Origin: Salinibacter altiplanensis
Lineage (GTDB): Bacteria > Bacteroidota > Rhodothermia > Rhodothermales > Salinibacteraceae
Direction: 5' to 3'
DNA length: 64,000 nt
Assembly (NCBI RefSeq): GCF_002894645.1
Contig: NZ_NCQY01000004.1
Span: forward strand, 1 to 64,000
Position numbers and translations under genes: made by a program. Positions 1 through 64,000 of the stretch are shown in pieces. Every line of letters starts with the position of its first letter. The stretch's first letter is position 1. The notes beneath the pieces are model-generated. The model made no database searches, was not told the origin of the DNA, and was given only the letters and a program-made list of their open reading frames with translations.

Positions 1-42
1 AAAAAAAAAAAGAAGGGCCCTGGAGGTAACTCTCCAGGACCG
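1..42 (-). terminator. Rho-independent terminator of the tRNA pair
   Basis: On the minus strand, downstream of tRNA-Glu, a hairpin with arms at 19-25 and 32-38 (CCTGGAG / CTCCAGG, 6-base loop) is followed by an unbroken run of eleven T residues (A at 1-11 on the plus strand). This is a textbook intrinsic terminator ending the His-Glu tRNA transcript. Confidence 0.85.
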
Positions 43-56
43 TGGGGCCGTAGAAA

Positions 57-134
57 TGGTACCGCGTACGGGATTTGAACCCGTGTTACCGGCGTGAAAA
101 GCCGGCGTCCTGGACCAGGCTAGACGAACGCGGC
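57..134 (-). tRNA. tRNA-Glu (anticodon UUC)
   Basis: Read on the minus strand this folds as a full cloverleaf. The acceptor arms are 128-134 and 61-67. The anticodon stem CCGGC/GCCGG encloses the loop TTTTCAC, giving anticodon TTC. The T arm has loop TTCAAAT. The discriminator is A and the 3' CCA (57-59) is encoded. It lies 33 bp downstream of tRNA-His and is probably co-transcribed with it. Because glnS is also in the window, this tRNA should serve Glu only. Confidence 0.95.
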
Positions 135-167
135 ATTGCGTGCGATCCCACCGCTTCGGGATCAAAG

Positions 168-245
168 TGGGGTGAGTGGTGGGATTTGAACCCACGGCCT
201 CTAGGACCACAACCTAGCGCTCTAACCGACTGAGCTACACCCACC
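168..245 (-). tRNA. tRNA-His (anticodon GUG)
   Basis: A cloverleaf on the minus strand. The anticodon stem CTAGG/CCTAG encloses loop TTGTGGT, giving anticodon GTG. The acceptor arms GTGGGTG (238-244) and CACTCAC (172-178) pair fully, with one G-U. The extra G at -1 (position 245) opposite discriminator C73 (171) is the identity hallmark of tRNA-His. CCA (168-170) is encoded. It is the first gene of a two-tRNA unit. Confidence 0.96.
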
Positions 246-389
246 GTCTAGGAGGTACTGAATCCCGCCATTGCTTCATTCTTTCCGACGTACAGATGCG
301 GCGATACGTTTCGTCAGAGATCGGTTATGTCCCCAGTCCCGCCGTGAACTTTCCGTGGACGCCCCGAGGGAGCGAGGGAATGCACTCGC

Positions 390-860
390 CTAGCCGCTGA
401 GTTTGGGCATGAGGGTCGCCATTTCGATGGCGGCCTCCGCGGCCTCCCGGCCCTTATTACCCGCCTTCGCTCCCGCCCGTGCGATGGCCTGATCGACGGT
501 GTCGGTCGTGAGGATCCCGAACAGCACCGGCACGTCCGTGTCGAGCGAGGCTTGCATCGCCCCACTCGTGGCCCCCGAACAAACGTAGTCGAAGTGGGGC
601 GTGTCTCCCCGAATGACCGCACCGAGGCAGATCACCGCGTCGTAGTCGCCGGTGCGGGCGCACGTTTGGGCCGCAACGGGGATCTCCCAGGAGCCCGGCA
701 CGTGGACGACCGTCACGTCGTCCAGATGGGCCCCGTGGCGCTCCAGCGTGTCGAGGGCACCGTCGAGCAAGTCGCCGGTGACGTGCTCGTTGAAGCGCCC
801 CACGACGAGAGCAAAGCGGTGGTCGTCGACAACGAGATCTCCTTCGAGATGCGTAGGCAT
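390..860 (-). CDS. ribH: 6,7-dimethyl-8-ribityllumazine synthase
   Basis: Penultimate enzyme of riboflavin synthesis. It condenses the pyrimidine intermediate with dihydroxybutanone phosphate to make lumazine, usually as a cytosolic 60-mer or pentamer. The 156-aa product has the family signatures GRFNE (21-25), VPGSWEIP (54-61) and GAVIRGDTPHFD (80-91), where H89 is the expected catalytic His. The open frame extends upstream to 944, but homologues begin near the ATG at 860, which I chose. The next upstream gene on this strand is a PHP phosphoesterase 46 bp away. ribF, the other flavin gene in the window, lies far off at 35085. Confidence 0.95.
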   Translation of the reverse strand: MPTHLEGDLVVDDHRFALVVGRFNEHVTGDLLDGALDTLERHGAHLDDVTVVHVPGSWEIPVAAQTCARTGDYDAVICLGAVIRGDTPHFDYVCSGATSGAMQASLDTDVPVLFGILTTDTVDQAIARAGAKAGNKGREAAEAAIEMATLMPKLSG

Positions 861-906
861 TGCGTGGAAGACAAAAACCAAGGGGCAGTGCATTTGGACG
901 GCGCAG

Positions 907-1740
907 TTACAGGGCAGCGTCCCGAAATCGTTCCCAGTGGTCACGGGTGAGGCCCACGGTGCCGGGCTCAGCGTCTTTCGCCTCCGGCCCGCCGTGGTAG
1001 TCGGAGCCTCCCGTCATCAAGAGATCGTGGCCCTGGCAAATCTTTCGGTAGTAGTCCACGAGGTAATCGGGGTGGCTGGACGCGTAGCACTCGACGCCAT
1101 CCAGCCCCTGCGCACGGAGGGTCCGGAGCACCGTGCTCGGCATCCACTGGCCGGGATGGGCCACTGCCGCGACGCCCCCCGCAGCGTGCAGCGCCTCGAT
1201 GGCCTCCGCCCCAGGCCGGGTCGGAGCCGGCACGTACCCGGGCTGGTCCCTGCTCAGGTACTGCTCGAACGCCTCCCTGTAGCCGTCGACGTGCCCCTCC
1301 GCCGCCAGGGCCCGAGCGAGGTGGGGGCGGCCCGGCGCCGCACTCGTTCCCACGTGCCGGTGTACCACTTCCGTTGGAAGGTCTACACCCTGGTCCGCGA
1401 GCCGCCCGACCATCCGCTGAAGGCGCTCTCGACGTCGGGCCGTGAAGGCAGCCAGGTAGTCGGTGAGGGCAGGATGCTCCGGGTCGAAGCCGTAGCCCAG
1501 AAGGTGGACGGCGCGATCGGCGACCTCCACGCTAAGCTCCACGCCGGGCACGAGTCGGAGGCCGTGCGTCGCCGCGGCGTCGCGGGCTGCTGGAAGGCCC
1601 TCCACAGTGTCGTGATCCGTCACGGCGAGCACACGGAGGCCCTGCTCGGCCGCCCGCGCCACGAGTTCCCCCGGCGCAAGATGCCCATCGGAGCAATGAG
1701 TGTGGGTGTGGAGGTCGGCGTAGATCGGTTCGCTGGGCAT
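907..1740 (-). CDS. PHP-domain phosphoesterase (YciV/RNase AM-like)
   Basis: A 277-aa PHP-superfamily metal-dependent phosphoesterase. The metal-binding motifs are DLHTHTHCSDG (residues 9-19), TDHDT (41-45), an HPG motif in the C-terminal half and GSDYHG near the end. Family members hydrolyse 3',5'-nucleoside bisphosphates or trim RNA 5' ends. The exact substrate here cannot be told from sequence. I placed the start at ATG 1740, just before the first motif, rather than at the frame opening at 1923. It is divergent from the HIT-family gene, with a 172-bp shared promoter region. Confidence 0.85.
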   Translation of the reverse strand: MPSEPIYADLHTHTHCSDGHLAPGELVARAAEQGLRVLAVTDHDTVEGLPAARDAAATHGLRLVPGVELSVEVADRAVHLLGYGFDPEHPALTDYLAAFTARRRERLQRMVGRLADQGVDLPTEVVHRHVGTSAAPGRPHLARALAAEGHVDGYREAFEQYLSRDQPGYVPAPTRPGAEAIEALHAAGGVAAVAHPGQWMPSTVLRTLRAQGLDGVECYASSHPDYLVDYYRKICQGHDLLMTGGSDYHGGPEAKDAEPGTVGLTRDHWERFRDAAL

Positions 1741-1912
1741 CACAGTGGGAAGGGGTGGGCTACAGTCGGCATCAGGCAAGTCCACTCGTACGTTTTTCCG
1801 TCCGGAAAAAGCGGACAACTTTTCGGGGCGTACTGAACCGAACCTCTCCGGGCGGGTTCGTAGAAACAACAGACAGCATTCCGTACTGCTTTTCACCCAC
1901 CCTTTGCGGCCG
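1741..1912. promoter_or_regulatory. Divergent promoter region with inverted repeats
   Basis: A spacer between the PHP (minus) and HIT (plus) genes. It holds a near-perfect palindrome at 1793-1811 (arms GTTTTTCCG / CGGAAAAAG, 2-base centre) and a weaker one with arms CGAACC (1839-1844) and GGTTCG (1855-1860). The palindrome could be an operator serving both directions. I could not fix -35/-10 elements with confidence. Confidence 0.4.
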
Positions 1913-2455
1913 ATGGATCGCATGTGGAGCCCCTGGCGCTCGGCCTACGTGTCCGAGGACGACGCCCGCACACCCGCCGGCGACGGGTCAATTTTCACGG
2001 TCCTATTGCACGAAGAGCAAGATGCAGAGAACCTCATCCTGTGGCGGGGGGAGCACGTGTTTGTGATCATGAACCGACACCCCTACAACAGTGGGCACCT
2101 GCTGCTCCTTCCCTACCGCGAGGTTACGCAGTACGACGCCCTGACCGCTTCTGAACAGCACGCCCTCACTGCCACCCTAGACCGTTGCATGGGATGGCTC
2201 CGCGAGGCAGTCTCCCCCGACGGCTTCAACGTCGGGATGAATTTGGGCCGCGCGGCCGGGGCCGGCATCCCCGAGCACCTCCACACTCACGTCGTGCCCC
2301 GCTGGGACGGGGATACCAACTTCATGGCCACGACCGCGGACACGAAGGTCCTTCCCGAAGACCCGCGCACCACCTACGGCAAGCTTCGTGCGGCCATGTC
2401 TCCTGAGGCTCGCGACTCGACGAAGCCCCCCGGCGCAGGGAAGCCTTCCGAATGA
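1913..2455 (+). CDS. HIT-family nucleotide hydrolase/phosphorylase
   Basis: A 180-aa cytosolic histidine-triad protein. The triad HLHTHVV is at 122-128, preceded by a GAGIPEH segment that fits the nucleotide-binding loop. The N-terminal MWSPWRSAYV stretch (4-13) is typical of Ap4A phosphorylase-like HIT proteins, so hydrolysis or phosphorolysis of dinucleoside polyphosphates or nucleoside phosphoramidates is likely. I chose the start at ATG 1913; an in-frame ATG three codons later (1922) is also possible. The DUF72 gene starts 25 bp after its stop, suggesting one transcript. Confidence 0.87.
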   Translation: MDRMWSPWRSAYVSEDDARTPAGDGSIFTVLLHEEQDAENLILWRGEHVFVIMNRHPYNSGHLLLLPYREVTQYDALTASEQHALTATLDRCMGWLREAVSPDGFNVGMNLGRAAGAGIPEHLHTHVVPRWDGDTNFMATTADTKVLPEDPRTTYGKLRAAMSPEARDSTKPPGAGKPSE

Positions 2456-2480
2456 CTCCCACGACCTTCGCCTCGTTTCT

Positions 2481-3521
2481 ATGAGCACGGTTTCGATTGA
2501 GGACCGCCGCACCGCGGTCGACGCATACGACTTTCATGGGGTGCATCCGCACGTCCGCTTCGGCACGGCCAGCAACCGGTACGGCGGCTGGATCGGCCAA
2601 ATCTATCCCCATGAGCGGTACGCCGACCAGGTCTCGACCCGGTCCCGCAAGATGGGCGGCGAGACCTTCACCGAACGACGCGTGCCGGTCGCGTCGGTGC
2701 GCAGCTACTTCGAGCACTTTTCGGTGCTCGAGCTTGACTTCACCTTCTACCGCCCGCTGCTGGAAGAAAACGACGAACGAGGCTCGAACTACCACGTCCT
2801 CTCCAACTACGCCGAGCATGCCCCCGCGGAGGCGTCCTTTCTGCTCAAGGCCCCGCAAAAATTCTTCGCTCGCACCCTCCGCCGGGACGGGCAGTTCGTC
2901 GACAATCCCAGCTTCCTGGACGCCGAGGGCTACGTGAATACCTTCCACGAGCCGGCCCTCGACCTTCTGGGCGACCGGCTGGACGGAGTCATTTTCCAAC
3001 AGGAATACCAGCGCGTGGCCGACAGCCCCCGTCCCGACGCGAACGTCGACCAGCTCGATGCCTTCTTTCGGGCCCTCCCCGACGTTCCGCAATCCCACAT
3101 CGAGCTGCGGTCGGAGCACCTCCTGCGCGGCCCCTACTTCGACTGGCTCGCCGAGCGCGGGCTCGGACATGTCTTCAGCCACTGGACCTGGCTGCCCCCC
3201 CTCCGCCGGCAGTGGTCCATGAGTGGAAAGCGGCTGACGGCCGCCGACGGGCAGGTCGTAACGCGCCTCCTTACCCCGCGCGACATGAAGTACGCAGAGG
3301 CCTACGCAACGGCCCATCCGTTCGAGGAGCCCGTTGCCGCGCTCAGCGAGACCGACCAGGCCCACGACATGGTGCTCGACGTAACGGCGCTGGCGTTCCG
3401 GGCCGAGGCCCAAAACGCGACGCTCAACGTGGTTGCAAACAACCGGGCGTGGGGCAATGCCCCAGACCTCAACCGCACCGTGGCTCACCGCATCCTAGAC
3501 CACGTGGAGAGCCAGACGTAG
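2481..3521 (+). CDS. DUF72-domain protein (YecE-like)
   Basis: A 346-aa protein with the DUF72 opening signature: an FGTASNRYGGW motif about 25 residues in, followed by an IYP motif. DUF72 proteins have a TIM-barrel-like fold and unknown biochemical function. Acidic residues are plentiful and there is no signal peptide. It follows the HIT gene by 25 bp and ends 11 bp from the convergent stop of ruvX, so the two transcripts overlap at their 3' ends. The start ATG 2481 fits homologue length. I do not propose a function. Confidence 0.8.
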   Translation: MSTVSIEDRRTAVDAYDFHGVHPHVRFGTASNRYGGWIGQIYPHERYADQVSTRSRKMGGETFTERRVPVASVRSYFEHFSVLELDFTFYRPLLEENDERGSNYHVLSNYAEHAPAEASFLLKAPQKFFARTLRRDGQFVDNPSFLDAEGYVNTFHEPALDLLGDRLDGVIFQQEYQRVADSPRPDANVDQLDAFFRALPDVPQSHIELRSEHLLRGPYFDWLAERGLGHVFSHWTWLPPLRRQWSMSGKRLTAADGQVVTRLLTPRDMKYAEAYATAHPFEEPVAALSETDQAHDMVLDVTALAFRAEAQNATLNVVANNRAWGNAPDLNRTVAHRILDHVESQT

Positions 3522-3532
3522 GGCCCGGCCTC

Positions 3533-3964
3533 TCACTCTGTGCGGTTCAAGAACCCTTGCAGAATGACGGCCGCGGCGGCCGCGTCGACACGGCCTTTGT
3601 CGTATCGTCCCGGCTGACTCACCCCCGCCTCTCGAAGGAGATCTTTCGCGATCTCGGAGGTGTACCGCTCATCTTCCCGGGCGATGTTCACATTCCCGAG
3701 GGCCTTCCGGATACGCTCCGTGTACGCCTCCACCATCTCCGTGGCCTCCTCCGCGGTGCCCTTTTCAGTAAGCGGCCACCCCACGACGAGTTGGGCAATG
3801 CCCTCTTCGTCACGAAGGGTTCGGAGCACACTGAGGGCCTCGTCCGGAGCGTATGTGCCGCGGGGCTGTGCAAACAGGCGCAGGGGATCGGCCACGGCCA
3901 CACCCACACGCTTCGTGCCCACGTCGACCCCCACAACGCGGGCCTCCGATGAGAGTGTATTCAC
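3533..3964 (-). CDS. ruvX: Holliday junction resolvase-like / pre-16S rRNA nuclease YqgF (RuvX)
   Basis: An RNase H-like nuclease of the YqgF/RuvX family that in other bacteria matures the 5' end of 16S rRNA. The product has GVDVGTKRVGVAVAD near the N-terminus with the first catalytic Asp, VVGWPLTEKGT, EDERYTS and DAAAAAVILQGFL, covering the four conserved acidic motifs. I chose GTG 3964 (143 aa, close to the usual ~140). An upstream in-frame GTG at 4015 would add 17 residues and lies 3 bp after the HU-like gene's stop, so the start is uncertain. It is the last gene of the spoT, HU, ruvX unit. Confidence 0.88.
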   Translation of the reverse strand: MNTLSSEARVVGVDVGTKRVGVAVADPLRLFAQPRGTYAPDEALSVLRTLRDEEGIAQLVVGWPLTEKGTAEEATEMVEAYTERIRKALGNVNIAREDERYTSEIAKDLLREAGVSQPGRYDKGRVDAAAAAVILQGFLNRTE

Positions 3965-4018
3965 GATGGACGGATGGACACAGTGAATCAAACAGACTGG
4001 CGTTCTTGGAGGCACGCA

Positions 4019-4402
4019 CTACCCGTCGTCATCGGCCTCGCCGTCGCCTCGCTCCGCACTGCCCTCCGGCACCTCGTAGCCCAACTCGCGGAGCGGCATC
4101 TTGAGGACCTCCTCTACGCGCTTGCCGGGCCGGAACAAGGTCTTGCGGCGGCTAGGCACGAACATTGGCTCGTTGGTCGTGGGATTGCGGGCGGTCGGTT
4201 TGGCCTTCGTCTTCTTCACCTCAAACACCCCGAAGTTGCGGAGCTCAATCCGTCGTTCCGGATCCGCCTCAATCAGGAGATCCCCCAGGGCTGTGAGAAC
4301 AGATCGAACCTGCTCTTTGGCCTCGTAGAGGGGACACCCCTGCATGTCGGCGACGCGGCGGGCCACGTCTTCCTTCGTTGCCGTATCGACTTGGTCTGCC
4401 AT
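4019..4402 (-). CDS. HU/IHF-family DNA-binding protein with acidic tail
   Basis: A 127-aa member of the HU/IHF family of histone-like DNA-bending proteins. The central block with RIELRNFGVFEVKK and the FRPGKR motif are the dimerisation and DNA-arm signatures. Ordinary HU is about 90 aa. This one has a C-terminal extension ending in an Asp/Glu-rich stretch. The start at ATG 4402 removes an unconserved upstream extension. It lies 40 bp after the spoT stop on the same strand, an uncommon neighbour, and is probably co-transcribed with it. Confidence 0.88.
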   Translation of the reverse strand: MADQVDTATKEDVARRVADMQGCPLYEAKEQVRSVLTALGDLLIEADPERRIELRNFGVFEVKKTKAKPTARNPTTNEPMFVPSRRKTLFRPGKRVEEVLKMPLRELGYEVPEGSAERGDGEADDDG

Positions 4403-4442
4403 CAAGGGAAGAACATGTGTCAGAATGCGCGTGAAGCCCCAC

Positions 4443-6683
4443 CTATTCTTTGAACCGGTACACGCCCTGAATGCCGTCAATGCGCTTGAGGCGCTCGATG
4501 AGGCGCTGCAAGTGCTCCAGGTCCGACACGTGGAGCATAATCGTGCCCGAGAAAATGCCGTCCTCGGTGTCGATTGTAATCGACCGGATGTTCGTCTTTA
4601 AGTTCTTGGAAATCACCGTCGTGATGTCGTTTACCATGCCCACCCGATCCTCTCCCACGAGGCGCAGTGCCGCGGCAAACTGGACGTCCTTCTGGTGACT
4701 CCAGTCCACGTCCAGGATGCGATCGGCCTTGTTGACGAGCAGGTCAGAGGCATTCTGACAATTGCAGCGGTGAATGTTCACCGTACCGGTCTTGCTGACG
4801 AAGCCGAACACCTCATCCCCGGGAATCGGATTGCAACAGGACGCATAATTTACCGCTAGCCCCTTCTGCACCTCCCCGTCAATGACGAGGGCCTGGGTCT
4901 CAGTCTCCTGGGCAGCGTCGAGAAACTGTTCGTACTGCTCTTGGAGCGACTCCTCGTCGATCTCCTCGACGGTCTGTCCCTCCGGCTGCGCATTGCCCTT
5001 AATGTGATCGACAAGTTCGTCCGGGTCGTACAGCCCCTTCCCAATCTCGTAGAACAGCTGTTGGAGATCGGGAAATTTGAGCTCGTGGGCCACCTCCTGT
5101 AGCTCCTGATCGCTGATCTCCAGGTCCGCCTGATCCTTTGTCTTCGTCCACATCTCTTTGCCCAGCTCCACGGCCTTGCGCCGCTCCTCGTTCGTCCATC
5201 GCCGAATCCGGCTCCGGGCCTTGTGGGTGACGACGAAGTTAATCCAGTCCGGGCTCGGGCTCTGTTTCTCCGACGTAATGATTTCGACCTGGTCTCCGCT
5301 CTCCAGCTCCTGCGAGAGCGGCACCATCTTTCCGTTTACCTTCGCGCCGATGCACTGCATCCCCACCTCCGTATGAACCTTGAACGCGAAGTCGACCGGC
5401 GTCGCTCCCTGTGGCAGCGTGAGCAGGTCCCCCTGCGGGGTAAAGGCGTAGATCTCCTCGTCGTAGAGGTTGAGCCGAAACTCCTTCACGAACTCCCTGG
5501 CCTCCTCCGGCTCCGGGTTCTCGAGCAAGTCGCGCACCCACTCCAGGAAGCGCTCCATCTCCTCATCTACGTTCTCCGTCCCCTCCTTGTACTTCCAGTG
5601 CGCAGCCACCCCGCGCTCGGCCACCTCGTGCATCTCCTGCGTTCGAACCTGCACCTCCACCCGGCGTCCTCCGGGCCCGAAGACCGTCGTGTGTAGGCTC
5701 TGGTAGCCGTTGGACTTCGGCACCGAAATAAAATCACGGAAGCGCTCGGGAAGCGGCTTGTACAGGTCCGTGACGAGCGAGTAGACACGCCAGCAGTCCT
5801 CCTTCCCCCTCCGGCCGTCGCTCTCTAGAATCACCCGGATCGCGAAGATGTCGTAGATCTCATCGATCGGCTTATTCTTTCGCTGCATCTTGCGGTGAAT
5901 GGAGTAGACGTTCTTGACCCGGCCCTTGATTTCGAACTCAAACCCCTCCTCCTCCAGGTGCTCCGCAAGCGGTTCGATGAACCCGGCGATGTAGGCCTCT
6001 CGTTGCTCGGCCATCTCTTCGAGCCGATCTACGATGTGGGTGTACGCCTCAGGATCCAAGACCTTGAAGCTAAGGTCCTCCAGCTCACTTTTAATCGTGA
6101 ACAGCCCGAAGCGATGAGCGAGGGGGGCAAACAGCTCCTGCGTCTCACTGGCCTTTTGGAGCTGCTTTTTCTTCGGAAGCGCCTCGATGGTTCGCATGTT
6201 GTGGAGCCGGTCCGCAAACTTGATCAGAATGACGCGGAGATCCGACGCCATCGAGAGCATCAGCTTGCGGACGTTCTCCGCCTGCCCAAGTTTTTGGCTG
6301 CTGAAGACCCCCTCAATCTTCGTAAGGCCGTCGATAATCGTTGCCATGGTGTCCCCAAACTCGTCCTGGATGAGGTCCAGGGAGAGCTCCGTATCCTCGA
6401 CCACGTCGTGGAGCAGGGCAGCGGCCACGCTGATGTCGTCCAGCCCGATGTCGCGGGCCACGATGGTCGCGACCCGAAGCGGATGGCTGACGTACTTCTC
6501 CCCCGACTCGCGCCGGTCGTTGCGGTGGGCCCAGTAGCTTAGCCGGAAGGCCCGGCGAATCATGTTCTCGTCGACGGTGGGGAGGTGGGTCCGGCAGCAC
6601 GACAGGAGCGCGTCGAGACGCCCTTCGTACTTCGGGTCGATCTCGATCTCGCTCTTTTGCGGGACGGCCGACGCTTGGATCAT
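4443..6683 (-). CDS. spoT: Bifunctional (p)ppGpp synthetase/hydrolase (RelA/SpoT family)
   Basis: A 746-aa long RSH enzyme that makes and degrades the stringent-response alarmone. Domains in order: the HD hydrolase domain (HPLR near 67-70, HD at 92-93 in LLHDVVEDTE, RLHNM further on), the nucleotidyltransferase domain (YDIFAIRVI, YQSLHTT and VEVQVRT motifs), TGS (YAFTPQGD), the conserved helical region and a C-terminal ACT domain. An intact HD domain together with an intact synthetase core fits a bifunctional Rel/SpoT. It is the first gene of a unit continuing into the HU-like gene and ruvX. Confidence 0.96.
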   Translation of the reverse strand: MIQASAVPQKSEIEIDPKYEGRLDALLSCCRTHLPTVDENMIRRAFRLSYWAHRNDRRESGEKYVSHPLRVATIVARDIGLDDISVAAALLHDVVEDTELSLDLIQDEFGDTMATIIDGLTKIEGVFSSQKLGQAENVRKLMLSMASDLRVILIKFADRLHNMRTIEALPKKKQLQKASETQELFAPLAHRFGLFTIKSELEDLSFKVLDPEAYTHIVDRLEEMAEQREAYIAGFIEPLAEHLEEEGFEFEIKGRVKNVYSIHRKMQRKNKPIDEIYDIFAIRVILESDGRRGKEDCWRVYSLVTDLYKPLPERFRDFISVPKSNGYQSLHTTVFGPGGRRVEVQVRTQEMHEVAERGVAAHWKYKEGTENVDEEMERFLEWVRDLLENPEPEEAREFVKEFRLNLYDEEIYAFTPQGDLLTLPQGATPVDFAFKVHTEVGMQCIGAKVNGKMVPLSQELESGDQVEIITSEKQSPSPDWINFVVTHKARSRIRRWTNEERRKAVELGKEMWTKTKDQADLEISDQELQEVAHELKFPDLQQLFYEIGKGLYDPDELVDHIKGNAQPEGQTVEEIDEESLQEQYEQFLDAAQETETQALVIDGEVQKGLAVNYASCCNPIPGDEVFGFVSKTGTVNIHRCNCQNASDLLVNKADRILDVDWSHQKDVQFAAALRLVGEDRVGMVNDITTVISKNLKTNIRSITIDTEDGIFSGTIMLHVSDLEHLQRLIERLKRIDGIQGVYRFKE

Positions 6684-6802
6684 AGGCAGGGTGGAGGGGA
6701 CGGCTCACGAGACTTGCTCACGCTCTCTTTAAATTCCAGGGGGACTACAAGTTTCCCCGTTTCATTCGGCCCGATCCCCCATTTCTCCAATCTGTTCCAA
6801 AC

Positions 6803-6832
6803 GAAAAGGCGCCGTGATCGGCTCACGACGCC
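6803..6832 (-). terminator. Terminator of the ribosomal protein operon
   Basis: About 50 bp after the rplQ stop, the minus strand has a 10-bp stem (arms about 6808-6817 and 6823-6832, one G-U pair) followed by TTTTCG. It ends the long tuf-to-rplQ transcription unit and precedes the spoT promoter region. Confidence 0.75.
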
Positions 6833-6882
6833 CTGTACTGTCCACACACCATCCGATATGTACGCCCGCTGGGGGCCGGATC

Positions 6883-7422
6883 CTAGGTATCACTTTCCTC
6901 GGAGTCCACCGGCTCGTCCTCATCCTGCTCCGCCCCGGCGGAGGCCTCCTGTTGCCCCTCCTCTTCTTCGGCCTGCCCCTGGTCGGTCGGGATGCGTCGC
7001 CCCTTCCCACTGCCTCGACGCGTCCCCCCGGATCCTCCCTGCCCCGTGTCGGTCGGCGGAACGTCGTTGTAGTCCACAAGCTCAATCAGGGCAAGCTCCG
7101 CGCCGTCCCCGGAGCGCTGCCCGAGCTTGATGATTCGCGTGTAGCCGCCGGGCCGGTCGCCCACGCGCTCAGATACGTCTCCGAAAAGCTCCTCGATTGC
7201 GTCGTTGCTCTGGAGGTGTCGGAAGACCTCCCGACGGTTGTGCTGCGTGTCCTCCTTCGCTCGCGTGATCAGTGGCTCCACGAACGGGCGCAGTGCTTTG
7301 GCCTTCGTCACAGTCGTGGTGATGCGCTTGTTTTCGATAAGCGCATTCGAGAGGGACTGGAGGGTGCGCTTGCGATGGGACGCCGTGCGCCCAATCTTTT
7401 TTCCTTTCTTACGGTGTCGCAT
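6883..7422 (-). CDS. rplQ: 50S ribosomal protein L17 with long acidic tail
   Basis: Ribosomal protein bL17, last gene of the operon. The N-terminus [18 protein letters not shown] and the [11 protein letters not shown] and LIELVDYN motifs are canonical and cover about residues 1-117. The protein is 179 aa where L17 is normally about 120-130. The extra C-terminal segment is first Gly/Arg/Lys-rich and then very rich in Glu, Asp and Gln. This looks like a halophile-type extension; its role is unknown. Confidence 0.95.
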
Positions 7423-7512
7423 TGGTAGTCTCTAACGGGTGACGAATCGCGATGCAGTGCGGACCGGAGCGGTGTGCCCGGCATGGCCGTCCGAGGGCGC
7501 CCTTGGCGCGCA

Positions 7513-8499
7513 CTAGGACGTCTTCTGCTCTTCGAGGTACTCCTCCACGTCCATGCCGAACTGAAGCCCACGCTCACTCAGAACCTCCACCAACTCCTGG
7601 AGGGACTTGCGCCCAAAGTTGCGGAACTTGAGCATCTCATCCTCCTCACGGCGCACAAGATCCCCAATGGTCTTGATGTTGGCGGCCTTGAGGCAGTTGT
7701 GGGAACGCACCGAAAGGTCGAGCTCGTCGACCGGCTGCGCAAGCAGCTCACGAATGCGCTTGACCTCCTCGTCAACCTCTTGCTCCTCCACGACCGGCTC
7801 GGGCTCCTCTTCAAGCTGGACGAAGAAGCTGACGTGATCCCGCAGGATCGAGGCCGCCTGCGTGATCGCCTCTTCCGGCGTGAGGGACCCATCGGTCTCG
7901 ACGTCGAGAAGCAGCTCCTCGTAGTCGATTTTCTGTCCCACGCGGGTCGGCTTGACCTCGTAGTTGACGTTCTTGATCGGCGTAAAGATGGAATCAATGG
8001 CGATGACACCAATCGGGTCATCCTCCCGCTTGTTTTCCTCCGACGGCGTGTATCCGCGTCCGTACCCGACCCGAAGATCAACGTTTACGACAGCGTCCTC
8101 GGACAGGGTCGCAATGTGCTGGTCCGGGTTCAGGACGTCGAACTCCGCGGTGGCCTCGTTGATGTCTCCAGCGGTCCAGCTGCCAGGCCCTTCGAGGTTA
8201 AGGTGCAGATGCCCTTCCTGCATCTCGTCTGCCTTGAACCGCACCTCCTTCAGGTTCAGGATCAGGTCGGCCACGTCTTCTGTGACGCCCGGGATGGTAG
8301 AAAACTCGTGCTGGACGCCATCAATCTTGACAGCCGTGATGGCCAGGCCGCGCAGGGACGACAGCAGCACACGACGAAGGGCGTTTCCGATGGTCACGCC
8401 GTAGCCGCGTTCCAGCGGCCCCATGACAAATTGCCCTTCGGAGTCGGAATCTTCCTCGACGTGGACGCCTTCCGGCATCTGAAGCCCGTGGTTACTCAT
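7513..8499 (-). CDS. rpoA: DNA-directed RNA polymerase subunit alpha
   Basis: A 328-aa alpha subunit that dimerises to start polymerase assembly. The N-terminal domain shows the NALRRVLLSSL motif of the dimer interface. After an acidic linker (EEEPEPVVEEQEVDEE), the C-terminal domain has the paired helix-hairpin-helix fold (LSVRSHNCLKAANI, FGRKSLQEL) that contacts UP elements and activators. It sits between rpsD and rplQ in the usual order. Length and domain content are normal. Confidence 0.97.
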   Translation of the reverse strand: MSNHGLQMPEGVHVEEDSDSEGQFVMGPLERGYGVTIGNALRRVLLSSLRGLAITAVKIDGVQHEFSTIPGVTEDVADLILNLKEVRFKADEMQEGHLHLNLEGPGSWTAGDINEATAEFDVLNPDQHIATLSEDAVVNVDLRVGYGRGYTPSEENKREDDPIGVIAIDSIFTPIKNVNYEVKPTRVGQKIDYEELLLDVETDGSLTPEEAITQAASILRDHVSFFVQLEEEPEPVVEEQEVDEEVKRIRELLAQPVDELDLSVRSHNCLKAANIKTIGDLVRREEDEMLKFRNFGRKSLQELVEVLSERGLQFGMDVEEYLEEQKTS

Positions 8500-8609
8500 A
8501 CGCTCGGATCAGCAAATTGTAAGGAATGATGTTTCGGTTCGCATCGAGCACACCGGGGTGCGCTCGGGGGAATGCGCTCAGGGCAGTGGGCGCGGGACGC
8601 CATGTCACT

Positions 8610-9212
8610 CTACTTCGAGTAGAGCTCGACAATGAGCTGTTCATCGATGTTTTCGGGGATCTCCTCCCGGTTGGGGTAGTCGATGAACTTGCCCTTCATT
8701 TCTTGGCGGTCCATCTCCAGCCAGGAAAAGGTCCGCTGCCGGTGCTCCACGTTTGTCTGGATGACCTCAAGGTCTTGGCTGCTCGGCTTCACAGACACGA
8801 CATCGTCCGGAGACATCTCGTAGGACGGGATGTCTACCACTTCGTCGTTCACCATGATGTGACGATGGGCCACAAACTGGCGGGCTTGGCGGCGCGTCCG
8901 AGCAATTCCCATTCGGAAAACCGTATTGTCGAGCCGGGCCTCCAGAAGGATCAGGAGCTTCTCGCCCGTCACGCCCTGTATGCCAGACGCCTTGTCAAAC
9001 AGGTTTTTGAACTGTCGCTCAAGGAGCCCGTAGGTGTACTTTGTTTTCTGCTTCTCCTTCAACTGCACGGCATACTCACTCTCTCGCCGCCGGCGCGACT
9101 GGCCGTGCTGCCCAGGGGGATACGGCTTTCGCTCCAGGGCTTTCGAGGGCCCAAAGATGGGCTCTTTGAAGCGACGGGCGATTTTTTGCTTCGGACCTCT
9201 GTAACGAGCCAT
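8610..9212 (-). CDS. rpsD: 30S ribosomal protein S4
   Basis: A 200-aa uS4, primary 16S rRNA binder. It starts MARYRGPK and carries the S4 RNA-binding domain (EARLDNTVFRMGIARTRRQARQ, then the RHIMVND strand). The N-terminal region has no CxxC pairs, so it is the zinc-free form. There is no Shine-Dalgarno sequence before the ATG. The 109-bp spacer upstream carries a short tandem repeat (see 9220-9240). In many bacteria S4 represses its own operon; I cannot show that here. Confidence 0.96.
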   Translation of the reverse strand: MARYRGPKQKIARRFKEPIFGPSKALERKPYPPGQHGQSRRRRESEYAVQLKEKQKTKYTYGLLERQFKNLFDKASGIQGVTGEKLLILLEARLDNTVFRMGIARTRRQARQFVAHRHIMVNDEVVDIPSYEMSPDDVVSVKPSSQDLEVIQTNVEHRQRTFSWLEMDRQEMKGKFIDYPNREEIPENIDEQLIVELYSK

Positions 9213-9219
9213 GATATTC

Positions 9220-9240
9220 GGTGTCGGGTGTCAGGTGTCA
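9220..9240. repeat. Three tandem 7-bp copies in the rpsK-rpsD spacer
   Basis: Three adjacent 7-mers (GGTGTCG, GGTGTCA, GGTGTCA) lie immediately upstream of the rpsD start in the transcribed leader. On the mRNA this is a repeated GACACC motif 8-28 nt before the start codon. It could be a polymerase-slippage product or part of an RNA regulatory site. Confidence 0.6.
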
Positions 9241-9321
9241 AGTGCAAACAGGCGACGAGTGTGCACCGGGCAGAAGGCCGCATCGACCCCGCTGGCCTTG
9301 CCACTCATCACTTCGGGTCGG

Positions 9322-9726
9322 TCAGACACGGCGGCGCTTCGGAGGGCGGCAGCCGTTGTGGGGAAGGGGTGTCACATCGCGGATGCTCGCGACCTCCAGT
9401 CCGGATTCAGACATGGCTCGGATTGCCCCCTCCCGCCCCGATCCAGGTCCTTTCACGTACACGTCCACGCGGCGTAGGCCAAGCTCATAGGCCTCGTTCG
9501 CGGCGGATTCACCGGCCTTCTGCGCGGCATAGGGCGTGTTCTTGCGGCTTCCCTTGAAGCCCATCTTGCCGGCGCTTGCCCACGAGATGGTGTTGCCGTA
9601 TTGATCCGTCAGTGTCACGATGACGTTGTTGAACGTGGCCTTCACGTAGGCTCGTCCGTTGGATTCAACAACAACATTTTTCTTTCGGGGCGTGCGTTTG
9701 CCCCCTCGATCGTCTCCGTCAGCCAT
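9322..9726 (-). CDS. rpsK: 30S ribosomal protein S11
   Basis: A 134-aa uS11 of the small-subunit platform. The motifs [40 protein letters not shown] and the C-terminal [18 protein letters not shown] are diagnostic. The N-terminus is slightly extended with charged residues ([14 protein letters not shown]). The start ATG 9726 has an A/T-rich upstream stretch with no SD. It sits between rpsM and rpsD in the usual order. Confidence 0.97.
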
Positions 9727-9810
9727 AAAACTGTTCAGTGTTTGTGGGTAAAGCCCGGCGTGCTGTGTCCACTCATGCCGGGGCGGAAATGCAAAGGTCC
9801 AATGCCCGAC

Positions 9811-10194
9811 CTACTTCTTCTGGGTCGACTGACTACGGCCCGCTACGGTCTTGCGCTTGCCCTTCCGGGTCCGAGCATTTGTCCGCGTGCGCTGGCCGTT
9901 CACCGGGAGTCCCTCGCGGTGCCGCTTGCCACGATAACAGCCGATGTCTTTGAGGCGCTTGATGTTCATCTGCACCTCGGTGCGAAGCTGGCCCTCCACC
10001 GTGTAGTCTTCCTCGAGAATGCGCCGGACGCGCTTGGTCTCGCTCTCCGTCCACTCGCGGGGACACTTGTCGTGGTTGACCTCAGCCTTTCCCAGAATCT
10101 CACTGGCCCGCGACTGGCCCACCCCGTAGATCTCGGTGAGCGCAATCTCTCCGCGCTTGTCATCTGGCACGTCGACTCCTTCAATTCTCGGCAT
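9811..10194 (-). CDS. rpsM: 30S ribosomal protein S13
   Basis: A 127-aa uS13 of the 30S head, contacting 5S/L5 and P-site tRNA. It begins [14 protein letters not shown], has the helix-two-turn-helix [13 protein letters not shown] and the [19 protein letters not shown] motif, and ends in a basic tail. The gene directly upstream in the transcript is infA. The usual rpmJ (L36) gene is not between them. Confidence 0.97.
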
Positions 10195-10284
10195 GGCTTG
10201 TCAGTTGAGTTCGTTCTAGAATCCAAGTAGGCACTGCACACGTCTCTTCCCCCACCCAGCCTCTTTTCCGTGGTCGGCAAGGGG

Positions 10285-10506
10285 CTAGTTCTTGTAGCGG
10301 TATACGATACGCCCTTTCGAGAGATCGTACGGAGACATCTCGACCTTGACTCGATCCCCCGGCAAAATCTTGATATAGTTCATTCGCATCTTTCCAGAGA
10401 GAAGCCCAAGGATCTCATGACCGTTCTCCAGCCGAACGCGAAACTGCGCGTTGGGGAGGGCCTCAAGGACTTCTCCGTCTTTCTCGATGGCTTCTTCTTT
10501 TGCCAT
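10285..10506 (-). CDS. infA: Translation initiation factor IF-1
   Basis: A 73-aa OB-fold protein that blocks the A site during initiation. It starts [13 protein letters not shown] and contains [23 protein letters not shown] and [13 protein letters not shown], all typical. Its ATG overlaps the map stop by one base (TAATG), so translation is probably coupled to map. Confidence 0.97.
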
Positions 10507-11333
10507 TAGCGAGTGGTGGTTTCTGTAAAAGCGTCGGTCTCGTAGGGAGGATCGATTACGTCTTCGATGTATCCGTAGTCGGAAAGCACCTCTGGCTCCC
10601 CCCCCTCCTGCACCACGATCATGTGCTCGTAGTGGGCCGAGGGAAGGCCGTCGGCAGCCCGTACGGTCCATCCATCGTCGTCGGTGATCACCTGAGCCCG
10701 CCCCCGGTTGATCATCGGTTCAATACACAGAGAAAGGCCCGGTTTCAGCGAGCGCCCTCGTCCCGCCTCTCCAAAGTTCGGCACCTGCGGGTCCTCGTGT
10801 AGGTCTTGTCCGACGCCGTGCCCGACAAGGTCGCGCACCACACTGAACCCTTGAGACTCGCAGTGAGACTGCACAGCGTGGCTGATGTCCCCCACCCGCT
10901 GGTCGTCTGTCGCCTGCTCAATGCCCTCCAAGAGGGCCCGATATGTCGCGCGACAGAGCGCCGCGTCTTCATCGGCAATGTCGCCGATGGCGAATGTATA
11001 TGCCCAGTCGCCGAAGTAGCCGTTCAGCTTCGCGCCGCAGTCGATGGACAGCAGGTCTCCCTCTTCAAGTGCGTAGTCGTCCGGGATGCCGTGGACGACC
11101 GCGTCGTTCACGGACGTACACAGCGTGTTGGGAAAAACATTGCTGCCGACTTGATACCCCTTGAATGCGGGCGTCCCTCCACGTGTTCGGATGTACTCCT
11201 CCGCGACGGCATCGAGCTCTTGTAGCGTTGTGCCCACCTCAATGTGGCGGGCCACCTCGGCGAGGGTCTGCCCGACGAGGTCTGCGCTCTCACGCAGGCA
11301 CTCAATTTCACGTTCGCTTTTTAGGTGCACCAT
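10506..11333 (-). CDS. map: Methionine aminopeptidase, type I
   Basis: A 275-aa cytosolic metalloprotease that removes the initiator Met. Metal ligands are visible in [16 protein letters not shown] (two Asp), [14 protein letters not shown] (His), EPMINRG (Glu) and YEHMIVV (Glu). I chose ATG 11333; the open frame extends upstream by 15 codons without conservation. It is placed between secY and infA as in Bacteroidota, and its stop overlaps the infA start. Confidence 0.95.
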
Positions 11334-11406
11334 AGAGGCTCCGGAGATTCGATTCCAGAGGCGGGAGAACCACCGCATGAAAGGAGTCAGTCAGTCGAAA
11401 AGGGAC

Positions 11407-12738
11407 TTACAGCCCCCCGCCTTGTCGGGGGCTGCGCATCTTGCCACTCTTCATAAACCCGTCGTAGTGGCGCATGAGCAGGTGGCTCTCAATCTGTTGC
11501 AGTGTGTCGAGCGTTACCTGCACCAGGATAAGCAGGCTGGTCCCGCCGTAGAACATGGCGAACCCTTGCGACACCCCCGCCTGCATGGCGAAGGCTGGGA
11601 GGATGGCCACGAGGCCGAGGAAAATAGATCCCGGCAACGTAATTCGTGTCAGGACGGTGTCGATAAACTCACTCGTTTGCTTGCCGGGCCGAATGCCCGG
11701 AATAAACCCGCCCTGCCGCTTCATCGTGTCCGCCATCTCCTGCGGATTCACCGTGATCGCGGTGTAGAAGTATGTAAAGAACACGACCACCACGAAGAAC
11801 AACACCGAGTAGCTCATGCTACTGATGTCTGAAAACCAGGCCCCTACCTGCTGCATCGTCGCATTGTTTGGAAAGAACGACGCAATCGTCGACGGGATGA
11901 ACATGATCGACTGTGCGAAGATAATCGGCATCACGCCCGCCGCGTTAACCCGAAGGGGCAGGTACTGAGTCGTCCCGCCCTGCACTTTCTTCCCCACCAC
12001 GCGCTTGGCGTACTGGACCGGAATTCGGCGCATGCCCTGAGATACCAGGACCACTGCCCCTGTCACCAGTACCCAGACGCCGATCTCAAGGAGCAGAATA
12101 AAGAAGTTGTCGCCAATCAGGCCGATCTCATTGAACAGTGCCTGAGGCAGGAATGCGATGATCCCGATCATGATGATCAGCGAGATGCCATTCCCGATTC
12201 CGTCCTCGCTGATGCGTTCCCCCAGCCACATCACGAACGCTGTGCCACTGGTGAGCACCACGACCGTCGTCATCGTGAAGAGGGTCGAGTTGATCACGAC
12301 CGCCCGCCCGGTGGCGCCCGCCAAGAGATTGATAGAATACCCAATCGACTGTAGGGCTGTGATTCCAATCGTCCCGTACCGGGTGAGCTGCGTGATGCGC
12401 CGGCGTCCCTCCTCGCCTTCGCGTTGCAGCTTCTGAAAGTACGGAACGACGGCCCCCATCAGTTGAATAATGATGGAGGCCGTGATGTAGGGCATGATGC
12501 CCAGTGCAAAAATTCCAGCCTGCTTGAAGGCCCCTCCGACAAACATATCAAGAAACCCGAAGAGCCCGCCGCCCCCTTCTTGGGCCCGCACCTGTGAGAG
12601 GGCCGCCGCATCCACTCCTGGGAGGGTCACGTGGGTCCCCAGCCGGTAGATGAGGAGGATGCCAAGTGTATACAGGATGCGCTCACGGAGCTCCTGCACA
12701 CTCCAAATGTTGCGGATGCTTTCGGCAAAGCCAGCCAT
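11407..12738 (-). CDS. secY: Protein translocase subunit SecY
   Basis: A 443-aa integral membrane channel of the Sec translocon with about ten hydrophobic segments. The N-terminal IWSVQELRERILYTL, the plug and TM2 region and the cytoplasmic loop with IRPGKQTSEFIDTVLTRI are typical. It partners SecE, SecG, SecA and the ribosome. It follows rplO by 56 bp in the transcript, the usual position. Confidence 0.97.
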   Translation of the reverse strand: MAGFAESIRNIWSVQELRERILYTLGILLIYRLGTHVTLPGVDAAALSQVRAQEGGGGLFGFLDMFVGGAFKQAGIFALGIMPYITASIIIQLMGAVVPYFQKLQREGEEGRRRITQLTRYGTIGITALQSIGYSINLLAGATGRAVVINSTLFTMTTVVVLTSGTAFVMWLGERISEDGIGNGISLIIMIGIIAFLPQALFNEIGLIGDNFFILLLEIGVWVLVTGAVVLVSQGMRRIPVQYAKRVVGKKVQGGTTQYLPLRVNAAGVMPIIFAQSIMFIPSTIASFFPNNATMQQVGAWFSDISSMSYSVLFFVVVVFFTYFYTAITVNPQEMADTMKRQGGFIPGIRPGKQTSEFIDTVLTRITLPGSIFLGLVAILPAFAMQAGVSQGFAMFYGGTSLLILVQVTLDTLQQIESHLLMRHYDGFMKSGKMRSPRQGGGL

Positions 12739-12794
12739 GAGTCAGCCTCGTTGATGCGTAAGCCACGGGGAAGAACGTCCCGGCGCCGACCAGC

Positions 12795-13265
12795 CTACAG
12801 GTCGACGACCGTCACGGAACCGCCTGCCTGCTTGATCTTCCGTCGGGCCGATTCACTAAAGGCGTGTGCCCGAACCTCAAGCGCCTCGAACAGGTCGCCG
12901 TCGCCCAGGATCTTCACCCGATTGGCACTCCGCACAACCCCGAGGTTCGCGAGAAGCTCCGGCGTAACCGGCTCATCCTCATCGAGCACCTCCTCGTCCA
13001 ACAGCCGCTGCAGGCGCTTCACGTTTGCAATGGCGTAGTCGGTGCGAAACGGCGCATTGTTGAACCCATGCTTCGGCACTCGCTGAAAGAGCGGGGTCTG
13101 CCCCCCCTCAAACCAAATCGGCCGCGTTCCAGCGCCTGACCGGCTGCTTTGTCCCTTCGTTCCTCGGGTCGAACTGTGCCCGCCTCGCCCAGAACCTTCG
13201 CCTCGGCCAAGGCGCTGCCCCGACTGAGTTGCCCCTTCCGCCGGCTTCAGATTACTCAAATCCAT
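12795..13265 (-). CDS. rplO: 50S ribosomal protein L15
   Basis: A 156-aa uL15. The Gly-rich N-terminal segment (GQRLGRGEGSGRGGHSSTRG), FEGGQTPLFQRVPKHGF and the C-terminal KIKQAGGSVTVV are diagnostic. The start is ATG 13265, with the first conserved residues MDLSNLKPAEGA. The spacer to rpsE upstream is 213 bp, unusually long for this operon and about the size of a missing rpmD. Confidence 0.96.
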   Translation of the reverse strand: MDLSNLKPAEGATQSGQRLGRGEGSGRGGHSSTRGTKGQSSRSGAGTRPIWFEGGQTPLFQRVPKHGFNNAPFRTDYAIANVKRLQRLLDEEVLDEDEPVTPELLANLGVVRSANRVKILGDGDLFEALEVRAHAFSESARRKIKQAGGSVTVVDL

Positions 13266-13478
13266 GTCGTGTCTTCCGTCCTTGTGTGATCTCAAGCGAT
13301 GTGTGCGCGTCTATTCTCCGTCTCCGCAGCCAGGGAGGCGATCATTTCCGTGACTGACCGCACTGTGGAGGCAACAGAGCTGTAGCATAGGGACCCAACC
13401 CATATTCGTCTTTGGAGAAGCCGGGCAGGGCATTGTCAAACGTGTTTTCTTCCGCCTTCCCCGCGGGACCTGTCCACA
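13266..13478 (-). pseudogene. Position of rpmD (L30); no intact gene, possible remnant
   Basis: Between rpsE and rplO bacteria normally encode L30 (about 60 aa). Here 213 bp hold no open frame I can recognise as L30. One minus-strand frame gives TVRSVTEMIASLAAETE (near 13319-13369), which aligns loosely with the C-terminal VRGM...HLV.VEE stretch of L30. That frame has a stop upstream, and the rest would need frame changes. It could be a decayed rpmD, a sequence error, or plain spacer. Confidence 0.25.
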
Positions 13479-14006
13479 CTACCCGTTGAACACCTTCTCG
13501 AGGGGAATGTCGCGGCGTCGTGCCACCTCCAAGGCGTCCTCGGTTTCCGCGAGGGCATTGATCGTGGCCTTTACCTGGTTGTGTGGATTGGAAGTGCCAA
13601 GCGACTTCGTGAGCACATTTCGGTACCCGGCGCATTCAAGCACGGCACGGACGCCTCCGCCCGCGATCACCCCCGTTCCCGGGGCGGCTGGCTTCAGGAG
13701 AACCTTGCCGGCGTCCTGCTTGCCCACCACCTTGTGGGGAATCGTGCCGTCGCGCATGGGAACGCGAAGGACATTCTTCTTTGCGTCGTCGGCCCCCTTG
13801 GAGATGGCACTCGACACTTCGTTGGCCTTGCCCAGGCCCGTGCCCACGAGGCCGTCCTCGTTTCCGACGACCACGACCGTGTTGAAGGAAAACCGACGAC
13901 CGCCCTTCACGACCTTCGAGACCCGGTTGACCGACACGAGCCGGTCGACCCAGTTCTCCTGCCGCTTCTCGGCGTTGACGCGCTTCTGTTCTTTTCGATC
14001 GGCCAT
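13479..14006 (-). CDS. rpsE: 30S ribosomal protein S5
   Basis: A 175-aa uS5, involved in decoding fidelity. It shows the dsRBD-like N-terminal domain ([35 protein letters not shown]) and the C-terminal [22 protein letters not shown] and [13 protein letters not shown] motifs. The start is ATG 14006; an upstream extension of eight codons is unconserved. Confidence 0.97.
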
Positions 14007-14056
14007 GTCTGTGCGTGGTGCTGCGTGCAAGGATAGTTGCTACGATCGTCGAGGGT

Positions 14057-14416
14057 TCAGAGCTGGAGGCCGCCGTCGCGGGCTCCTTCTGCCAGGGCCC
14101 GAACGCGCCCCTGAAACTTGTACCCGCCTCGATCAAAGACCACTTTGTCGACGCCTTCCTCCTGGGCCCGCTCAGCGAGTAGCGCCCCCACCGCCCGGCT
14201 CTCTTCAGTAGGGGTGCCCCCCTCCACATCATCCGCCAGGCTCGACGCAGAGATGAGCGTGTGCCCCTCCATGTCGTCAACCAGCTGGGCATAGATGTAC
14301 TCGTTGGACCGGTACACCGACAGGCGCGGACGCACCGAGGTCCCAAACATGGACTCTCGGATGCTGTCGTGGATTCGCTGCCGGCGTTCAACCTTTTCCT
14401 TTTTACCCTTTGGCAT
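14057..14416 (-). CDS. rplR: 50S ribosomal protein L18
   Basis: A 119-aa uL18 that binds 5S rRNA. The motifs RPRLSVYRSNEYIYAQLVDD, the central segment and VVFDRGGYKFQGRVRALAEGARDGGL are diagnostic. The start is ATG 14416 (MPKGKKEKVERRQR). Order rplF, rplR, rpsE is standard. Confidence 0.96.
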   Translation of the reverse strand: MPKGKKEKVERRQRIHDSIRESMFGTSVRPRLSVYRSNEYIYAQLVDDMEGHTLISASSLADDVEGGTPTEESRAVGALLAERAQEEGVDKVVFDRGGYKFQGRVRALAEGARDGGLQL

Positions 14417-14491
14417 AACCGCTGTGTCGTCGTGGTCATTCAATCGAAGCACGCCGCTCCCGCAGTGCAGGACGCGGCCGAGGTAGGGGGA

Positions 14492-15046
14492 CTAGCGAGC
14501 CGCCGTCTTTCCAGCCTTGAGGGAGATGTGCTCGTCAACGTACCGGACCCCCTTTCCCTTGTACGGCTCAGGGGGGCGAAGGCTGCGAATTTTCGCCGCA
14601 ACCTGCCCCACCAACTCCTTGTCAATGCCCTCCACGATGATAATATCGTCTTGGCCCCGATCCGAATCGACAGATACCGAGATGTCGCCCGGCGGGAGGA
14701 AGTAAATCGGGTGCGAGTAGCCAAGGGCAATCTCGAGGGTTCCGTTCGACTTTTGGGCCCGGTAGCCAACCCCGATGATCTTCAGCTCCTTCTTGTATCC
14801 CTCGGTCACTCCTTCGACCATATTCACGAGGAGGGAACGGCTGAGGCCATGCAGCGAACGGTGTCGCTTTTGATCCGTCGGGCGCTGCACGACCATGTGG
14901 TCGTCGGCAATCTCAAGCGTCATCTCCGGGTCAATCTGCTCCACAAGGGTGCCTTTCGGTCCCTCTATGGTCACTACGTTGTGATCATCAACCGAGACGG
15001 TGACCGCGTCACCGAACGGGATCGGGTTGTCTCCTATTCGAGCCAT
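14492..15046 (-). CDS. rplF: 50S ribosomal protein L6
   Basis: A 184-aa uL6 near the factor-binding site. It begins MARIGDNPIPFGDAVTV and has the two duplicated domains, with IIGVGYRAQ and the C-terminal PPEPYKGKGVRYVDEHISLKAGK. Length is normal. There is no SD upstream. It follows rpsH by 67 bp in the transcript. Confidence 0.96.
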   Translation of the reverse strand: MARIGDNPIPFGDAVTVSVDDHNVVTIEGPKGTLVEQIDPEMTLEIADDHMVVQRPTDQKRHRSLHGLSRSLLVNMVEGVTEGYKKELKIIGVGYRAQKSNGTLEIALGYSHPIYFLPPGDISVSVDSDRGQDDIIIVEGIDKELVGQVAAKIRSLRPPEPYKGKGVRYVDEHISLKAGKTAAR

Positions 15047-15113
15047 GGATTCAGTCGTTCATCTGGTGCAACGGAGTTGGGGGGCACACATGCCCGCGAA
15101 CGGTAGGCCCTGG

Positions 15114-15515
15114 TTAAAAGACCTTGGCCAGCACTTCGCCGCCCACACCAAACCGGCGGGCTTCCTTATCACTCATCACGCCCCGGGAGGTGGACAGGAT
15201 GACAATGCCAAGGCCGTTTTTCACCTCTGGCAAGTTGTCCGAGTCCGTGTACTCGCGACGGCCGGGACGCGAAACACGCTCCAGCGTCCGGATGGCCGGC
15301 TGGTCGTACTCGTCGTACTTGAGGTATACCCGAAGCAGGCCCTGCTTCTCGTCCTCGATGTTGACGAAGTTTTTGATGTACCCCTTTTCGAGGAGAATCT
15401 GGGTCATGGCCCGCTTCAGCTTCGAGGCCGGGATGTCCACGTAATTCTGCTCCGCCTCCTGCGCATTGCGGAGTCGGGCCATGTAGTTCGAGACGGGGTC
15501 GGAGATACCACTCAT
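15114..15515 (-). CDS. rpsH: 30S ribosomal protein S8
   Basis: A 133-aa uS8, a primary 16S rRNA binder. The N-terminal MSGISDPVSNYMARLRNAQ, ASKLKRAMTQILLEKGYIKNF and the C-terminal GLGIVILSTSRGVMSDKEARR are diagnostic. The frame is open upstream across rpsN, but homologues start at ATG 15515. In enterobacteria S8 represses the spc operon; no such site can be verified here. Confidence 0.96.
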   Translation of the reverse strand: MSGISDPVSNYMARLRNAQEAEQNYVDIPASKLKRAMTQILLEKGYIKNFVNIEDEKQGLLRVYLKYDEYDQPAIRTLERVSRPGRREYTDSDNLPEVKNGLGIVILSTSRGVMSDKEARRFGVGGEVLAKVF

Positions 15516-15612
15516 TTCGGGCGTCGAATCGTCGGTTCGGAAGTGGACTCGGGGGCCAAGGGGAAAATGCCACCTTGTGCCGGTGTGATGCTCAGGGCCT
15601 TGGGGACGAGCG

Positions 15613-15882
15613 CTACCAGCTCGCCTTCCGTATGCCCGGAATCTTGCCTTCGAGGGCGAGCTCGCGGAAGCAAATCCGGCAGACGCCGAACTTGCGAAGG
15701 TACCCGCCGTCACGGCCGCACAACTTGCACCGGTTGTTCTGGCGAACGGGACTTGAGTCCCGTGGAAGCTTCTGCAACTCGACCCATTTTCCCTCCTCCT
15801 TAAGCCGCTGTCGTTTCTCTTTGTATTTCTCGTAGAGTCTCTCCCGCTTCTCTTCGCGGGCGATCCAGCTTTTCTTGGCCAT
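15613..15882 (-). CDS. rpsN: 30S ribosomal protein S14, long form with intact zinc knuckle
   Basis: An 89-aa uS14, the full-length form ([15 protein letters not shown] ... [15 protein letters not shown]). Unlike the usual zinc-free long form, it keeps four cysteines C52, C55, C68 and C71, spaced C-x2-C-x12-C-x2-C, exactly the pattern of the short zinc-binding type. The C-terminal IPGIRKASW is canonical. It sits between rplE and rpsH. Confidence 0.96.
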
Positions 15883-15961
15883 ATCGTCGGTGTGTTGAGT
15901 CTATCCTGTATAGATCTAAGCGCACACGGAGGGGGAAGGGTCGCCAAAACATCGGCCACCA

Positions 15962-16537
15962 TTATACTTCGGCCGGCTCCTCCTCCCCGCGCCGGACGAA
16001 CGGCATGCCCAGTCCCTTGAGGAGTGCGTAGGACTCCTCGTCGGTTTCTGCATCGGTCACAAACGTAATGTCCATGCCATCAATCCGGTCGACACTGTCC
16101 ACGTCGATCTCGGGGAAGATGATTTGCTCGTCGACCCCAAGCGTGTAGTTCCCGTGGCCGTCGAAGCTGCGATCGGGCACACCCCCAAAGTCTCGGATGT
16201 TGGGCAGGGCGAGCGTGACGAGCCGATCGAAGAACTCGTACATCCGGGCGTCCCGGAGCGTAACCTTTGCCCCAACGGGCATCCCCTCCCGCACGTCAAA
16301 GCTCGCAATGCTTCGCTTTGCTCGGCGGATGGTCGGGTGCTGCCCCGTAATCTTCCGCATCTCCTCCACGGCTCGGTCGAGGGCCTTCTGGTTTTCCGAG
16401 ACCTCTCCCACCCCCCGATTGATGCAGATTTTCTCAAGAGAAGGCACCTCCATCGGGTTCTCGTACCCAAACTGGTCCGTCAGTGAGGGCCGGACCTCGT
16501 CTTGGTATTGTGTTTTAAGTCGCGGAACGTCGGCCAT
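15962..16537 (-). CDS. rplE: 50S ribosomal protein L5
   Basis: A 191-aa uL5 that binds 5S rRNA and contacts the P-site tRNA. The motifs [42 protein letters not shown] and [13 protein letters not shown] are typical. The C-terminal end is slightly extended and acidic. Normal neighbours are rplX upstream and rpsN downstream. Confidence 0.96.
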
Positions 16538-16670
16538 AGCTCAAAGGGTCAAGGCTCAGAATTCACGCCGCGGCGCGTAAAACAACGTGGCAGCCGCAGA
16601 CGCTGGAAATTGATGATGTGCAGGTGGAGTTCCTAGTGCACGGACGCTTCATGCCGTGCCGTACCTCGGG

Positions 16671-17042
16671 CTAGTCGTCAAGCTCCTCCCCAGTCGTTTT
16701 GGCGTATCGCACCCAGCGGGATTGTCCGGTGTCCGGGTCTTCGACCTTCTTTCGCCCAACCCGGGTGGCGTCGCCGTTGCTGTCGATTGGGTTGACATTG
16801 GAAACGTGAATCGGCGCCTCCCGCTCGGTGCGTCCTCCTTCCCGGTTGGATCGGCTCGGCTTCTCGTGGAAGACGCGCACATTGACGCCCTCGACGATCA
16901 GCCGTTCCTCATCCGGAAATACCTTCAAGACCTTTCCCACGTATCCGGATTCCCGGTCCTCACCGGCAGACTTCGCGGACGTGACGGTCTTGTTCAGCAT
17001 GACCATGTCGCCCTGCTTTACGTGTAGTTTGTTTTGAGCCAT
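16671..17042 (-). CDS. rplX: 50S ribosomal protein L24
   Basis: A 123-aa uL24. The KOW motif is in the N-terminal part (KQGDMVMLNKTV ... GYVGKVLKVFPDEERLIVEGVNV), followed by APIHVSNVNPID. Relative to the usual ~105 aa, an insertion after KQGD and a C-terminal extension (VGRKKVEDPDTGQSRWVRYA) are visible. I chose ATG 17042, because the open frame upstream runs into rplN. Confidence 0.94.
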   Translation of the reverse strand: MAQNKLHVKQGDMVMLNKTVTSAKSAGEDRESGYVGKVLKVFPDEERLIVEGVNVRVFHEKPSRSNREGGRTEREAPIHVSNVNPIDSNGDATRVGRKKVEDPDTGQSRWVRYAKTTGEELDD

Positions 17043-17094
17043 GGGCTTCGCGGTAAATGTTGGTTCACAAGTGCAACCGGATGACCTGGCGGGG

Positions 17095-17463
17095 CTACAG
17101 CACCTCAGGCGCAAGGGACACGATGCGCATGAACTGCTTCTCACGGACCTCCCGTGCCACGGGCCCAAAAACGCGCGTCCCGACCGGCTCCTCCTCCTGG
17201 TTGATGAGCACGGCAGCATTTTCATCGAAGCGGATGTAGGTGCCATCGTCGCGCCGCGTCTCTTTCGCGGTGCGGACCACAACCGCCCGGCTCACATCCC
17301 CCTTGTTGATTTCCCCGCTCGGAATGGCCGACTTGACAGAGACCACAATCTGGTCCCCGATGCCGGCATAGCGGCGTCCGCTGCTGCCAAGCACACGAAT
17401 GCACTGGGCTTCCTTGGCCCCACTGTTGTCGGCCACGTTGAGTCGCGTTTCTTGTTGAATCAT
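17095..17463 (-). CDS. rplN: 50S ribosomal protein L14
   Basis: A 122-aa uL14 at the subunit interface. It begins [26 protein letters not shown] and contains [28 protein letters not shown] and [28 protein letters not shown], all canonical. The ATG has no SD in front. Confidence 0.97.
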
Positions 17464-17542
17464 GGGTGTCGTCCAGGTTCAGTGTTCGAAGGGAAAAGGC
17501 CGCGTGAGGGCCGGCCGCTACCGACCGGCGACAGGCACTACG

Positions 17543-17851
17543 CTACTTGGCCCGCTCGATAATCTCAACGAGTCGCCACCGCTTGTTTTTGCTAATGGGT
17601 CGCGTCTCCATGATCCGGACCGTATCCCCCTCGTTTGCCTCCTCTTCTTCGTCGTGGGTCATGAACGTAGAGGACCGTTCCAGGTACTTTCCGTACATCG
17701 GGTGCTTCATCTGGCGACGGACGGACACAGTAATGCTCTTGTCCATTTTGGCAGACTCGACGACCCCAATGCGCTCCTTTCGGTCATTGCGGTCGGCAGT
17801 CTGGGCCTGCTCGTCCGTGTGCGTGTCGGCATGCTCTTCGGTTTGCTCCAT
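17543..17851 (-). CDS. rpsQ: 30S ribosomal protein S17 with acidic N-terminal extension
   Basis: A 102-aa uS17. The core ([63 protein letters not shown]) is canonical. The first ~24 residues are an extension rich in Glu, Asp, Thr and His (METQ-like start [14 protein letters not shown]), consistent with a halophile proteome. The start at ATG 17851 is the only plausible upstream Met. Confidence 0.95.
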
Positions 17852-17910
17852 AATACCCTATCGGCAGTTTGCTCGTCTGAATGGGTGGATCGGCGGGCGC
17901 ATCAGGACGC

Positions 17911-18120
17911 CTACGCAGGTTCCTCTTGAACGGCCTGCTTTTCGTTGCGAACCGTTTTCAAGCGGGCGATGAGACGGCGCTTGGTTCGGAGCAGCATTGG
18001 GTTTTCCAATCGCCCCCGAATGGCGTGCTGGAACTGAAGCTCCTCCAGCTCCTCCTCCTCTTCGTCAATTCGCGTCTCAATCTCCGCGATGTTAAGATCT
18101 CGAATCTGGTCGGCATCCAT
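17911..18120 (-). CDS. rpmC: 50S ribosomal protein L29
   Basis: A 69-aa uL29 near the exit tunnel. It has MDADQIRDLNIAEIETRIDEEEEELEEL-type coiled helices in two parts (the acidic run is longer than usual), FQHAIRGRLENPMLL and a C-terminal RRLIARLKTV helix. I chose ATG 18120; thirteen upstream codons are open but unconserved. Confidence 0.93.
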   Translation of the reverse strand: MDADQIRDLNIAEIETRIDEEEEELEELQFQHAIRGRLENPMLLRTKRRLIARLKTVRNEKQAVQEEPA

Positions 18121-18167
18121 TGGTCTATGTGACTTGGGTGAACGGTCCCGATCACGCACGCGGGAAA

Positions 18168-18605
18168 CTACTCCTCGGCACGGGCGCCCGGACGGACCAC
18201 AAATTTCGTTTTGATCGGCAGTTTGTGCTTGCCCAGGCGCAGGGCCTCCCGCGCGGACTCTTCATCGGCCCCCCCGCCTACCTCAAAGATAACGTTTCCG
18301 GGCTGCACGGGCGCAACAAAGCGATCGGGCTCTCCTTTCCCCTTCCCCATTCGGGTCTCAGCCGGGGTCTTGGTCTTGGGCTTGTCCGGGAACACCCGGA
18401 TCCACACCTTCCCGTCCCGCTTTAGGTAGCGGTTGATCGCCACGCGGGCCGCCTCCAGCTGGCGACTGCTGACCTCGCCTTTTTCAAGGGCCTTGAGGCC
18501 ATAGTCGCCGAAGTTGAGCCGGGTGCCCTTTACGGCGTACTTGTTTCGTTTTCGGCCCTGATTGCGCTGGACCTTTCGGTGCTTCGTGTCTTTGGGCTCA
18601 AGCAT
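18168..18605 (-). CDS. rplP: 50S ribosomal protein L16
   Basis: A 145-aa uL16 that helps position A-site tRNA. It begins [16 protein letters not shown] and has [42 protein letters not shown] and [20 protein letters not shown], all diagnostic. Order is rpsC, rplP, rpmC. Confidence 0.97.
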
Positions 18606-18662
18606 GGGTCGTAGGGCGGGTGCGTGTGGGTCGGTTCAGAAAGCGTGGATCGGCGGTACGGA

Positions 18663-19376
18663 CTAGGAGTCTCCGCGGCGCTGGCGGCGCTGCTGGGGAG
18701 ACTCCTTCATCTTGCGCTGCTGCGCCTGCACATTCGGGCTCAGGTCCGGCTTGCCGAGAATCTCTCCGCGGTGGATCCAGACCTTGACCCCAATCGTGCC
18801 GTAGATTGTGAGGGCGGTCTCCTGCGAAAAGTCGATGTCGGCGCGAATCGTGTGGAGTGGAACGCGCCCCTCCATGTACTCCTCAACGCGTCCCATCTCG
18901 GCTCCGCCCAGGCGCCCGGCGGCACGGATGCGCACGCCCTCAGCCCCCATGCGCATGGCGGCCTGCATGGCCTGCTTCATGGCCCGCCGAAAGGAAATGC
19001 GCCCTTCCAGCTGCTGCACAATGTTTTTCGCAACGAGCGTGGCGTCGAGCTCCGGACGCTTGATCTCGCTGATGTTGATCTGGATGTCCTTCCCTGTAAG
19101 GGTCTGAAGCTCTCCCTTCAACTTCTCAACCTCGGACCCGCCCCGGCCAATCACGACGCCCGGGCGACTCGTGTGGAGGGTCAGGATAACTCGCTCCGGT
19201 GTGCGCTCAATGACCGCCCGGCTCAAACCGGCGCGCTTGAGGCGCGTGTGCAGGTAACGGCGCAGCTCTTCGTCCTCGACGAGCTTTTCCTGGAAGTTGG
19301 TCTCGGAATACCAGTTGGAGTCCCAACCACGGATGGCGCCGAGGCGAAAGCCTATGGGGTGCGTTTTCTGGCCCAC
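18663..19376 (-). CDS. rpsC: 30S ribosomal protein S3
   Basis: A 237-aa uS3 at the mRNA entry. The [12 protein letters not shown] start, KH domain ([21 protein letters not shown]) and C-terminal domain ([36 protein letters not shown]) are all present. The start codon is GTG at 19376. The protein ends in a Gln/Arg-rich tail. Confidence 0.97.
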
Positions 19377-19437
19377 GGGTATGTACCTCGTGTGTTAGTT
19401 CAGAGAGCAATGTGTGATGTCGGAAACGACGGTCCGG

Positions 19438-19803
19438 CTACGCGGCCGCCTCGTCGGCCTCCTCCTCTTCGACCGCGACGACCACCTTCAGGTGTGTCGT
19501 GCGCTTGCGGATGGGCGCTGCACGGCCCCGGGCACGTGCCTGGTGGCGCTGGAACGTCGGGCCCTCGTCGGCCCGAATCTCCGCCAGCTTCAACGCCCCC
19601 TCATCGAAGCGCTCCTCGTGCTGGTCCATCAAGTTGTAGACGGCGGAGCGGATCGTCTTCTCCACGACGCCGGTCACCTTCTGCGGCATGTAATCCAGGA
19701 TCGCGACGGCCTCGGGCACACCTCGGTCGCGCACCAGATTGATGACGCGACGCATCTTGAGGGGAGAACTCCGAATGTGCCTGCGGACGGCTCGTGCTTG
19801 CAT
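19438..19803 (-). CDS. rplV: 50S ribosomal protein L22
   Basis: A 121-aa uL22 whose hairpin lines the exit tunnel. It shows AVRRHIRSSPLKMRRVINLVR, a DEGPTFQRHQARARGRAAPIRKRTTH loop and HLKVVVA, as expected. The C-terminus carries a short acidic addition (EEEEADEA). Confidence 0.96.
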   Translation of the reverse strand: MQARAVRRHIRSSPLKMRRVINLVRDRGVPEAVAILDYMPQKVTGVVEKTIRSAVYNLMDQHEERFDEGALKLAEIRADEGPTFQRHQARARGRAAPIRKRTTHLKVVVAVEEEEADEAAA

Positions 19804-19891
19804 GTCTCGTCGTGCGGTTTGCGGGGAAAATCAGGGTCGCGAAGCAGACGCGGGCGCCTGCTGGGCTCCAGCCAGCGCCGCGGGCCAGGAG

Positions 19892-20185
19892 CTACTGACC
19901 TGGCTTGCGGATTCGCTGGTCCACCTTCGCCTGCGAGTGCTCCTCGAATGTGCGCGTGGGGGCGAACTCACCAAGCTTATGCCCCACCATGTTCTCCGTC
20001 ACGTACACCGGAATAAACTGGTGTCCGTTGTGAACGGCAAACGTGTGACCGACGAAGTCCGGCGTAATAATGGAGTCCCGGCTCCAGGTCTTGATGACCT
20101 TCTTTTCGTCGGACTCGTTGAGCGCTTCGACCTTGCGCTGCAACTTGTAATATACGTACGGGCCTTTGCGTAGAGAGCGAGGCAT
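19892..20185 (-). CDS. rpsS: 30S ribosomal protein S19
   Basis: A 97-aa uS19 of the 30S head. It begins [15 protein letters not shown] and has [24 protein letters not shown] and [16 protein letters not shown], all canonical. It is basic at its C-terminal end. Order is rplB, rpsS, rplV. Confidence 0.97.
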
Positions 20186-20254
20186 GTTGTCGGGAAAATT
20201 TGAATCCGAAAGTGCGGGCGGCGGGCAAGGGACAGGGGGCCGAGCGGGCAGCAG

Positions 20255-21106
20255 TTACTGCCCCCCGGTCCCCTGTTTCGATTCCGTGCGGCGCCGAATG
20301 ATGTACTTGTTCGACTCTTTGTTGCGCTTGCGGGTCTTGTATCCCTTCGCCGGTACGCCCTCTCGAGACCGAGGGTGGCCCCCAGACTTCAACCCCTCTC
20401 CACCGCCCATGGGGTGATCGATGGGGTTCATCGCCACACCGCGAGTACGGGGGCGGCGCCCAAGCCAGCGCTTGCGACCGGCCTTGCCCAGCACCACGTT
20501 CTCGTGCTCAACGTTGCTTGTTGTGCCGATGGTCGCCCGGCACCGTGAGGGCACCAGACGCGTCTCTCCGCTCGGAAGCTCCAGCGTCGCGTAGTCTCCT
20601 TCTCGTGCCGTGAGTTGTGCATGCGTGCCAGCAGCACGAACCATCTGGGCCCCTTTCTTCGGGGTCATCTCCACACAATGCACCTGTGTCCCCAGTGGGA
20701 TGCCAGTCAGGGGGAGACAGTTGCCCAACCTGGCCTGCGCTTGCGGGCCATTCCTCACTGTATCCCCCACCTCCAAGCCGTCAGGCGTTATGATGTATCG
20801 CTTCTCTCCGTCGGCGTACGCGAGCAGTGAGATGCGGGCCGAACGGTTTGGGTCGTACTCGATCGTCTTCACCGCAGCCGGAATGCCGTCCTTGCCACGC
20901 CGCTTGAAGTCAACCTTGCGGTAGCGGCGCTTGTGGCCGCCCCCTCGGTATCGCATCGTCATGCGGCCCTGGTTGTTGCGCCCCCCACTGTTCGGGAGGG
21001 GCTCCAGCAGGCTGCGCTCTGGGTCGGAGGTCGTCACGTCCTCCTTCGCATCCACCGAATACTGGCGCTGGCTGTTTATGGTCGGCTTTCGCTTCTTAAT
21101 CGACAT
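20255..21106 (-). CDS. rplB: 50S ribosomal protein L2
   Basis: A 283-aa uL2, essential for subunit joining and the peptidyl transferase centre. Motifs include [45 protein letters not shown] and, in the C-terminal part, [16 protein letters not shown] with the conserved His of the active-site neighbourhood. Length is normal. Confidence 0.97.
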
Positions 21107-21159
21107 GGCGCTGGGGTGTCAGCGGTTCAAAGGGTCGTATGCACTCGCGGGAAGGGCCG

Positions 21160-21459
21160 TCAAATGCCCTCAAAAAAGTCAATCTGCTCTCCGTCCGGGT
21201 CCAGGTCCACAATGGCCTTTTTAAAGCCGGAGGTCCGGCCCTCAATCATGTTTCCGTCGCGGAACTGACGGCGTCGCTTTCCTGGGACCACCTGGGTCCG
21301 GACATTCTCGACCTCGACACCTGCATAGCGGTTTTCTACCGCCCTCCGAATTTCGATCTTCGTGGCGTCGAGCCCACACATGAAGGAGTACTTGCCCTCC
21401 TGCATCTGCTGGGTGGTCTTTTCTGTCACGTAAGGGCGAATCAGTACGCGTTTGCTCAT
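21160..21459 (-). CDS. rplW: 50S ribosomal protein L23
   Basis: A 99-aa uL23, docking site for trigger factor and SRP at the exit tunnel. The IRPYVTEKTTQQMQEGKYSF start, EIRRAVENRY segment and C-terminal strand are typical. The sequence is short and ends in acidic residues. Confidence 0.95.
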   Translation of the reverse strand: MSKRVLIRPYVTEKTTQQMQEGKYSFMCGLDATKIEIRRAVENRYAGVEVENVRTQVVPGKRRRQFRDGNMIEGRTSGFKKAIVDLDPDGEQIDFFEGI

Positions 21460-21515
21460 GGGTCAACGCTGCTCGTTGGAGAGTGCAACAGGTGAGTCAG
21501 AACGGGAGCCGGACG

Positions 21516-22163
21516 CTACGCCGCCACAGCCTCTTCGGTCGAGAGTGTATTGGTCAGCCAGTCGAGCGCACCTTCCTGAAGCAGAACAACATCGGCGTCC
21601 AGGATGTCGACCGTATTGACGCTTTGTACCTCCTGCACGTTCACGTCCGAAAGGTTCTGGGCACTCAGGTAAATCTCGCGCTCCACCTCAGCGGTTGCAA
21701 GCAAAAGATCCTGTCCATCCACCCCCAACAGATCGAAGAGATCGGTAAGCCCGCGAGTATCGGGACGATCCAACGAAAAGTCCTCAAGGACCCGGACGTT
21801 GTCGTTGTCTGCCTTGTAAGAGAGGGCCGATCGCCGCGCCAGCCGCTTTTCCTTCTTGTTCAGGTCATGGGCGTAGTCGCGAGGCCGAGCCCCGTGGGCC
21901 CGCCCTCCACCTCGACGGATGGGCGACTGTGCGTCGCCAACCCGGGCATTCCCCGTTCCCTTCTGTCGGTAGAGCTTTCGGCCCGACCCCCGTACCTCGC
22001 TGCGCTCCTTGGTCTTGCTGGTGCCTTGTCGCTGATGAGCCTGAATGCGCTTCACGTCCAGCCAAATGGTGTGGTCATTCGGCTCGATGTCGAAGACCGT
22101 TGGGGCAAGAGCAGCGGTTTCCCCCGACTCAACCCCGTCTTTTTGGTAGATCTCAACGTCCAT
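21516..22163 (-). CDS. rplD: 50S ribosomal protein L4
   Basis: A 215-aa uL4 with a tunnel-lining loop. The GTSKTKERSEVRGSGRKLYRQ motif, GTGNARVGDAQSPIRRGGGRAHGARPRDY and the C-terminal NTVDILDADVVLLQEGALDWL are diagnostic. In some bacteria L4 attenuates its own operon; no evidence either way is seen here. Confidence 0.96.
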   Translation of the reverse strand: MDVEIYQKDGVESGETAALAPTVFDIEPNDHTIWLDVKRIQAHQRQGTSKTKERSEVRGSGRKLYRQKGTGNARVGDAQSPIRRGGGRAHGARPRDYAHDLNKKEKRLARRSALSYKADNDNVRVLEDFSLDRPDTRGLTDLFDLLGVDGQDLLLATAEVEREIYLSAQNLSDVNVQEVQSVNTVDILDADVVLLQEGALDWLTNTLSTEEAVAA

Positions 22164-22235
22164 AGGTTCGTGGCCTCAACAGTGTACAGTGCGTCGATAC
22201 GGAAGGAGGAGCGTGCGCTCAGGGTTCCGCGCCCT

Positions 22236-22862
22236 CTATTTCTTGTGCAGTTTCACGTATTCGCTCTTCGGCCCCGGCACAGACCCGTGAATCAGGATGG
22301 CGTTCTGGTCTGCCAGGATCCGGACCACCCGCAGGTTCTGAATCTTGGTTCGGTCGCCCCCGGTTTGCCCTGCCATCCGGACGCCTTTGAAGACGCGGGA
22401 GGGATCCGCAGACGCCCCGATCGATCCAGGGTGACGCTGACGATCCGACTGGCCGTGTGTCATCATCCCGACGCCACTGAAGCCGTGGCGCTTCACGACC
22501 CCCTGAAAGCCTTTCCCCTTCGACACGCCCACCACATCGATCCGCTCTTCTTCCTCGAAGAGATCATCGACATGCACGACGTCGCCCAGCTCCACGCTCT
22601 CTCCGAAGTCGCGAAACTCGGAAAGCATGCGCTTAGGGGGACATCCGGCCTTCTCGAAATGGCCCAGCATGGCCTGCGTCACGTTTTTTTCCTTCACGTT
22701 GTCGAAGCCAAGCTGCACCGCGCTGTAACCGTCGGGAGACCCCGACTTTACCTGCGTCACGACGTTGGGCCCCGCCTCCACAACCGTGCAGGCCACGTTG
22801 TTGCCCTCGTCGTCGAAGACGCTGGTCATTCCGACTTTCTTTCCGATCAGTCCGCTACTCAT
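22236..22862 (-). CDS. rplC: 50S ribosomal protein L3
   Basis: A 208-aa uL3. It begins [20 protein letters not shown] and contains [31 protein letters not shown] and [21 protein letters not shown], the segment reaching the peptidyl transferase centre. Unusually, the gene before it in the transcript is not rpsJ directly but a lipoprotein gene. Confidence 0.97.
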
Positions 22863-22915
22863 AGGTCTGGCCTCCGTGCAATGGTGTGTCCGTCGTGAGG
22901 AAATTCGCCCCGATC

Positions 22916-23428
22916 TCAGTCGTTGCCGAGCGAAAGAAACAGCTCGAGAGTATTGTCACGCCCCAAGTCCAAGGCGAGTGCGCTCAAAAAAGGGCTCGAG
23001 CCAAAGCGAATGGTGAGTCGTGCTTGTCTTCCTTCAAACCGATATCGCCAGACAGCAGATTGTTGACTGCTTACATCCGTCATTCGGATCTGCCGTTCGC
23101 CCGAGAGCACAATGCCCCCTTCAGCCAGCAGTGTCGGCGATTCACCTGAACGTTTCCCCGCGATCTCGTAGGTACGTCTCCTCTCTCCGTCCCGGAAAGT
23201 AATCTCCACCCCCTCGTCGTAGAGGTCATCGAGCTTGGCGTCATAGTCAAACTGCTGCCCCCTCAGGCGCTCAACAAACCAAGTGCCATCTCCGTCGGAC
23301 AGGCGCTGATAGAGCGAGACTCGCTGAGAACTTGCCTCGTCACAGCCACCGATCAGGAGGCTTCCGGCACAGAGAAGCACCCCGCCAACCCCCAACCGTA
23401 CCAGGTGGAAGAAGCTCAGTGACCTCAC
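22916..23428 (-). CDS. Small lipoprotein inside the S10 operon, unknown function
   Basis: A 170-aa protein between rpsJ and rplC. The N-terminus has positively charged residues, a hydrophobic stretch ([18 protein letters not shown]) and a lipobox ending at Cys29, so it should be an exported lipoprotein. The mature part is charged, predicted mainly beta ([34 protein letters not shown]). The GTG start at 23428 overlaps the rpsJ TGA stop as GTGA, so its translation is probably coupled to S10. I do not recognise a family; the beta-rich layout resembles lipocalin-like or DUF4488-type small domains only in a general way. Confidence 0.8.
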
Positions 23429-23736
23429 ACCTTAATCTCCACGTCTACGCCACTGGGCAACTCGAGCTGCATGAGCGAGTCCACCGTGTCGCTGCTCGAC
23501 GAGAGGATGTCGATCAAGCGCTTATGGTGACGCCGCTCGAACTGTTCACGGCTGTCGCTGTCGACGTGCGGCCCGCGCAAAACAGTGTAGATTTTCTTTT
23601 CGGTTGGCAGCGGCACTGGGCCACTTACAACCGCGCCGGTCGACTTGACCGTGCGGATAATTTTCTCCGCACTCTTGTCGATCAGCGTGTGGTCGTACGA
23701 CTTGAGCTTGATTCGTATGTCCTGCTGCACAGCCAT
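23425..23736 (-). CDS. rpsJ: 30S ribosomal protein S10 (NusE)
   Basis: A 103-aa uS10, also the NusE antitermination factor. It has [44 protein letters not shown] and [15 protein letters not shown], all canonical. The stop codon overlaps the start of the downstream lipoprotein gene. tuf lies 82 bp upstream in the same direction. Confidence 0.97.
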
Positions 23737-23818
23737 GTGTCCGTGTCGGGTTTCGAATGCAGAGTGTTGGCGAACAGGAGGCGGGCGGTGTCGCCACCCT
23801 CCGGAGGCCGCGGAGATC

Positions 23819-25009
<1,191 letters not shown>

Positions 25010-25492
25010 AAGCTCTGTTTGGTAGTCGTGTTCAGGGGGAATCGGCGTGTGTGGAGGATGCCCACCGCACTTCGGCGGAAGGGACTCCCTCCTCGGGGGG
25101 ACAATCCACAGCAGACAACCTCAAGGCGTTTGCTGTGCAGTCCGAAAAAACCTCCAATGTGATTTAGGGTTCCGGCACGGCGTTAACTTCACTGGCTTTC
25201 CAACTCGGGGTCTGTCTTGATCTCGGTGCTTCTGAGTTTTGGGGCTCGCTTTTGCCACGCATGCAAAGAGGCCACACTTAGGGAAAGACTCTGGGGGCAC
25301 ACAATGGGTTCCACGATTCTCCCAGGAGATTTGGGCCCTGCCCCAGCAGCGCAGAGGAGGCCCTTCATCAGTATTCGCACACTCCTCCCCCATTTTCCGT
25401 CTCTTGCATACACCAATTCTGCCATCCATCAGTATGCACCGTCTACTCTGTACCTACTTTTGTTCTTTTTCGGCCGATTATCTCCTTGTTGC
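25010..25492. promoter_or_regulatory. tuf leader and divergent promoter region
   Basis: 483 bp between the divergent tuf and SLC13 genes with no convincing gene. On the minus strand, the tuf leader has a 9-bp stem (ACAGCAAAC at 25136-25128 pairing with GTCTGCTGT at 25116-25108, one G-U) and, nearer the start, a GC-rich block that can fold (CCGC/GCGG near 25070). The promoter of the ribosomal operon must lie upstream of these. I could not fix -35/-10 boxes. Confidence 0.45.
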
Positions 25493-27277
25493 ATGGACCT
25501 GCAGTTGCTGATTGTATTCGCGATTTTGGGACTTACCGTTGCCTTCATCGTCACTGAGGCGTTTCGGATCGATGTGGTGGCGATCCTGGCCATGCTTTCG
25601 CTCGTTTGGGCCGGAAGCATTACCCCTCAACAGGCGCGGTCAGGGTTTTCAAGCAACGCGGTTCTCGCCATCATCGCGGTGATGATCATGGGCCGGGGGC
25701 TCTACAAGTCGGGCATCACCGAAAAAATTGCCAATTTCATCCTGCAGGTCGCGGGGACGGGACGCCGTCAAATCATTTCTACCGTGTCGGTCACCGTCGG
25801 GCTCATGTCCGGGCTCATGCAGAATCTTGGGGCCGCCGCTCTTTTCCTCCCCGTCATGACTGGCATTTCGAAGCGGGAGAAGATCTCCATCTCCAGCCTC
25901 CTCATGCCGATGGGCTTCGCAGCCCTGCTCGGCGGCACCCTCACCATGGTCGGAACGAGCTCGCTGATCGTCTTGAACGACCTGCTCACGGCCCGCGGCG
26001 TGCCAACGTTCGGCCTCTTCAGCGTCTTTCCCGTTGGGGTCGTTCTTCTGATTGTAGGGATCGGGTACTTCTCCCTTCTGGGACCGTACGTGCTTCCGTC
26101 TGGACGCGAGGAGAACAATACTGTTAGCCCCGGCCAAAAGCTTCTTAACGTCTGGGGCCTCTCGGATACCATCTATACCTTTCGGGTCCCGAACGACAGC
26201 GACCTAATCGGAAGGTCTGCCGAGGAGTCCCACATGGGCGCCAACTACAACATCAACCTTCTCGAGGTGTACGACGACAAGCAGTCGGACTACGACATCT
26301 GGCGCGAGATCCGCTTTCGGGAAGGCCAAAAGATTGTCGTTCAGGGTCGAGAAGAAGACATTGGTGCGTTCAGAAACGCCTACGGACTCGAGCTTACAGA
26401 AGAAGAGGACAAGTCCGACACTGGGTCGAGCGGAAGATACCTGGAGGTGGTCATTCCGGCCCGGTCGAGCCTCGTGGGCAAAACCCTCCGCGGCGTCCCT
26501 CTGCGCGAGACCTACAACGCACAGGTCGTGCTCTTCTTCAGCGAAAGCGAGGTGGTGGAGGACGGCTGGGCCGACCGGGTCATCCGCGCGGGCGACACCA
26601 TGGTCCTACACGCAAAGCAGGAGAGTCTGCGGTTCTTTGAGGGGAGCGAAGACTTCATTAACGTGACGCCGCTGCAGCACGACCCGAAGAAGCCGGAGAA
26701 GGCGTGGCTCTCGGTGGGTAGCTTCGCGGGCGCCATCGTGCTCGTGCTCGCCCTCAACCTTTCCATCTCGATCGGATTCCTTACCGGCGCCCTCGCCATG
26801 GTTCTGGGGGGCGTCCTGACGATCGAGGAGGCCTATCGATCCGTCGAATGGAAAGTGGTCTTTTTGATCTCGGGCCTTATCCCCATCGGCATTGCCATGG
26901 AGGAGTCGGGGGCCGCAGCCATTATCGCCGAAGCCCTCGTCACCCTCGTTCAGGGCGTGCACCCGTTCCTCATTTTGTTTGCGCTGGGGATCCTGATGAC
27001 CTTTTTCTCACTGGTCATGTCGAACGTGGCCGCGACCGTACTGATGGTTCCTCTCGTGCTCGAAATGGCGGGCACCATCGACCTGACGGCTCAGGTGTTG
27101 GTTCTTCAGGTCGGGCTCTGTGCGGCGAACTCGTTTGTGCTTCCCACGCACCACGTAAATGCACTTCTCATGACGCCCGGCGGCTATCGCGTCCCCGACT
27201 ACCTTCGTGCCGGAAGCCTCCTGTCGCTCATCTTTGTGCTTGTCACCACCACGATGCTCTACGTGTTTTATTTGTGA
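25493..27277 (+). CDS. SLC13/DASS-type permease with two TrkA-C (RCK-C) domains
   Basis: A 594-aa membrane protein. N-terminal hydrophobic helices (LLIVFAILGLTVAFIVTEAF onwards) lead to the central ion-transporter block, then two soluble RCK-C modules (about residues 225-310 and 315-390, e.g. SSLVGKTLRGVPLRE), then the second set of membrane helices with SNVAATVLMVPL and PTHHVNALLM motifs. Family members are Na+-coupled carriers of sulfate, dicarboxylates or similar anions. The substrate cannot be told here. The start ATG 25493 directly precedes the first helix; the open frame upstream is unconserved. Confidence 0.88.
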   Translation: MDLQLLIVFAILGLTVAFIVTEAFRIDVVAILAMLSLVWAGSITPQQARSGFSSNAVLAIIAVMIMGRGLYKSGITEKIANFILQVAGTGRRQIISTVSVTVGLMSGLMQNLGAAALFLPVMTGISKREKISISSLLMPMGFAALLGGTLTMVGTSSLIVLNDLLTARGVPTFGLFSVFPVGVVLLIVGIGYFSLLGPYVLPSGREENNTVSPGQKLLNVWGLSDTIYTFRVPNDSDLIGRSAEESHMGANYNINLLEVYDDKQSDYDIWREIRFREGQKIVVQGREEDIGAFRNAYGLELTEEEDKSDTGSSGRYLEVVIPARSSLVGKTLRGVPLRETYNAQVVLFFSESEVVEDGWADRVIRAGDTMVLHAKQESLRFFEGSEDFINVTPLQHDPKKPEKAWLSVGSFAGAIVLVLALNLSISIGFLTGALAMVLGGVLTIEEAYRSVEWKVVFLISGLIPIGIAMEESGAAAIIAEALVTLVQGVHPFLILFALGILMTFFSLVMSNVAATVLMVPLVLEMAGTIDLTAQVLVLQVGLCAANSFVLPTHHVNALLMTPGGYRVPDYLRAGSLLSLIFVLVTTTMLYVFYL

Positions 27278-27443
27278 CCGCTCGCCCCGAAAGGAACGGC
27301 CCCGACACCTCCTTCACATGATGTGCATGGAGAAACTTGAGCCCTTCTCCTCCGGTATCTATTGACTGATGCTGTGGAGGCACATCAGCACACACAGTGT
27401 CGACCTGACTCTCCGTCTTTACTTTTGACGATCCCGTTCATCC

Positions 27444-27755
27444 ATGAGGTCTCGTTCCGCTAGAAGCCAGAAGGTACAACCTCATACCCGCAGTGGAGAA
27501 CTCACCTCCCAGTCTGGCATTATCACCGGGCGCCTGGCCGACTGGGCCGACGCCTTGGAGACAACGAGTGCCGAATTGATAGATGCCATGAGCCGTGCCG
27601 GGGTAGAGCCGCTCATTGACACCGGGGCGTCGAAAGACGGAGAAGGACACGACCGCCCCACAAACCCTGAGCTCCGCTGCATTGCGATGACAGAAGCAGA
27701 CGTGGGACGTGTGAGTGCCGAACTGCTCGAGATTTCTCCCGTGGCACACGAATAA
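27444..27755 (+). CDS. Hypothetical protein, 103 aa
   Basis: A small open frame starting at ATG 27444 after 166 bp of spacer. The N-terminus is basic (MRSRSARSQK). The middle (GRLADWADALETTSAELIDAM) looks helical, and the C-terminal half is acidic. No membrane segment, Cys pair or known motif is seen. Codon use is compatible with neighbours, so I keep it, but the opposite strand also has open frames here and the call is tentative. Confidence 0.5.
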   Translation: MRSRSARSQKVQPHTRSGELTSQSGIITGRLADWADALETTSAELIDAMSRAGVEPLIDTGASKDGEGHDRPTNPELRCIAMTEADVGRVSAELLEISPVAHE

Positions 27756-27853
27756 GGATGTGTGGGTGCCGCCTGGTGCCCCGACGCTCGTGCCCAACGA
27801 GACGCACGTCCAACGGTACGGTCGCCCCAAGCCAAGCCCACAAGGGTCCCCTT

Positions 27854-27885
27854 GTTCGAACGACGACTGGTTCGAACGACGACCG
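27854..27885. repeat. Two tandem 16-bp copies
   Basis: GTTCGAACGACGACTG (27854-27869) is followed directly by GTTCGAACGACGACCG (27870-27885), one mismatch. Each unit contains the palindrome TTCGAA. It lies in the 168-bp spacer between two small convergent hypothetical genes. Confidence 0.75.
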
Positions 27886-27923
27886 GGCACCCACAGTCTG
27901 AGGGGCTCATCCGGACTAAGGGC

Positions 27924-28166
27924 CTATCCGGGAACCTTCTGCCCCACGAGATTTGCGGCCTCGTCCATCAGGCGTTTGAATCGGTGGGCGGTTGGTACAC
28001 TCTTGAATGAGAGATCCCAGCGATTCATCTCCACACGTGTCAGCGTAAAGTCCGACGGGTCGAACCCTGCCGGCACGGCCAGGTGAATTACCGCGTACAT
28101 GCGCTTCTTGCTGTCGGTTGTCACGGTTACGACGACCCCCTGACGCTCGACGTCGATCGGTGCCAT
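27924..28166 (-). CDS. Hypothetical protein, 80 aa
   Basis: A small protein with a beta-rich first half (VERQGVVVTVTTDSKKRMYAVI) and a helical, basic end (HRFKRLMDEAANLVGQ). I chose ATG 28166; a TTG at 28244 would extend it by 26 residues. It follows the Ig-like lipoprotein gene by 84 bp on the same strand and may be in its transcript. No family recognised. Confidence 0.55.
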   Translation of the reverse strand: MAPIDVERQGVVVTVTTDSKKRMYAVIHLAVPAGFDPSDFTLTRVEMNRWDLSFKSVPTAHRFKRLMDEAANLVGQKVPG

Positions 28167-28250
28167 TGCCTTGGCTACTTTTGGAGAAATCGTGGGTACA
28201 TCAACGGCCAGGGCCGAACGTCCTCCGAAACGGACCAGGCCCAAACAGCC

Positions 28251-29843
28251 CTACTGTCGGGGCGCTCGAATCACCGCCGCCCCCGATGCAGTCCGCCGAA
28301 CGGTGGCCCCGTCCGTGGGCGTCAGTGACTGCGCAGATGCCGTTGTGCTCGATCCGGCGCCAGGAGGGGTGAGGACAACCTCTAGACTGCCGTTCGGGCC
28401 GTCCAGCGTGATCGTGACCGTTTCGACTTTCGGATCTTCGGCAACCTCCGGGTCCGGATCCTCAACGACCCGGAAGGTGAAGGACGTGATCTCGTCCTTG
28501 TTCGTAATGTCCTCCGCCTCAAATCCGTCGTCGTCAGTGTCACTGAGGGCGGTGTCGTCGAGGGTGACCTCGGTACTCCCTACAGCCTTCACCTGCGTTC
28601 CCTCGGCCTGCACCTGAATGGTCGTCCCCGGCGCCAGCGGATTATTATTTTCTACGTCCTGCACCGTCAGGTCGTAGGTCTGGCCCAATTCGGCCGAACT
28701 GGGGTCCACCTCCACCTCTGGTCGCCCCGAAAAGACAATCGGAATCGTCTCGGAAATCGTGTTTTCGTTGCCGGTGTCCGCCGGGTCGGGGCAGTTGTCG
28801 GGGTCCACGATCGTGTTCACGGCGTCGGTTCCCGCCGTCTCGGCCCGCACAGTGCCGACCCCGCCGCTCGGCAACGGCTGCGCAGACGTGAGCGCCACGC
28901 CCCCCTGCCCCTGATCATCGGTCTGGAGCGAGCCCCCGATAAGCCCCGCATTCGCACTGAAGGAGACGGCCGTTCCGGGCACCACAGGGTTTCCGTACTT
29001 GTCGCCTACGAAAACCTGGATGGAGGTCGTCACCCCGAGGTCGACGAGACCGGGAAAGTTGAACCGCTCCGGGGCGAGGCTGAAGTGACACTTGTTGGGG
29101 AGACCGCCGTGAACCGAAAGGCCCACGGGCTTGGACTGAAAGGCCGTGCCGTCGGGCCGTTCAGTCTCGGCGACCACCTGCACCACGCCCGCGGTCGTGC
29201 CGCTCGACACGTTCACGGTGGCCTGCCCTTGGCCGTTGGTCTGCACAGTGCTCGGGGTCAGGGTCGCACCGTCCGGCTTTTGACCAAACCGGAAGTCTAC
29301 GTCCACGGCCTGCTCCGCCTGGATGGCCTTTCCGGTCGAGTCGACAACCTGAAAGGTGAGGCGAGCGATGCTCGTGCCCCCGCTTTCCTGAACGCGAATC
29401 GAGCCGGCTGACTGATTCTGGAGCAAAATGTCCGTGGGCCGTCCAGGCTCTCGGTTTTCTTCTCCCCCGATGTTAAGCTTGAAAGTCGAAACGGACCTCC
29501 TCCCTACATCAGGCAACACCTCCAGCGTTTTTTCTTCACGGACTTCCTCCACTGAAACTGTGATGGTGACCTCGGCAGACTCTTCTACCTCAAGAGTCGC
29601 GCTGTAGGAGCCTGTCGAGTCAGTCTCAGTTTTTTGGCTAATCGCCTCTCCCGTCTCGTCTTGATACCGAATGATTACATCCGCACCGACCAGCGGGGTG
29701 GATTCCGTATCCTCTACGTCACCAGTCACGGTCACATCACTGGAGCCGGCCCCGCCCAGGTCGCACCCGAGTCCCCCAATCAAGAGCAAAAGAATCGCGA
29801 GGAAGGAAAAAGGCAATCGACCGGTGGGAAGAACGGAAGCCAT
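28251..29843 (-). CDS. Surface lipoprotein with carboxypeptidase-regulatory and Ig-like (Big_1) domains
   Basis: A 530-aa secreted lipoprotein. The signal peptide is hydrophobic (FSFLAILLLLIGGLGC) with lipobox Cys27. Next is a carboxypeptidase-regulatory-like/CNA-B-type beta domain (about 35-120: TPLVGADVIIRYQDETG, DSTGSYSATLEV), then two or more bacterial Ig-like domains of the Big_1/invasin kind with TNGQGQATVNVSSG and DKYGNPVVPGTAVSF signatures, and an acidic, Pro-rich C-terminal part. Probably an outer-surface structural or adhesive protein. The start at ATG 29843 gives a proper signal peptide; the longer frame to 29981 does not. Confidence 0.82.
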   Translation of the reverse strand: MASVLPTGRLPFSFLAILLLLIGGLGCDLGGAGSSDVTVTGDVEDTESTPLVGADVIIRYQDETGEAISQKTETDSTGSYSATLEVEESAEVTITVSVEEVREEKTLEVLPDVGRRSVSTFKLNIGGEENREPGRPTDILLQNQSAGSIRVQESGGTSIARLTFQVVDSTGKAIQAEQAVDVDFRFGQKPDGATLTPSTVQTNGQGQATVNVSSGTTAGVVQVVAETERPDGTAFQSKPVGLSVHGGLPNKCHFSLAPERFNFPGLVDLGVTTSIQVFVGDKYGNPVVPGTAVSFSANAGLIGGSLQTDDQGQGGVALTSAQPLPSGGVGTVRAETAGTDAVNTIVDPDNCPDPADTGNENTISETIPIVFSGRPEVEVDPSSAELGQTYDLTVQDVENNNPLAPGTTIQVQAEGTQVKAVGSTEVTLDDTALSDTDDDGFEAEDITNKDEITSFTFRVVEDPDPEVAEDPKVETVTITLDGPNGSLEVVLTPPGAGSSTTASAQSLTPTDGATVRRTASGAAVIRAPRQ

Positions 29844-30396
29844 GAACCCGGAGAGGAGATCGGAATTTGACGCACCCTTATGGTGCGGCAAGAAGCGTTC
29901 CGGAATCTCCTCCCCCTCGTCTGCCTCCCTTCTGAGCGACGCGATGCATCCCCGGTTTCCCCGCCCGCTCACCGAATCCAATCCAACGTATGGCGGACGA
30001 GAAAGAGAACAAATGCGGCGGAGGGGCAGAAGAGTCGGGACCTTCCCCCACCGTACGGATAATCCTATAGATTTTTTTGACTCCTCTTTTGGAGTATTAC
30101 GTCAGCAAAACACTAGTTTTTGGGGCAAAATGCCGGAGAGGCACGCCCAAAGAGGTGACTTTCGTAACGGAAGGGTTGGAATTTTTACACCCCTGGTATT
30201 CGCATGGGCCCTGTTTCTCCAGGCACGGGCACTCATCCACAATCGGTGACCGTGCGGCAAGACGGAAGAGGACGCGGGGGCGGCCTCGCCAACGAAGGAC
30301 AAAGTTTGATTGGAGACCGCAAGAAAGCGATAAGCCTTCAAGGGGCACGTCTCGTCCGAGCATCCGCTGTCTGAGGCGTTCTCCACCGCCGCCTCC
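29844..30396. other. 553-bp spacer without a gene
   Basis: No credible coding frame on either strand. The part at 30050-30135 is markedly AT-richer than its surroundings and contains a small hairpin, ACTCC (30080-30084) and GGAGT (30091-30095). It probably carries the promoter of the Ig-like lipoprotein gene (minus strand) and possibly the 3' end of the scpA transcript. Confidence 0.5.
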
Positions 30397-31218
30397 TCAT
30401 TCCTCGCCGGAACGTCCCGAAGGCGGTCCAACGGCCCCGTCCCCTTGAAGTCCTGGGGGAACCTGCTGGAGCGGGCGGTCGGACTGGAGCGCAGCGTCGT
30501 CTCGAGCCTCCACAGAGAAGTCCGACGCCCGCTCTGCCACCCGAAGCCGAAGGTGTTGCTGCCGCGTCAGCTCCAGGAGGGCCAAAAACGTCGCAATGAC
30601 AAAGCCTCGCGATTCCCCCCTAATCAGTGTCCGAAAGGACACCTGCGAGTCGCGACGCAGGCGCTCAACGACGTATCGCTGCTGTTCCTCGACGGTGTGT
30701 TCAAGCGGCGCGACCTCGTGGATGGGCTCGCTCTCGTCGTCGTCCTCGTCGGCTTCGAGGACCCGCCCCAGCGCTTCGACCAGCTCGAAGACCGACGCGT
30801 CCACCTCCACCTCGTGAGACTCCTCAACACGCTCCCGATCCGCAGATGCGTCCCCCCGCACGAAGTGCTCGCGCCGACGCTCCCGGCGGGTAGAGAGCTG
30901 GTCGGCCGCCTCTTTGAACCGCACGTATTCCAGAAGGCGCTCCACCAGCTCTCGGCGCGGGTCCACGGCCTCTCCCTCCTCGTCGGCGTCCTGGGAGGGC
31001 AGAAGCATGCGGGCCTTGATGTTGATGAGAAGGGCCGCCATGTAGATAAAGTCGCCCACACCATCCAGGTCGATTTCCTCCATCACACGGACGTACGTGA
31101 GGTATTCATCCGCGATGCGGGCAATGGGAATGTCGTAGATGTCGATCTCGTCCCGTTTGATAAAGAACAGGAGGAGATCCATCGGTCCCTCAAATTGCTC
31201 CAGCTCAACCCGGTACAT
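30397..31218 (-). CDS. scpA: Segregation and condensation protein A
   Basis: A 273-aa kleisin-like subunit that bridges SMC and ScpB in the chromosome condensin. The N-terminal MYRVELEQFEGPMDLLLFFI and IYDIPIARIADEYL are diagnostic; DFIYMAALLINIKARMLLP follows. The C-terminal winged-helix region is present (VSFRTLI), then a Gly/Pro/Gln-rich tail. I chose ATG 31218; a GTG two codons upstream is possible. scpB and smc are not in the window. It follows galE by 58 bp. Confidence 0.9.
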   Translation of the reverse strand: MYRVELEQFEGPMDLLLFFIKRDEIDIYDIPIARIADEYLTYVRVMEEIDLDGVGDFIYMAALLINIKARMLLPSQDADEEGEAVDPRRELVERLLEYVRFKEAADQLSTRRERRREHFVRGDASADRERVEESHEVEVDASVFELVEALGRVLEADEDDDESEPIHEVAPLEHTVEEQQRYVVERLRRDSQVSFRTLIRGESRGFVIATFLALLELTRQQHLRLRVAERASDFSVEARDDAALQSDRPLQQVPPGLQGDGAVGPPSGRSGEE

Positions 31219-31276
31219 GCCCACTGGTGTTGTTTTATGGAGAACGACGGTCCCCCGTCCTCATCGCCGCAGACAT

Positions 31277-32263
31277 TCACTCCGGGGCTCCGTACCCGTC
31301 TGGATGGCGCCGGTGCCACTCCCAGGCCGACCCGATAATGTCGTTGAGGGCACCATGCTGCGGGGCCCAGCCAAGCTCGTTACGGATCTTGTCACTGCTC
31401 GCAATGAGGGCCGGCGGGTCGCCCGGTCGCGGATCGCCCGCTTCGGCGGGAATTTCATGGCCCGTAACACGACGGGCCGTCTCGATGACCTCCCGCACGC
31501 TGTAGCCCTGTCCGTTGCCGAGGTTGTATACGCGGCTCTCCTCCTCCAGCGCATCCAGGGCCCGGATGTGCGCCTGTGCAAGGTCGAGCACGTGGATGTA
31601 GTCCCGCACACACGTCCCGTCGGGGGTGTCGTAGTCGTCCCCGAAGATGACAATCTTGTCGCGCTGGCCGAGCGCAACTTCCAGAACAATAGGGATCAGG
31701 TGCGTCTCGGGATCGTGGTCTTCTCCCTGATCAGGCCCGGCGGCCCCCGCCGCGTTGAAGTAACGGAGTGCAGCGTAGGTAAGCCCCTCTGTTTCGTCGA
31801 GCCAGTGGAGGGTCCGCTCCAGCATGAACTTCGACTCCCCGTAGGGACTTCCGGGATCAACCGTCACGTCCTCGTCGATCGGGATGCGCTCCGGGGTGCC
31901 GAACAGATTCGCGGTCGAGGAAAGGATGAAGCGGTCTACACCATGCTCCACGGCGGACTTCATCAGGTTGATCCCGCACCGCACATTTTCGTCGAGGTAG
32001 AGGAACGGCTTCTCCATCGACTCCCCAACCAGGGTGTGCGAGGCAAAGTGCATGATCGCCTCCGGCCGATGCTCGGCGAGGGTGCGGTCGACGAGTCCAC
32101 GATCGTTCAGGTCGCCGTGGACGAAGGCCGCGTCGTCCGGCACCGCCGCCCGGTGGCCCTGTGATAGATTGTCGAGCACGGTCACGTCAATACCGGTCTC
32201 CACGAGTCTTCGGGCCACGGTGCTCCCGATGTACCCGGCTCCTCCTGTAACAAGAACGCGCAT
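31277..32263 (-). CDS. galE: UDP-glucose 4-epimerase
   Basis: A 328-aa SDR-superfamily enzyme that interconverts UDP-glucose and UDP-galactose for polysaccharide synthesis. The NAD-binding GGAGYIG is at 7-13, the Ser of the triad is in [11 protein letters not shown] (about 115-117), and Y141-xxx-K145 is in [14 protein letters not shown] and the C-terminal [15 protein letters not shown] are typical. It is separated from pnp by a terminator. Confidence 0.93.
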
Positions 32264-32327
32264 AAGCGTCAGGAATGGTGTGCAGTTCGTTGTAAAGGCG
32301 AACGGCCCCGATGCATTTCGCCCCTAT

Positions 32328-32358
32328 ACAAACGGCGAGAGCCCGAGGGCCCTCGCCG
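32328..32358 (-). terminator. Terminator downstream of pnp
   Basis: A strong minus-strand hairpin: 11-bp arms at 32348-32358 and 32333-32343 (one G-U) around a 4-base loop, then TTTGT. The U tract is short. It separates the pnp transcript from galE. Confidence 0.6.
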
Positions 32359-32416
32359 CTTGTGTGGCAAAATGTGTCACTGAGGCCCGCCGTGTGTCAC
32401 GGGCGCCGCGTCGACT

Positions 32417-34555
32417 CTATTCGGTCTGTTCTCCGTTCTCCTCCGAGACAAACGGCTTGCGCGTGAGGCGCATCTTGCCGTCGTCGTGAACCTCAAGGAG
32501 ATGGACCTTTACCTTGTCGCCAACCTCAAGGTAGTCCTCGACGTTTTCGACGTAATCGTGGTCAATCTCGGAGACGTGGAGAAGGCCCGTCTTCTCGGGC
32601 ATAATCTCGACGAAGGCTCCAAAGTCGCGGATGCCCTTGACCGTGCCCATGTAGTCCTCTCCCTCCTCCGGCACGGCCACGATCTGCTTGATCCGCTCGA
32701 TGGCCGCCTCGGCGTCGGTTTGGTTGGTCGCCGCGATCGTCACGATGCCTACGCCGTCTTCCTCCTCCACCGTAACCTCGGTGTTCGTCTCTTCCTGAAC
32801 GCTCTTCACAACCTTGCCGCCCGGGCCGATAACGGCACCAATCCGATCGGGGTCGATCGTGAGCTTGGTGAGGCGCGGGGCGTGGCTGGACAGCTCGGTC
32901 CGCGGCTCCGAAACGGTCTCCTCCATGCGGTCGAGGATGTGGTGACGCGCGTCTCGGGACTGCTTCAGGGCCTTCAGCATGACGTCGCGCGAGAGGCCCT
33001 CAATCTTCATGTCCATCTGACACGCCGTGATGCCATCCCGCGTGCCCGTGAGCTTGAAGTCCATGTCGCCCAGGTGGTCCTCCTGGCCAAGAATGTCAGT
33101 GAGCACGGTCGTCTCGTCGTCTTCCTGCACGAGCCCCATCGCAATGCCGGCCACCGGCTTCTCGATGGGCACCCCGGCATCCATGAGCGCCAGGCTGCCG
33201 GCGCACACGCTGGCCATCGACGAGGAGCCGTTCGACTCCATCACGTCGGCGTTGATGCGAATGGTGTACGGGAACTGATCCTGCTCCGGGATAACCGGCC
33301 GCAGGGCCCGCTCCGCGAGCATGCTGTGACCAATTTCGCGGCGCTTCGGCCCGCGCAGGTAGCTCGCCTCGCCCACAGAGAACGGCGGAAAGCGATAGTG
33401 GAGGTAAAAGGACTTGTCCGTGTCGGCGAAGACTTCGTCGACCGGCTGCACGTCGTCCGAGGTTCCGAGTGTGATCGAGCCGAGCACCTGCGTCTCCCCC
33501 CGGGTGAAGATGGCGGAGCCGTGAACACGCGGGAGATACCCGATCTCCATCCAAAGGTCGCGGACGTCCGTCTGATCGCGCCCATCGATGCGCTTGCCCT
33601 CGTCGACGATCATGTTGCGCATCTCGTTCTTCTCCACCTCCCCGATCGCATCGCGGACGTCCGACGCGGTGTAGCCCTCGGGGGTCTCGCGTTTCTCTCC
33701 GAGCACGTCGTCGACGGCCTGGTCCTTGAGGTCCCCAATCCCGCCGTGAAACGTCTCTTTGCTGTACGGCCCGTGGATGTGATCGGCCACCTTCGGCCCG
33801 TACTGCTCCCGCATGCGCTGGACCAACGCCTCCGGCACGCGGTCGGCCTCCCACTCGAAGGGCTCGGGCTCGCCCGCCTGCTCCACGAGGCGGTGTTGGC
33901 CTTCGCACAGCCGCCGGATCGACCGGTGGGCAACGTCGAGGGCCTCAATCATGCTCTCCTCGCTAATTTCGTCGGCCTCTCCCTCCACCATCACGAGGGC
34001 GTCTTCCTTTCCCGCCACCACGAGGTCGATGTCACTCTCCTCGGTCTGCTGCATCGTCGGGTTCACGACGTACTCGCCCTCTACGCGCCCCACCCGAACT
34101 TCCGCGAAGGGCCCCGCAAAGGGCGCCCCCGACAGCATGAGGGCAGCGGACGACCCAACGCCGGCAACAACGTCCGCGTCGAAGTCTTGCCCGGCCGAGA
34201 TGACGAAGTTCACGACGTGGACGTCGTGGTAGAACCCATCCGGAAAGAGCGGTCGGATTGCGCGATCGATCAGCCGTGAGGTGAGCGTCTCCTTGTCTGT
34301 GGGGCGCCCTTCGCGCTTAATGAATCCGCCCGGCACCTTCCCCCCCGCCGCAAACTTTTCCCGGTAGTCAACGGTGAGCGGGAAAAAGTTTGACTCGTTT
34401 ACCGAGTCGCTGAGCGTGGCGGTGGAGAGCACCATCGTGTCGCCCAGCCGGGCCACCACAGACCCATCCGCCTGCTTGGCGATGCGACCGGTCTCCAGAG
34501 ACAATGATCGTTCGGGGACGAATTCAACGTCTTCGATGTGGGCTTCAGGCTTCAT
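32417..34555 (-). CDS. pnp: Polyribonucleotide nucleotidyltransferase (PNPase)
   Basis: A 712-aa phosphorolytic 3'-5' exoribonuclease of the RNA degradosome. Two RNase PH domains (first with MVLSTATLSD; second with the FTRGETQVLGSITLGT and RREIGHSMLAERAL motifs), then a KH domain (IGAVIGPGGKVVKSVQEET) and an S1 domain (GTVKGIRDFGAFVEIMPEK). The start is ATG 34555, giving MKPEAHIEDVEF. It is the last gene of the rimP-to-pnp cluster, after rpsO. Confidence 0.97.
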   Translation of the reverse strand: MKPEAHIEDVEFVPERSLSLETGRIAKQADGSVVARLGDTMVLSTATLSDSVNESNFFPLTVDYREKFAAGGKVPGGFIKREGRPTDKETLTSRLIDRAIRPLFPDGFYHDVHVVNFVISAGQDFDADVVAGVGSSAALMLSGAPFAGPFAEVRVGRVEGEYVVNPTMQQTEESDIDLVVAGKEDALVMVEGEADEISEESMIEALDVAHRSIRRLCEGQHRLVEQAGEPEPFEWEADRVPEALVQRMREQYGPKVADHIHGPYSKETFHGGIGDLKDQAVDDVLGEKRETPEGYTASDVRDAIGEVEKNEMRNMIVDEGKRIDGRDQTDVRDLWMEIGYLPRVHGSAIFTRGETQVLGSITLGTSDDVQPVDEVFADTDKSFYLHYRFPPFSVGEASYLRGPKRREIGHSMLAERALRPVIPEQDQFPYTIRINADVMESNGSSSMASVCAGSLALMDAGVPIEKPVAGIAMGLVQEDDETTVLTDILGQEDHLGDMDFKLTGTRDGITACQMDMKIEGLSRDVMLKALKQSRDARHHILDRMEETVSEPRTELSSHAPRLTKLTIDPDRIGAVIGPGGKVVKSVQEETNTEVTVEEEDGVGIVTIAATNQTDAEAAIERIKQIVAVPEEGEDYMGTVKGIRDFGAFVEIMPEKTGLLHVSEIDHDYVENVEDYLEVGDKVKVHLLEVHDDGKMRLTRKPFVSEENGEQTE

Positions 34556-34642
34556 ACGTCTCAATCTACTACCATGAGTCGACAAAAGGCGAAAGGGGGT
34601 CCGACAGGAAGCCGGACGAGGAGGAGGCCCGGGCAGCCCCCA

Positions 34643-34679
34643 CAAAGCAAACGGCCTCCCGGCAGAACCGGGACGCCGT
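34643..34679 (-). terminator. Terminator between rpsO and pnp
   Basis: Minus-strand hairpin with 12-base arms at 34668-34679 and 34651-34662, one internal mismatch, loop of five, followed by TTGCTTTG. It lies 14 bp after the rpsO stop. In many bacteria an rpsO-pnp intergenic terminator leaves partial readthrough into pnp. Confidence 0.65.
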
Positions 34680-34692
34680 GTGGAAAGACGGG

Positions 34693-34959
34693 TTATTTCC
34701 GGAGCTCCAATTCGTCTCGGATGGTCCGATACCGCTCAATCTCATTTTCCTGAAGATAGTTGAGCAGCCGCCGACGCTTTCCAACGAGGTCGAGGAGCCC
34801 CCGTCGAGTAGAATTGTCGTTGGGATGATCCTCAAGGTGCTCCGTGAGATGTTCGATCCGCTTCGTAAAGATCGCAATTTGCACCTCCGGGGTACCGGTG
34901 TCGTTCGGGCCGTTGCCGAACCGATCTATGATCTTCTGTTGCTCTTCTTGTGTAATCAT
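34693..34959 (-). CDS. rpsO: 30S ribosomal protein S15
   Basis: An 88-aa uS15, primary 16S rRNA binder. [50 protein letters not shown] and [10 protein letters not shown] are canonical. It sits between ribF and pnp, the common bacterial order. Confidence 0.97.
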
Positions 34960-35084
34960 CGTGCGGGGAAGTACCTCTTTAGATTATGCCATGCTAAAGA
35001 AGAAACCGCGATTCCAGTGTGGGTCCGCGGGCAAGTGTGCCGAACACGATTTTCGTCCCGAAACGGGAAGACACTGAATAGCCG

Positions 35085-36020
35085 TCAGGCTTGTGTTCGG
35101 ATAACAGTTCTGCAACGCTCTTCGTCTTCAGAAAGTTGCGCCGCCAGTGCCGTCGCAGATTCAAACTTCTGTTCGGCCCGCAGTCTTTGCAGGAACTCAA
35201 CAGAAAGAGTGGCTCCGTATAAATCGCCCTCGTAGTCCAGGAGATGCACCTCGACGGTGACGTCCATCTCGTCAAACGTGGGTCTACGCCCGATATTCAT
35301 CATGCCTCCCCGGCGGTTCCCATTCGGAAGCACAACCATCGTGGCGTACACCCCGCGTTTGGGAGTCAGTTTGCGGGCGTCCTCGAGGGCAAGATTGGCA
35401 GTGGGGTAGCCGAGCTCTCGCCCGCGCCCCTGTCCTCGAGAGACGAGGCCACTGAGCCGGTAGGGCCGCCCCAATCGGGCATTGGCCTGTTCGATGCTCC
35501 CCTCGGTCAACAGCAGGGACCGGATGGTGCTGGAGGACACGACGTCGTGATCGACCTCTTGTGGAGGGATAACATCCACCGAAAAGCCGTGCTGCTCTCC
35601 AAACTCGCGGAGATCTTCGACGTCGCCGGCTCGGCCTTTGCCAAACCGGTGGTCGTAGCCAACCGTGATCTCTTGCGCGCCGATCCGATCTACCAGTACT
35701 TCTTCGACATAGGCCTTCGGACCCAGTTGCGCAAAGTCGTTCGAAAACGGGATGACGACGAACCGGTCGAGACCAAGACCTTCCAGCAGATCTGCCCGCT
35801 CAGCCACGGTCGTCAGGAGCGGAACCTCCTCGTCGTGCACCACAGCCCGCGGGTGAGGATCGAACGAGACGAGGGTACTTGGCCCGTCTTGCGCCTCAGC
35901 CCGTTCTTGAAGGTATTCAATAATTGCTCGATGGCCGCAATGCACACCGTCAAACGTTCCGACGGTCACAACCGATCGGGGATCGTGACTAATGGCATCC
36001 CATCCAATTTCGCGCTTCAT
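35085..36020 (-). CDS. ribF: Bifunctional riboflavin kinase / FAD synthetase
   Basis: A 311-aa enzyme making FMN and then FAD. The N-terminal nucleotidyltransferase domain has TVGTFDGVHCGHRAI and ITVGYDHRFGKGRAG; the C-terminal flavokinase domain has GRGRELGYPTANL and the RRPTFD segment. The start is ATG 36020; twenty-four upstream codons are unconserved. It lies between the truB-less gap and rpsO. Confidence 0.95.
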   Translation of the reverse strand: MKREIGWDAISHDPRSVVTVGTFDGVHCGHRAIIEYLQERAEAQDGPSTLVSFDPHPRAVVHDEEVPLLTTVAERADLLEGLGLDRFVVIPFSNDFAQLGPKAYVEEVLVDRIGAQEITVGYDHRFGKGRAGDVEDLREFGEQHGFSVDVIPPQEVDHDVVSSSTIRSLLLTEGSIEQANARLGRPYRLSGLVSRGQGRGRELGYPTANLALEDARKLTPKRGVYATMVVLPNGNRRGGMMNIGRRPTFDEMDVTVEVHLLDYEGDLYGATLSVEFLQRLRAEQKFESATALAAQLSEDEERCRTVIRTQA

Positions 36021-36443
36021 GGAGGCATCGGCTCGTCCTAGATCAGCGTATCCGGCGGGGCTCGCCGGCCCCGCTCGTGGTTGGCGGCACACGATCCTGC
36101 GACGGCATCGCGCAGGGGCCCGCGGGGGTCCGCACCAGGGCCTTCACCGGAGTCGCGGGCAAGTGCCCCAACTGCTCCGGCGGGCATTCCTTCTTCTCGG
36201 GGTGGAGATCCGTGATGGTGACCGGCCGAGCGTCTCTGGACGAGCGGCTCGGGCCCAACACAGCGGGGCGTTCCCTGCGATCTCCTCCCACTGTTCTGCG
36301 GGGTGTTGGTAGACGAGTCGTTCCGGTTCGCCGCCACAGGTTTGAGGGCGTGAGGGCGCAGCTCTTCCCTGCGCCGCAAGGCCGTCGCGGACAACATGTC
36401 TCGTCGGTCCACTTCGGAAGGAGAAGGCCGCCGACGGCCCCGC
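36021..36443. other. 423-bp gap where truB is usually found
   Basis: In many bacteria the order here is rbfA, truB, ribF. I see no TruB signature (no KPxGxTS or GTLDP motif) in any frame. The minus strand has open frames (to 36038 and 36043), with some protein-like stretches in different frames (e.g. ERLVYQHPAEQWEEIAGN and PVTITDLHPEKKECPPEQ), which could mean a frame-disrupted gene, but I cannot name one. Confidence 0.4.
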
Positions 36444-36842
36444 TCACTCAGGGGGGTCAGAGGCATTCTCTGTGTCTCCGAGCCGTCGCTCTCGCTCCTC
36501 CCGGATGCGATCAAACAAGTTCTCCATGCGCTTGGCCTCTTCCAACGACTCGTCGTGGAAGAATTTGAGCTCCGGGATTTCACGCACCTTGTTTTGAATT
36601 CGGGACGCGAGCTGATTCCGAATCTCGTCCGCAAGGTTTTCCAGTTGCCGGAAGGTGGCTTCTCGTTCCTCGGCGGTATCGCCCATGACGCTCGCGTAGA
36701 GGTACGCGATCGATAAGTCACCGGTCACTCGGGCACGGGTAATCGTCACCATTGGCTGGAGCCGGTCTGCATACTCGCGCTGCAGAATGCGGGCAACCTC
36801 GCGTTGAACGAGCTCTGCGACACGTTCTGTGTACACGCTCAT
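36444..36842 (-). CDS. rbfA: Ribosome-binding factor A
   Basis: A 132-aa KH-like factor for late 30S (16S 5' end) maturation. The N-terminus [43 protein letters not shown] and the C-terminal [21 protein letters not shown] are diagnostic. It ends in an Asp/Glu-rich tail. It follows infB by 74 bp. Confidence 0.94.
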
Positions 36843-36916
36843 AGTGGGGGCAAAGGGATCGGAAGAAAGTCATCAGAGGACAGAGCCGGGCCAGACGTGG
36901 CCTCGACGGAGTGAGG

Positions 36917-39900
36917 CTAGACCTCAAGCTCTCGGGCCTCTTCGACAATCACGTACGTTTCGAGCTCGTCACCGGCCTTCAAGTCGTCGAAGTTTTCGAT
37001 CGAGAGTCCGCACTCATACCCGCTTTGGACATCGTTGACATCTTCCTCAAAGCGTTTGAGCGAACTGATGTCCCCTTCGTATTGCACCACACCCTCCCGC
37101 ACGAGACGGACCTTGTGGTTGCGCCCCACAGTGCCCTCGTTGACGTAGCAGCCCGCCACCGTACCCACGTCGGGCACACTGAAGGTGTCCCGAACCTCGG
37201 CGCGGCCCTTCGTCTCTTCGCGGCGCTCGGGGGAGAGCAATCCCTCAAGGGCATCATGGACGTCTTCGATGGCTGCGTAGATCACCGAGTAGGTCCGGAT
37301 GTCGACGTCTTCACGCTGGGAGGCGTCGCGAGCTCCCGACGTGGGACGGACCTGAAAGCCGAGAATGATGGCGTCGGACGCACGGGCCAGCATCACATCG
37401 CTCTCGGTAATGGCCCCCACACCACTGTGAATTACGTTGACAGCGACCTCGTCGGTCTTCAACTTCAGAAGGGCGTCGGAGAGCGCCTCAACGGAGCCGC
37501 CCACATCGGCCTTTATGATGAGGTTAAGTTCGTGGAACTCGCCCTCAGCCATCTGGCGGCTCACCTGATCGAGCGAGACCTGACTCTGTCGCCGGAGCTC
37601 TTGTTCGCGGTGAATCCGCTGGCGCTCCTGGGCCACGTCCCGGGCCTCCCCCTCGTCGTCCATGACGACAAACTGGTCCCCCACTTCGGGAGAGCCATCG
37701 CACCCGAGGACAAGGGCAGGCTGGGACGGCCCCACCGACTCGATGCGCTTGTCTCGCTCATTGAACATAGCACGGACGCTCCCGCTGTGGATTCCGGCGA
37801 GGAAAGGATCGCCCGTTTCGAGGGTGCCGTTCTGCACGAGAACGGTGATGACGTTTCCACGCCCCTTCTCCAGCCGACTCTCGATGATGACGCCAGAGGC
37901 CTCCCGGTTAGGGTTGGCCTTCAGCTCCATAATCTCGGACTGCAGAAGCACCTTGTCCAGCAACTCGTTGATGCCATCTCCTGTCATGGCGGACACCTCA
38001 GCGGCCTGCACATCGCCGCCGTACTCCTCCACGAGCACATTTTGCTCGGCGAGCTCGGCCCGCACCTTCTCGGCGTCCGCCTCGCGCTTGTCCATCTTGT
38101 TGATGGCAACCACAATGGGCACGTCGGCGGCCTGAGCGTGGTTGATGGCCTCCTTCGTTCGCGGCATCACCGAATCGTCGGCGGCCACGACCAGGATTAC
38201 AATGTCGGTGGCCTTAGCACCACGGGCCCGCATCGCGGTGAATGCCTCGTGGCCCGGGGTGTCGAGGAACGCAATGGCCTCGTTGTCATGATCGGTAAGC
38301 TCCACGTAGTGGGCCCCTACGTGCTGCGTGATGCCCCCTTCTTCTCCAGCCACCACATTGGCGTTTCGGACGTAGTCGAGCAATGAGGTCTTGCCGTGGT
38401 CGACGTGTCCCATCACGGTAACGACCGGGGCGCGCGGCTCGAGGTCTTCCGGGTCGTCCTCCTCTACCTCGACGGCCTGCGTGTCTCGCTCCGCGACGAA
38501 TTCGACCTCGTAGCCGTACTCGTCGGCCACAAACTCGATCGTCTCTGTGTCGAGCCGCTGGTTGATCGACACCATCATCCCCGCGTCGAACAGCGCGTCG
38601 ATGACATCGCTGACGGGCTCCCCGATTAGATTTGCAAGCTCACCGGTCGTGACAAACTCCGTCACCTCAAGGATATTCTCCTGCTCACGCTTGCGCTCTC
38701 GACGGCGCTCGCGCTCCTCTTCGTGTCGCTTGCGGCGACGACGACGGCGACGCTGGCGCTCGCGGCTGGCGCCCTGCTCCAGCTCCTGCAACGTCTCCTG
38801 CAACGTCTGCTCGATGTCTTCCTCGTCGGGCCCCCCTCCGCCCTTCTTCTTGTTCTTGCTCTTTTTCTTTTTCTTCTGCCTCTTCTTTTTCTTCTGCCTC
38901 TTCTTTTTCTTCTTTTCTTTCTCTTTTTTCTTGCGCTTGCGCTTGCGCTCGGGGCGCTGAAGCTGATCGCTGTCCATCTTGCCAACTACACTGGGCCCCT
39001 TGAGGCGATAGCGCCCGGCCTTCAGCGTTTCCTCCTCTTCTTCCGCGTCGTCGTCCGCGTCGTCGTCCGCCGCATCAGCCGATTCTTCCGCCGGGGCCTC
39101 CGCCTCGGTCGTGTCGGCATCTCCGTCTTCCGCCTCCACAGATGCCTCCGGGGCCTCCGCGTCATCCTCCGGGACAGAGTCCTCCACTGCTTCGGCCGAG
39201 GAGGCATCCTCTTCGGACACCGCTTCTTCAGCCTCTCCGGTTGATCCCTCCGGCTCTTCTTCGGTCGGTTCGGGCGCGGATGCGTCCGACTCGGGCACGG
39301 ACGCTTCGGCCTCAGCCTCTTCCGTGGTGTCCCCTTCGGCCTCTGTCGCCCCCTGCGCCTCTGCGTCCGCCCCTTCCTCTTCGACGCCTTCCTCGTCCCC
39401 CGCGGCCACTGCTTCAGGGGCCTGCTCTCCCTCTTCGTCGACCGGTGCTTCGTCGACCTTATCGGCCTCGTCAGCAGAGCCCGCCTTCTCGTCCGGCGAC
39501 GTGTCGCCCGACTCCGCCGCGTCGACGAGGCGCTCGGCAGGGTCGGTCTCATCGGAAGCTTCTTCGCCGAGGGCCTCCTCATCGGGGGCCTCCGGTTCCA
39601 CCTCCGCTGGCGCCTCCGCGTCCTGCACCGCTTCGTCATCCTGCGCGGCTGCCGGCTCTGCGTCCTCGGGCTCTGCGTCCTCCGGCTCGGCCTCGTCGGT
39701 GGTGGACTCCGGCTCAGCCTCCTGCTCCTCATCGAGAGTGGCGACCTCGTCTCGCTCGGGACCGCCGTCCTCGTCTCCTGAACGGAGCTCTCGGATGCGG
39801 GCCGCAACCTCGGCGTCGTCGGCGTACTCCTCCCGCAGGACGAGATACGCCTCTTCGTCGACAATTTTCGCATTGAGACCGGATCCGGAGAGGGCGTCTT

Positions 39901-40009
39901 CGTACCCTTCCTCCTCTAGAAACTCCACCACGCGGCCTTCGGAAACATTCAGTTCCCGAACGACCTGAAAGAGCTTCTTGTCTTGAAAGTCTTTCGTCTT
40001 GGTTGCCAT
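36917..40009 (-). CDS. infB: Translation initiation factor IF-2 with extreme charged linkers
   Basis: A 1030-aa GTPase that brings fMet-tRNA to the 30S. Order: an IF2-N module (about 10-45), a ~260-residue region composed mainly of Asp, Glu, Ala, Ser and Pro, then a lysine/arginine block at about 350-395 with long K/R/Q runs, a further Arg-rich helix, a second IF2-N module ([20 protein letters not shown]), the G domain ([30 protein letters not shown]) and domains II-IV. The usual length is about 900-1000. Confidence 0.96.
38862..38946. repeat. Lysine-codon repeat tract within infB
   Basis: The plus strand carries a purine-free run built from TTCTTT/TTCTGCCTC units, including two near-identical copies of a 24-bp block. 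In the infB frame (minus strand) this encodes alternating Lys, Arg and Gln. Its repeat nature makes length variation between strains likely. Confidence 0.7.
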
Positions 40010-40079
40010 ATGGCAATCGGTTGTTGCTCAGACTCACTACAAAAACGGCCGCCGATGTCATCCCCGACGGCATGGACAG

Positions 40080-41693
40080 CTAAGATCGAACCTCAGACTC
40101 TTCGGGGGTCGATTCCGCTTCCTGCTGGTCTTCGGAAGGGTTCTGGGTGCTCGGTTCCTGGTCGGGCTCGTCGTCGAGCTGGTCTTCCACGGGGGCATCT
40201 TCGTCGTCGGGGTCGGGTGCCTCCGTGGACGGGGCGCTCTCCGGGCCGTCTGCGTCCGACCCAGAATCCGCAGCAGCGGCTTCTGGGTCCCCATCGTCCG
40301 CATCACCCGAGGTCTTCGCGTCGGCAGACGCGGCGGCTTCGGCCGAGGCCTCGTTGGGGGAGGTGCCGTCGTCGGCGTCGGTCGCCCCCGCCGTCTGCAC
40401 CGCCTCCACTGTGAACCGCCCCTGACGAATTGACTCAATAATGCCCGGCCCTTTTTCAAATTCCGTTTCGATAATCTCCATCACCTGTTCGGCAACGTCG
40501 CGGTCGAGGTCGGCCCGTCGGGCCAGAGCGTCCGGCGACAACTCGAGTACGGCCTTCCCGGTATCGCACCCAATTCGCTTGAGTTTGCCGATGGTCTCCT
40601 GTGTAAGCTCGTCCCCAAACTGCTCGATGTCAATGTCTTCCTCGTCCGCCGGAATTTCGCGGTAGACGTCAATCTCGTAGCTGGTCAGCTCTGAGGCAAG
40701 CTTGATGTTCACGCCGCGTTTGCCGATCGCTTGGCTGACCTCATCGGCCGGCACCTCCACACGGGCCCGCGGGGCGTCTTCTTCTTGATTCAGGGAAACG
40801 TTCGTCGGCTCAGCCGGGGACAACGCCCGAGAGATAAGCTCCTGGGGATCGTCGGACCACTGCATCACGTCGATGTTTTCGTCGGAGAGCTCCCGGACGA
40901 TGGCATTAATCCGGACGCCCTTCACACCCACACACGCGCCCACGGGATCCACCTTTTCGTCGTGGCTCTCCACCGCCACCTTGGCGCGATCCCCAGGAAT
41001 CCGAGCCACCTTCTTGACCTCAACGATTCCGTCGTGCACCTCCGGCACCTCTACCTCAAAGAGACGCTCCATGAAGATCGGCGAGGTACGGCTCACGACT
41101 ACCTGCGGGTCACTTCCAGCGTCGCGCCGGACCTCCTTGACCACAGCACGGAGCATGTTGCCCTTCCGGTAGTGGTCCCCCGGGACCTGTTCGTCGCGGG
41201 GCAACGCAAGCTCAGTGTCCTCGTGCATCAGAAGCGTCTCGTGGCGACGGACCTGGTAGATTTCCCCGACGACAATTTCGCCGATGAGCTCCGTGTATTT
41301 CTGGTAGACCTGTTCTTTCTCAATGTCACGGATCCGCTGACGAAAGGTCTGGCGTGCGGTCATGACGGCCCGGCGCCCAAACTCACTGACATCGAGCCCG
41401 CCGGCTACCTCATCGCCAACCGCAAACCCATCGTCAATCTCCTGGGCTTCGGACTCTTTGATCTGGGTCACCGGATCCTCAACCTCCCAGTTCCCAACGA
41501 CCTCTTGAATGTGGAGGATCTGAATGTCTCCCTGCTTCGGATTGAAGATAATTTCGAAGGCCTCGTCCGACCCGTACCGCTTGCGAAGCATCGCGCGGAA
41601 TACATCCTCGACGATGATCTGCAGGGTGTCCCGGTCCATGTCTTTGGACCGGGCAATTTCCCCAAATGAGGAGATCAGGTCTTCGCTTCGCAT
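40080..41693 (-). CDS. nusA: Transcription termination/antitermination factor NusA
   Basis: A 537-aa RNA-polymerase-binding factor. The N-terminal domain (MRSEDLISSFGEIARSKDM ... IVEDVFRAMLRKRYG), S1 domain, and two KH domains (VGACVGVKGVRINAIVRELSDENIDV, AIGKRGVNIKLASELTSYEIDV) are complete. A helical AR-like module follows. The last ~110 residues are an Asp/Glu/Ala/Ser-rich low-complexity tail, resembling halophile acidic extensions. Order rimP, nusA, infB is standard. Confidence 0.96.
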   Translation of the reverse strand: MRSEDLISSFGEIARSKDMDRDTLQIIVEDVFRAMLRKRYGSDEAFEIIFNPKQGDIQILHIQEVVGNWEVEDPVTQIKESEAQEIDDGFAVGDEVAGGLDVSEFGRRAVMTARQTFRQRIRDIEKEQVYQKYTELIGEIVVGEIYQVRRHETLLMHEDTELALPRDEQVPGDHYRKGNMLRAVVKEVRRDAGSDPQVVVSRTSPIFMERLFEVEVPEVHDGIVEVKKVARIPGDRAKVAVESHDEKVDPVGACVGVKGVRINAIVRELSDENIDVMQWSDDPQELISRALSPAEPTNVSLNQEEDAPRARVEVPADEVSQAIGKRGVNIKLASELTSYEIDVYREIPADEEDIDIEQFGDELTQETIGKLKRIGCDTGKAVLELSPDALARRADLDRDVAEQVMEIIETEFEKGPGIIESIRQGRFTVEAVQTAGATDADDGTSPNEASAEAAASADAKTSGDADDGDPEAAAADSGSDADGPESAPSTEAPDPDDEDAPVEDQLDDEPDQEPSTQNPSEDQQEAESTPEESEVRS

Positions 41694-41755
41694 AATCCGT
41701 CTCGTCCTGTGAAGAAGTAAGTCCGCGTAGCCCGCCGCATCCGTCCCATCGCCCT

Positions 41756-42223
41756 TCACCAGGGCAGCTCAATTCGTGCTTGTGTAATTGCCGTGTATGA
41801 CAGTTGAAGGCGCTCCCTTGAGGGGAGCTGAAGCTCAATTTCCTCGTTGTCCGCGTCCGCCAGACCCCCCACCACGATCTCCTCATTGCCGTTGGCTTCA
41901 AAGCGTACACGCAAGGTGCGTCCAACGTTCTTCCGATACTGCGCCGGCATCGTCAAAGGACGCTTAATCCCGGGCGAGGAGAGCTCCAGCTTGTAGCTTC
42001 CGTCCACCACGTCCTCCACATCAAGCAGAAACCCAACTTCCTTGCTAATAAGGGCAAGATCGTCGTGGCCTACGTCGTCTTCGGAATCGATGTAGACCTC
42101 CACAACTCGCGTGCCCTTGTGCCCTCGCACCTCCACGTCCACCAGAAAGTAGTCGGTTCCAACGATAACCTCTTCGGTCAATCCGGAAACCCGATCGGCA
42201 AGGCGTTGCTGCGTTGGATTCAC
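41756..42223 (-). CDS. rimP: Ribosome maturation factor RimP
   Basis: A 155-aa protein needed for 30S assembly. The motifs VEVRGHKGTRVVEVYIDSE, VGFLLDVEDVVDGSYKLELSSPGIKRPL and the C-terminal SH3-like domain (VRFEANGNEEIVVG, ISYTAITQARIELPW-like end) are typical. The start is uncertain: GTG 42223 is the best fit by length, with TTG 42238 as an alternative; neither has an SD. It is the first gene of the nusA-infB cluster. Confidence 0.85.
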   Translation of the reverse strand: MNPTQQRLADRVSGLTEEVIVGTDYFLVDVEVRGHKGTRVVEVYIDSEDDVGHDDLALISKEVGFLLDVEDVVDGSYKLELSSPGIKRPLTMPAQYRKNVGRTLRVRFEANGNEEIVVGGLADADNEEIELQLPSRERLQLSYTAITQARIELPW

Positions 42224-42530
42224 AACTGTGATCGTCAAGTGTCCAGAAGCACCTAGTGCAAAAAAGCGTCCGGCCCGACAGGCGGGACGAACGCCGCGTG
42301 CGACCCAGGCACTGAGCCGCCTTTCCCCCTTCAGATGCCCACGGGAAGAAGCACAGCCGGGCATCAGCACAAAAGTACAAAAAGGTGGCATCGGAGGCCA
42401 CCCTGTTGTACCTTCGTTTTCAGCGAACCACGAAGTCATGCGTGTCGCACCGCTGCAACGTCCGCCCTCATCCGATGTTTCTGTACATCCGTTGGATCCA
42501 TCCCCATGATCGGCCCACATGTTTCCTCTC
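42224..42530. promoter_or_regulatory. rimP promoter region and prfB 3' region
   Basis: 307 bp between prfB and rimP, both minus strand, with no gene. It contains the prfB terminator (next entry) and, downstream of it, the region that must hold the promoter of the rimP-to-pnp cluster. A perfect 7-bp inverted repeat (GATGCCC / GGGCATC, 18-base loop) lies near 42333-42363. Promoter boxes could not be fixed. Confidence 0.4.
42379..42402 (-). terminator. Terminator downstream of prfB
   Basis: A minus-strand hairpin with arms GGTGGC (42402-42397) and GCCACC (42389-42384), loop of seven, followed by TTTTTGTACTTTT. A clear intrinsic terminator about 130 bp after the prfB stop. Confidence 0.7.
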
Positions 42531-43668
42531 CTACACCGGTGATGTATCCCGGTCTTTCTTTCCCTTCAGCAGGTAGGCTTTGATAAATGGATTCAATTTG
42601 CCCTCCAGCACAGCCTCGGCATCGGTCCGCTTGGTCTCCGTCCGGTGATCATTTACCATTGTGTAAGGGTGCAGCACATACGAGCGAATCTGACTCCCCC
42701 ACTCAATGCTCTTTTTTGAATCTTCGAGTCGTTCCTTTTCCTCTTCCTTGAGCTGCCGCTCTGCCTGGTAGATACGGCTCTTGAGCATCTCACGTGCCCG
42801 ACGACGGTTCTTGTGCTGGCTCCGTTCCTGGGTGCATGCGGCGCGAACCGTCGTTTCGTCTCCGTTGGACAGGGTGCCCGTCCAGATGAGCCGCACCCCC
42901 GTTTCCACCTTGTTGACGTGCTGCCCTCCCTTCCCCCCGGACCGAAAGGTCTGCAGCTCGATTTCCCCATCGCCGAGATTGACGTCAATGCCATCGTCGA
43001 CCTCGGGGTAGACGAAGACGCTCGCGAACGAGGTATGGCGGCGGCTATCGGCGTCGAAGGGCGAAATGCGGACCAGCCGGTGGACACCGGTCTCGCTCTT
43101 CAGTCGGCCATAGGCGTAGGTGCCCTGCACATTCAGGGTCGCACTCTTGATGCCGGCCTCTTCTCCGGACTGCTGATGAACGAGCTCCACCTCGCAGTCC
43201 TGCTCTTCGGCCCAGCGCATGTACATGCGGAGCAGCATCTCGGCCCAGTCCTGGCTTTCGGTGCCTCCGGCCCCCGGGTTAATCTCAAGAATGGCGTTCC
43301 GCTCATCGTCGGGATCATCGAGGAGGCTCTCCAGCTCGAGCCGGTCGAGCTTCTTTTCGAGCCGTCCGGCCTCCGCGGCAATTTCGTCCGACATGTCTTC
43401 CCCCTCTTCTTCAGAGAGAAGCTGGAGCGTCTCGATGTCTTCGGCCTGCTCCTTCACGTCCTCCCAGGCCTCGATCCACTCTTCTTCCCGGGCGATTCGT
43501 TTTTCAATCTCACGGGCCCGATCCGGATCGTCCCAAAAGTCGGGATCCATCCGCTCCTGGTTCAGCTCCTCTACGGTCATGCGGCGACCGTCTACGTCAA
43601 AGATAGCCCCCGAGCGCCTCGACGCGCTCAGCTAGCTGTTCGAGGTCTTCGTCCGAGTACGACTTCAT
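42531..43668 (-). CDS. prfB: Peptide chain release factor 2 with programmed +1 frameshift
   Basis: RF2, which reads UGA and UAA. The gene is in two overlapping frames: a 23-codon first part from ATG 43668 to an in-frame TGA at 43597-43599, and the main frame from GAC 43598 to 42531. The junction reads GGGGGC TAT CTT TGA C, the classical RF2 autoregulatory site. Skipping one base after CTT gives a 378-aa protein. The main part has the GGQ loop (SGGKGGQHVN) and the stop-codon recognition region. An annotation that begins at the internal ATG 43580 would miss 29 residues. Confidence 0.95.
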
Positions 43669-43777
43669 GATCGGGGAAGAGGAATTTGACGAGAATGTAG
43701 ACTAGAGGTGAGTCCGATTGCCTGTAGAAACCGGGGCCCGAGGAGGGATGTTTCTCCGGGCCGAGCACACCAGGCCC

Positions 43778-44980
43778 TCAGGACAGGTGCCGCGACACGA
43801 ACCGGTCGATCCGGGTGAGCGCCTCCTTGATGTCATCCAGGCCGGTGGCGTAGGAGCACCGCACATACCCTTCGCCGCTCGGGCCAAAGGCCGTTCCAGG
43901 GACGCACGCCACTTTTTCTTCTTCCAAGAGACGCTGGGCAAACGCCTCCGACGTCATTCCTGTAGGCGTGATGTCAGGAAAGCAGTAGAAGGCCCCCTCC
44001 GGCTCAAAGGTAGGGAGGCCCGCGTCGTTCAGGCCCGACACGATGGTGCGGCGGCGCTCGTCGTAGCTCTGCCGCATTGTCTCTACGTCTCCCTGGGCGT
44101 CGCGCAACGCGGCAATGGCCCCCTCTTGGGCCATCGTCGGCGCGCTCATAATCATGTACTGGTGCACCTTGTGCATCGCCTGCAAGAGCGGTTCCGGCGC
44201 ACAGGCAAACCCGATGCGCCATCCCGTCATCGCGTAGTTCTTCGAGAAGCCGCCCAACAGCACCGTCCGTTCGCGCAGTCCGTCAACGGTGGGGACGCAC
44301 ACGTGCCCCCGGTCATGGGCCGTGCCGTAGATAAGCTGGTCGTAGATCTCATCGGAGACAACCAGCAGGTCATGATCGACCACGAGCTGGGCAATCTCTT
44401 GGAGCGTGTCGCGCCGCAGGACCGCCCCGGTCGGATTGTTCGGATACCCAAGGAAGAGCACCTTGGACTGGTCGCTAAGGTGCGGCTCAATGTCGGCGGC
44501 CGTCACCTGAAAGTCGTTCTCCACATGGGTCGGGACGTGCACCACCTCGCCCCCTGCAAACCGGGCGGACGGCCCGTAGGATACGAAGCAGGGCTCGGGG
44601 ATCAGCACCTCGTCCCCCGGATCGAGAAGGGCTTGCATGGCCAGCTGCATCGCCTCGCTGCACCCCACGGTGGTGACAATCTCGCTCCCTGGGTCGTACG
44701 AGAGACCATGCCGCTCCTCGTAGTCCTCCGCGATCAGCGCGCGAAGTTCTTCCATACCGGCATTGGCGGTGTAGTTGGTGCGTCCATTCTCCAGCGCATC
44801 GATGCCGGCCTCCAGCGCCGGGTCCGGCGAGCCAAAGTCCGGCTCTCCGATCCCAAGCGAAATGACATTGTCCATCGTGGCGGCGATGTCGAAGAACCGG
44901 CGGATGCCGCTCGGGGGCGTCTCGCGGACCCGTTCCGAGACGTATGAATCGAGATCAGGGACGGTGGCAGGGGCGGCCAT
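43778..44980 (-). CDS. Class I/II pyridoxal-phosphate aminotransferase
   Basis: A 400-aa fold-type I PLP enzyme. The PLP-binding lysine is K247 in GGFSKNYAMTGWRIGF; the PNNPTGAV motif and ISLGIGEPDFGSP N-terminal signature are typical of aspartate/aromatic-type aminotransferases (AspC/PatA-like family). Substrate not determined. The start is ATG 44980; the open frame upstream to 45118 is unconserved. It is divergent from the aldehyde dehydrogenase gene. Confidence 0.9.
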   Translation of the reverse strand: MAAPATVPDLDSYVSERVRETPPSGIRRFFDIAATMDNVISLGIGEPDFGSPDPALEAGIDALENGRTNYTANAGMEELRALIAEDYEERHGLSYDPGSEIVTTVGCSEAMQLAMQALLDPGDEVLIPEPCFVSYGPSARFAGGEVVHVPTHVENDFQVTAADIEPHLSDQSKVLFLGYPNNPTGAVLRRDTLQEIAQLVVDHDLLVVSDEIYDQLIYGTAHDRGHVCVPTVDGLRERTVLLGGFSKNYAMTGWRIGFACAPEPLLQAMHKVHQYMIMSAPTMAQEGAIAALRDAQGDVETMRQSYDERRRTIVSGLNDAGLPTFEPEGAFYCFPDITPTGMTSEAFAQRLLEEEKVACVPGTAFGPSGEGYVRCSYATGLDDIKEALTRIDRFVSRHLS

Positions 44981-45169
44981 GGGAGTCAGTTGCGGGTGTA
45001 GGGCGAAGTGGACAGTGGGCACAGACACGTACTTCGTCCCTACCGGGAGGTTCGGGGGGCTCTTCCGTGATAGCAGTCGAAGGTCTCGTGCCGAGTTGTA
45101 TTTTGAAGGTCTCGGCACCTAGGTTTGAGAAGGCACTTTCCTCTCCAAATTGTCTCTTTTGTTTCTGGT

Positions 45170-46657
45170 ATGCCCGACACATTCGAAAATTACATCGGCG
45201 GCCGTTGGACCGGCGCCGCCTCCCAGGCCACCTTCGACAACCGGAACCCCGCCGATCCCAGCGATCACATCGGCCAGTTTCCGGATTCCGCCCCTTCCGA
45301 CGTCGACGCCGCCGCACAGGCGGCTCGTGACGCCTTTTCGGACTGGCGCAGCACCCCCGCCCCCAACCGCGGAAAAATTCTAAAAGCGTCCGGCGATCTG
45401 CTCACGGAGCGCAAGGACGACATCGCCCGTTCGATGACCCGCGAGATGGGCAAGCCCTTCTTCGAAACGAAGGGGGACGTGCAGGAGGCGATCGACACGG
45501 CCTACTACGCAGCCAGTGAGGCGCGACGGCTGTTCGGCACCACGGTCCCGAGTGAGCTGCCCGACAAGATGAACATGACGATCCGCCGACCGCTCGGGGT
45601 GTGCGGCATCATCACGGCCTGGAACTTCCCCGTCGCCGTGCCCTCGTGGAAAATTTTCCCCGCCCTTGCCGCCGGCAACACCATCGTCTTCAAGCCGAGC
45701 GAGGACGCCCCACACAGCGGCCTTCGCTTCGTACAGACGCTGATCGACGCGGGGATTCCGGAGGGCGTCATCAACGTCGTGCATGGCGCGGACGAGGCAG
45801 GGCAGGCACTCGTGGAGCATCCGGAGGTCGATGCCCTCGGCTTCACCGGGTCCTACGAGGTGGGCACCGCGATCGCCGAGACCTGCGGCCGCCTCAACAA
45901 ACCGGTGTCGCTGGAGATGGGCGGCAAAAACCCGATGATCGTGATGGACGACGCAGACCTCGATCTTGCGCTGGAGGGGGCCATTTGGGGCGCATACGGA
46001 ACCACGGGGCAGCGCTGCACGGCCACCAGCCGCCTTATCTGTCACAAGGCGGTCCACGACGAGCTCGTGGACATGATTCGGGACGAGGCGGAGACGCTCG
46101 TCCTCGGGGACGGCAACGACGCGAACACCGACGTGGGGCCCCTCATCAATCAGGCCGCCGCGGAGGAGGTCCACCGGTACGTCGAGATCGGACAGGAGGA
46201 AGGGGCCACCCTGGAGATGGGCGGCGCCCCCGCTTCGGTGGATGGTCTCGACGGTCACTTTTACACCCCCACCCTCTTTACGGACGTGACCCCGGAGATG
46301 ACAATCGCCCAGGAAGAAATCTTCGGGCCGGTGCTCGCGACGTTCGAGGTGGAGTCCTACGACGAGGCCGTCGCGGTGGCCAACGACACCCAGTACGGGC
46401 TCTCCTCCTCCATCTACACCCAGGACGTGAACAACAGCTTCCGGGCAATGCGGGACCTTGAGGCCGGCATTACGTACGTCAACGGCCCTACAATCGGGGC
46501 CGAGGCGCACATGCCATTCGGGGGGGTGAAAGACACCGGCAATGGGCAGCGGGATGGGGGCTACGCAGCCTTCGAGTTCTGGACGGAGCACAAAACCCTC
46601 TACGTCGACTACTCCGGGCAACTACAAAAGGCCCAGATGGACTCGGTGGAAGACTAA
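45170..46657 (+). CDS. NAD(P)-dependent aldehyde dehydrogenase
   Basis: A 495-aa ALDH-superfamily enzyme that oxidises aldehydes to acids. The general base is E249 in [10 protein letters not shown] and the nucleophile is C283 in GQRCTATS. The N-terminal [10 protein letters not shown] and the C-terminal [14 protein letters not shown] are typical of the broad-specificity/succinic-semialdehyde or alpha-ketoglutaric-semialdehyde branch. Substrate not determined. It ends in a strong terminator. Confidence 0.92.
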
Positions 46658-46687
46658 ACGGGCGTGGGCACTTTTTTGGCTTCCCCT

Positions 46688-46737
46688 CTGCAATGCGGGT
46701 GGTGATGCATGCCATCACCACCCGTTTTGTATTGCAG
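46688..46737 (+). terminator. Terminator of the aldehyde dehydrogenase gene
   Basis: An inner stem with arms at 46697-46707 and 46713-46723 (GGGTGGTGATG / CATCACCACCC) is followed by GTTTTGTATT. An outer pair CTGCAAT (46688-46694) and ATTGCAG (46731-46737) extends the palindrome across the T tract. Clear plus-strand terminator. Confidence 0.75.
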
Positions 46738-46776
46738 AAACGGAGAGACACCACATGTGAGAGATGTCTCCGTCGG

Positions 46777-47085
46777 CTACTCGCCGTTCCGGAGGTACTC
46801 GTCGTTTTCCCGGGCCCGAACGACCGCCTTGTAGCTCTCGTCCTCCTGCTGCGCCGAGCGCACGATGACATTTTCTTTGCCGAAGCGGCGGTACAAGAGG
46901 TTGCGGAGGTTCTGAATATCGTTCTGCTCAAGATCCGAGAGAACAATTGCCTCCTCATCCCCAACCTCGCCCCACTTCTGCGCAATGGGCTCGTACTTGG
47001 ACGTACGGCCTCGTCCCCCGCTGGCGCCGAGTTCACGCTCGGCATCTTCCTGGTCCATGACTTCCATTTGAAAATCTGCGCTCAT
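46777..47085 (-). CDS. Conserved-looking small acidic protein, 102 aa
   Basis: A soluble 102-aa protein with many Glu/Asp residues. The core (GRTSKYEPIAQKWGEVGDEEAIVL ... NLRNLLYRRFGKENVIVRSAQQ) has the pattern of short 'K-Y-x-P/E...G-E-a-x-x-l' proteins also common in phages and some bacteria, which are often nucleic-acid-associated. I do not recognise a named family. It sits on its own in an AT-richer stretch, ending 40 bp from the ALDH terminator. Confidence 0.65.
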   Translation of the reverse strand: MSADFQMEVMDQEDAERELGASGGRGRTSKYEPIAQKWGEVGDEEAIVLSDLEQNDIQNLRNLLYRRFGKENVIVRSAQQEDESYKAVVRARENDEYLRNGE

Positions 47086-47264
47086 AATTCAAGATATAGT
47101 CGTTACTGAGATTCGCATGTGCACAGAATTTAAAACCAAAGACATGGTTCCCCTTTTCGTTCAGCTTCATTTAATGTCTATCTCTACCATCCCGAATATA
47201 AACATACTTCATTGTACTCATCGGTGAGCCTAGGTGCAGGCTCAGTATTTCCTCAAGGTATGAC

Positions 47265-47609
47265 TCATGCTCCGACATTGAACACGTATCCATGCTCAAT
47301 ATTACCCGCCCGTGTTCCGTCGATAAAAACGACGGATCGGAGGTGCTCGACGTGATTAAACCGTTCTTCTACTTCACAGTACGTCACCGTCGCCTCGGGA
47401 AACGCCTCTGAGAGTTCCCTGCAAGGCCTCTCCAGGTCCGTATGGTCCTCCAGTGCGCTCTCCGTCACGAATTTGAGAGCCGGGAGGGCCTCGTCGCTCT
47501 CCTCCATCGGCCGCCCTTCGAATCCGTGCTCGTCGATGATCGAGTGAGAGCGGACCGCTTCGAGGTCTTCTGGATTGGACACAAGAAGGTACGTGACGAC
47601 CTTCGCCAT
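47265..47609 (-). CDS. Hypothetical acidic protein, 114 aa
   Basis: A 114-aa protein starting at ATG 47609 (MAKVVTYLLVSNPEDLEAVRS). It has alternating strands and helices and several Glu/Asp clusters; no membrane segment, no Cys motif. The frame is open far upstream but codon composition changes at this ATG. No family recognised. Confidence 0.6.
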   Translation of the reverse strand: MAKVVTYLLVSNPEDLEAVRSHSIIDEHGFEGRPMEESDEALPALKFVTESALEDHTDLERPCRELSEAFPEATVTYCEVEERFNHVEHLRSVVFIDGTRAGNIEHGYVFNVGA

Positions 47610-48181
47610 GGGAATGCATTGGAGCTGTCTGTTCGGAAGACTTCGGAATTTGGGGGAGCGCCTTGTTCCGTGTGGCGTCTGCTCCGTCGTGTGCGACGGA
47701 ATTCCAGGGGCTACGCCTCTCGGAGAAGCTCCCCCGCAGCGTGGGAGGACACGCAACGGACGTTGGAAACCTGGGGCCGCGAGACGCGGACCGGACACAG
47801 AGCCTGGGGGGCGTTGCAAGGGCCGCGGGGCATGCAAAGTGGGGTAGGCGACCCGATTCGGCTTTTGGCAGGCCAGGGTGCGCCCGGGCGCGGCCTCCGA
47901 AGCCAAGAGCATGAAGATGGCACACCCACTCAGCGTCACTGCAGGGCGATCGCGGGACTGCGTTGCACTGCCACCGCCTCGATCGGTACCGATGTTTCCC
48001 AAGGTCCGGGCCGGTGGCTGCCCCTGTCACACCTCCGACTGCGAAGCCACGACAGATTTCCCACGGCGGCCCGGAGCCTCCCAGCATCCCGGGGCAACTC
48101 GTACGTTTCCGGATGCCCCCAGAATTGCCGTCCTAGCGACCGGACGGGTCGAAGCGCAGCGACATGTCCATCGGAGCGCCC
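47610..48181. other. 572-bp GC-rich spacer
   Basis: The stretch between the 114-aa gene and the malic enzyme stop has open frames on both strands but none with start, composition or motifs that convince me. It could hold regulatory DNA or a decayed gene. Confidence 0.4.
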
Positions 48182-49603
48182 CTAGGTACGCTTTCGGGCC
48201 AGTCCCTGCTGTTGGGCCGTCCGAGACACCGCCTTCGAGACCTGGGTTACCACATTCTCGTCGAACACACTTGGAATGATGTAGTCCGGGGTCAGACTCT
48301 GATCATCAATTGCCTTGGCAATCGCCTCGGCCGCTGCAATTTTCATTTCACTGGTGATGCCCTTCGCCCGGCAGTCGAGGATTCCTTTAAACAGGCCCGG
48401 GAAACACAGCACGTTGTTGATCTGATTGGGATAATCACTCCGCCCGGTGGCCATCACCGCCACGTGTGGGTAGGCCTCCTCCGGCATGATCTCCGGGCGC
48501 GGATTGGCCATCGCGAAGACAATTGGGTCGCGGGCCATGCGATTCACGTCCTCCACGTCAAGGACATCCGGAACGCTTAGCCCGACAAAGACATCGGCCC
48601 CGTCCATCGCCTCCGATAGGGTATCGCCGTCCACCGATGGATCCGTCATCTCGGCATATTGCTGCTTCGCGCCGTTGAGGTCGTCGCGGTCCGTGGTCAC
48701 CGGACCGTCACTGTCCACCCCCACGATTTCCTCAACCCCCATTTCCATGAACATCTTCGTGACCGCCGTTCCCGCCGCCCCGATGCCAACCGTCACGACC
48801 TTGATGTCGTCGAGGTCCTTGTCCACAACCTTCAGTGCATTGAGGAGGGCGGCAGCCGTCACAACCGCCGTGCCGTGCTGGTCATCGTGAAAGACCGGAA
48901 TGTTAAGCTCGTCTTTCAGGCGCCTTTCCACGGCAAAGCAACGCGGGGAGGCGATGTCCTCCAAGTTGATCCCGCCGAAGACCGGGGCGATGCGGCGAAC
49001 CGTATTTACAATCTCGTCGACGTCGGTCGTATCGAGACAGATGGGAAACCCATTCACGTCCGCAAACTCTTTCAGAAGCTGCGCCTTGCCCTCCATCACC
49101 GGGAGGGCAGCCCCGGGCCCGATGTCGCCCAGGCCGAGAACGGCTGTGCCATCGGAGACGACCGCAACCGTATTGCTCTTGATCGTAAGCCGGTGTGTAT
49201 CTTCGGGCGTCTCGTGGATCGCCTCACACACACGGGCCACCCCAGGCGTGTACGCCATGGACAGTTCGTCGCGGGTGCGGAGCGGAGACTTGCTCTCAAC
49301 CTCTACTTTTCCCCCAAGGTGCAACAAGAAGGTACGGTCCGAGATGTTGACCACCTCGACCCCGTCAAGGTCACGCAGCGCCTGAACGATCGACTCGGCG
49401 TGGTCGTCACTGCGGGTGTTGATGGTGATGTCACGGGTCAGTTCTTCCTTTTCGGCCCGCACGATGTCAATGGCCCCAATATTGCCCCCGTGCTCGCCAA
49501 TCACAGAGGTGACTTTCGCCAGCATGCCGGGACGGTTGGAAATGACCACCCGAACAGTGATCGAGTTGCTGGCACTGGGGAGGTATTCGTCGGTCTCTTC
49601 CAT
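48182..49603 (-). CDS. Malic enzyme with N-terminal ACT domain
   Basis: A 473-aa NAD(P)-dependent malic enzyme (malate to pyruvate and CO2). The first ~90 residues form an ACT regulatory domain (ITVRVVISNRPGMLAKVTSVIGEHGGNIGAIDI). The catalytic part has AYTPGVARVCEAI, GDIGPGAALPVMEGKA, the metal/substrate FHDDQHGTAVV motif and a GIGAAGTAV Rossmann motif. The ACT domain suggests amino-acid or similar ligand control. It stands alone on its strand. Confidence 0.93.
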   Translation of the reverse strand: MEETDEYLPSASNSITVRVVISNRPGMLAKVTSVIGEHGGNIGAIDIVRAEKEELTRDITINTRSDDHAESIVQALRDLDGVEVVNISDRTFLLHLGGKVEVESKSPLRTRDELSMAYTPGVARVCEAIHETPEDTHRLTIKSNTVAVVSDGTAVLGLGDIGPGAALPVMEGKAQLLKEFADVNGFPICLDTTDVDEIVNTVRRIAPVFGGINLEDIASPRCFAVERRLKDELNIPVFHDDQHGTAVVTAAALLNALKVVDKDLDDIKVVTVGIGAAGTAVTKMFMEMGVEEIVGVDSDGPVTTDRDDLNGAKQQYAEMTDPSVDGDTLSEAMDGADVFVGLSVPDVLDVEDVNRMARDPIVFAMANPRPEIMPEEAYPHVAVMATGRSDYPNQINNVLCFPGLFKGILDCRAKGITSEMKIAAAEAIAKAIDDQSLTPDYIIPSVFDENVVTQVSKAVSRTAQQQGLARKRT

Positions 49604-49693
49604 AGGATTAGGCGTCGTAGTAGGAGAATTGCGTTACGAAAGAAACGAAAAAAACAGGACCCGATTGCCGAAGACCTCTCGCCCCGGAACCCT

Positions 49694-49730
49694 AAAGAAA
49701 AAGGACGGCTTCCAGTCGGGAAGCCGCCCT
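49694..49730 (-). terminator. Terminator downstream of rpsA
   Basis: A minus-strand 11-bp stem (arms 49720-49730 and 49703-49713, one G-U) followed by TTTTTCTTTAGGG, starting about 36 bp after the rpsA stop. A clear intrinsic terminator. Confidence 0.8.
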
Positions 49731-49766
49731 TCGTACTTCAAAGATGCGTCCGGTGGCCCGAAACGG

Positions 49767-52370
49767 CTAGTCGCTCACGGACCCCGTCTCATCAAACTCG
49801 TCGAGGGCATCGGAAATTTCCTCCGCGTAGGCGGACCCAATGCCGTCAAGGTTGGTGAGGTCATCCACCTCACGGACCTCCGCCAGGGAGGTCACGTCTG
49901 CATTTTCAAGTCGGGAGACGCGGGGGAAGTTCTCCGGGAAGCCAGCCGTCTCGTCGAAGGGAGAATCCTCGTCCTCCGGTGTCGCCTCGGCGTCGGATGC
50001 GTCCTCGGCGTCGGACTCGGAAGGGACATCCTCATCAGCCGGCGTCTCCACCTCAGCCTCGGCGGCCTCTTCCGCGGCCTCTTCCTCCTCCATTTCACGG
50101 CGCAGGTCCGCCAACCCAGAGAGCTCCCCGAGCGTCGTGGGGCCGGTCGTCGGCTCATCGGGCTGCGCCTCGGGCTCCTGCTTGAAGTCCCGCTCGGTCT
50201 CTTCGGGCTCGGGCTTCTCCTGACGGGATTCGCGCTCCTTCTGGCGGGATTCGCGCTGCTCCTCTTGCTGCTCCTCCTCGCGCTCGGCCTCGTCCTTCGC
50301 CGTTTCACTGAGCACAATGTCCTTCTGGTCCTTGTCGAACCGAATGACCCGGAGGTCAAGCTCATCCCCCTCGTGGTAATGATTCTTGAAGGCCTTGGGG
50401 CCGTCTTTGAGCTCACTGCCCGGAACGAAGGCTTCCACGTCCAGCGGCAGCTGTACGACGAGTCCCTTGTCCTCCACACGGATGACCTCGCCATTCGTGT
50501 CATTGCCCTCCCCGTACGCATCCGCAAACTGGTCCCACGGATTGGTCTTCACCTGCTTGTGGCCCAGGGAGATGCGGCGTCGCTCCTCATCGATGTTGAG
50601 GATCACGACATCGAGCTCCTGCTCCTCATCGACCATGTCGCCCGGATGGCGAATCTTCTTGGTCCAGGACAGGTCCGAGACGTGGACCAGCCCATCGATC
50701 CCGGGCTCGATCTCGACGAAGACCCCAAAGTTCGTGATGTTGCGCACCGTGCCGGTCAGCACCGTGCCCGCCGGGTAGCGATCGCTGATGCCCTCCCAGG
50801 GATCGGGCTCCAGCTGCTTCATCCCAAGTGAGATCTTCCGCTCTTCTTGGTCGATGTTGAGGATCTTAACGTCGACCACCTGCCCAAGGGACACCATCTG
50901 ACTGGGGTGCTCGATGTGACGCGTCCACGACATCTCACTGATGTGGACGAGCCCCTCGATGCCCTTCTCGATCTCGACGAAGGCCCCGTAGTTCGTGATT
51001 GAGACCACCTTCCCCTCAACCACGTCGTCCTCGTCGTACTTGTTGCCAATCTTGTCCCAGGGATGGTCTCGAAGCTGCTTCAGGCCCAGGGAAATGCGCT
51101 GTCGCTCCTCTTCGTAGTCGAGAACAACGACTTCAATTTCCTGATCGAGCTCCACGACCTCACTCGGGTGTGAAACGCGGCCCCAGGACAGGTCTGTGAT
51201 GTGCAGAAGGCCGTCAACTCCCCCGAGGTCGATAAAGACGCCGAAGTCGACGATGTTCTTGACGGTGCCTTCGAGCACCTGTCCGACCTCGAGCGACTCG
51301 AGAATCTCCTGCCGCTGCTCTTCGAGCTCGTGCTCGATGAGCTCGCGGTGGGAGACGACGATGTTCTCGTTTCCGGGATTCAGCTTGACGATCTTGAACT
51401 CCATCCGCGTCTCCAGGTAGGACTCAAAGTCCCGAACCGGGCGGACGTCAATTTGCGACCCCGGCAGGAAGGCCTCCATCCCATCGAAGAGCTCCACGAT
51501 CATTCCGCCCTTGATGCGACGGATAATCGTGCCTTCGATCACCTCTTCGTTCTCGTAGATTTCTTCCACCCGCTGCCAACGCCGGACCTTGTCGGCCTGC
51601 TCCTTCGAGAGCACGAGCTGACCGTCGCGGTCCTCCTTTCGTTCCAGGTATACCTCCACGGTGTCCCCGGGACGGATCTCATCCTCCTCCTCCCCAAACT
51701 CGTCACGGGAGACGATTCCGTCGCTCTTGTAGCCGATGTCGATGACCACGTAGTCTTCGTTGACCCGCAGCACACGGCCCTCAACGATGTCCTGCTCACG
51801 GACATCAATGGAGGTCTCGTCGACGACATCCCGGAACTGGTCATACACTGAGGCATCGGTCGGCGCCTGCCCCTCAGCCTCCAGGTCATCGAGGGAAACC
51901 GTTTCTCCATAGGCCTCGCCCGTGAAGCCCTGTGCCTCTTCCGTTCGCTCAAGCTCGTCGGGCGAAACAGTGCCCGTTGGCTCTTCGAACTCGGACACGT
52001 CAACCGAGGCCTGCTCGCCGGACGGCATGGGAAGGTCTTCGGACGCCTCCTCCACGGCCTCTTCGAGGATGCGGCTCACGAAGCCGGGTTCCTCCGGGGG
52101 ATCTTCGGGGGCCCCGTCGCCGCCATCGCCCACCGGTCCGTCGTCCGCCGACGGAGATCCTTCAGGCGCAGGCTCATCGGCATCCTCGTCCTCCGCATCG
52201 GGCGTCGACGCGACGGCGGCATCGGTCGCCTCCGTCGCAGTGCCCGAATTTTCGGCGTCCGGAGCCGTGGCCTCAGCCTCGTCTGCGGCATCCGCGTCGG
52301 GGGGAGAAGCCTGAGCGTCAGCAGTGTCTTGAGAGTCGTCTTTGGGCGCTACTTGTTCTTGTTCTGCCAT
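49767..52370 (-). CDS. rpsA: 30S ribosomal protein S1 with acidic extensions and HhH-like C-terminus
   Basis: An 867-aa bS1, the mRNA-binding protein. After a ~200-residue Asp/Glu/Ala/Pro-rich N-terminal region come six S1 domains (e.g. GTVKNIVDFGVFIDLGGVDG, GKVVSITNYGAFVEIEKGIE, GTVRNITNFGVFVEIEPGID). A second Gln/Arg/Glu-rich segment follows, and the last ~55 residues contain LTNLDGIGSAYAEEISDAL, resembling a helix-hairpin-helix. Typical S1 is ~560 aa. The start is ATG 52370 (MAEQEQVAPKDD). Confidence 0.95.
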   Translation of the reverse strand: MAEQEQVAPKDDSQDTADAQASPPDADAADEAEATAPDAENSGTATEATDAAVASTPDAEDEDADEPAPEGSPSADDGPVGDGGDGAPEDPPEEPGFVSRILEEAVEEASEDLPMPSGEQASVDVSEFEEPTGTVSPDELERTEEAQGFTGEAYGETVSLDDLEAEGQAPTDASVYDQFRDVVDETSIDVREQDIVEGRVLRVNEDYVVIDIGYKSDGIVSRDEFGEEEDEIRPGDTVEVYLERKEDRDGQLVLSKEQADKVRRWQRVEEIYENEEVIEGTIIRRIKGGMIVELFDGMEAFLPGSQIDVRPVRDFESYLETRMEFKIVKLNPGNENIVVSHRELIEHELEEQRQEILESLEVGQVLEGTVKNIVDFGVFIDLGGVDGLLHITDLSWGRVSHPSEVVELDQEIEVVVLDYEEERQRISLGLKQLRDHPWDKIGNKYDEDDVVEGKVVSITNYGAFVEIEKGIEGLVHISEMSWTRHIEHPSQMVSLGQVVDVKILNIDQEERKISLGMKQLEPDPWEGISDRYPAGTVLTGTVRNITNFGVFVEIEPGIDGLVHVSDLSWTKKIRHPGDMVDEEQELDVVILNIDEERRRISLGHKQVKTNPWDQFADAYGEGNDTNGEVIRVEDKGLVVQLPLDVEAFVPGSELKDGPKAFKNHYHEGDELDLRVIRFDKDQKDIVLSETAKDEAEREEEQQEEQRESRQKERESRQEKPEPEETERDFKQEPEAQPDEPTTGPTTLGELSGLADLRREMEEEEAAEEAAEAEVETPADEDVPSESDAEDASDAEATPEDEDSPFDETAGFPENFPRVSRLENADVTSLAEVREVDDLTNLDGIGSAYAEEISDALDEFDETGSVSD

Positions 52371-52597
52371 ATACGGTGTGGTAGGTTTGCAAGTCGCCAG
52401 CCACGTGGCCGACCGACGACTATTGCGATTTGTACCTGCCTGGTCCTGACAGTCCAGGAGGGAGCGTGAAGAGGATGAAGGAGGTCTAGGAACAGACGGG
52501 CTGCCTGCCCCAGAACACAAGATAGAGTGTCAGGCGTGCCTGTGAATGGGCGTGGGTGCCCTGCTTAATAGGCGACAGTTGTATTGCGCCCGAGCAT

Positions 52598-53281
52598 CTA
52601 CGTTCCGTGGGCGTCTTGCGCTTTAACGTGATCTACGACAAGCTCAACCTGCTCCGCAATCGTACAATCGGTCGTGTCAAGGACGGTCGCGTCGTCGGCG
52701 CGCCGAAGAGGAGCAATGTCTCGGGTCCGATCCTGCTCGTCGCGCTGCTCGATCTCGGCGCGAACCTCTTCGAAAGTGATCTCCTCCCCCGCCGCCTCAT
52801 GCTCTTGGAGCCGACGCCGGGCCCGCTCGTCGATATCGGCCACCATGAAAATTTTGACGGGGGCCTCGGGGAAGACCACCGTGCCCGTGTCGCGTCCATC
52901 CAGCACCACCCCGCCGTGGCGGTCGGCCTGGACGCGCCCGATCCGGCGCTGCTGCTCTACCATGTATTCACGGATCGGTTCAAGGGTCGAGATGTCGCTC
53001 ACGATGCGCCCCACTTCGGCGGACCGAAGGCGGTCGGTGACCGCTTCGTCCCCCAGAAAGACCTGCATCGTCCCGTCCCGGTACTGCACATCCACCCTCA
53101 GCGAGGAGAGCACGGTTTCTGCACTCGCGATCGTAGCGGGGGCATCGGCACGCAGAAAGCCCAGGGCCACGGCCCGATACATGGCGCCCGTGTCCAGGTA
53201 TACGTAGCTGAGTCGGGCGGCGGCGCGTCGGGCCGTGGTGCTCTTGCCAGAGCCGGCAGGGCCATCGATGGTAACAATCAC
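52598..53281 (-). CDS. cmk: Cytidylate kinase
   Basis: A 227-aa P-loop kinase phosphorylating CMP and dCMP. The P loop GPAGSGKS is at 7-14; YLDTGAMYRAVAL and VVLDGRDTGTVVFP are diagnostic. The start is GTG 53281 (VIVTIDGPAG); the longer frame to 53521 overlaps the LEA14-like gene and is not conserved. It lies upstream of rpsA in the same direction, the common cmk-rpsA order, separated by a 227-bp spacer. Confidence 0.94.
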   Translation of the reverse strand: MIVTIDGPAGSGKSTTARRAAARLSYVYLDTGAMYRAVALGFLRADAPATIASAETVLSSLRVDVQYRDGTMQVFLGDEAVTDRLRSAEVGRIVSDISTLEPIREYMVEQQRRIGRVQADRHGGVVLDGRDTGTVVFPEAPVKIFMVADIDERARRRLQEHEAAGEEITFEEVRAEIEQRDEQDRTRDIAPLRRADDATVLDTTDCTIAEQVELVVDHVKAQDAHGT

Positions 53282-53330
53282 GTCGGAAGAGTACTGGTCA
53301 AAAGTCAATGGACGCAGTGAAAATGTACGG

Positions 53331-53945
53331 CTAAGGCTGCTGGGAATCCTGCCCAACGCTCCGGCGCACAACCGTGATGGGGGACGGGTACTGGATCGAC
53401 CCGACCTTCGTGTTGACGGTCGGCTGGACCCGTAGCTTGAGGGTCTGTGGGAGCGCATCGCCCCGGATGGCCGCGGCCAGGTCCACGAGGCCCTGCAGGT
53501 TGTCGTCGAAAAACCGGACAAGGTCGAGTTCTACGTCGACCGGCACCTCCGTAGGCTCCCCAGGCGACAGGACCCTCTCTCGCTCGAACCGGCCCGACAC
53601 CGTTTCTTTGTCTTCCAGCAGGAGGGTCCAGTCCATCTGGGTAAGCCGCGCGTTGACGCTGTTCGAGGATGGATTTTCGGCGTTCAGGTGGAGGGTAAAG
53701 GACAACGGAAGCGTTCCGTCAGAGAGCGCCGAGCCCAGCCGAAGCACGTCGGTCCCCCGGAGATCGTCGTACGACTGCACCCTTGACAGGTCCACCCCTG
53801 CCAGGCGGGGCTGGGCAACCCGATCGATCGAGAACTGAACCTTGCGCAGATTGGCGACCTCCCGGAACGCCGTGCATCCGGTGGCGGCCATCGCGAGTAG
53901 GCCGAGGGCGCACGGCAGCGCCCAACGAACGGGGGACGAGAGCAT
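53331..53945 (-). CDS. LEA14-like (WHy-domain) lipoprotein
   Basis: A 204-aa lipoprotein: the signal peptide WALPCALGLLAMAATGC has its lipobox Cys at 24. The mature part has the LEA14/WHy beta-sandwich pattern (LHLNAENPSSNSVNARLTQMDWTLLLEDKETVSG, VPVDVELDLVRFF), with the characteristic N-x-x-x-x-x-V segment. Such proteins are linked to desiccation or osmotic stress. The start is ATG 53945. Confidence 0.78.
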   Translation of the reverse strand: MLSSPVRWALPCALGLLAMAATGCTAFREVANLRKVQFSIDRVAQPRLAGVDLSRVQSYDDLRGTDVLRLGSALSDGTLPLSFTLHLNAENPSSNSVNARLTQMDWTLLLEDKETVSGRFERERVLSPGEPTEVPVDVELDLVRFFDDNLQGLVDLAAAIRGDALPQTLKLRVQPTVNTKVGSIQYPSPITVVRRSVGQDSQQP

Positions 53946-54070
53946 GGGGCTACATTTGGATGTGGGTGCAGGTAGATGCAGAACGTCCGGCAAGAAACAG
54001 GGCCTCGGAAAGCGAATTCAGAAGACAGCCTTGAAACCAACTGCTTTTCAATTTCTCGACCAGTTGCCCG

Positions 54071-54634
54071 ATGCGCAAGCTTAGTTGGGATGAAATTGAG
54101 CGGCCGGCCCCTGAGGACGTCCCGGCTCTTCCAAAGCATCCCGTCCGCCTCATCGTGCACAACGTGCGGTCGATTCACAACGTCGGGTCGATGTTTCGAA
54201 CGTCCGACGCGGCCCGCATCGAACACGTTCACCTCACCGGCTTTACCGGGACTCCGGAGCACAAGGACCTCCACAAAACGGCCCTCGGTGCGCAGGACAG
54301 CGTCGAGTGGAGCCAGCACGACGAGGCACGTCCTCTTCTCCGCGACCTGAGCGACGCCGGCTATACGGTCGCGGCCCTTGAGCAGACGGACCATACCCGG
54401 CACCCCGACGCGGTCGCGGCCGACGCCTTTCCGCTTGCGCTCGTCGTGGGCAACGAAGTGCGGGGCGTTGAAGCAGACGTACTCGACGCGGTCGATTTCG
54501 CCCTCGAGATCCCCCAGCACGGCGCCAAAATTTCGCTCAACGTAGGCGTCGCTTATGGCATCGCGGTCTACGACCTGATCCGGCGCGCACGGTCGCTCTT
54601 CGGACCGCCCGGAGACGAAGGGCGTACGGAGTAG
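54071..54634 (+). CDS. SpoU/TrmH-family RNA 2'-O-methyltransferase
   Basis: A 187-aa SPOUT-fold methyltransferase. Motifs 1-3 are visible: NVRSIHNVGSMFRTSDA, LALVVGNEVRGV and IPQHGAKISLNVGVAYGIAVYD, which form the knot that binds S-adenosylmethionine. The substrate (tRNA or rRNA) cannot be told. The gene starts the plus-strand run that continues into mutA 64 bp later. Confidence 0.9.
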   Translation: MRKLSWDEIERPAPEDVPALPKHPVRLIVHNVRSIHNVGSMFRTSDAARIEHVHLTGFTGTPEHKDLHKTALGAQDSVEWSQHDEARPLLRDLSDAGYTVAALEQTDHTRHPDAVAADAFPLALVVGNEVRGVEADVLDAVDFALEIPQHGAKISLNVGVAYGIAVYDLIRRARSLFGPPGDEGRTE

Positions 54635-54698
54635 CCCTTGGTGCAGGGTTCACGTCTGCCTCCCTCGTTCCGCTTTTCACCGAGTGCTCCTTCACCAC

Positions 54699-56714
54699 AT
54701 GCCCGGAACGGAAGCGTTTCCACCGCTCTTCGACGAGTTCGACGCAGTTACGCCTGCGAAGTGGCGAGAACACGTAGAGTCGGACCTCGGCGGCACCGCT
54801 CCGGAGGCATTTCTCGAGTGGTCATCTGTGGAGGGGGTATCCCTTCCGGCGTACCTCTCTCCCGACGCCTTGCAGAACGTATCGCACACCGACCCGGAGA
54901 GCACCCTCCCCCTGGCCGATGCCGCAGACACTCCCGCCGGCGCGTGGAGCGTATGCCAGTCCATCCGGCACCCCGACCCGGAAGTGGCGGGCAAGCACGC
55001 CCGGGCCGCGGTCGACGGAGGAGCCGATGCCCTCGAGATCGCCCCGTCGTCTGCACTCTCGGATGAGTCCGGGGTGGCCCTCCGTTCGAAGGCCGATCTC
55101 GCGCAAATCCTCGACGGGATTGATCCGACAAATGCCTCCGTGCACCTTCACGGAGGCCCAGCGGCCCCCGCACTGTACGCGCTGCTCCGCGACTATCTCT
55201 CAGGTGGGCCTCTTGAGCCCGAGGCGATTAGCGGGGCGGTCCTGTACGATCCCGTGGCGGCGCTGGCCTCGGGCACCGCTCCGGACCGAGCGTTCTCGCT
55301 CGCCGACGACCTCGTGGCGGACGCCGCGGAAATGCCTCAGTTCCGAACCGTGACCGTCGATACCAGCGTCTACCACGACGCGGGAGCGTCGGCCGTTTGG
55401 GAGTTGGCCTGCGCGCTCGGTGCCCTCGCCGAACGTCTGGCGCGACGCACGGAGCAAGCCCGCTCCCTTCCCCCTCTTCTCAACAATCTGCAGGTCCGGG
55501 TTCCCGTCTCGACCTCCTATTTCGTCGAGATGGCCAAGCTCCGCGCCCTCCGCCTTCTCGTGCCACAGGTGATCGATGCATTTGCCCCTGCGGCAAGTGC
55601 CCCCCTCGACGTGGCCCCCGCCGACGTGTGCGTCCACGCCGTCACCTCCCGGCGTACGGAGACGATCTACGACCCGCACGTGAACATGCTTCGGGCCACC
55701 ACCGAGGCAATGGCCGCCGTGCTCGGGGGGACCGATGCATTGACCATCCGGCCGTACGACAAGGCCGTGAGGCCGCCCGACGAGTTTGGCCTCCGCATTG
55801 CCCGCAACACACAACTCATCCTGCGCCACGAGGCCCACTTCGATCACGTAGCCGACCCGGCCGCCGGGTCGTACTACATCGAAACCCTGACCGACCAGCT
55901 CGCCCGACGGGCCTGGACTCAGTTTCAAGATCTCGAAGCAGAGGGAGGAATTGTCGACTGCCTCCGCGACGGCCGACTGCACGAACAAATTTCCGCGACC
56001 CGAGACGAACGGCGTCGGGCGCTCAACGAGCGGGATCAGGTGCTCGTGGGCACCACCCACTACCCCGCCCTCAACGAACGACGCCGGGACGACCTCGTGG
56101 TACCGAACCCCCCGCCTACGAACGGGGAATCGCCGGCGCCCCTCAACGCGTCGTCCGTCGATGCACTCCGAACGGCGCTCCGCGACGGACACTCACTCCA
56201 GGAGGTGACGTCGGCCCTCCCGTCAGCGTCTTCGGGCGTGTCCCCACTGCCCCGGATCCGCCTCGCCGACGAGATCGAGGCGATCCGCCTCCGCACCGAA
56301 CGATACGCGGAGTCTCAAGACGGCCCGCCTCGGTTTCTGCTCGCCCCACTCGGGCCGCCCGCCATCCGGAGTGCCCGTGCGAACTTCTGCCGCAACTTCC
56401 TAGGCGTGGCGGGGTTTGCAATCGAAGAGCCGTTGAAGTTTGACTCCGTCGGCGCGGTGGCCGACGCGGCAGCCCAACAGGGAGCCGATGCCGTGGTCCT
56501 CTGTAGCTCGGACAACGAGTACGTCGACCTTGCTCCCGCCCTCGCCGCAGCGCTCTCCGACGGCGGCCCCGATGCCCTCCTCGGGATCGCCGGCGCCCCC
56601 GGCGACATCGACGTGGACGACGCCGACTTCTTCGTGCATCAGGACAGCCCCCTGGGCAACACCCTCACTGCCCTACAGGACGATCTTGGCATTCCGACGG
56701 ACGAGACGTCCTGA
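54699..56714 (+). CDS. mutA: Methylmalonyl-CoA mutase small (beta) subunit
   Basis: A 671-aa subunit of the heterodimeric mutase interconverting methylmalonyl-CoA and succinyl-CoA. It has the N-terminal TIM-barrel domain related to MutB but its C-terminal domain lacks the DxHxxG cobalamin-binding motif, as expected for the non-catalytic subunit. The start is ATG 54699 ([14 protein letters not shown]). mutB begins 50 bp later. Confidence 0.92.
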
Positions 56715-56764
56715 CATCTCCCACCGCTCGCCCCTCAGCGTCTACTCCCCGACACGCCTTCGTC

Positions 56765-58915
56765 ATGCGCCCCGATTTTTCCAGCATCGCGTACGATCCC
56801 CCCCACGAAGGCGCGTCGGCCCCCGGGGACGGAGCCTGGTCGACGCCCGAGCAGATTGATATCGAGCCGATCTACGGCCCCGACGCGGTCGACGACCTGG
56901 ATCACCTCGACTTCGACGCGGGCCTGCCCCCATACCTCCGCGGCCCGTACACGACCATGTACAAGTTTCGGCCGTGGACCATCCGGCAGTACGCGGGGTT
57001 CTCGACGGCGGAGGAGTCCAACAAGTTCTACCGTGAAGCCCTCGCGTCGGGCCAGAAGGGGCTTTCTGTGGCATTCGATCTGGCCACCCACCGCGGCTAC
57101 GACTCCGACCACGACCGCGTCCGGGGCGACGTGGGCAAGGCCGGTGTGGCAATCGACACCGTCGAGGACATGAAGCGCCTGTTTGAGGGCATTCCACTCG
57201 GCGACGTGTCGGTCTCGATGACCATGAACGGGGCGGTGCTTCCCGTGATGGCCTTCTACATCGCCGCCGCCGAGGAGCAGGGCGTGGCCCACGAGGAGCT
57301 GGCGGGCACCATCCAGAACGATGTCTTGAAGGAGTTCATGGTGCGCAACACGTACATCTATCCGCCACAGTCCTCCATGCGGATTGTCGGCGAGATCTTC
57401 GCCTACTGCGCCGCGGAGATGCCGAGGTTCAACGCCATCTCGGTAAGCGGGTACCACATGCACGAAGCGGGTGCGCCGGCGGATCTGGAGCTGGCCTACA
57501 CGCTGGCCGACGGCCTGGAATACCTCCGTACCGGGCGCGACGCCGGGCTCGGCATCGACGACTTTGCCCCACGGGTCTCCTTTTTCTGGGCGATCGGCAT
57601 GAACCACTTCATGGAGATTGCTAAGATGCGGGCCGGACGGATGCTGTGGGCCAAGCTCGTAGAGCCGTTCGACCCAGACAATCCGAAGTCAATGGCCCTG
57701 CGGACCCACTGTCAGACCTCCGGCTACAGCCTCGCCGAGCAGGATCCGTTCAACAACGTGGCGCGCACAACGATTGAGGCGATGGCCGCAGCGTTCGGGG
57801 GCACGCAGTCGCTCCACACGAATGCCCTGGACGAGGCCATCGCGCTGCCCAGCGAGTTCGCCGCCCGCATTGCCCGCAACACGCAGCTCTACCTGCAGGA
57901 CGAGACCGACATCACGGAGGCCGTCGACCCGTGGGCGGGCTCCCACTACGTGGAACGCCTCACCGGCGCGCTGGCCCGGCGGGCGTGGACCCTGATCCAG
58001 GAAGTAGAGGAAGAGGGCGGCATGACGCGCGCCATCGAGCAGGGCCTCCCAAAGCGCAAGATTGAGGAGGCCGCCGCCCGCAAGCAGGCCCGCATCGACA
58101 CCGGCGACGAGACGATTGTCGGCGTCAATGCCTACCAGACAGACACCGACGAACCCATCGAACGGCTCGAGGTGGACAACGAGGCGGTCCGGCGCGCACA
58201 GCTCGAGCGCCTCGACCGCATCAAGGAGGAGCGGGACGACACTGCGGTCCGACATGCGTTGAACGCCCTCACCGAAAGCGCGGAGACGGGCGACGGCAAT
58301 CTGCTCGCCCGAGCCGTGAGCGCGGCCCGCAAGCGCGCGACCCTCGGCGAGATCTCATCGGCCCTCGAAGACGTGTTCGGCCGCCACACGGCGCGGACAG
58401 AGACCATTTCGGGGGTGTACGCCTCGGAAGCCGACACGAACGACCATTTCCACGCGGCCCGCGACCGGGCCGATCGCTTTGCCCGCGCCGCCGGGCGGCG
58501 GCCCCGCATCATGGTGGCGAAGATGGGCCAGGACGGGCACGACCGCGGGGCAAAGGTCATTGCCACCTCGTTTGCCGACATGGGCTTCGACGTGGACGTC
58601 GGTCCGCTTTTCCAGACGCCGGACGAGGTGGCGCGCCAGGCCGTAGAGAACGACGTCCACATCCTTGGAATTTCCAGCCTTGCGGGGGGGCACAAGACGC
58701 TCGTGCCGGAGGTGATCGACGCCCTCACGCAATACGGGCGGGACGACGTCCTCGTGGTCGTGGGGGGAGTCATTCCGCACGACGACTACGAGACGCTCTA
58801 CGACCAGGGTGTGGCCGCCATCTTCGGCCCCGGCACCAACATCGCGGAGGCCGCCACCCAGATTCTCGACGTGCTTCTCGGCCGATACGACGAGGAAGCG
58901 TCCGTTGAGGCGTAA
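56765..58915 (+). CDS. mutB: Methylmalonyl-CoA mutase large (alpha) subunit
   Basis: A 716-aa adenosylcobalamin-dependent catalytic subunit. The TIM barrel includes [36 protein letters not shown] and [16 protein letters not shown]; the C-terminal B12 domain has D590-G-H592-D-R-G595 in [15 protein letters not shown], whose His is the lower cobalt ligand. Complete and of normal length. It works with MutA and is protected by MeaB, encoded next. Confidence 0.96.
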
Positions 58916-58959
58916 CCGAACGAACTTCTCCTCCGCAGGCACTTGCATCTCCCCGAGTC

Positions 58960-59997
58960 GTGGCCCCCCTCAATCCCAACCTCCGCAACCAGTCCCAACC
59001 GTCCCGCTCGAGTGCCCCGTCGGCCGCCGACTACGTGACCGGCATTCTCGACGGGGACCGGGGAACGCTAAGCCAGGCCATCACCCTGCTGGAGAGCACC
59101 CGCCCAGACCACCGCGACACCGCCCGGGCGGTCGTGGAGGAATGCCTGCCCCACAGTGGCGACTCGATTCGGGTGGCCGTCACGGGCGTGCCCGGCGTCG
59201 GCAAGAGCACGTTCATCGAAGCGCTCGGGCAACAACTCGTGGCAAAGGGCCATCGCCTCGCCGTCTTGACGGTCGACCCCAGCAGTGAGCGGTCGAAGGG
59301 CAGCATTCTCGGGGACAAAACCCGGATGGGGACCCTGGCCTCCGAGGAGGACGCGTTTATCCGCCCCTCCCCCACCGCCGGCACCCTCGGCGGCGTGGCC
59401 CCCCGGACCCGCGAGGCAGTTCTGCTGTGTGAGGCCGCCGGGTACGACACCGTGTTCGTCGAGACGGTGGGGGTCGGCCAGTCGGAGATCAGCGTGCGGT
59501 CGATGGTCGATTTCTTCCTGCTCCTCGCCCTGGCCGGCGCCGGGGATGAGCTGCAGGGCATCAAGCGGGGCATCGTAGAGGTGGCCGACGCCATCGCCAT
59601 CACGAAGGCCGACGGGGACAACCGCGAGCCCGCGAAGGCGGCCCGGGCCGAGTACCAAAAGGCGTTGCGCCTCCTGTCCGATCCGGATTCTGGGTGGGAG
59701 CCCCCCGTGCTCACGTGCTCGTCACAGACCGGCACGGGCATCGACGACGTATGGAGCGCCGTGGAGCAGTACCGGGCCTACACGCAGGAGACTGGCTTCT
59801 TTGAAAAGCAGCGTCGCCGACAGGCCCAACACTGGATGGAGCAGGCCGTCGAACAGCGGCTGCGCGAGGAGTTCTTTTCCGACCCCGACGTCCAGGCAGC
59901 CCAGGAGGACGTGGAGCCGGCCGTCCAGGAGGGCCGCCTGAGTTCTCTGGCCGCCGCCGAGCGATTGTTGTCGGTCCACCGGCACTCGACGGACTGA
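58960..59997 (+). CDS. meaB: Methylmalonyl-CoA mutase-associated GTPase MeaB
   Basis: A 345-aa SIMIBI GTPase that loads and protects B12 in the mutase. The P loop GVPGVGKS is at 76-83; VDPSSERSKGSILGDKTRM and VETVGVGQSE follow, as in MeaB/ArgK. The start codon is GTG 58960. Adjacent placement after mutA-mutB is diagnostic of its role. Confidence 0.94.
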   Translation: MAPLNPNLRNQSQPSRSSAPSAADYVTGILDGDRGTLSQAITLLESTRPDHRDTARAVVEECLPHSGDSIRVAVTGVPGVGKSTFIEALGQQLVAKGHRLAVLTVDPSSERSKGSILGDKTRMGTLASEEDAFIRPSPTAGTLGGVAPRTREAVLLCEAAGYDTVFVETVGVGQSEISVRSMVDFFLLLALAGAGDELQGIKRGIVEVADAIAITKADGDNREPAKAARAEYQKALRLLSDPDSGWEPPVLTCSSQTGTGIDDVWSAVEQYRAYTQETGFFEKQRRRQAQHWMEQAVEQRLREEFFSDPDVQAAQEDVEPAVQEGRLSSLAAAERLLSVHRHSTD

Positions 59998-60094
59998 CGT
60001 CCGATCAGGCCCGCCGCCCGGGAACGCCTTCCTCATCAAGTCTTAACTATTGGTCAACGCTCCCGGTTCTTCCGGCATCCCCCCTCCACTCGTC

Positions 60095-60595
60095 ATGTTG
60101 CGCCTGTGCCCGGTCCGGCTGACGCTTTTGCTCGTCCTTGGAGCGGGGTTCGCGGGGGGGTGTGCCTCCCCTCGGTCGATGCAGGACGAGGCGGCCGCCC
60201 GGGCCGCCGCGGTGGGCACCTGGACGTACGAGGTGGACGGCTTTGCCCCCCTTGTTCAAGGCCGTTTCCACATCACCGTCCAGGATGGAGACCTGCGGGG
60301 AATCGTCCGCGATCGGCGGCTCGGGCGACTCCGCGCCCGGGTCGATGTGAACGACACCCGTCTGGAAATCAACCTCGACGACCTTCGCATCTCCGGATAC
60401 ATCGAAGACGGCCAGTTCACTGGGTTCCTCCGTCGATCTCAGTGGGACGTGGCGGCCCGCCGCCAGACCCGCCCCCGGTCGCAGTTTCGCTCGGCCTCCC
60501 TGTTCGCCAAGCGCGTCCGGAGCGCCACCGCGGTGGACAAGCCCAGGGTGCTGGAGTGTCGATCTCTTCTGCGAGAGGCCGGCGACTGCGACTGA
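60095..60595 (+). CDS. Small lipoprotein, unknown function
   Basis: A 166-aa protein with a signal peptide and lipobox Cys at 23 (LLLVLGAGFAGGC). The mature region has a beta-rich first half (GTWTYEVDGFAPLVQGRFHITVQDGD) similar in layout to META/lipocalin-like small lipoproteins, then basic residues and two C-terminal cysteines. No named family recognised. The start is ATG 60095. Confidence 0.75.
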   Translation: MLRLCPVRLTLLLVLGAGFAGGCASPRSMQDEAAARAAAVGTWTYEVDGFAPLVQGRFHITVQDGDLRGIVRDRRLGRLRARVDVNDTRLEINLDDLRISGYIEDGQFTGFLRRSQWDVAARRQTRPRSQFRSASLFAKRVRSATAVDKPRVLECRSLLREAGDCD

Positions 60596-60689
60596 TCTGT
60601 GCGGGCGGGCGGATCTTTCGGGAAGCCCCGGACTTTCAATGGTCTGCCTGTTTTCAAGAAACGCCTCAACCCAAGCCTTACTCCCCTTT

Positions 60690-63056
60690 GTGAGCACGTC
60701 GGACCCTTCGGCCGAGCGCCCGCGCGAGAACTTCATCTACGACATCATCGACGAGGACCTTGACCAGGGCACCTACGGCGACCGGGTCGTCACCCGGTTT
60801 CCGCCCGAGCCAAACGGCCATCTCCACATCGGGCATGCCAAGTCCATCGTCCTCAATTTCGGCATCAAGCACGACTACGCCGACCGGGCCGACACGCAGT
60901 GCCACCTCCGGTTCGACGATACGAACCCCAAAACCGAAAGCCCCGAGTACGTCGAGTCGATTAAGGACGCGGTGAACTGGCTCGGGTACGACTGGGAGGA
61001 CCACGAATACCACGCCTCCGACTACTTCGAGCAGTTCTACCGGTACGCGATTACGCTCATCAAGCAGGGCGACGCGTACGTCGACAGTCTCAGCGAGGAA
61101 AAAATCCGCGAGTACCGCGGGACCGTGGACGAACCTGGAACCCCGTCGCCGTACCGCGACCGCTCCGTCGAGGAGAACCTGGAGCTCTTTTGCAAAATGA
61201 AGGCGGGCGAGTTCGAGGACGGCGAGCACGTGCTGCGGGCGAAGATCGACATGAGCTCGCCGCACATGATCATGCGGGACCCCCTCCTCTTCCGCATCCT
61301 GCACGCCCCCCACTACCGGCGGGGGGACGAATGGTGCCTCTATCCGATGTACGACTACGCCCACCCCCTGGAGGACGCCATCGAGGACGTCACCCACTCC
61401 CTCTGCACGCTGGAGTTCGACAACAACCGGCGCGTCTACGACTGGGTGATGGAGCACTGCCTGGACGCGGACGAGATTCCGGCCCGGCCCCGGCAGTACG
61501 AGTTCAATCGGCTCAACCTCGGCTACACGGTGATGAGCAAAACCAAGCTCCGTCACCTGATCGAGGAGGACCTCGTGGACGGCTGGGACGACCCGCGCCT
61601 CCCCACGATCTCGGGGCTGCGCCGCCGCGGCGTGCCGCCGAGTGCGATCCGCTCCTTTTGCCGCGAGGTGGGGGTGACCCGGTCGCAGAGCCGGGTCCAG
61701 ATCGGCCACTTCGAGCACGCGCTCCGCGACGACCTCAACCCGACGGCCCCGCGGGTCATGGCCGTGCTCGATCCGCTGAAGGTCGTAGTCACAAACTGGG
61801 ACGAGGACGAGGTCGACTGGATCAACGCGAACCACTGGCCGCGCGACATCGACAAGGACGAGACGCGGCCCGTGCCCTTTGCCCGCGAGTTCTACATCGA
61901 GCGGGGCGACTTTCGGGAGGACCCGCCCGAAGACTTCATCCGACTGGCCCCGGGTCGCGAGGTGCGCCTGCGCCACGCGTACTTCTTCACGTGCGAAGAG
62001 GTTGTGCGGGACGAGGACGGCACCGTGACCGAGCTCCGCGGCACCATCGACCCCGACACGCGGGATAGCACCGCTCCGGACGGGCGCTCGCCGGACGGAA
62101 CACTGCACTGGGTGTCCGCCGCCCACGGCATTCCGTTCGAGGCGCGGCTCTACGATCGCCTCTTCGGGGTGCCCGACCCCGATGCCCGCGAGGACCACTT
62201 TACCGAATTTCTGAATCCGGACTCGCTCAACGTCCGACAAGGGGTTCTGGAGCCTGCCGTGCGCGACCTGGACACCGACCAGCGGGTGCAGTTCGAGCGA
62301 CAGGGCTACTTCTGGGCGGACCCGGACACGTCTCGTCCCGACGCGCTGGTGTACAACCAGATCGTGCCTCTCCGGGACACATGGAGCGGGGGCGAGGAGG
62401 GCCTTACCCAGGAAGAGTTGGCCCAACAACGACGAGAAAAAGAGCAGCGCAAAGAAGAACAGAGACGGCGCTCGCTCGAGGGCAAGACCGACCCCGCCGA
62501 GCATCTGGACGATGCCCAGCGGGACCGGTTCACCCACTTCCACAACGAGTTGGGCATCGACCGGGAGGATGCGGCCACCATGGCCGGGGACGACGCGCTG
62601 GCGGACTTCTTCGAGCAGGCGCTGGAGCACTACGACGCCCCGGAGCCGCTCGCCAACTGGACCGTCAACGAGCTTCTCGGCCGGCTGAACGACCGGACGG
62701 TGGCGGCACTTCCCCTCGGCCCGGACGAATTTGCGGACCTGGTGCGGCTCGTGGACGCAGAGGTCATCTCCACCCGCGGGGCCGACGAGGTCTTCCACGA
62801 GCTCGTAGAGAACGGGGGCGATCCCGAGGCGATCGTAGACGCGCGCGACCTACGACAGGTCGACGACACCGAGGCCCTCCGCCCCACCATTCAGGCCGTT
62901 CTCGGCGACCATCCCGACGAGGTGGCCCGCTATCGGGACGGGAAAAAGGGCCTCATCGGCTTCTTCATGGGACAGGTGATGCAGGCCACCGACGGCGCCG
63001 CCAACCCCGAGTTGGCCCGCACACTCCTGCAGGAGGAGCTTGAGCCCGCCGCTTGA
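60690..63056 (+). CDS. glnS: Glutaminyl-tRNA synthetase fused to a GatB/YqeY domain
   Basis: A 788-aa class I synthetase. HIGH (46-49 in PPEPNGHLHIGHAKS) and the VMSK (281-284) variant of KMSKS are present, with an anticodon-binding domain up to about 560. A coiled Glu/Arg/Lys linker then leads to a C-terminal GatB/YqeY-like domain (about 625-788), whose signature KKGLIGFFMGQVMQATDGAANPELA is clear. The start GTG 60690 gives VSTSDPSAER; the open frame extends 17 codons further. The fusion is known from some other bacteria such as Deinococcus. Confidence 0.95.
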   Translation: MSTSDPSAERPRENFIYDIIDEDLDQGTYGDRVVTRFPPEPNGHLHIGHAKSIVLNFGIKHDYADRADTQCHLRFDDTNPKTESPEYVESIKDAVNWLGYDWEDHEYHASDYFEQFYRYAITLIKQGDAYVDSLSEEKIREYRGTVDEPGTPSPYRDRSVEENLELFCKMKAGEFEDGEHVLRAKIDMSSPHMIMRDPLLFRILHAPHYRRGDEWCLYPMYDYAHPLEDAIEDVTHSLCTLEFDNNRRVYDWVMEHCLDADEIPARPRQYEFNRLNLGYTVMSKTKLRHLIEEDLVDGWDDPRLPTISGLRRRGVPPSAIRSFCREVGVTRSQSRVQIGHFEHALRDDLNPTAPRVMAVLDPLKVVVTNWDEDEVDWINANHWPRDIDKDETRPVPFAREFYIERGDFREDPPEDFIRLAPGREVRLRHAYFFTCEEVVRDEDGTVTELRGTIDPDTRDSTAPDGRSPDGTLHWVSAAHGIPFEARLYDRLFGVPDPDAREDHFTEFLNPDSLNVRQGVLEPAVRDLDTDQRVQFERQGYFWADPDTSRPDALVYNQIVPLRDTWSGGEEGLTQEELAQQRREKEQRKEEQRRRSLEGKTDPAEHLDDAQRDRFTHFHNELGIDREDAATMAGDDALADFFEQALEHYDAPEPLANWTVNELLGRLNDRTVAALPLGPDEFADLVRLVDAEVISTRGADEVFHELVENGGDPEAIVDARDLRQVDDTEALRPTIQAVLGDHPDEVARYRDGKKGLIGFFMGQVMQATDGAANPELARTLLQEELEPAA

Positions 63057-63067
63057 CCGGTCGGCAG

Positions 63068-63093
63068 CCGGGGCGGCCTCGCACGCGCCCCTT
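63068..63093. terminator. Possible bidirectional terminator between glnS and gltX
   Basis: In the 51-bp convergent gap, GGGGCG (63070-63075) can pair with CGCCCC (63086-63091). No T tract follows on either strand, so function as a terminator is only likely by position. Confidence 0.3.
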
Positions 63094-63107
63094 CCAGTGC
63101 CATCCGA

Positions 63108-64000
63108 CTATCCCAGCGTCTCAACCGCCCGGCGCATGCGACGGAGGCAGGCCTCTTTCCCAACGGCGGCCAGCAGCCCAAACACGCCGGGGCCGTACGA
63201 ACGACCGCTCACGGCGAGCCGGGACGGATGGATGATCGCCCCCGCGCCCACATCCTTCTCGTCGGCCAGATCGCGGAGTTCGGTTTCTACCGTCTCCGTG
63301 TCGAAGGAGTCGACCGCCTCTAGCCGGTCGGCGTAGGCGAGCAGAAGATCGGCGGACTCGTCTGTCCACCGCTTCTGTACACCCTCCTCCTCGTATTCCT
63401 CCGGATCCTCGAAGAAGTAGCGGTTGTCCGTCACCACCTCGGGCACCACCTGGATGCGATCCTGCACCAGCCCACAGATCGTTCGGAGGCGCTCGTCGCC
63501 CACCTCGTCGCCCACCGCGTCCACGTGAGGACGCGCCCTCTCCGCGAGCGCGTCGACCGACAGGTCGCGGACGGAATGCTCGTTGACCCAGCGCAGCTTG
63601 TCGAGGTCGAACTGCACACCACTGGCGCCCACGCGGTCGAGACTGAAGGCGTCGATCATGTCGTCGAGCCCGAACAGTTCCTCCTCGGTGCCGGGGCTCC
63701 AGCCCAGAAGCGCCAGGAAGTTGAGGAGCGCGTCCGGCTCGTACCCGGCCTCTCGATAGTCCGTGACGTAGACGGGAATGCCCAACTCGTTGGCGTCCCG
63801 CTTCGAGAGCTTTCCGCCGTTGGGACTCAGGATCAGCGGCAGGTGCGCAAAGGCGGGCGGCTCCCACCCCAACGCGTCGTACATGAGCACGTGCTTCGGG
63901 GTCGACGAGAGCCACTCCTCCCCCCGGATGACGTGCGAGATGTCCATGAGATGGTCGTCAACGATGTTGGCCAGGTGATAGGTGGGCATCCCGTCAGACT
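63108..64000 (-). CDS. gltX: Glutamyl-tRNA synthetase (C-terminal part, truncated by window edge)
   Basis: The C-terminal ~297 codons of GluRS; the 5' end lies beyond 64000. [18 protein letters not shown] and the KLSKR (KMSKS-type) motif in [14 protein letters not shown] are diagnostic, followed by the anticodon-binding helices. As GlnRS is encoded next to it, this enzyme should be discriminating (tRNA-Glu only). It is convergent with glnS. Confidence 0.96.

Follow-up and report, generated by a model that had tools for sequence, protein, structure and literature searches.

An upstream hairpin at the prfB frameshift site of Rhodothermia and its possible part in +1 frameshifting

The prfB gene, which encodes release factor 2 (RF2), is the textbook bacterial case of +1 frameshifting, and its site is described in terms of a Shine-Dalgarno (SD) sequence, a slippery codon, a stop codon and one further base. 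The locus considered here, which lies in a 64,000 nucleotide stretch of DNA from a Rhodothermales bacterium (the whole of this stretch is referred to below as the window), raises the question of how lineages that are poor in SD sequences keep a switch that is said to depend upon an SD. This paradox has already been published for Bacteroidia, where 523 of 726 genomes with an occluded anti-SD keep the prfB frameshift (PMC8710568), and the finding of the initial annotation, viz. a complete RF2 frameshift site in an SD-poor genome, is thus known in kind; novelty of the paradox itself was accordingly rejected. The authors of that work have postulated a prolonged pause due to additional cis elements or factors, none of which they name. 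The results described here concern a hairpin adjoining the prfB site, which makes the above question testable.

The prfB frameshift site in an SD-poor genome

The features of the prfB locus are summarized in Table 1. All components that had been claimed for the frameshift site (23 codons, GGGGG, CTT and TGA C) were confirmed at their positions, and when CTTT is taken as a single step, translation of the gene yields an uninterrupted RF2 of 378 aa. The gene shares with known prfB +1 frameshifts a CTT-TGA near its 5' end, an RF2 sequence that continues in the +1 frame and a C after the stop codon, and it also has an SD-like tract upstream of the CTT, together with CCUCC in the 16S rRNA. A pattern built from this site (GGGGGNTATCTTTGAC) has a single match in the window as against 0.00 in shuffled sequences. 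Two genes with the domain PF00472 were found in the genome, prfB being one of them; the other, which we take from its sequence to be prfA, has rpsF and rpsR as neighbours, and a nearby ORF is presumably rplI-like. A comparison of the site across relatives, which the initial annotation had called for, located it at the equivalent position in 50 of 51 Rhodothermia loci (17 further loci were read separately, and L024 ends before the site). Judging by the sequence and by this conservation, synthesis of RF2 by +1 shifting, earlier regarded as near certain, may be upheld as being as good as certain for this gene. In a published survey, a premature stop was present in prfB from 8,164 of 12,753 genomes, with the SD, its spacing, CTTT and the C all highly conserved (PMC12421855). 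At the prfB site of some other members of the phylum (L215, L227, L232, L209, L219, L224) CTT TAA replaces CTT TGA, and TAA at this place is known from rare genomes (PMC12421855).

Table 1. Positions in the window of prfB and of the elements of its frameshift site
Feature	Positions	Strand	Remarks
prfB (RF2), programmed +1 frameshift	42531..43668	minus	378 aa post-shift; terminator TAG
Zero-frame leader ORF	43597..43668	minus	ATG to CTT, 23 codons; in-frame TGA next
Start codon ATG	43668-43666	minus
23rd codon CTT	43602-43600	minus
In-frame stop codon TGA	43599-43597	minus
C after the stop codon	43596	minus
Slippery CTT, in-frame TGA and C (CTTTGAC)	43596..43602	minus
+1 frame ORF, remainder of RF2	42531..43598	minus	starts with GAC
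SD-like tract GGGGG	43607..43611	minus	4 nt 5' of CTT; predicted anti-SD pairing -8.6 kcal/mol
Hairpin GAGCGC-(6 nt)-GCGCUC	43612..43629	minus	6 bp; 3' arm ends at -10 from CTT, without a gap to the SD-like tract
Stretch 5' of the prfB start	43669..43690	minus	no evident SD sequence

The claim that this genome is SD-poor was borne out. The motifs GGAG, GAGG or AGGA were present at positions -20 to -5 in 7.1% of the 325 predicted genes (444 kb), as against 14.2% in a control stretch further upstream, and the corresponding values for E. coli by the same method (50 kb, 39 predicted genes) were 71.8% and 10.3%. The genes were predicted by a finder based upon codon bias, which in the E. coli check (70 annotated genes) placed all 39 predicted stops but only 29 of the 39 starts correctly, and these percentages are therefore approximate. 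The region before the prfB start itself pairs with the anti-SD at -3.3 kcal/mol, a strength reached or exceeded by 125 of the 325 sampled starts.

A low frequency of SD sequences at starts and an unusually strong SD before rpsU are features of the Bacteroidia-type ribosome with a sequestered anti-SD. The premise that a Bacteroidota-type ribosome is present stands as regards the scarcity of SDs and the rpsU gene (see below), but the sequestering type is not established for Rhodothermia. The bS21 protein matches the PDB chain 7jil_z (residues 5-52 of the query with 4-51 of the chain), and ungapped extension of this match would place its Arg55 opposite the pocket residue Tyr54 of Flavobacterium johnsoniae. 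The 3' end of the 16S rRNA gene (G000:C19) is GGATCACCTCCTAAA; CCUCC, the absence of which was to have counted against use of the anti-SD at the prfB site, is present. The terminal letters of this gene, CCTCCTAAA, agree with the published remark that in Salinibacter and Rhodothermus the last U of the anti-SD is replaced by A, the SD logo being absent (PMC3155529). Within the class, the exact 3'-end pattern could be located in 15 of 60 genomes and RF00177 in one of seven (a partial match), perhaps because the 16S gene is not assembled in the remaining genomes. It is plausible that the anti-SD is still used at the prfB site during elongation, and the strong SD before rpsU (-15.0 kcal/mol, a value reached by none of the 325 sampled starts) points in the same direction.

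The SD-like tract of the window is the weakest in pairing among the sampled sites of its class. Its distance from the CTT is 4 bases and not the usual 3, which is also the published consensus spacing (PMC12421855). In the anti-SD register that pairs best, the spacing is 3 nt at 41 of 50 Rhodothermia sites and 4 nt at nine. A 4-nt spacing by best pairing is also seen in 14 of 67 named sites elsewhere and in seven of 32 other draws of the phylum; being thus common, it was rejected as a unique feature and was not taken to exclude this prfB from the +1 frameshift class. One of the hexamers GGGGGC, GGAGGC, GGAGGT or GGAGGG is present at 18 of 63 Rhodothermia sites, and the GGGGGC of the window, which is found also in three genomes of family f7, has the weakest energy (-8.4) of the eight hexamer types seen at these 63 sites and the lowest pairing score among the Rhodothermia sites of the spacing comparison. 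The pairing of the GGGGG tract is equalled by 13 of the 325 sampled starts, and in a control, equal or better pairing within the preceding 18 nt was found for 146 of the 1213 CTT codons that lie in frame in predicted genes. By pairing strength alone this tract is not special within genes; its position and conservation set it apart. The earlier view that GGGGG necessarily serves as an internal SD is hence incomplete, since the tract is present but displaced by one base and the weakest in pairing, and a conserved hairpin adjoining it had been overlooked.

A hairpin beside the frameshift site and its conservation

When the sites were listed by codon phase, an inverted repeat whose 3' arm extends to -10 was seen upstream of the tract. 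In the window this hairpin folds at -10.7 kcal/mol (3 of 200 shuffles are as good), and comparison of the site (L084) with synonymous recodings gave a p value of 0.012; the entire 73-nt fold is unremarkable (z -0.78). A stable stem upstream of a frameshift site is a feature of upstream-hairpin stimulators.

Of 70 Rhodothermia frameshift sites, 67 have a stem of at least 5 bp that ends exactly at -10 from the CTT, the exceptions being L105, L108 and L403; among 106 sites from other bacteria, 12 have one. When the end was relaxed to -10 to -12, such a stem was found in 68 of the 70 Rhodothermia frameshift sites, in five of 15 without the frameshift and in 34 of the 106 sites elsewhere. Neither a site nor a match was obtained for L024, L070, L098, L192, L206, L207, L210, L213, L216, L220, L230, L345 and L346; of these, L210, L213, L216, L220 and L230 do have sites, but they were missed by the anchor and are thus absent from the 106 others. 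The sequences of L342 and L370 (both from G206) are below the length needed for the stem test.

An ordinary frameshift site, where SD:anti-SD pairing acts alone and the inverted repeat results from conserved residues (E-R ... A/T-L) in conjunction with codon bias, could account for such a pattern, given that the tract and CCUCC are both there, that RF2 leaders commonly contain E-R...L residues and that a few gammaproteobacterial sites (L055, L060, L064) have similar stems. Most of the stability is lost, however, upon synonymous recoding of the same residues. For the 24 nt preceding the SD in 62 Rhodothermia sites, the mean folding energy is -8.29 kcal/mol as compared to -3.25 kcal/mol for the recodings (p<0.05 in 47 sites and p<0.01 in 23), whereas for the 106 other sites these values are -3.33 and -2.88 kcal/mol (p<0.05 in 10 and p<0.01 in one). 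A group of 33 sites sampled from elsewhere in the phylum (-1.83 vs. -1.65) is no more stable than its recodings, and p<0.05 was obtained in 3 of the 33. The residues also differ in families f3 and f9, yet a stem with the same 3' end is formed there. The stem occurs in four registers that share this common 3' end, and the new sequences seen in other registers are GAGTAC/GTACTC and GAGCAC/GTGCTC in f3, GAGGGC/GCCCTC in f9, GAGTG/CACTC in G231 and AAGGTT/GACCTT in G279. Codon bias likewise fits poorly, as CTC is chosen even where it is a rare codon; in a relative with 40% GC (G065) it makes up 70 of 884 Leu codons, yet it is used at the site (L183). In view of these observations and of the genes without a frameshift described below, we regard SD:anti-SD pairing alone as an unlikely explanation, and the hairpin beside the prfB site as very probably a conserved RNA element.

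Similar stems also adjoin the prfB sites of two Kangiella, one Idiomarina and one Gemmatimonadetes MAG (L055, L060, L064, L017), those of L055, L060 and L064 having p<0.05 against the synonymous null. These stems are perhaps convergent or an older remnant.

The pairing was examined further by searching 244 Rhodothermia genomes with a pattern that required G/C at -27, A/T at -26 and CT at -12/-11. A match was obtained in 191 genomes, and 139 genomes among the matches listed were used, with second, clearly unrelated matches within a genome left out by eye. Among the matches listed, 131 of the 139 genomes have a stem of at least 5 bp ending at -10, and the closing pair (-27/-10) is G-C in 110, C-G in 21, G-U in one and unpaired in seven; an A-U closing pair is found in G207 and G291. 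A change in this pair ties the first base of one codon (GAG, CAG or AAG) to the third base of a Leu codon. The C-G pair is present in families f47 and f49 and in one genus of f11, and as relatives with G-C stand next to it in f49 and within the f11 genus, the family labels point to at least three independent double changes. Family f3 also varies in one pair, with U-A in L102 as against C-G in L103.

Covariation was scored in two alignments, A1, which was not chosen by the pattern, and A2, which contains 80 of 90 unique sequences, ten near-duplicates having been removed by hand. The proportion of paired cells is 87.1% in A1 and 91.5% in A2, and the covariation scores (0.127 and 0.155, respectively) were reached by 1 and 0 of 500 shuffles and exceed those of slid versions, which are at most 0.099 and 0.092. 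The number of pairs changed on both sides (two of the six) was not above that in the shuffles, 42 of 500 for A1 and 398 of 500 for A2 reaching two. As four or five of the six pairs hardly vary and thus show little covariation, and the relatives are not independent, the weight is carried by the closing and innermost pairs together with the alternative registers. No structure was predicted by RNAalifold with default scoring, and with RIBOSUM scoring of the full sets it yielded this hairpin and a second small stem.

In 15 Rhodothermia genomes RF2 is encoded in one frame. These belong to four families (f1 genus g111, f5 genus g106, f6 and f41), all of them Rhodothermales families (loci L098, L345, L390-L397, L400-L402, L406 and L410), and one genus among them (G347, G348) is in the same family as the window. 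The GGGGG is still present in two of these genes (G375, G376), and a stem of at least 5 bp at -10 in one of the 15 (G372). Their mean folding energy is -4.19 as compared to -8.14 for the 70 frameshift sites, and the stem is associated with the frameshift (Fisher p 2.6e-12, Mann-Whitney p 1.8e-6, both uncorrected for relatedness); G343, a partial match, is outside this comparison. That the stem is mostly missing where the frameshift is missing is a further point against SD:anti-SD pairing alone. In G375 and G337-G339 the inner stem is kept but ends one base earlier, and the frameshift was probably lost recently in these genomes.

Possible roles of the hairpin in +1 shifting

The prfB of the window resembles the E. 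coli-type site in its SD-like tract, CTT, TGA, next C and RF2 ORF in the +1 frame, but the tract is one base farther from the CTT and a hairpin is located directly upstream. It is also similar to prfB from F. johnsoniae and other Bacteroidia in that the site is retained by an SD-poor lineage, whereas the F. johnsoniae gene has a perfect AGGAGG at a 3-nt spacing (PMC8710568). In a 70S system with CUUUGA, the stimulation of +1 shifting by an upstream hairpin amounted to about 60% of that by the internal SD, and its effect, which was seen only without RF2, tracked the stability of the hairpin (PMC6321510). Those hairpins, like the one described here, are upstream of CUUUGA and mimic the internal SD duplex; they differ in being designed, 12 bp long and beside the E site, in contrast to a natural stem of 5-7 bp with the SD in between. 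According to a general remark in the literature, minor hairpins 5' of slippery sites may have been overlooked (PMC10885494). The words "hairpin" and "secondary structure" have no matches in the main text of the prfB survey (PMC12421855), and no earlier report of a hairpin by the prfB site in these bacteria was found in the literature covered, which consisted mostly of titles and abstract openings and left subscription papers largely outside.

By analogy with the published in-vitro effect (PMC6321510), the hairpin probably acts in cis from its upstream position to stimulate +1 frameshifting, either by helping SD:anti-SD pairing or by taking its place in part. On this basis it is likely that prfB is autoregulated by +1 shifting at CTT TGA C with the aid of a hairpin, typical of the class Rhodothermia, that abuts the SD-like tract. 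Given the exact abutment, the two helices might be stacked end to end, though we put this forward tentatively and consider it the less probable part of the proposal. That Rhodothermia employ a two-part duplex, in which the hairpin is stacked upon a short SD:anti-SD helix or replaces it, and so possess a natural upstream-hairpin stimulator of +1 shifting, has in our estimation slightly less than an even chance. Since a stronger SD is retained by most of the sampled Rhodothermia outside the window's family, the hairpin is not simply a substitute for the SD.

The proposed sequence of events would be as follows. When RF2 is scarce, the ribosome would wait, CTT occupying its P site and UGA its A site. 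Once it had refolded behind the ribosome, the hairpin could either meet the SD:anti-SD helix end to end or stand in for it at the mRNA exit, and by pulling upon the mRNA it would favour the slip from CUU to UUU. More speculatively, stacking might steady an SD:anti-SD helix that is weak or hindered.

An opposite effect is suggested by a longer fold of the window's prfB, in which the stem takes in the two leading Gs of the tract and could thus mask the SD rather than help it. The hairpin would then be a negative element that, in the window's family, hides the SD and lowers frameshifting. This extension is not general, however, as in many relatives the base at -28 or -29 is one that cannot pair, and the conserved base of the stem is the pair -27/-10, which is outside the tract; we consider a negative role very improbable. 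A purpose of another kind, whether in stabilizing the mRNA, in causing a pause ahead of the site or in binding a feedback factor, seems nearly as improbable, for the 3' arm abuts the SD tract exactly and the hairpin is missing from most of the one-frame genes. Stimulation of +1 shifting therefore remains our preferred reading. A lineage-specific RNA element tied to the site would alter the textbook description of prfB, and the two-part duplex, if true, would be the kind of extra cis element that has been postulated for SD-poor bacteria. The different registers and pair types provide compact natural material for measuring the effect of an upstream duplex on the ribosome.

Other translation signals and stop codon usage

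The rpsU gene, which encodes bS21, often has an SD in Rhodothermia. Among 30 rpsU loci (L127, the genome's own rpsU, and L114-L143, L293 and L294), pairing is at or below -13 in five and at or below -9 in 17, and the start codons, as called by the analyst, are TTG in 15, GTG in nine and ATG in six. The upstream region CGGAGGGATCTACC TTG is nearly identical in the window's own genome, two congeners and two nearby MAGs. This pattern fits the autoregulation of bS21 that has been established for Bacteroidia and Chlorobia (PMC9976891); the string "rhodotherm" has no matches in that paper.

Two genes of the window differ from most others in having predicted GTG starts that follow SD-like GAGG and GGAG sequences, respectively. 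From their sequences we take these genes (18663-19376 and 9811-10170, both on the minus strand) to be rpsC and rpsM, and the SD perhaps aids weak start codons in them.

The commonest stop codon in the 325 predicted genes (64% GC) is TAG, with 174 occurrences as against 103 of TGA and 48 of TAA, and it forms only 24% of the intergenic stop triplets in the genome sample (the window and L233-L251). In the window, TAG terminates what are presumably the EF-Tu gene and many ribosomal protein genes. The use of TAG by bacteria has been reported to be constant at about 20% (PMC3549826, PMC9348620), and the high value seen here runs counter to this. A link between a weak prfB site and low use of TGA was considered in view of the TAG-rich genome of the window, and was rejected as a general rule: G030 (f4) and G179 (f8) have a 4-nt spacing by best pairing and yet use 72 and 77% TGA, and G201 (f41), with 43% TAG, is without the frameshift. 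The share of TAG is 37-58% in two congeneric genomes and three nearby MAGs, 17-21% in G003, G030 and G179, and 44% in G208.
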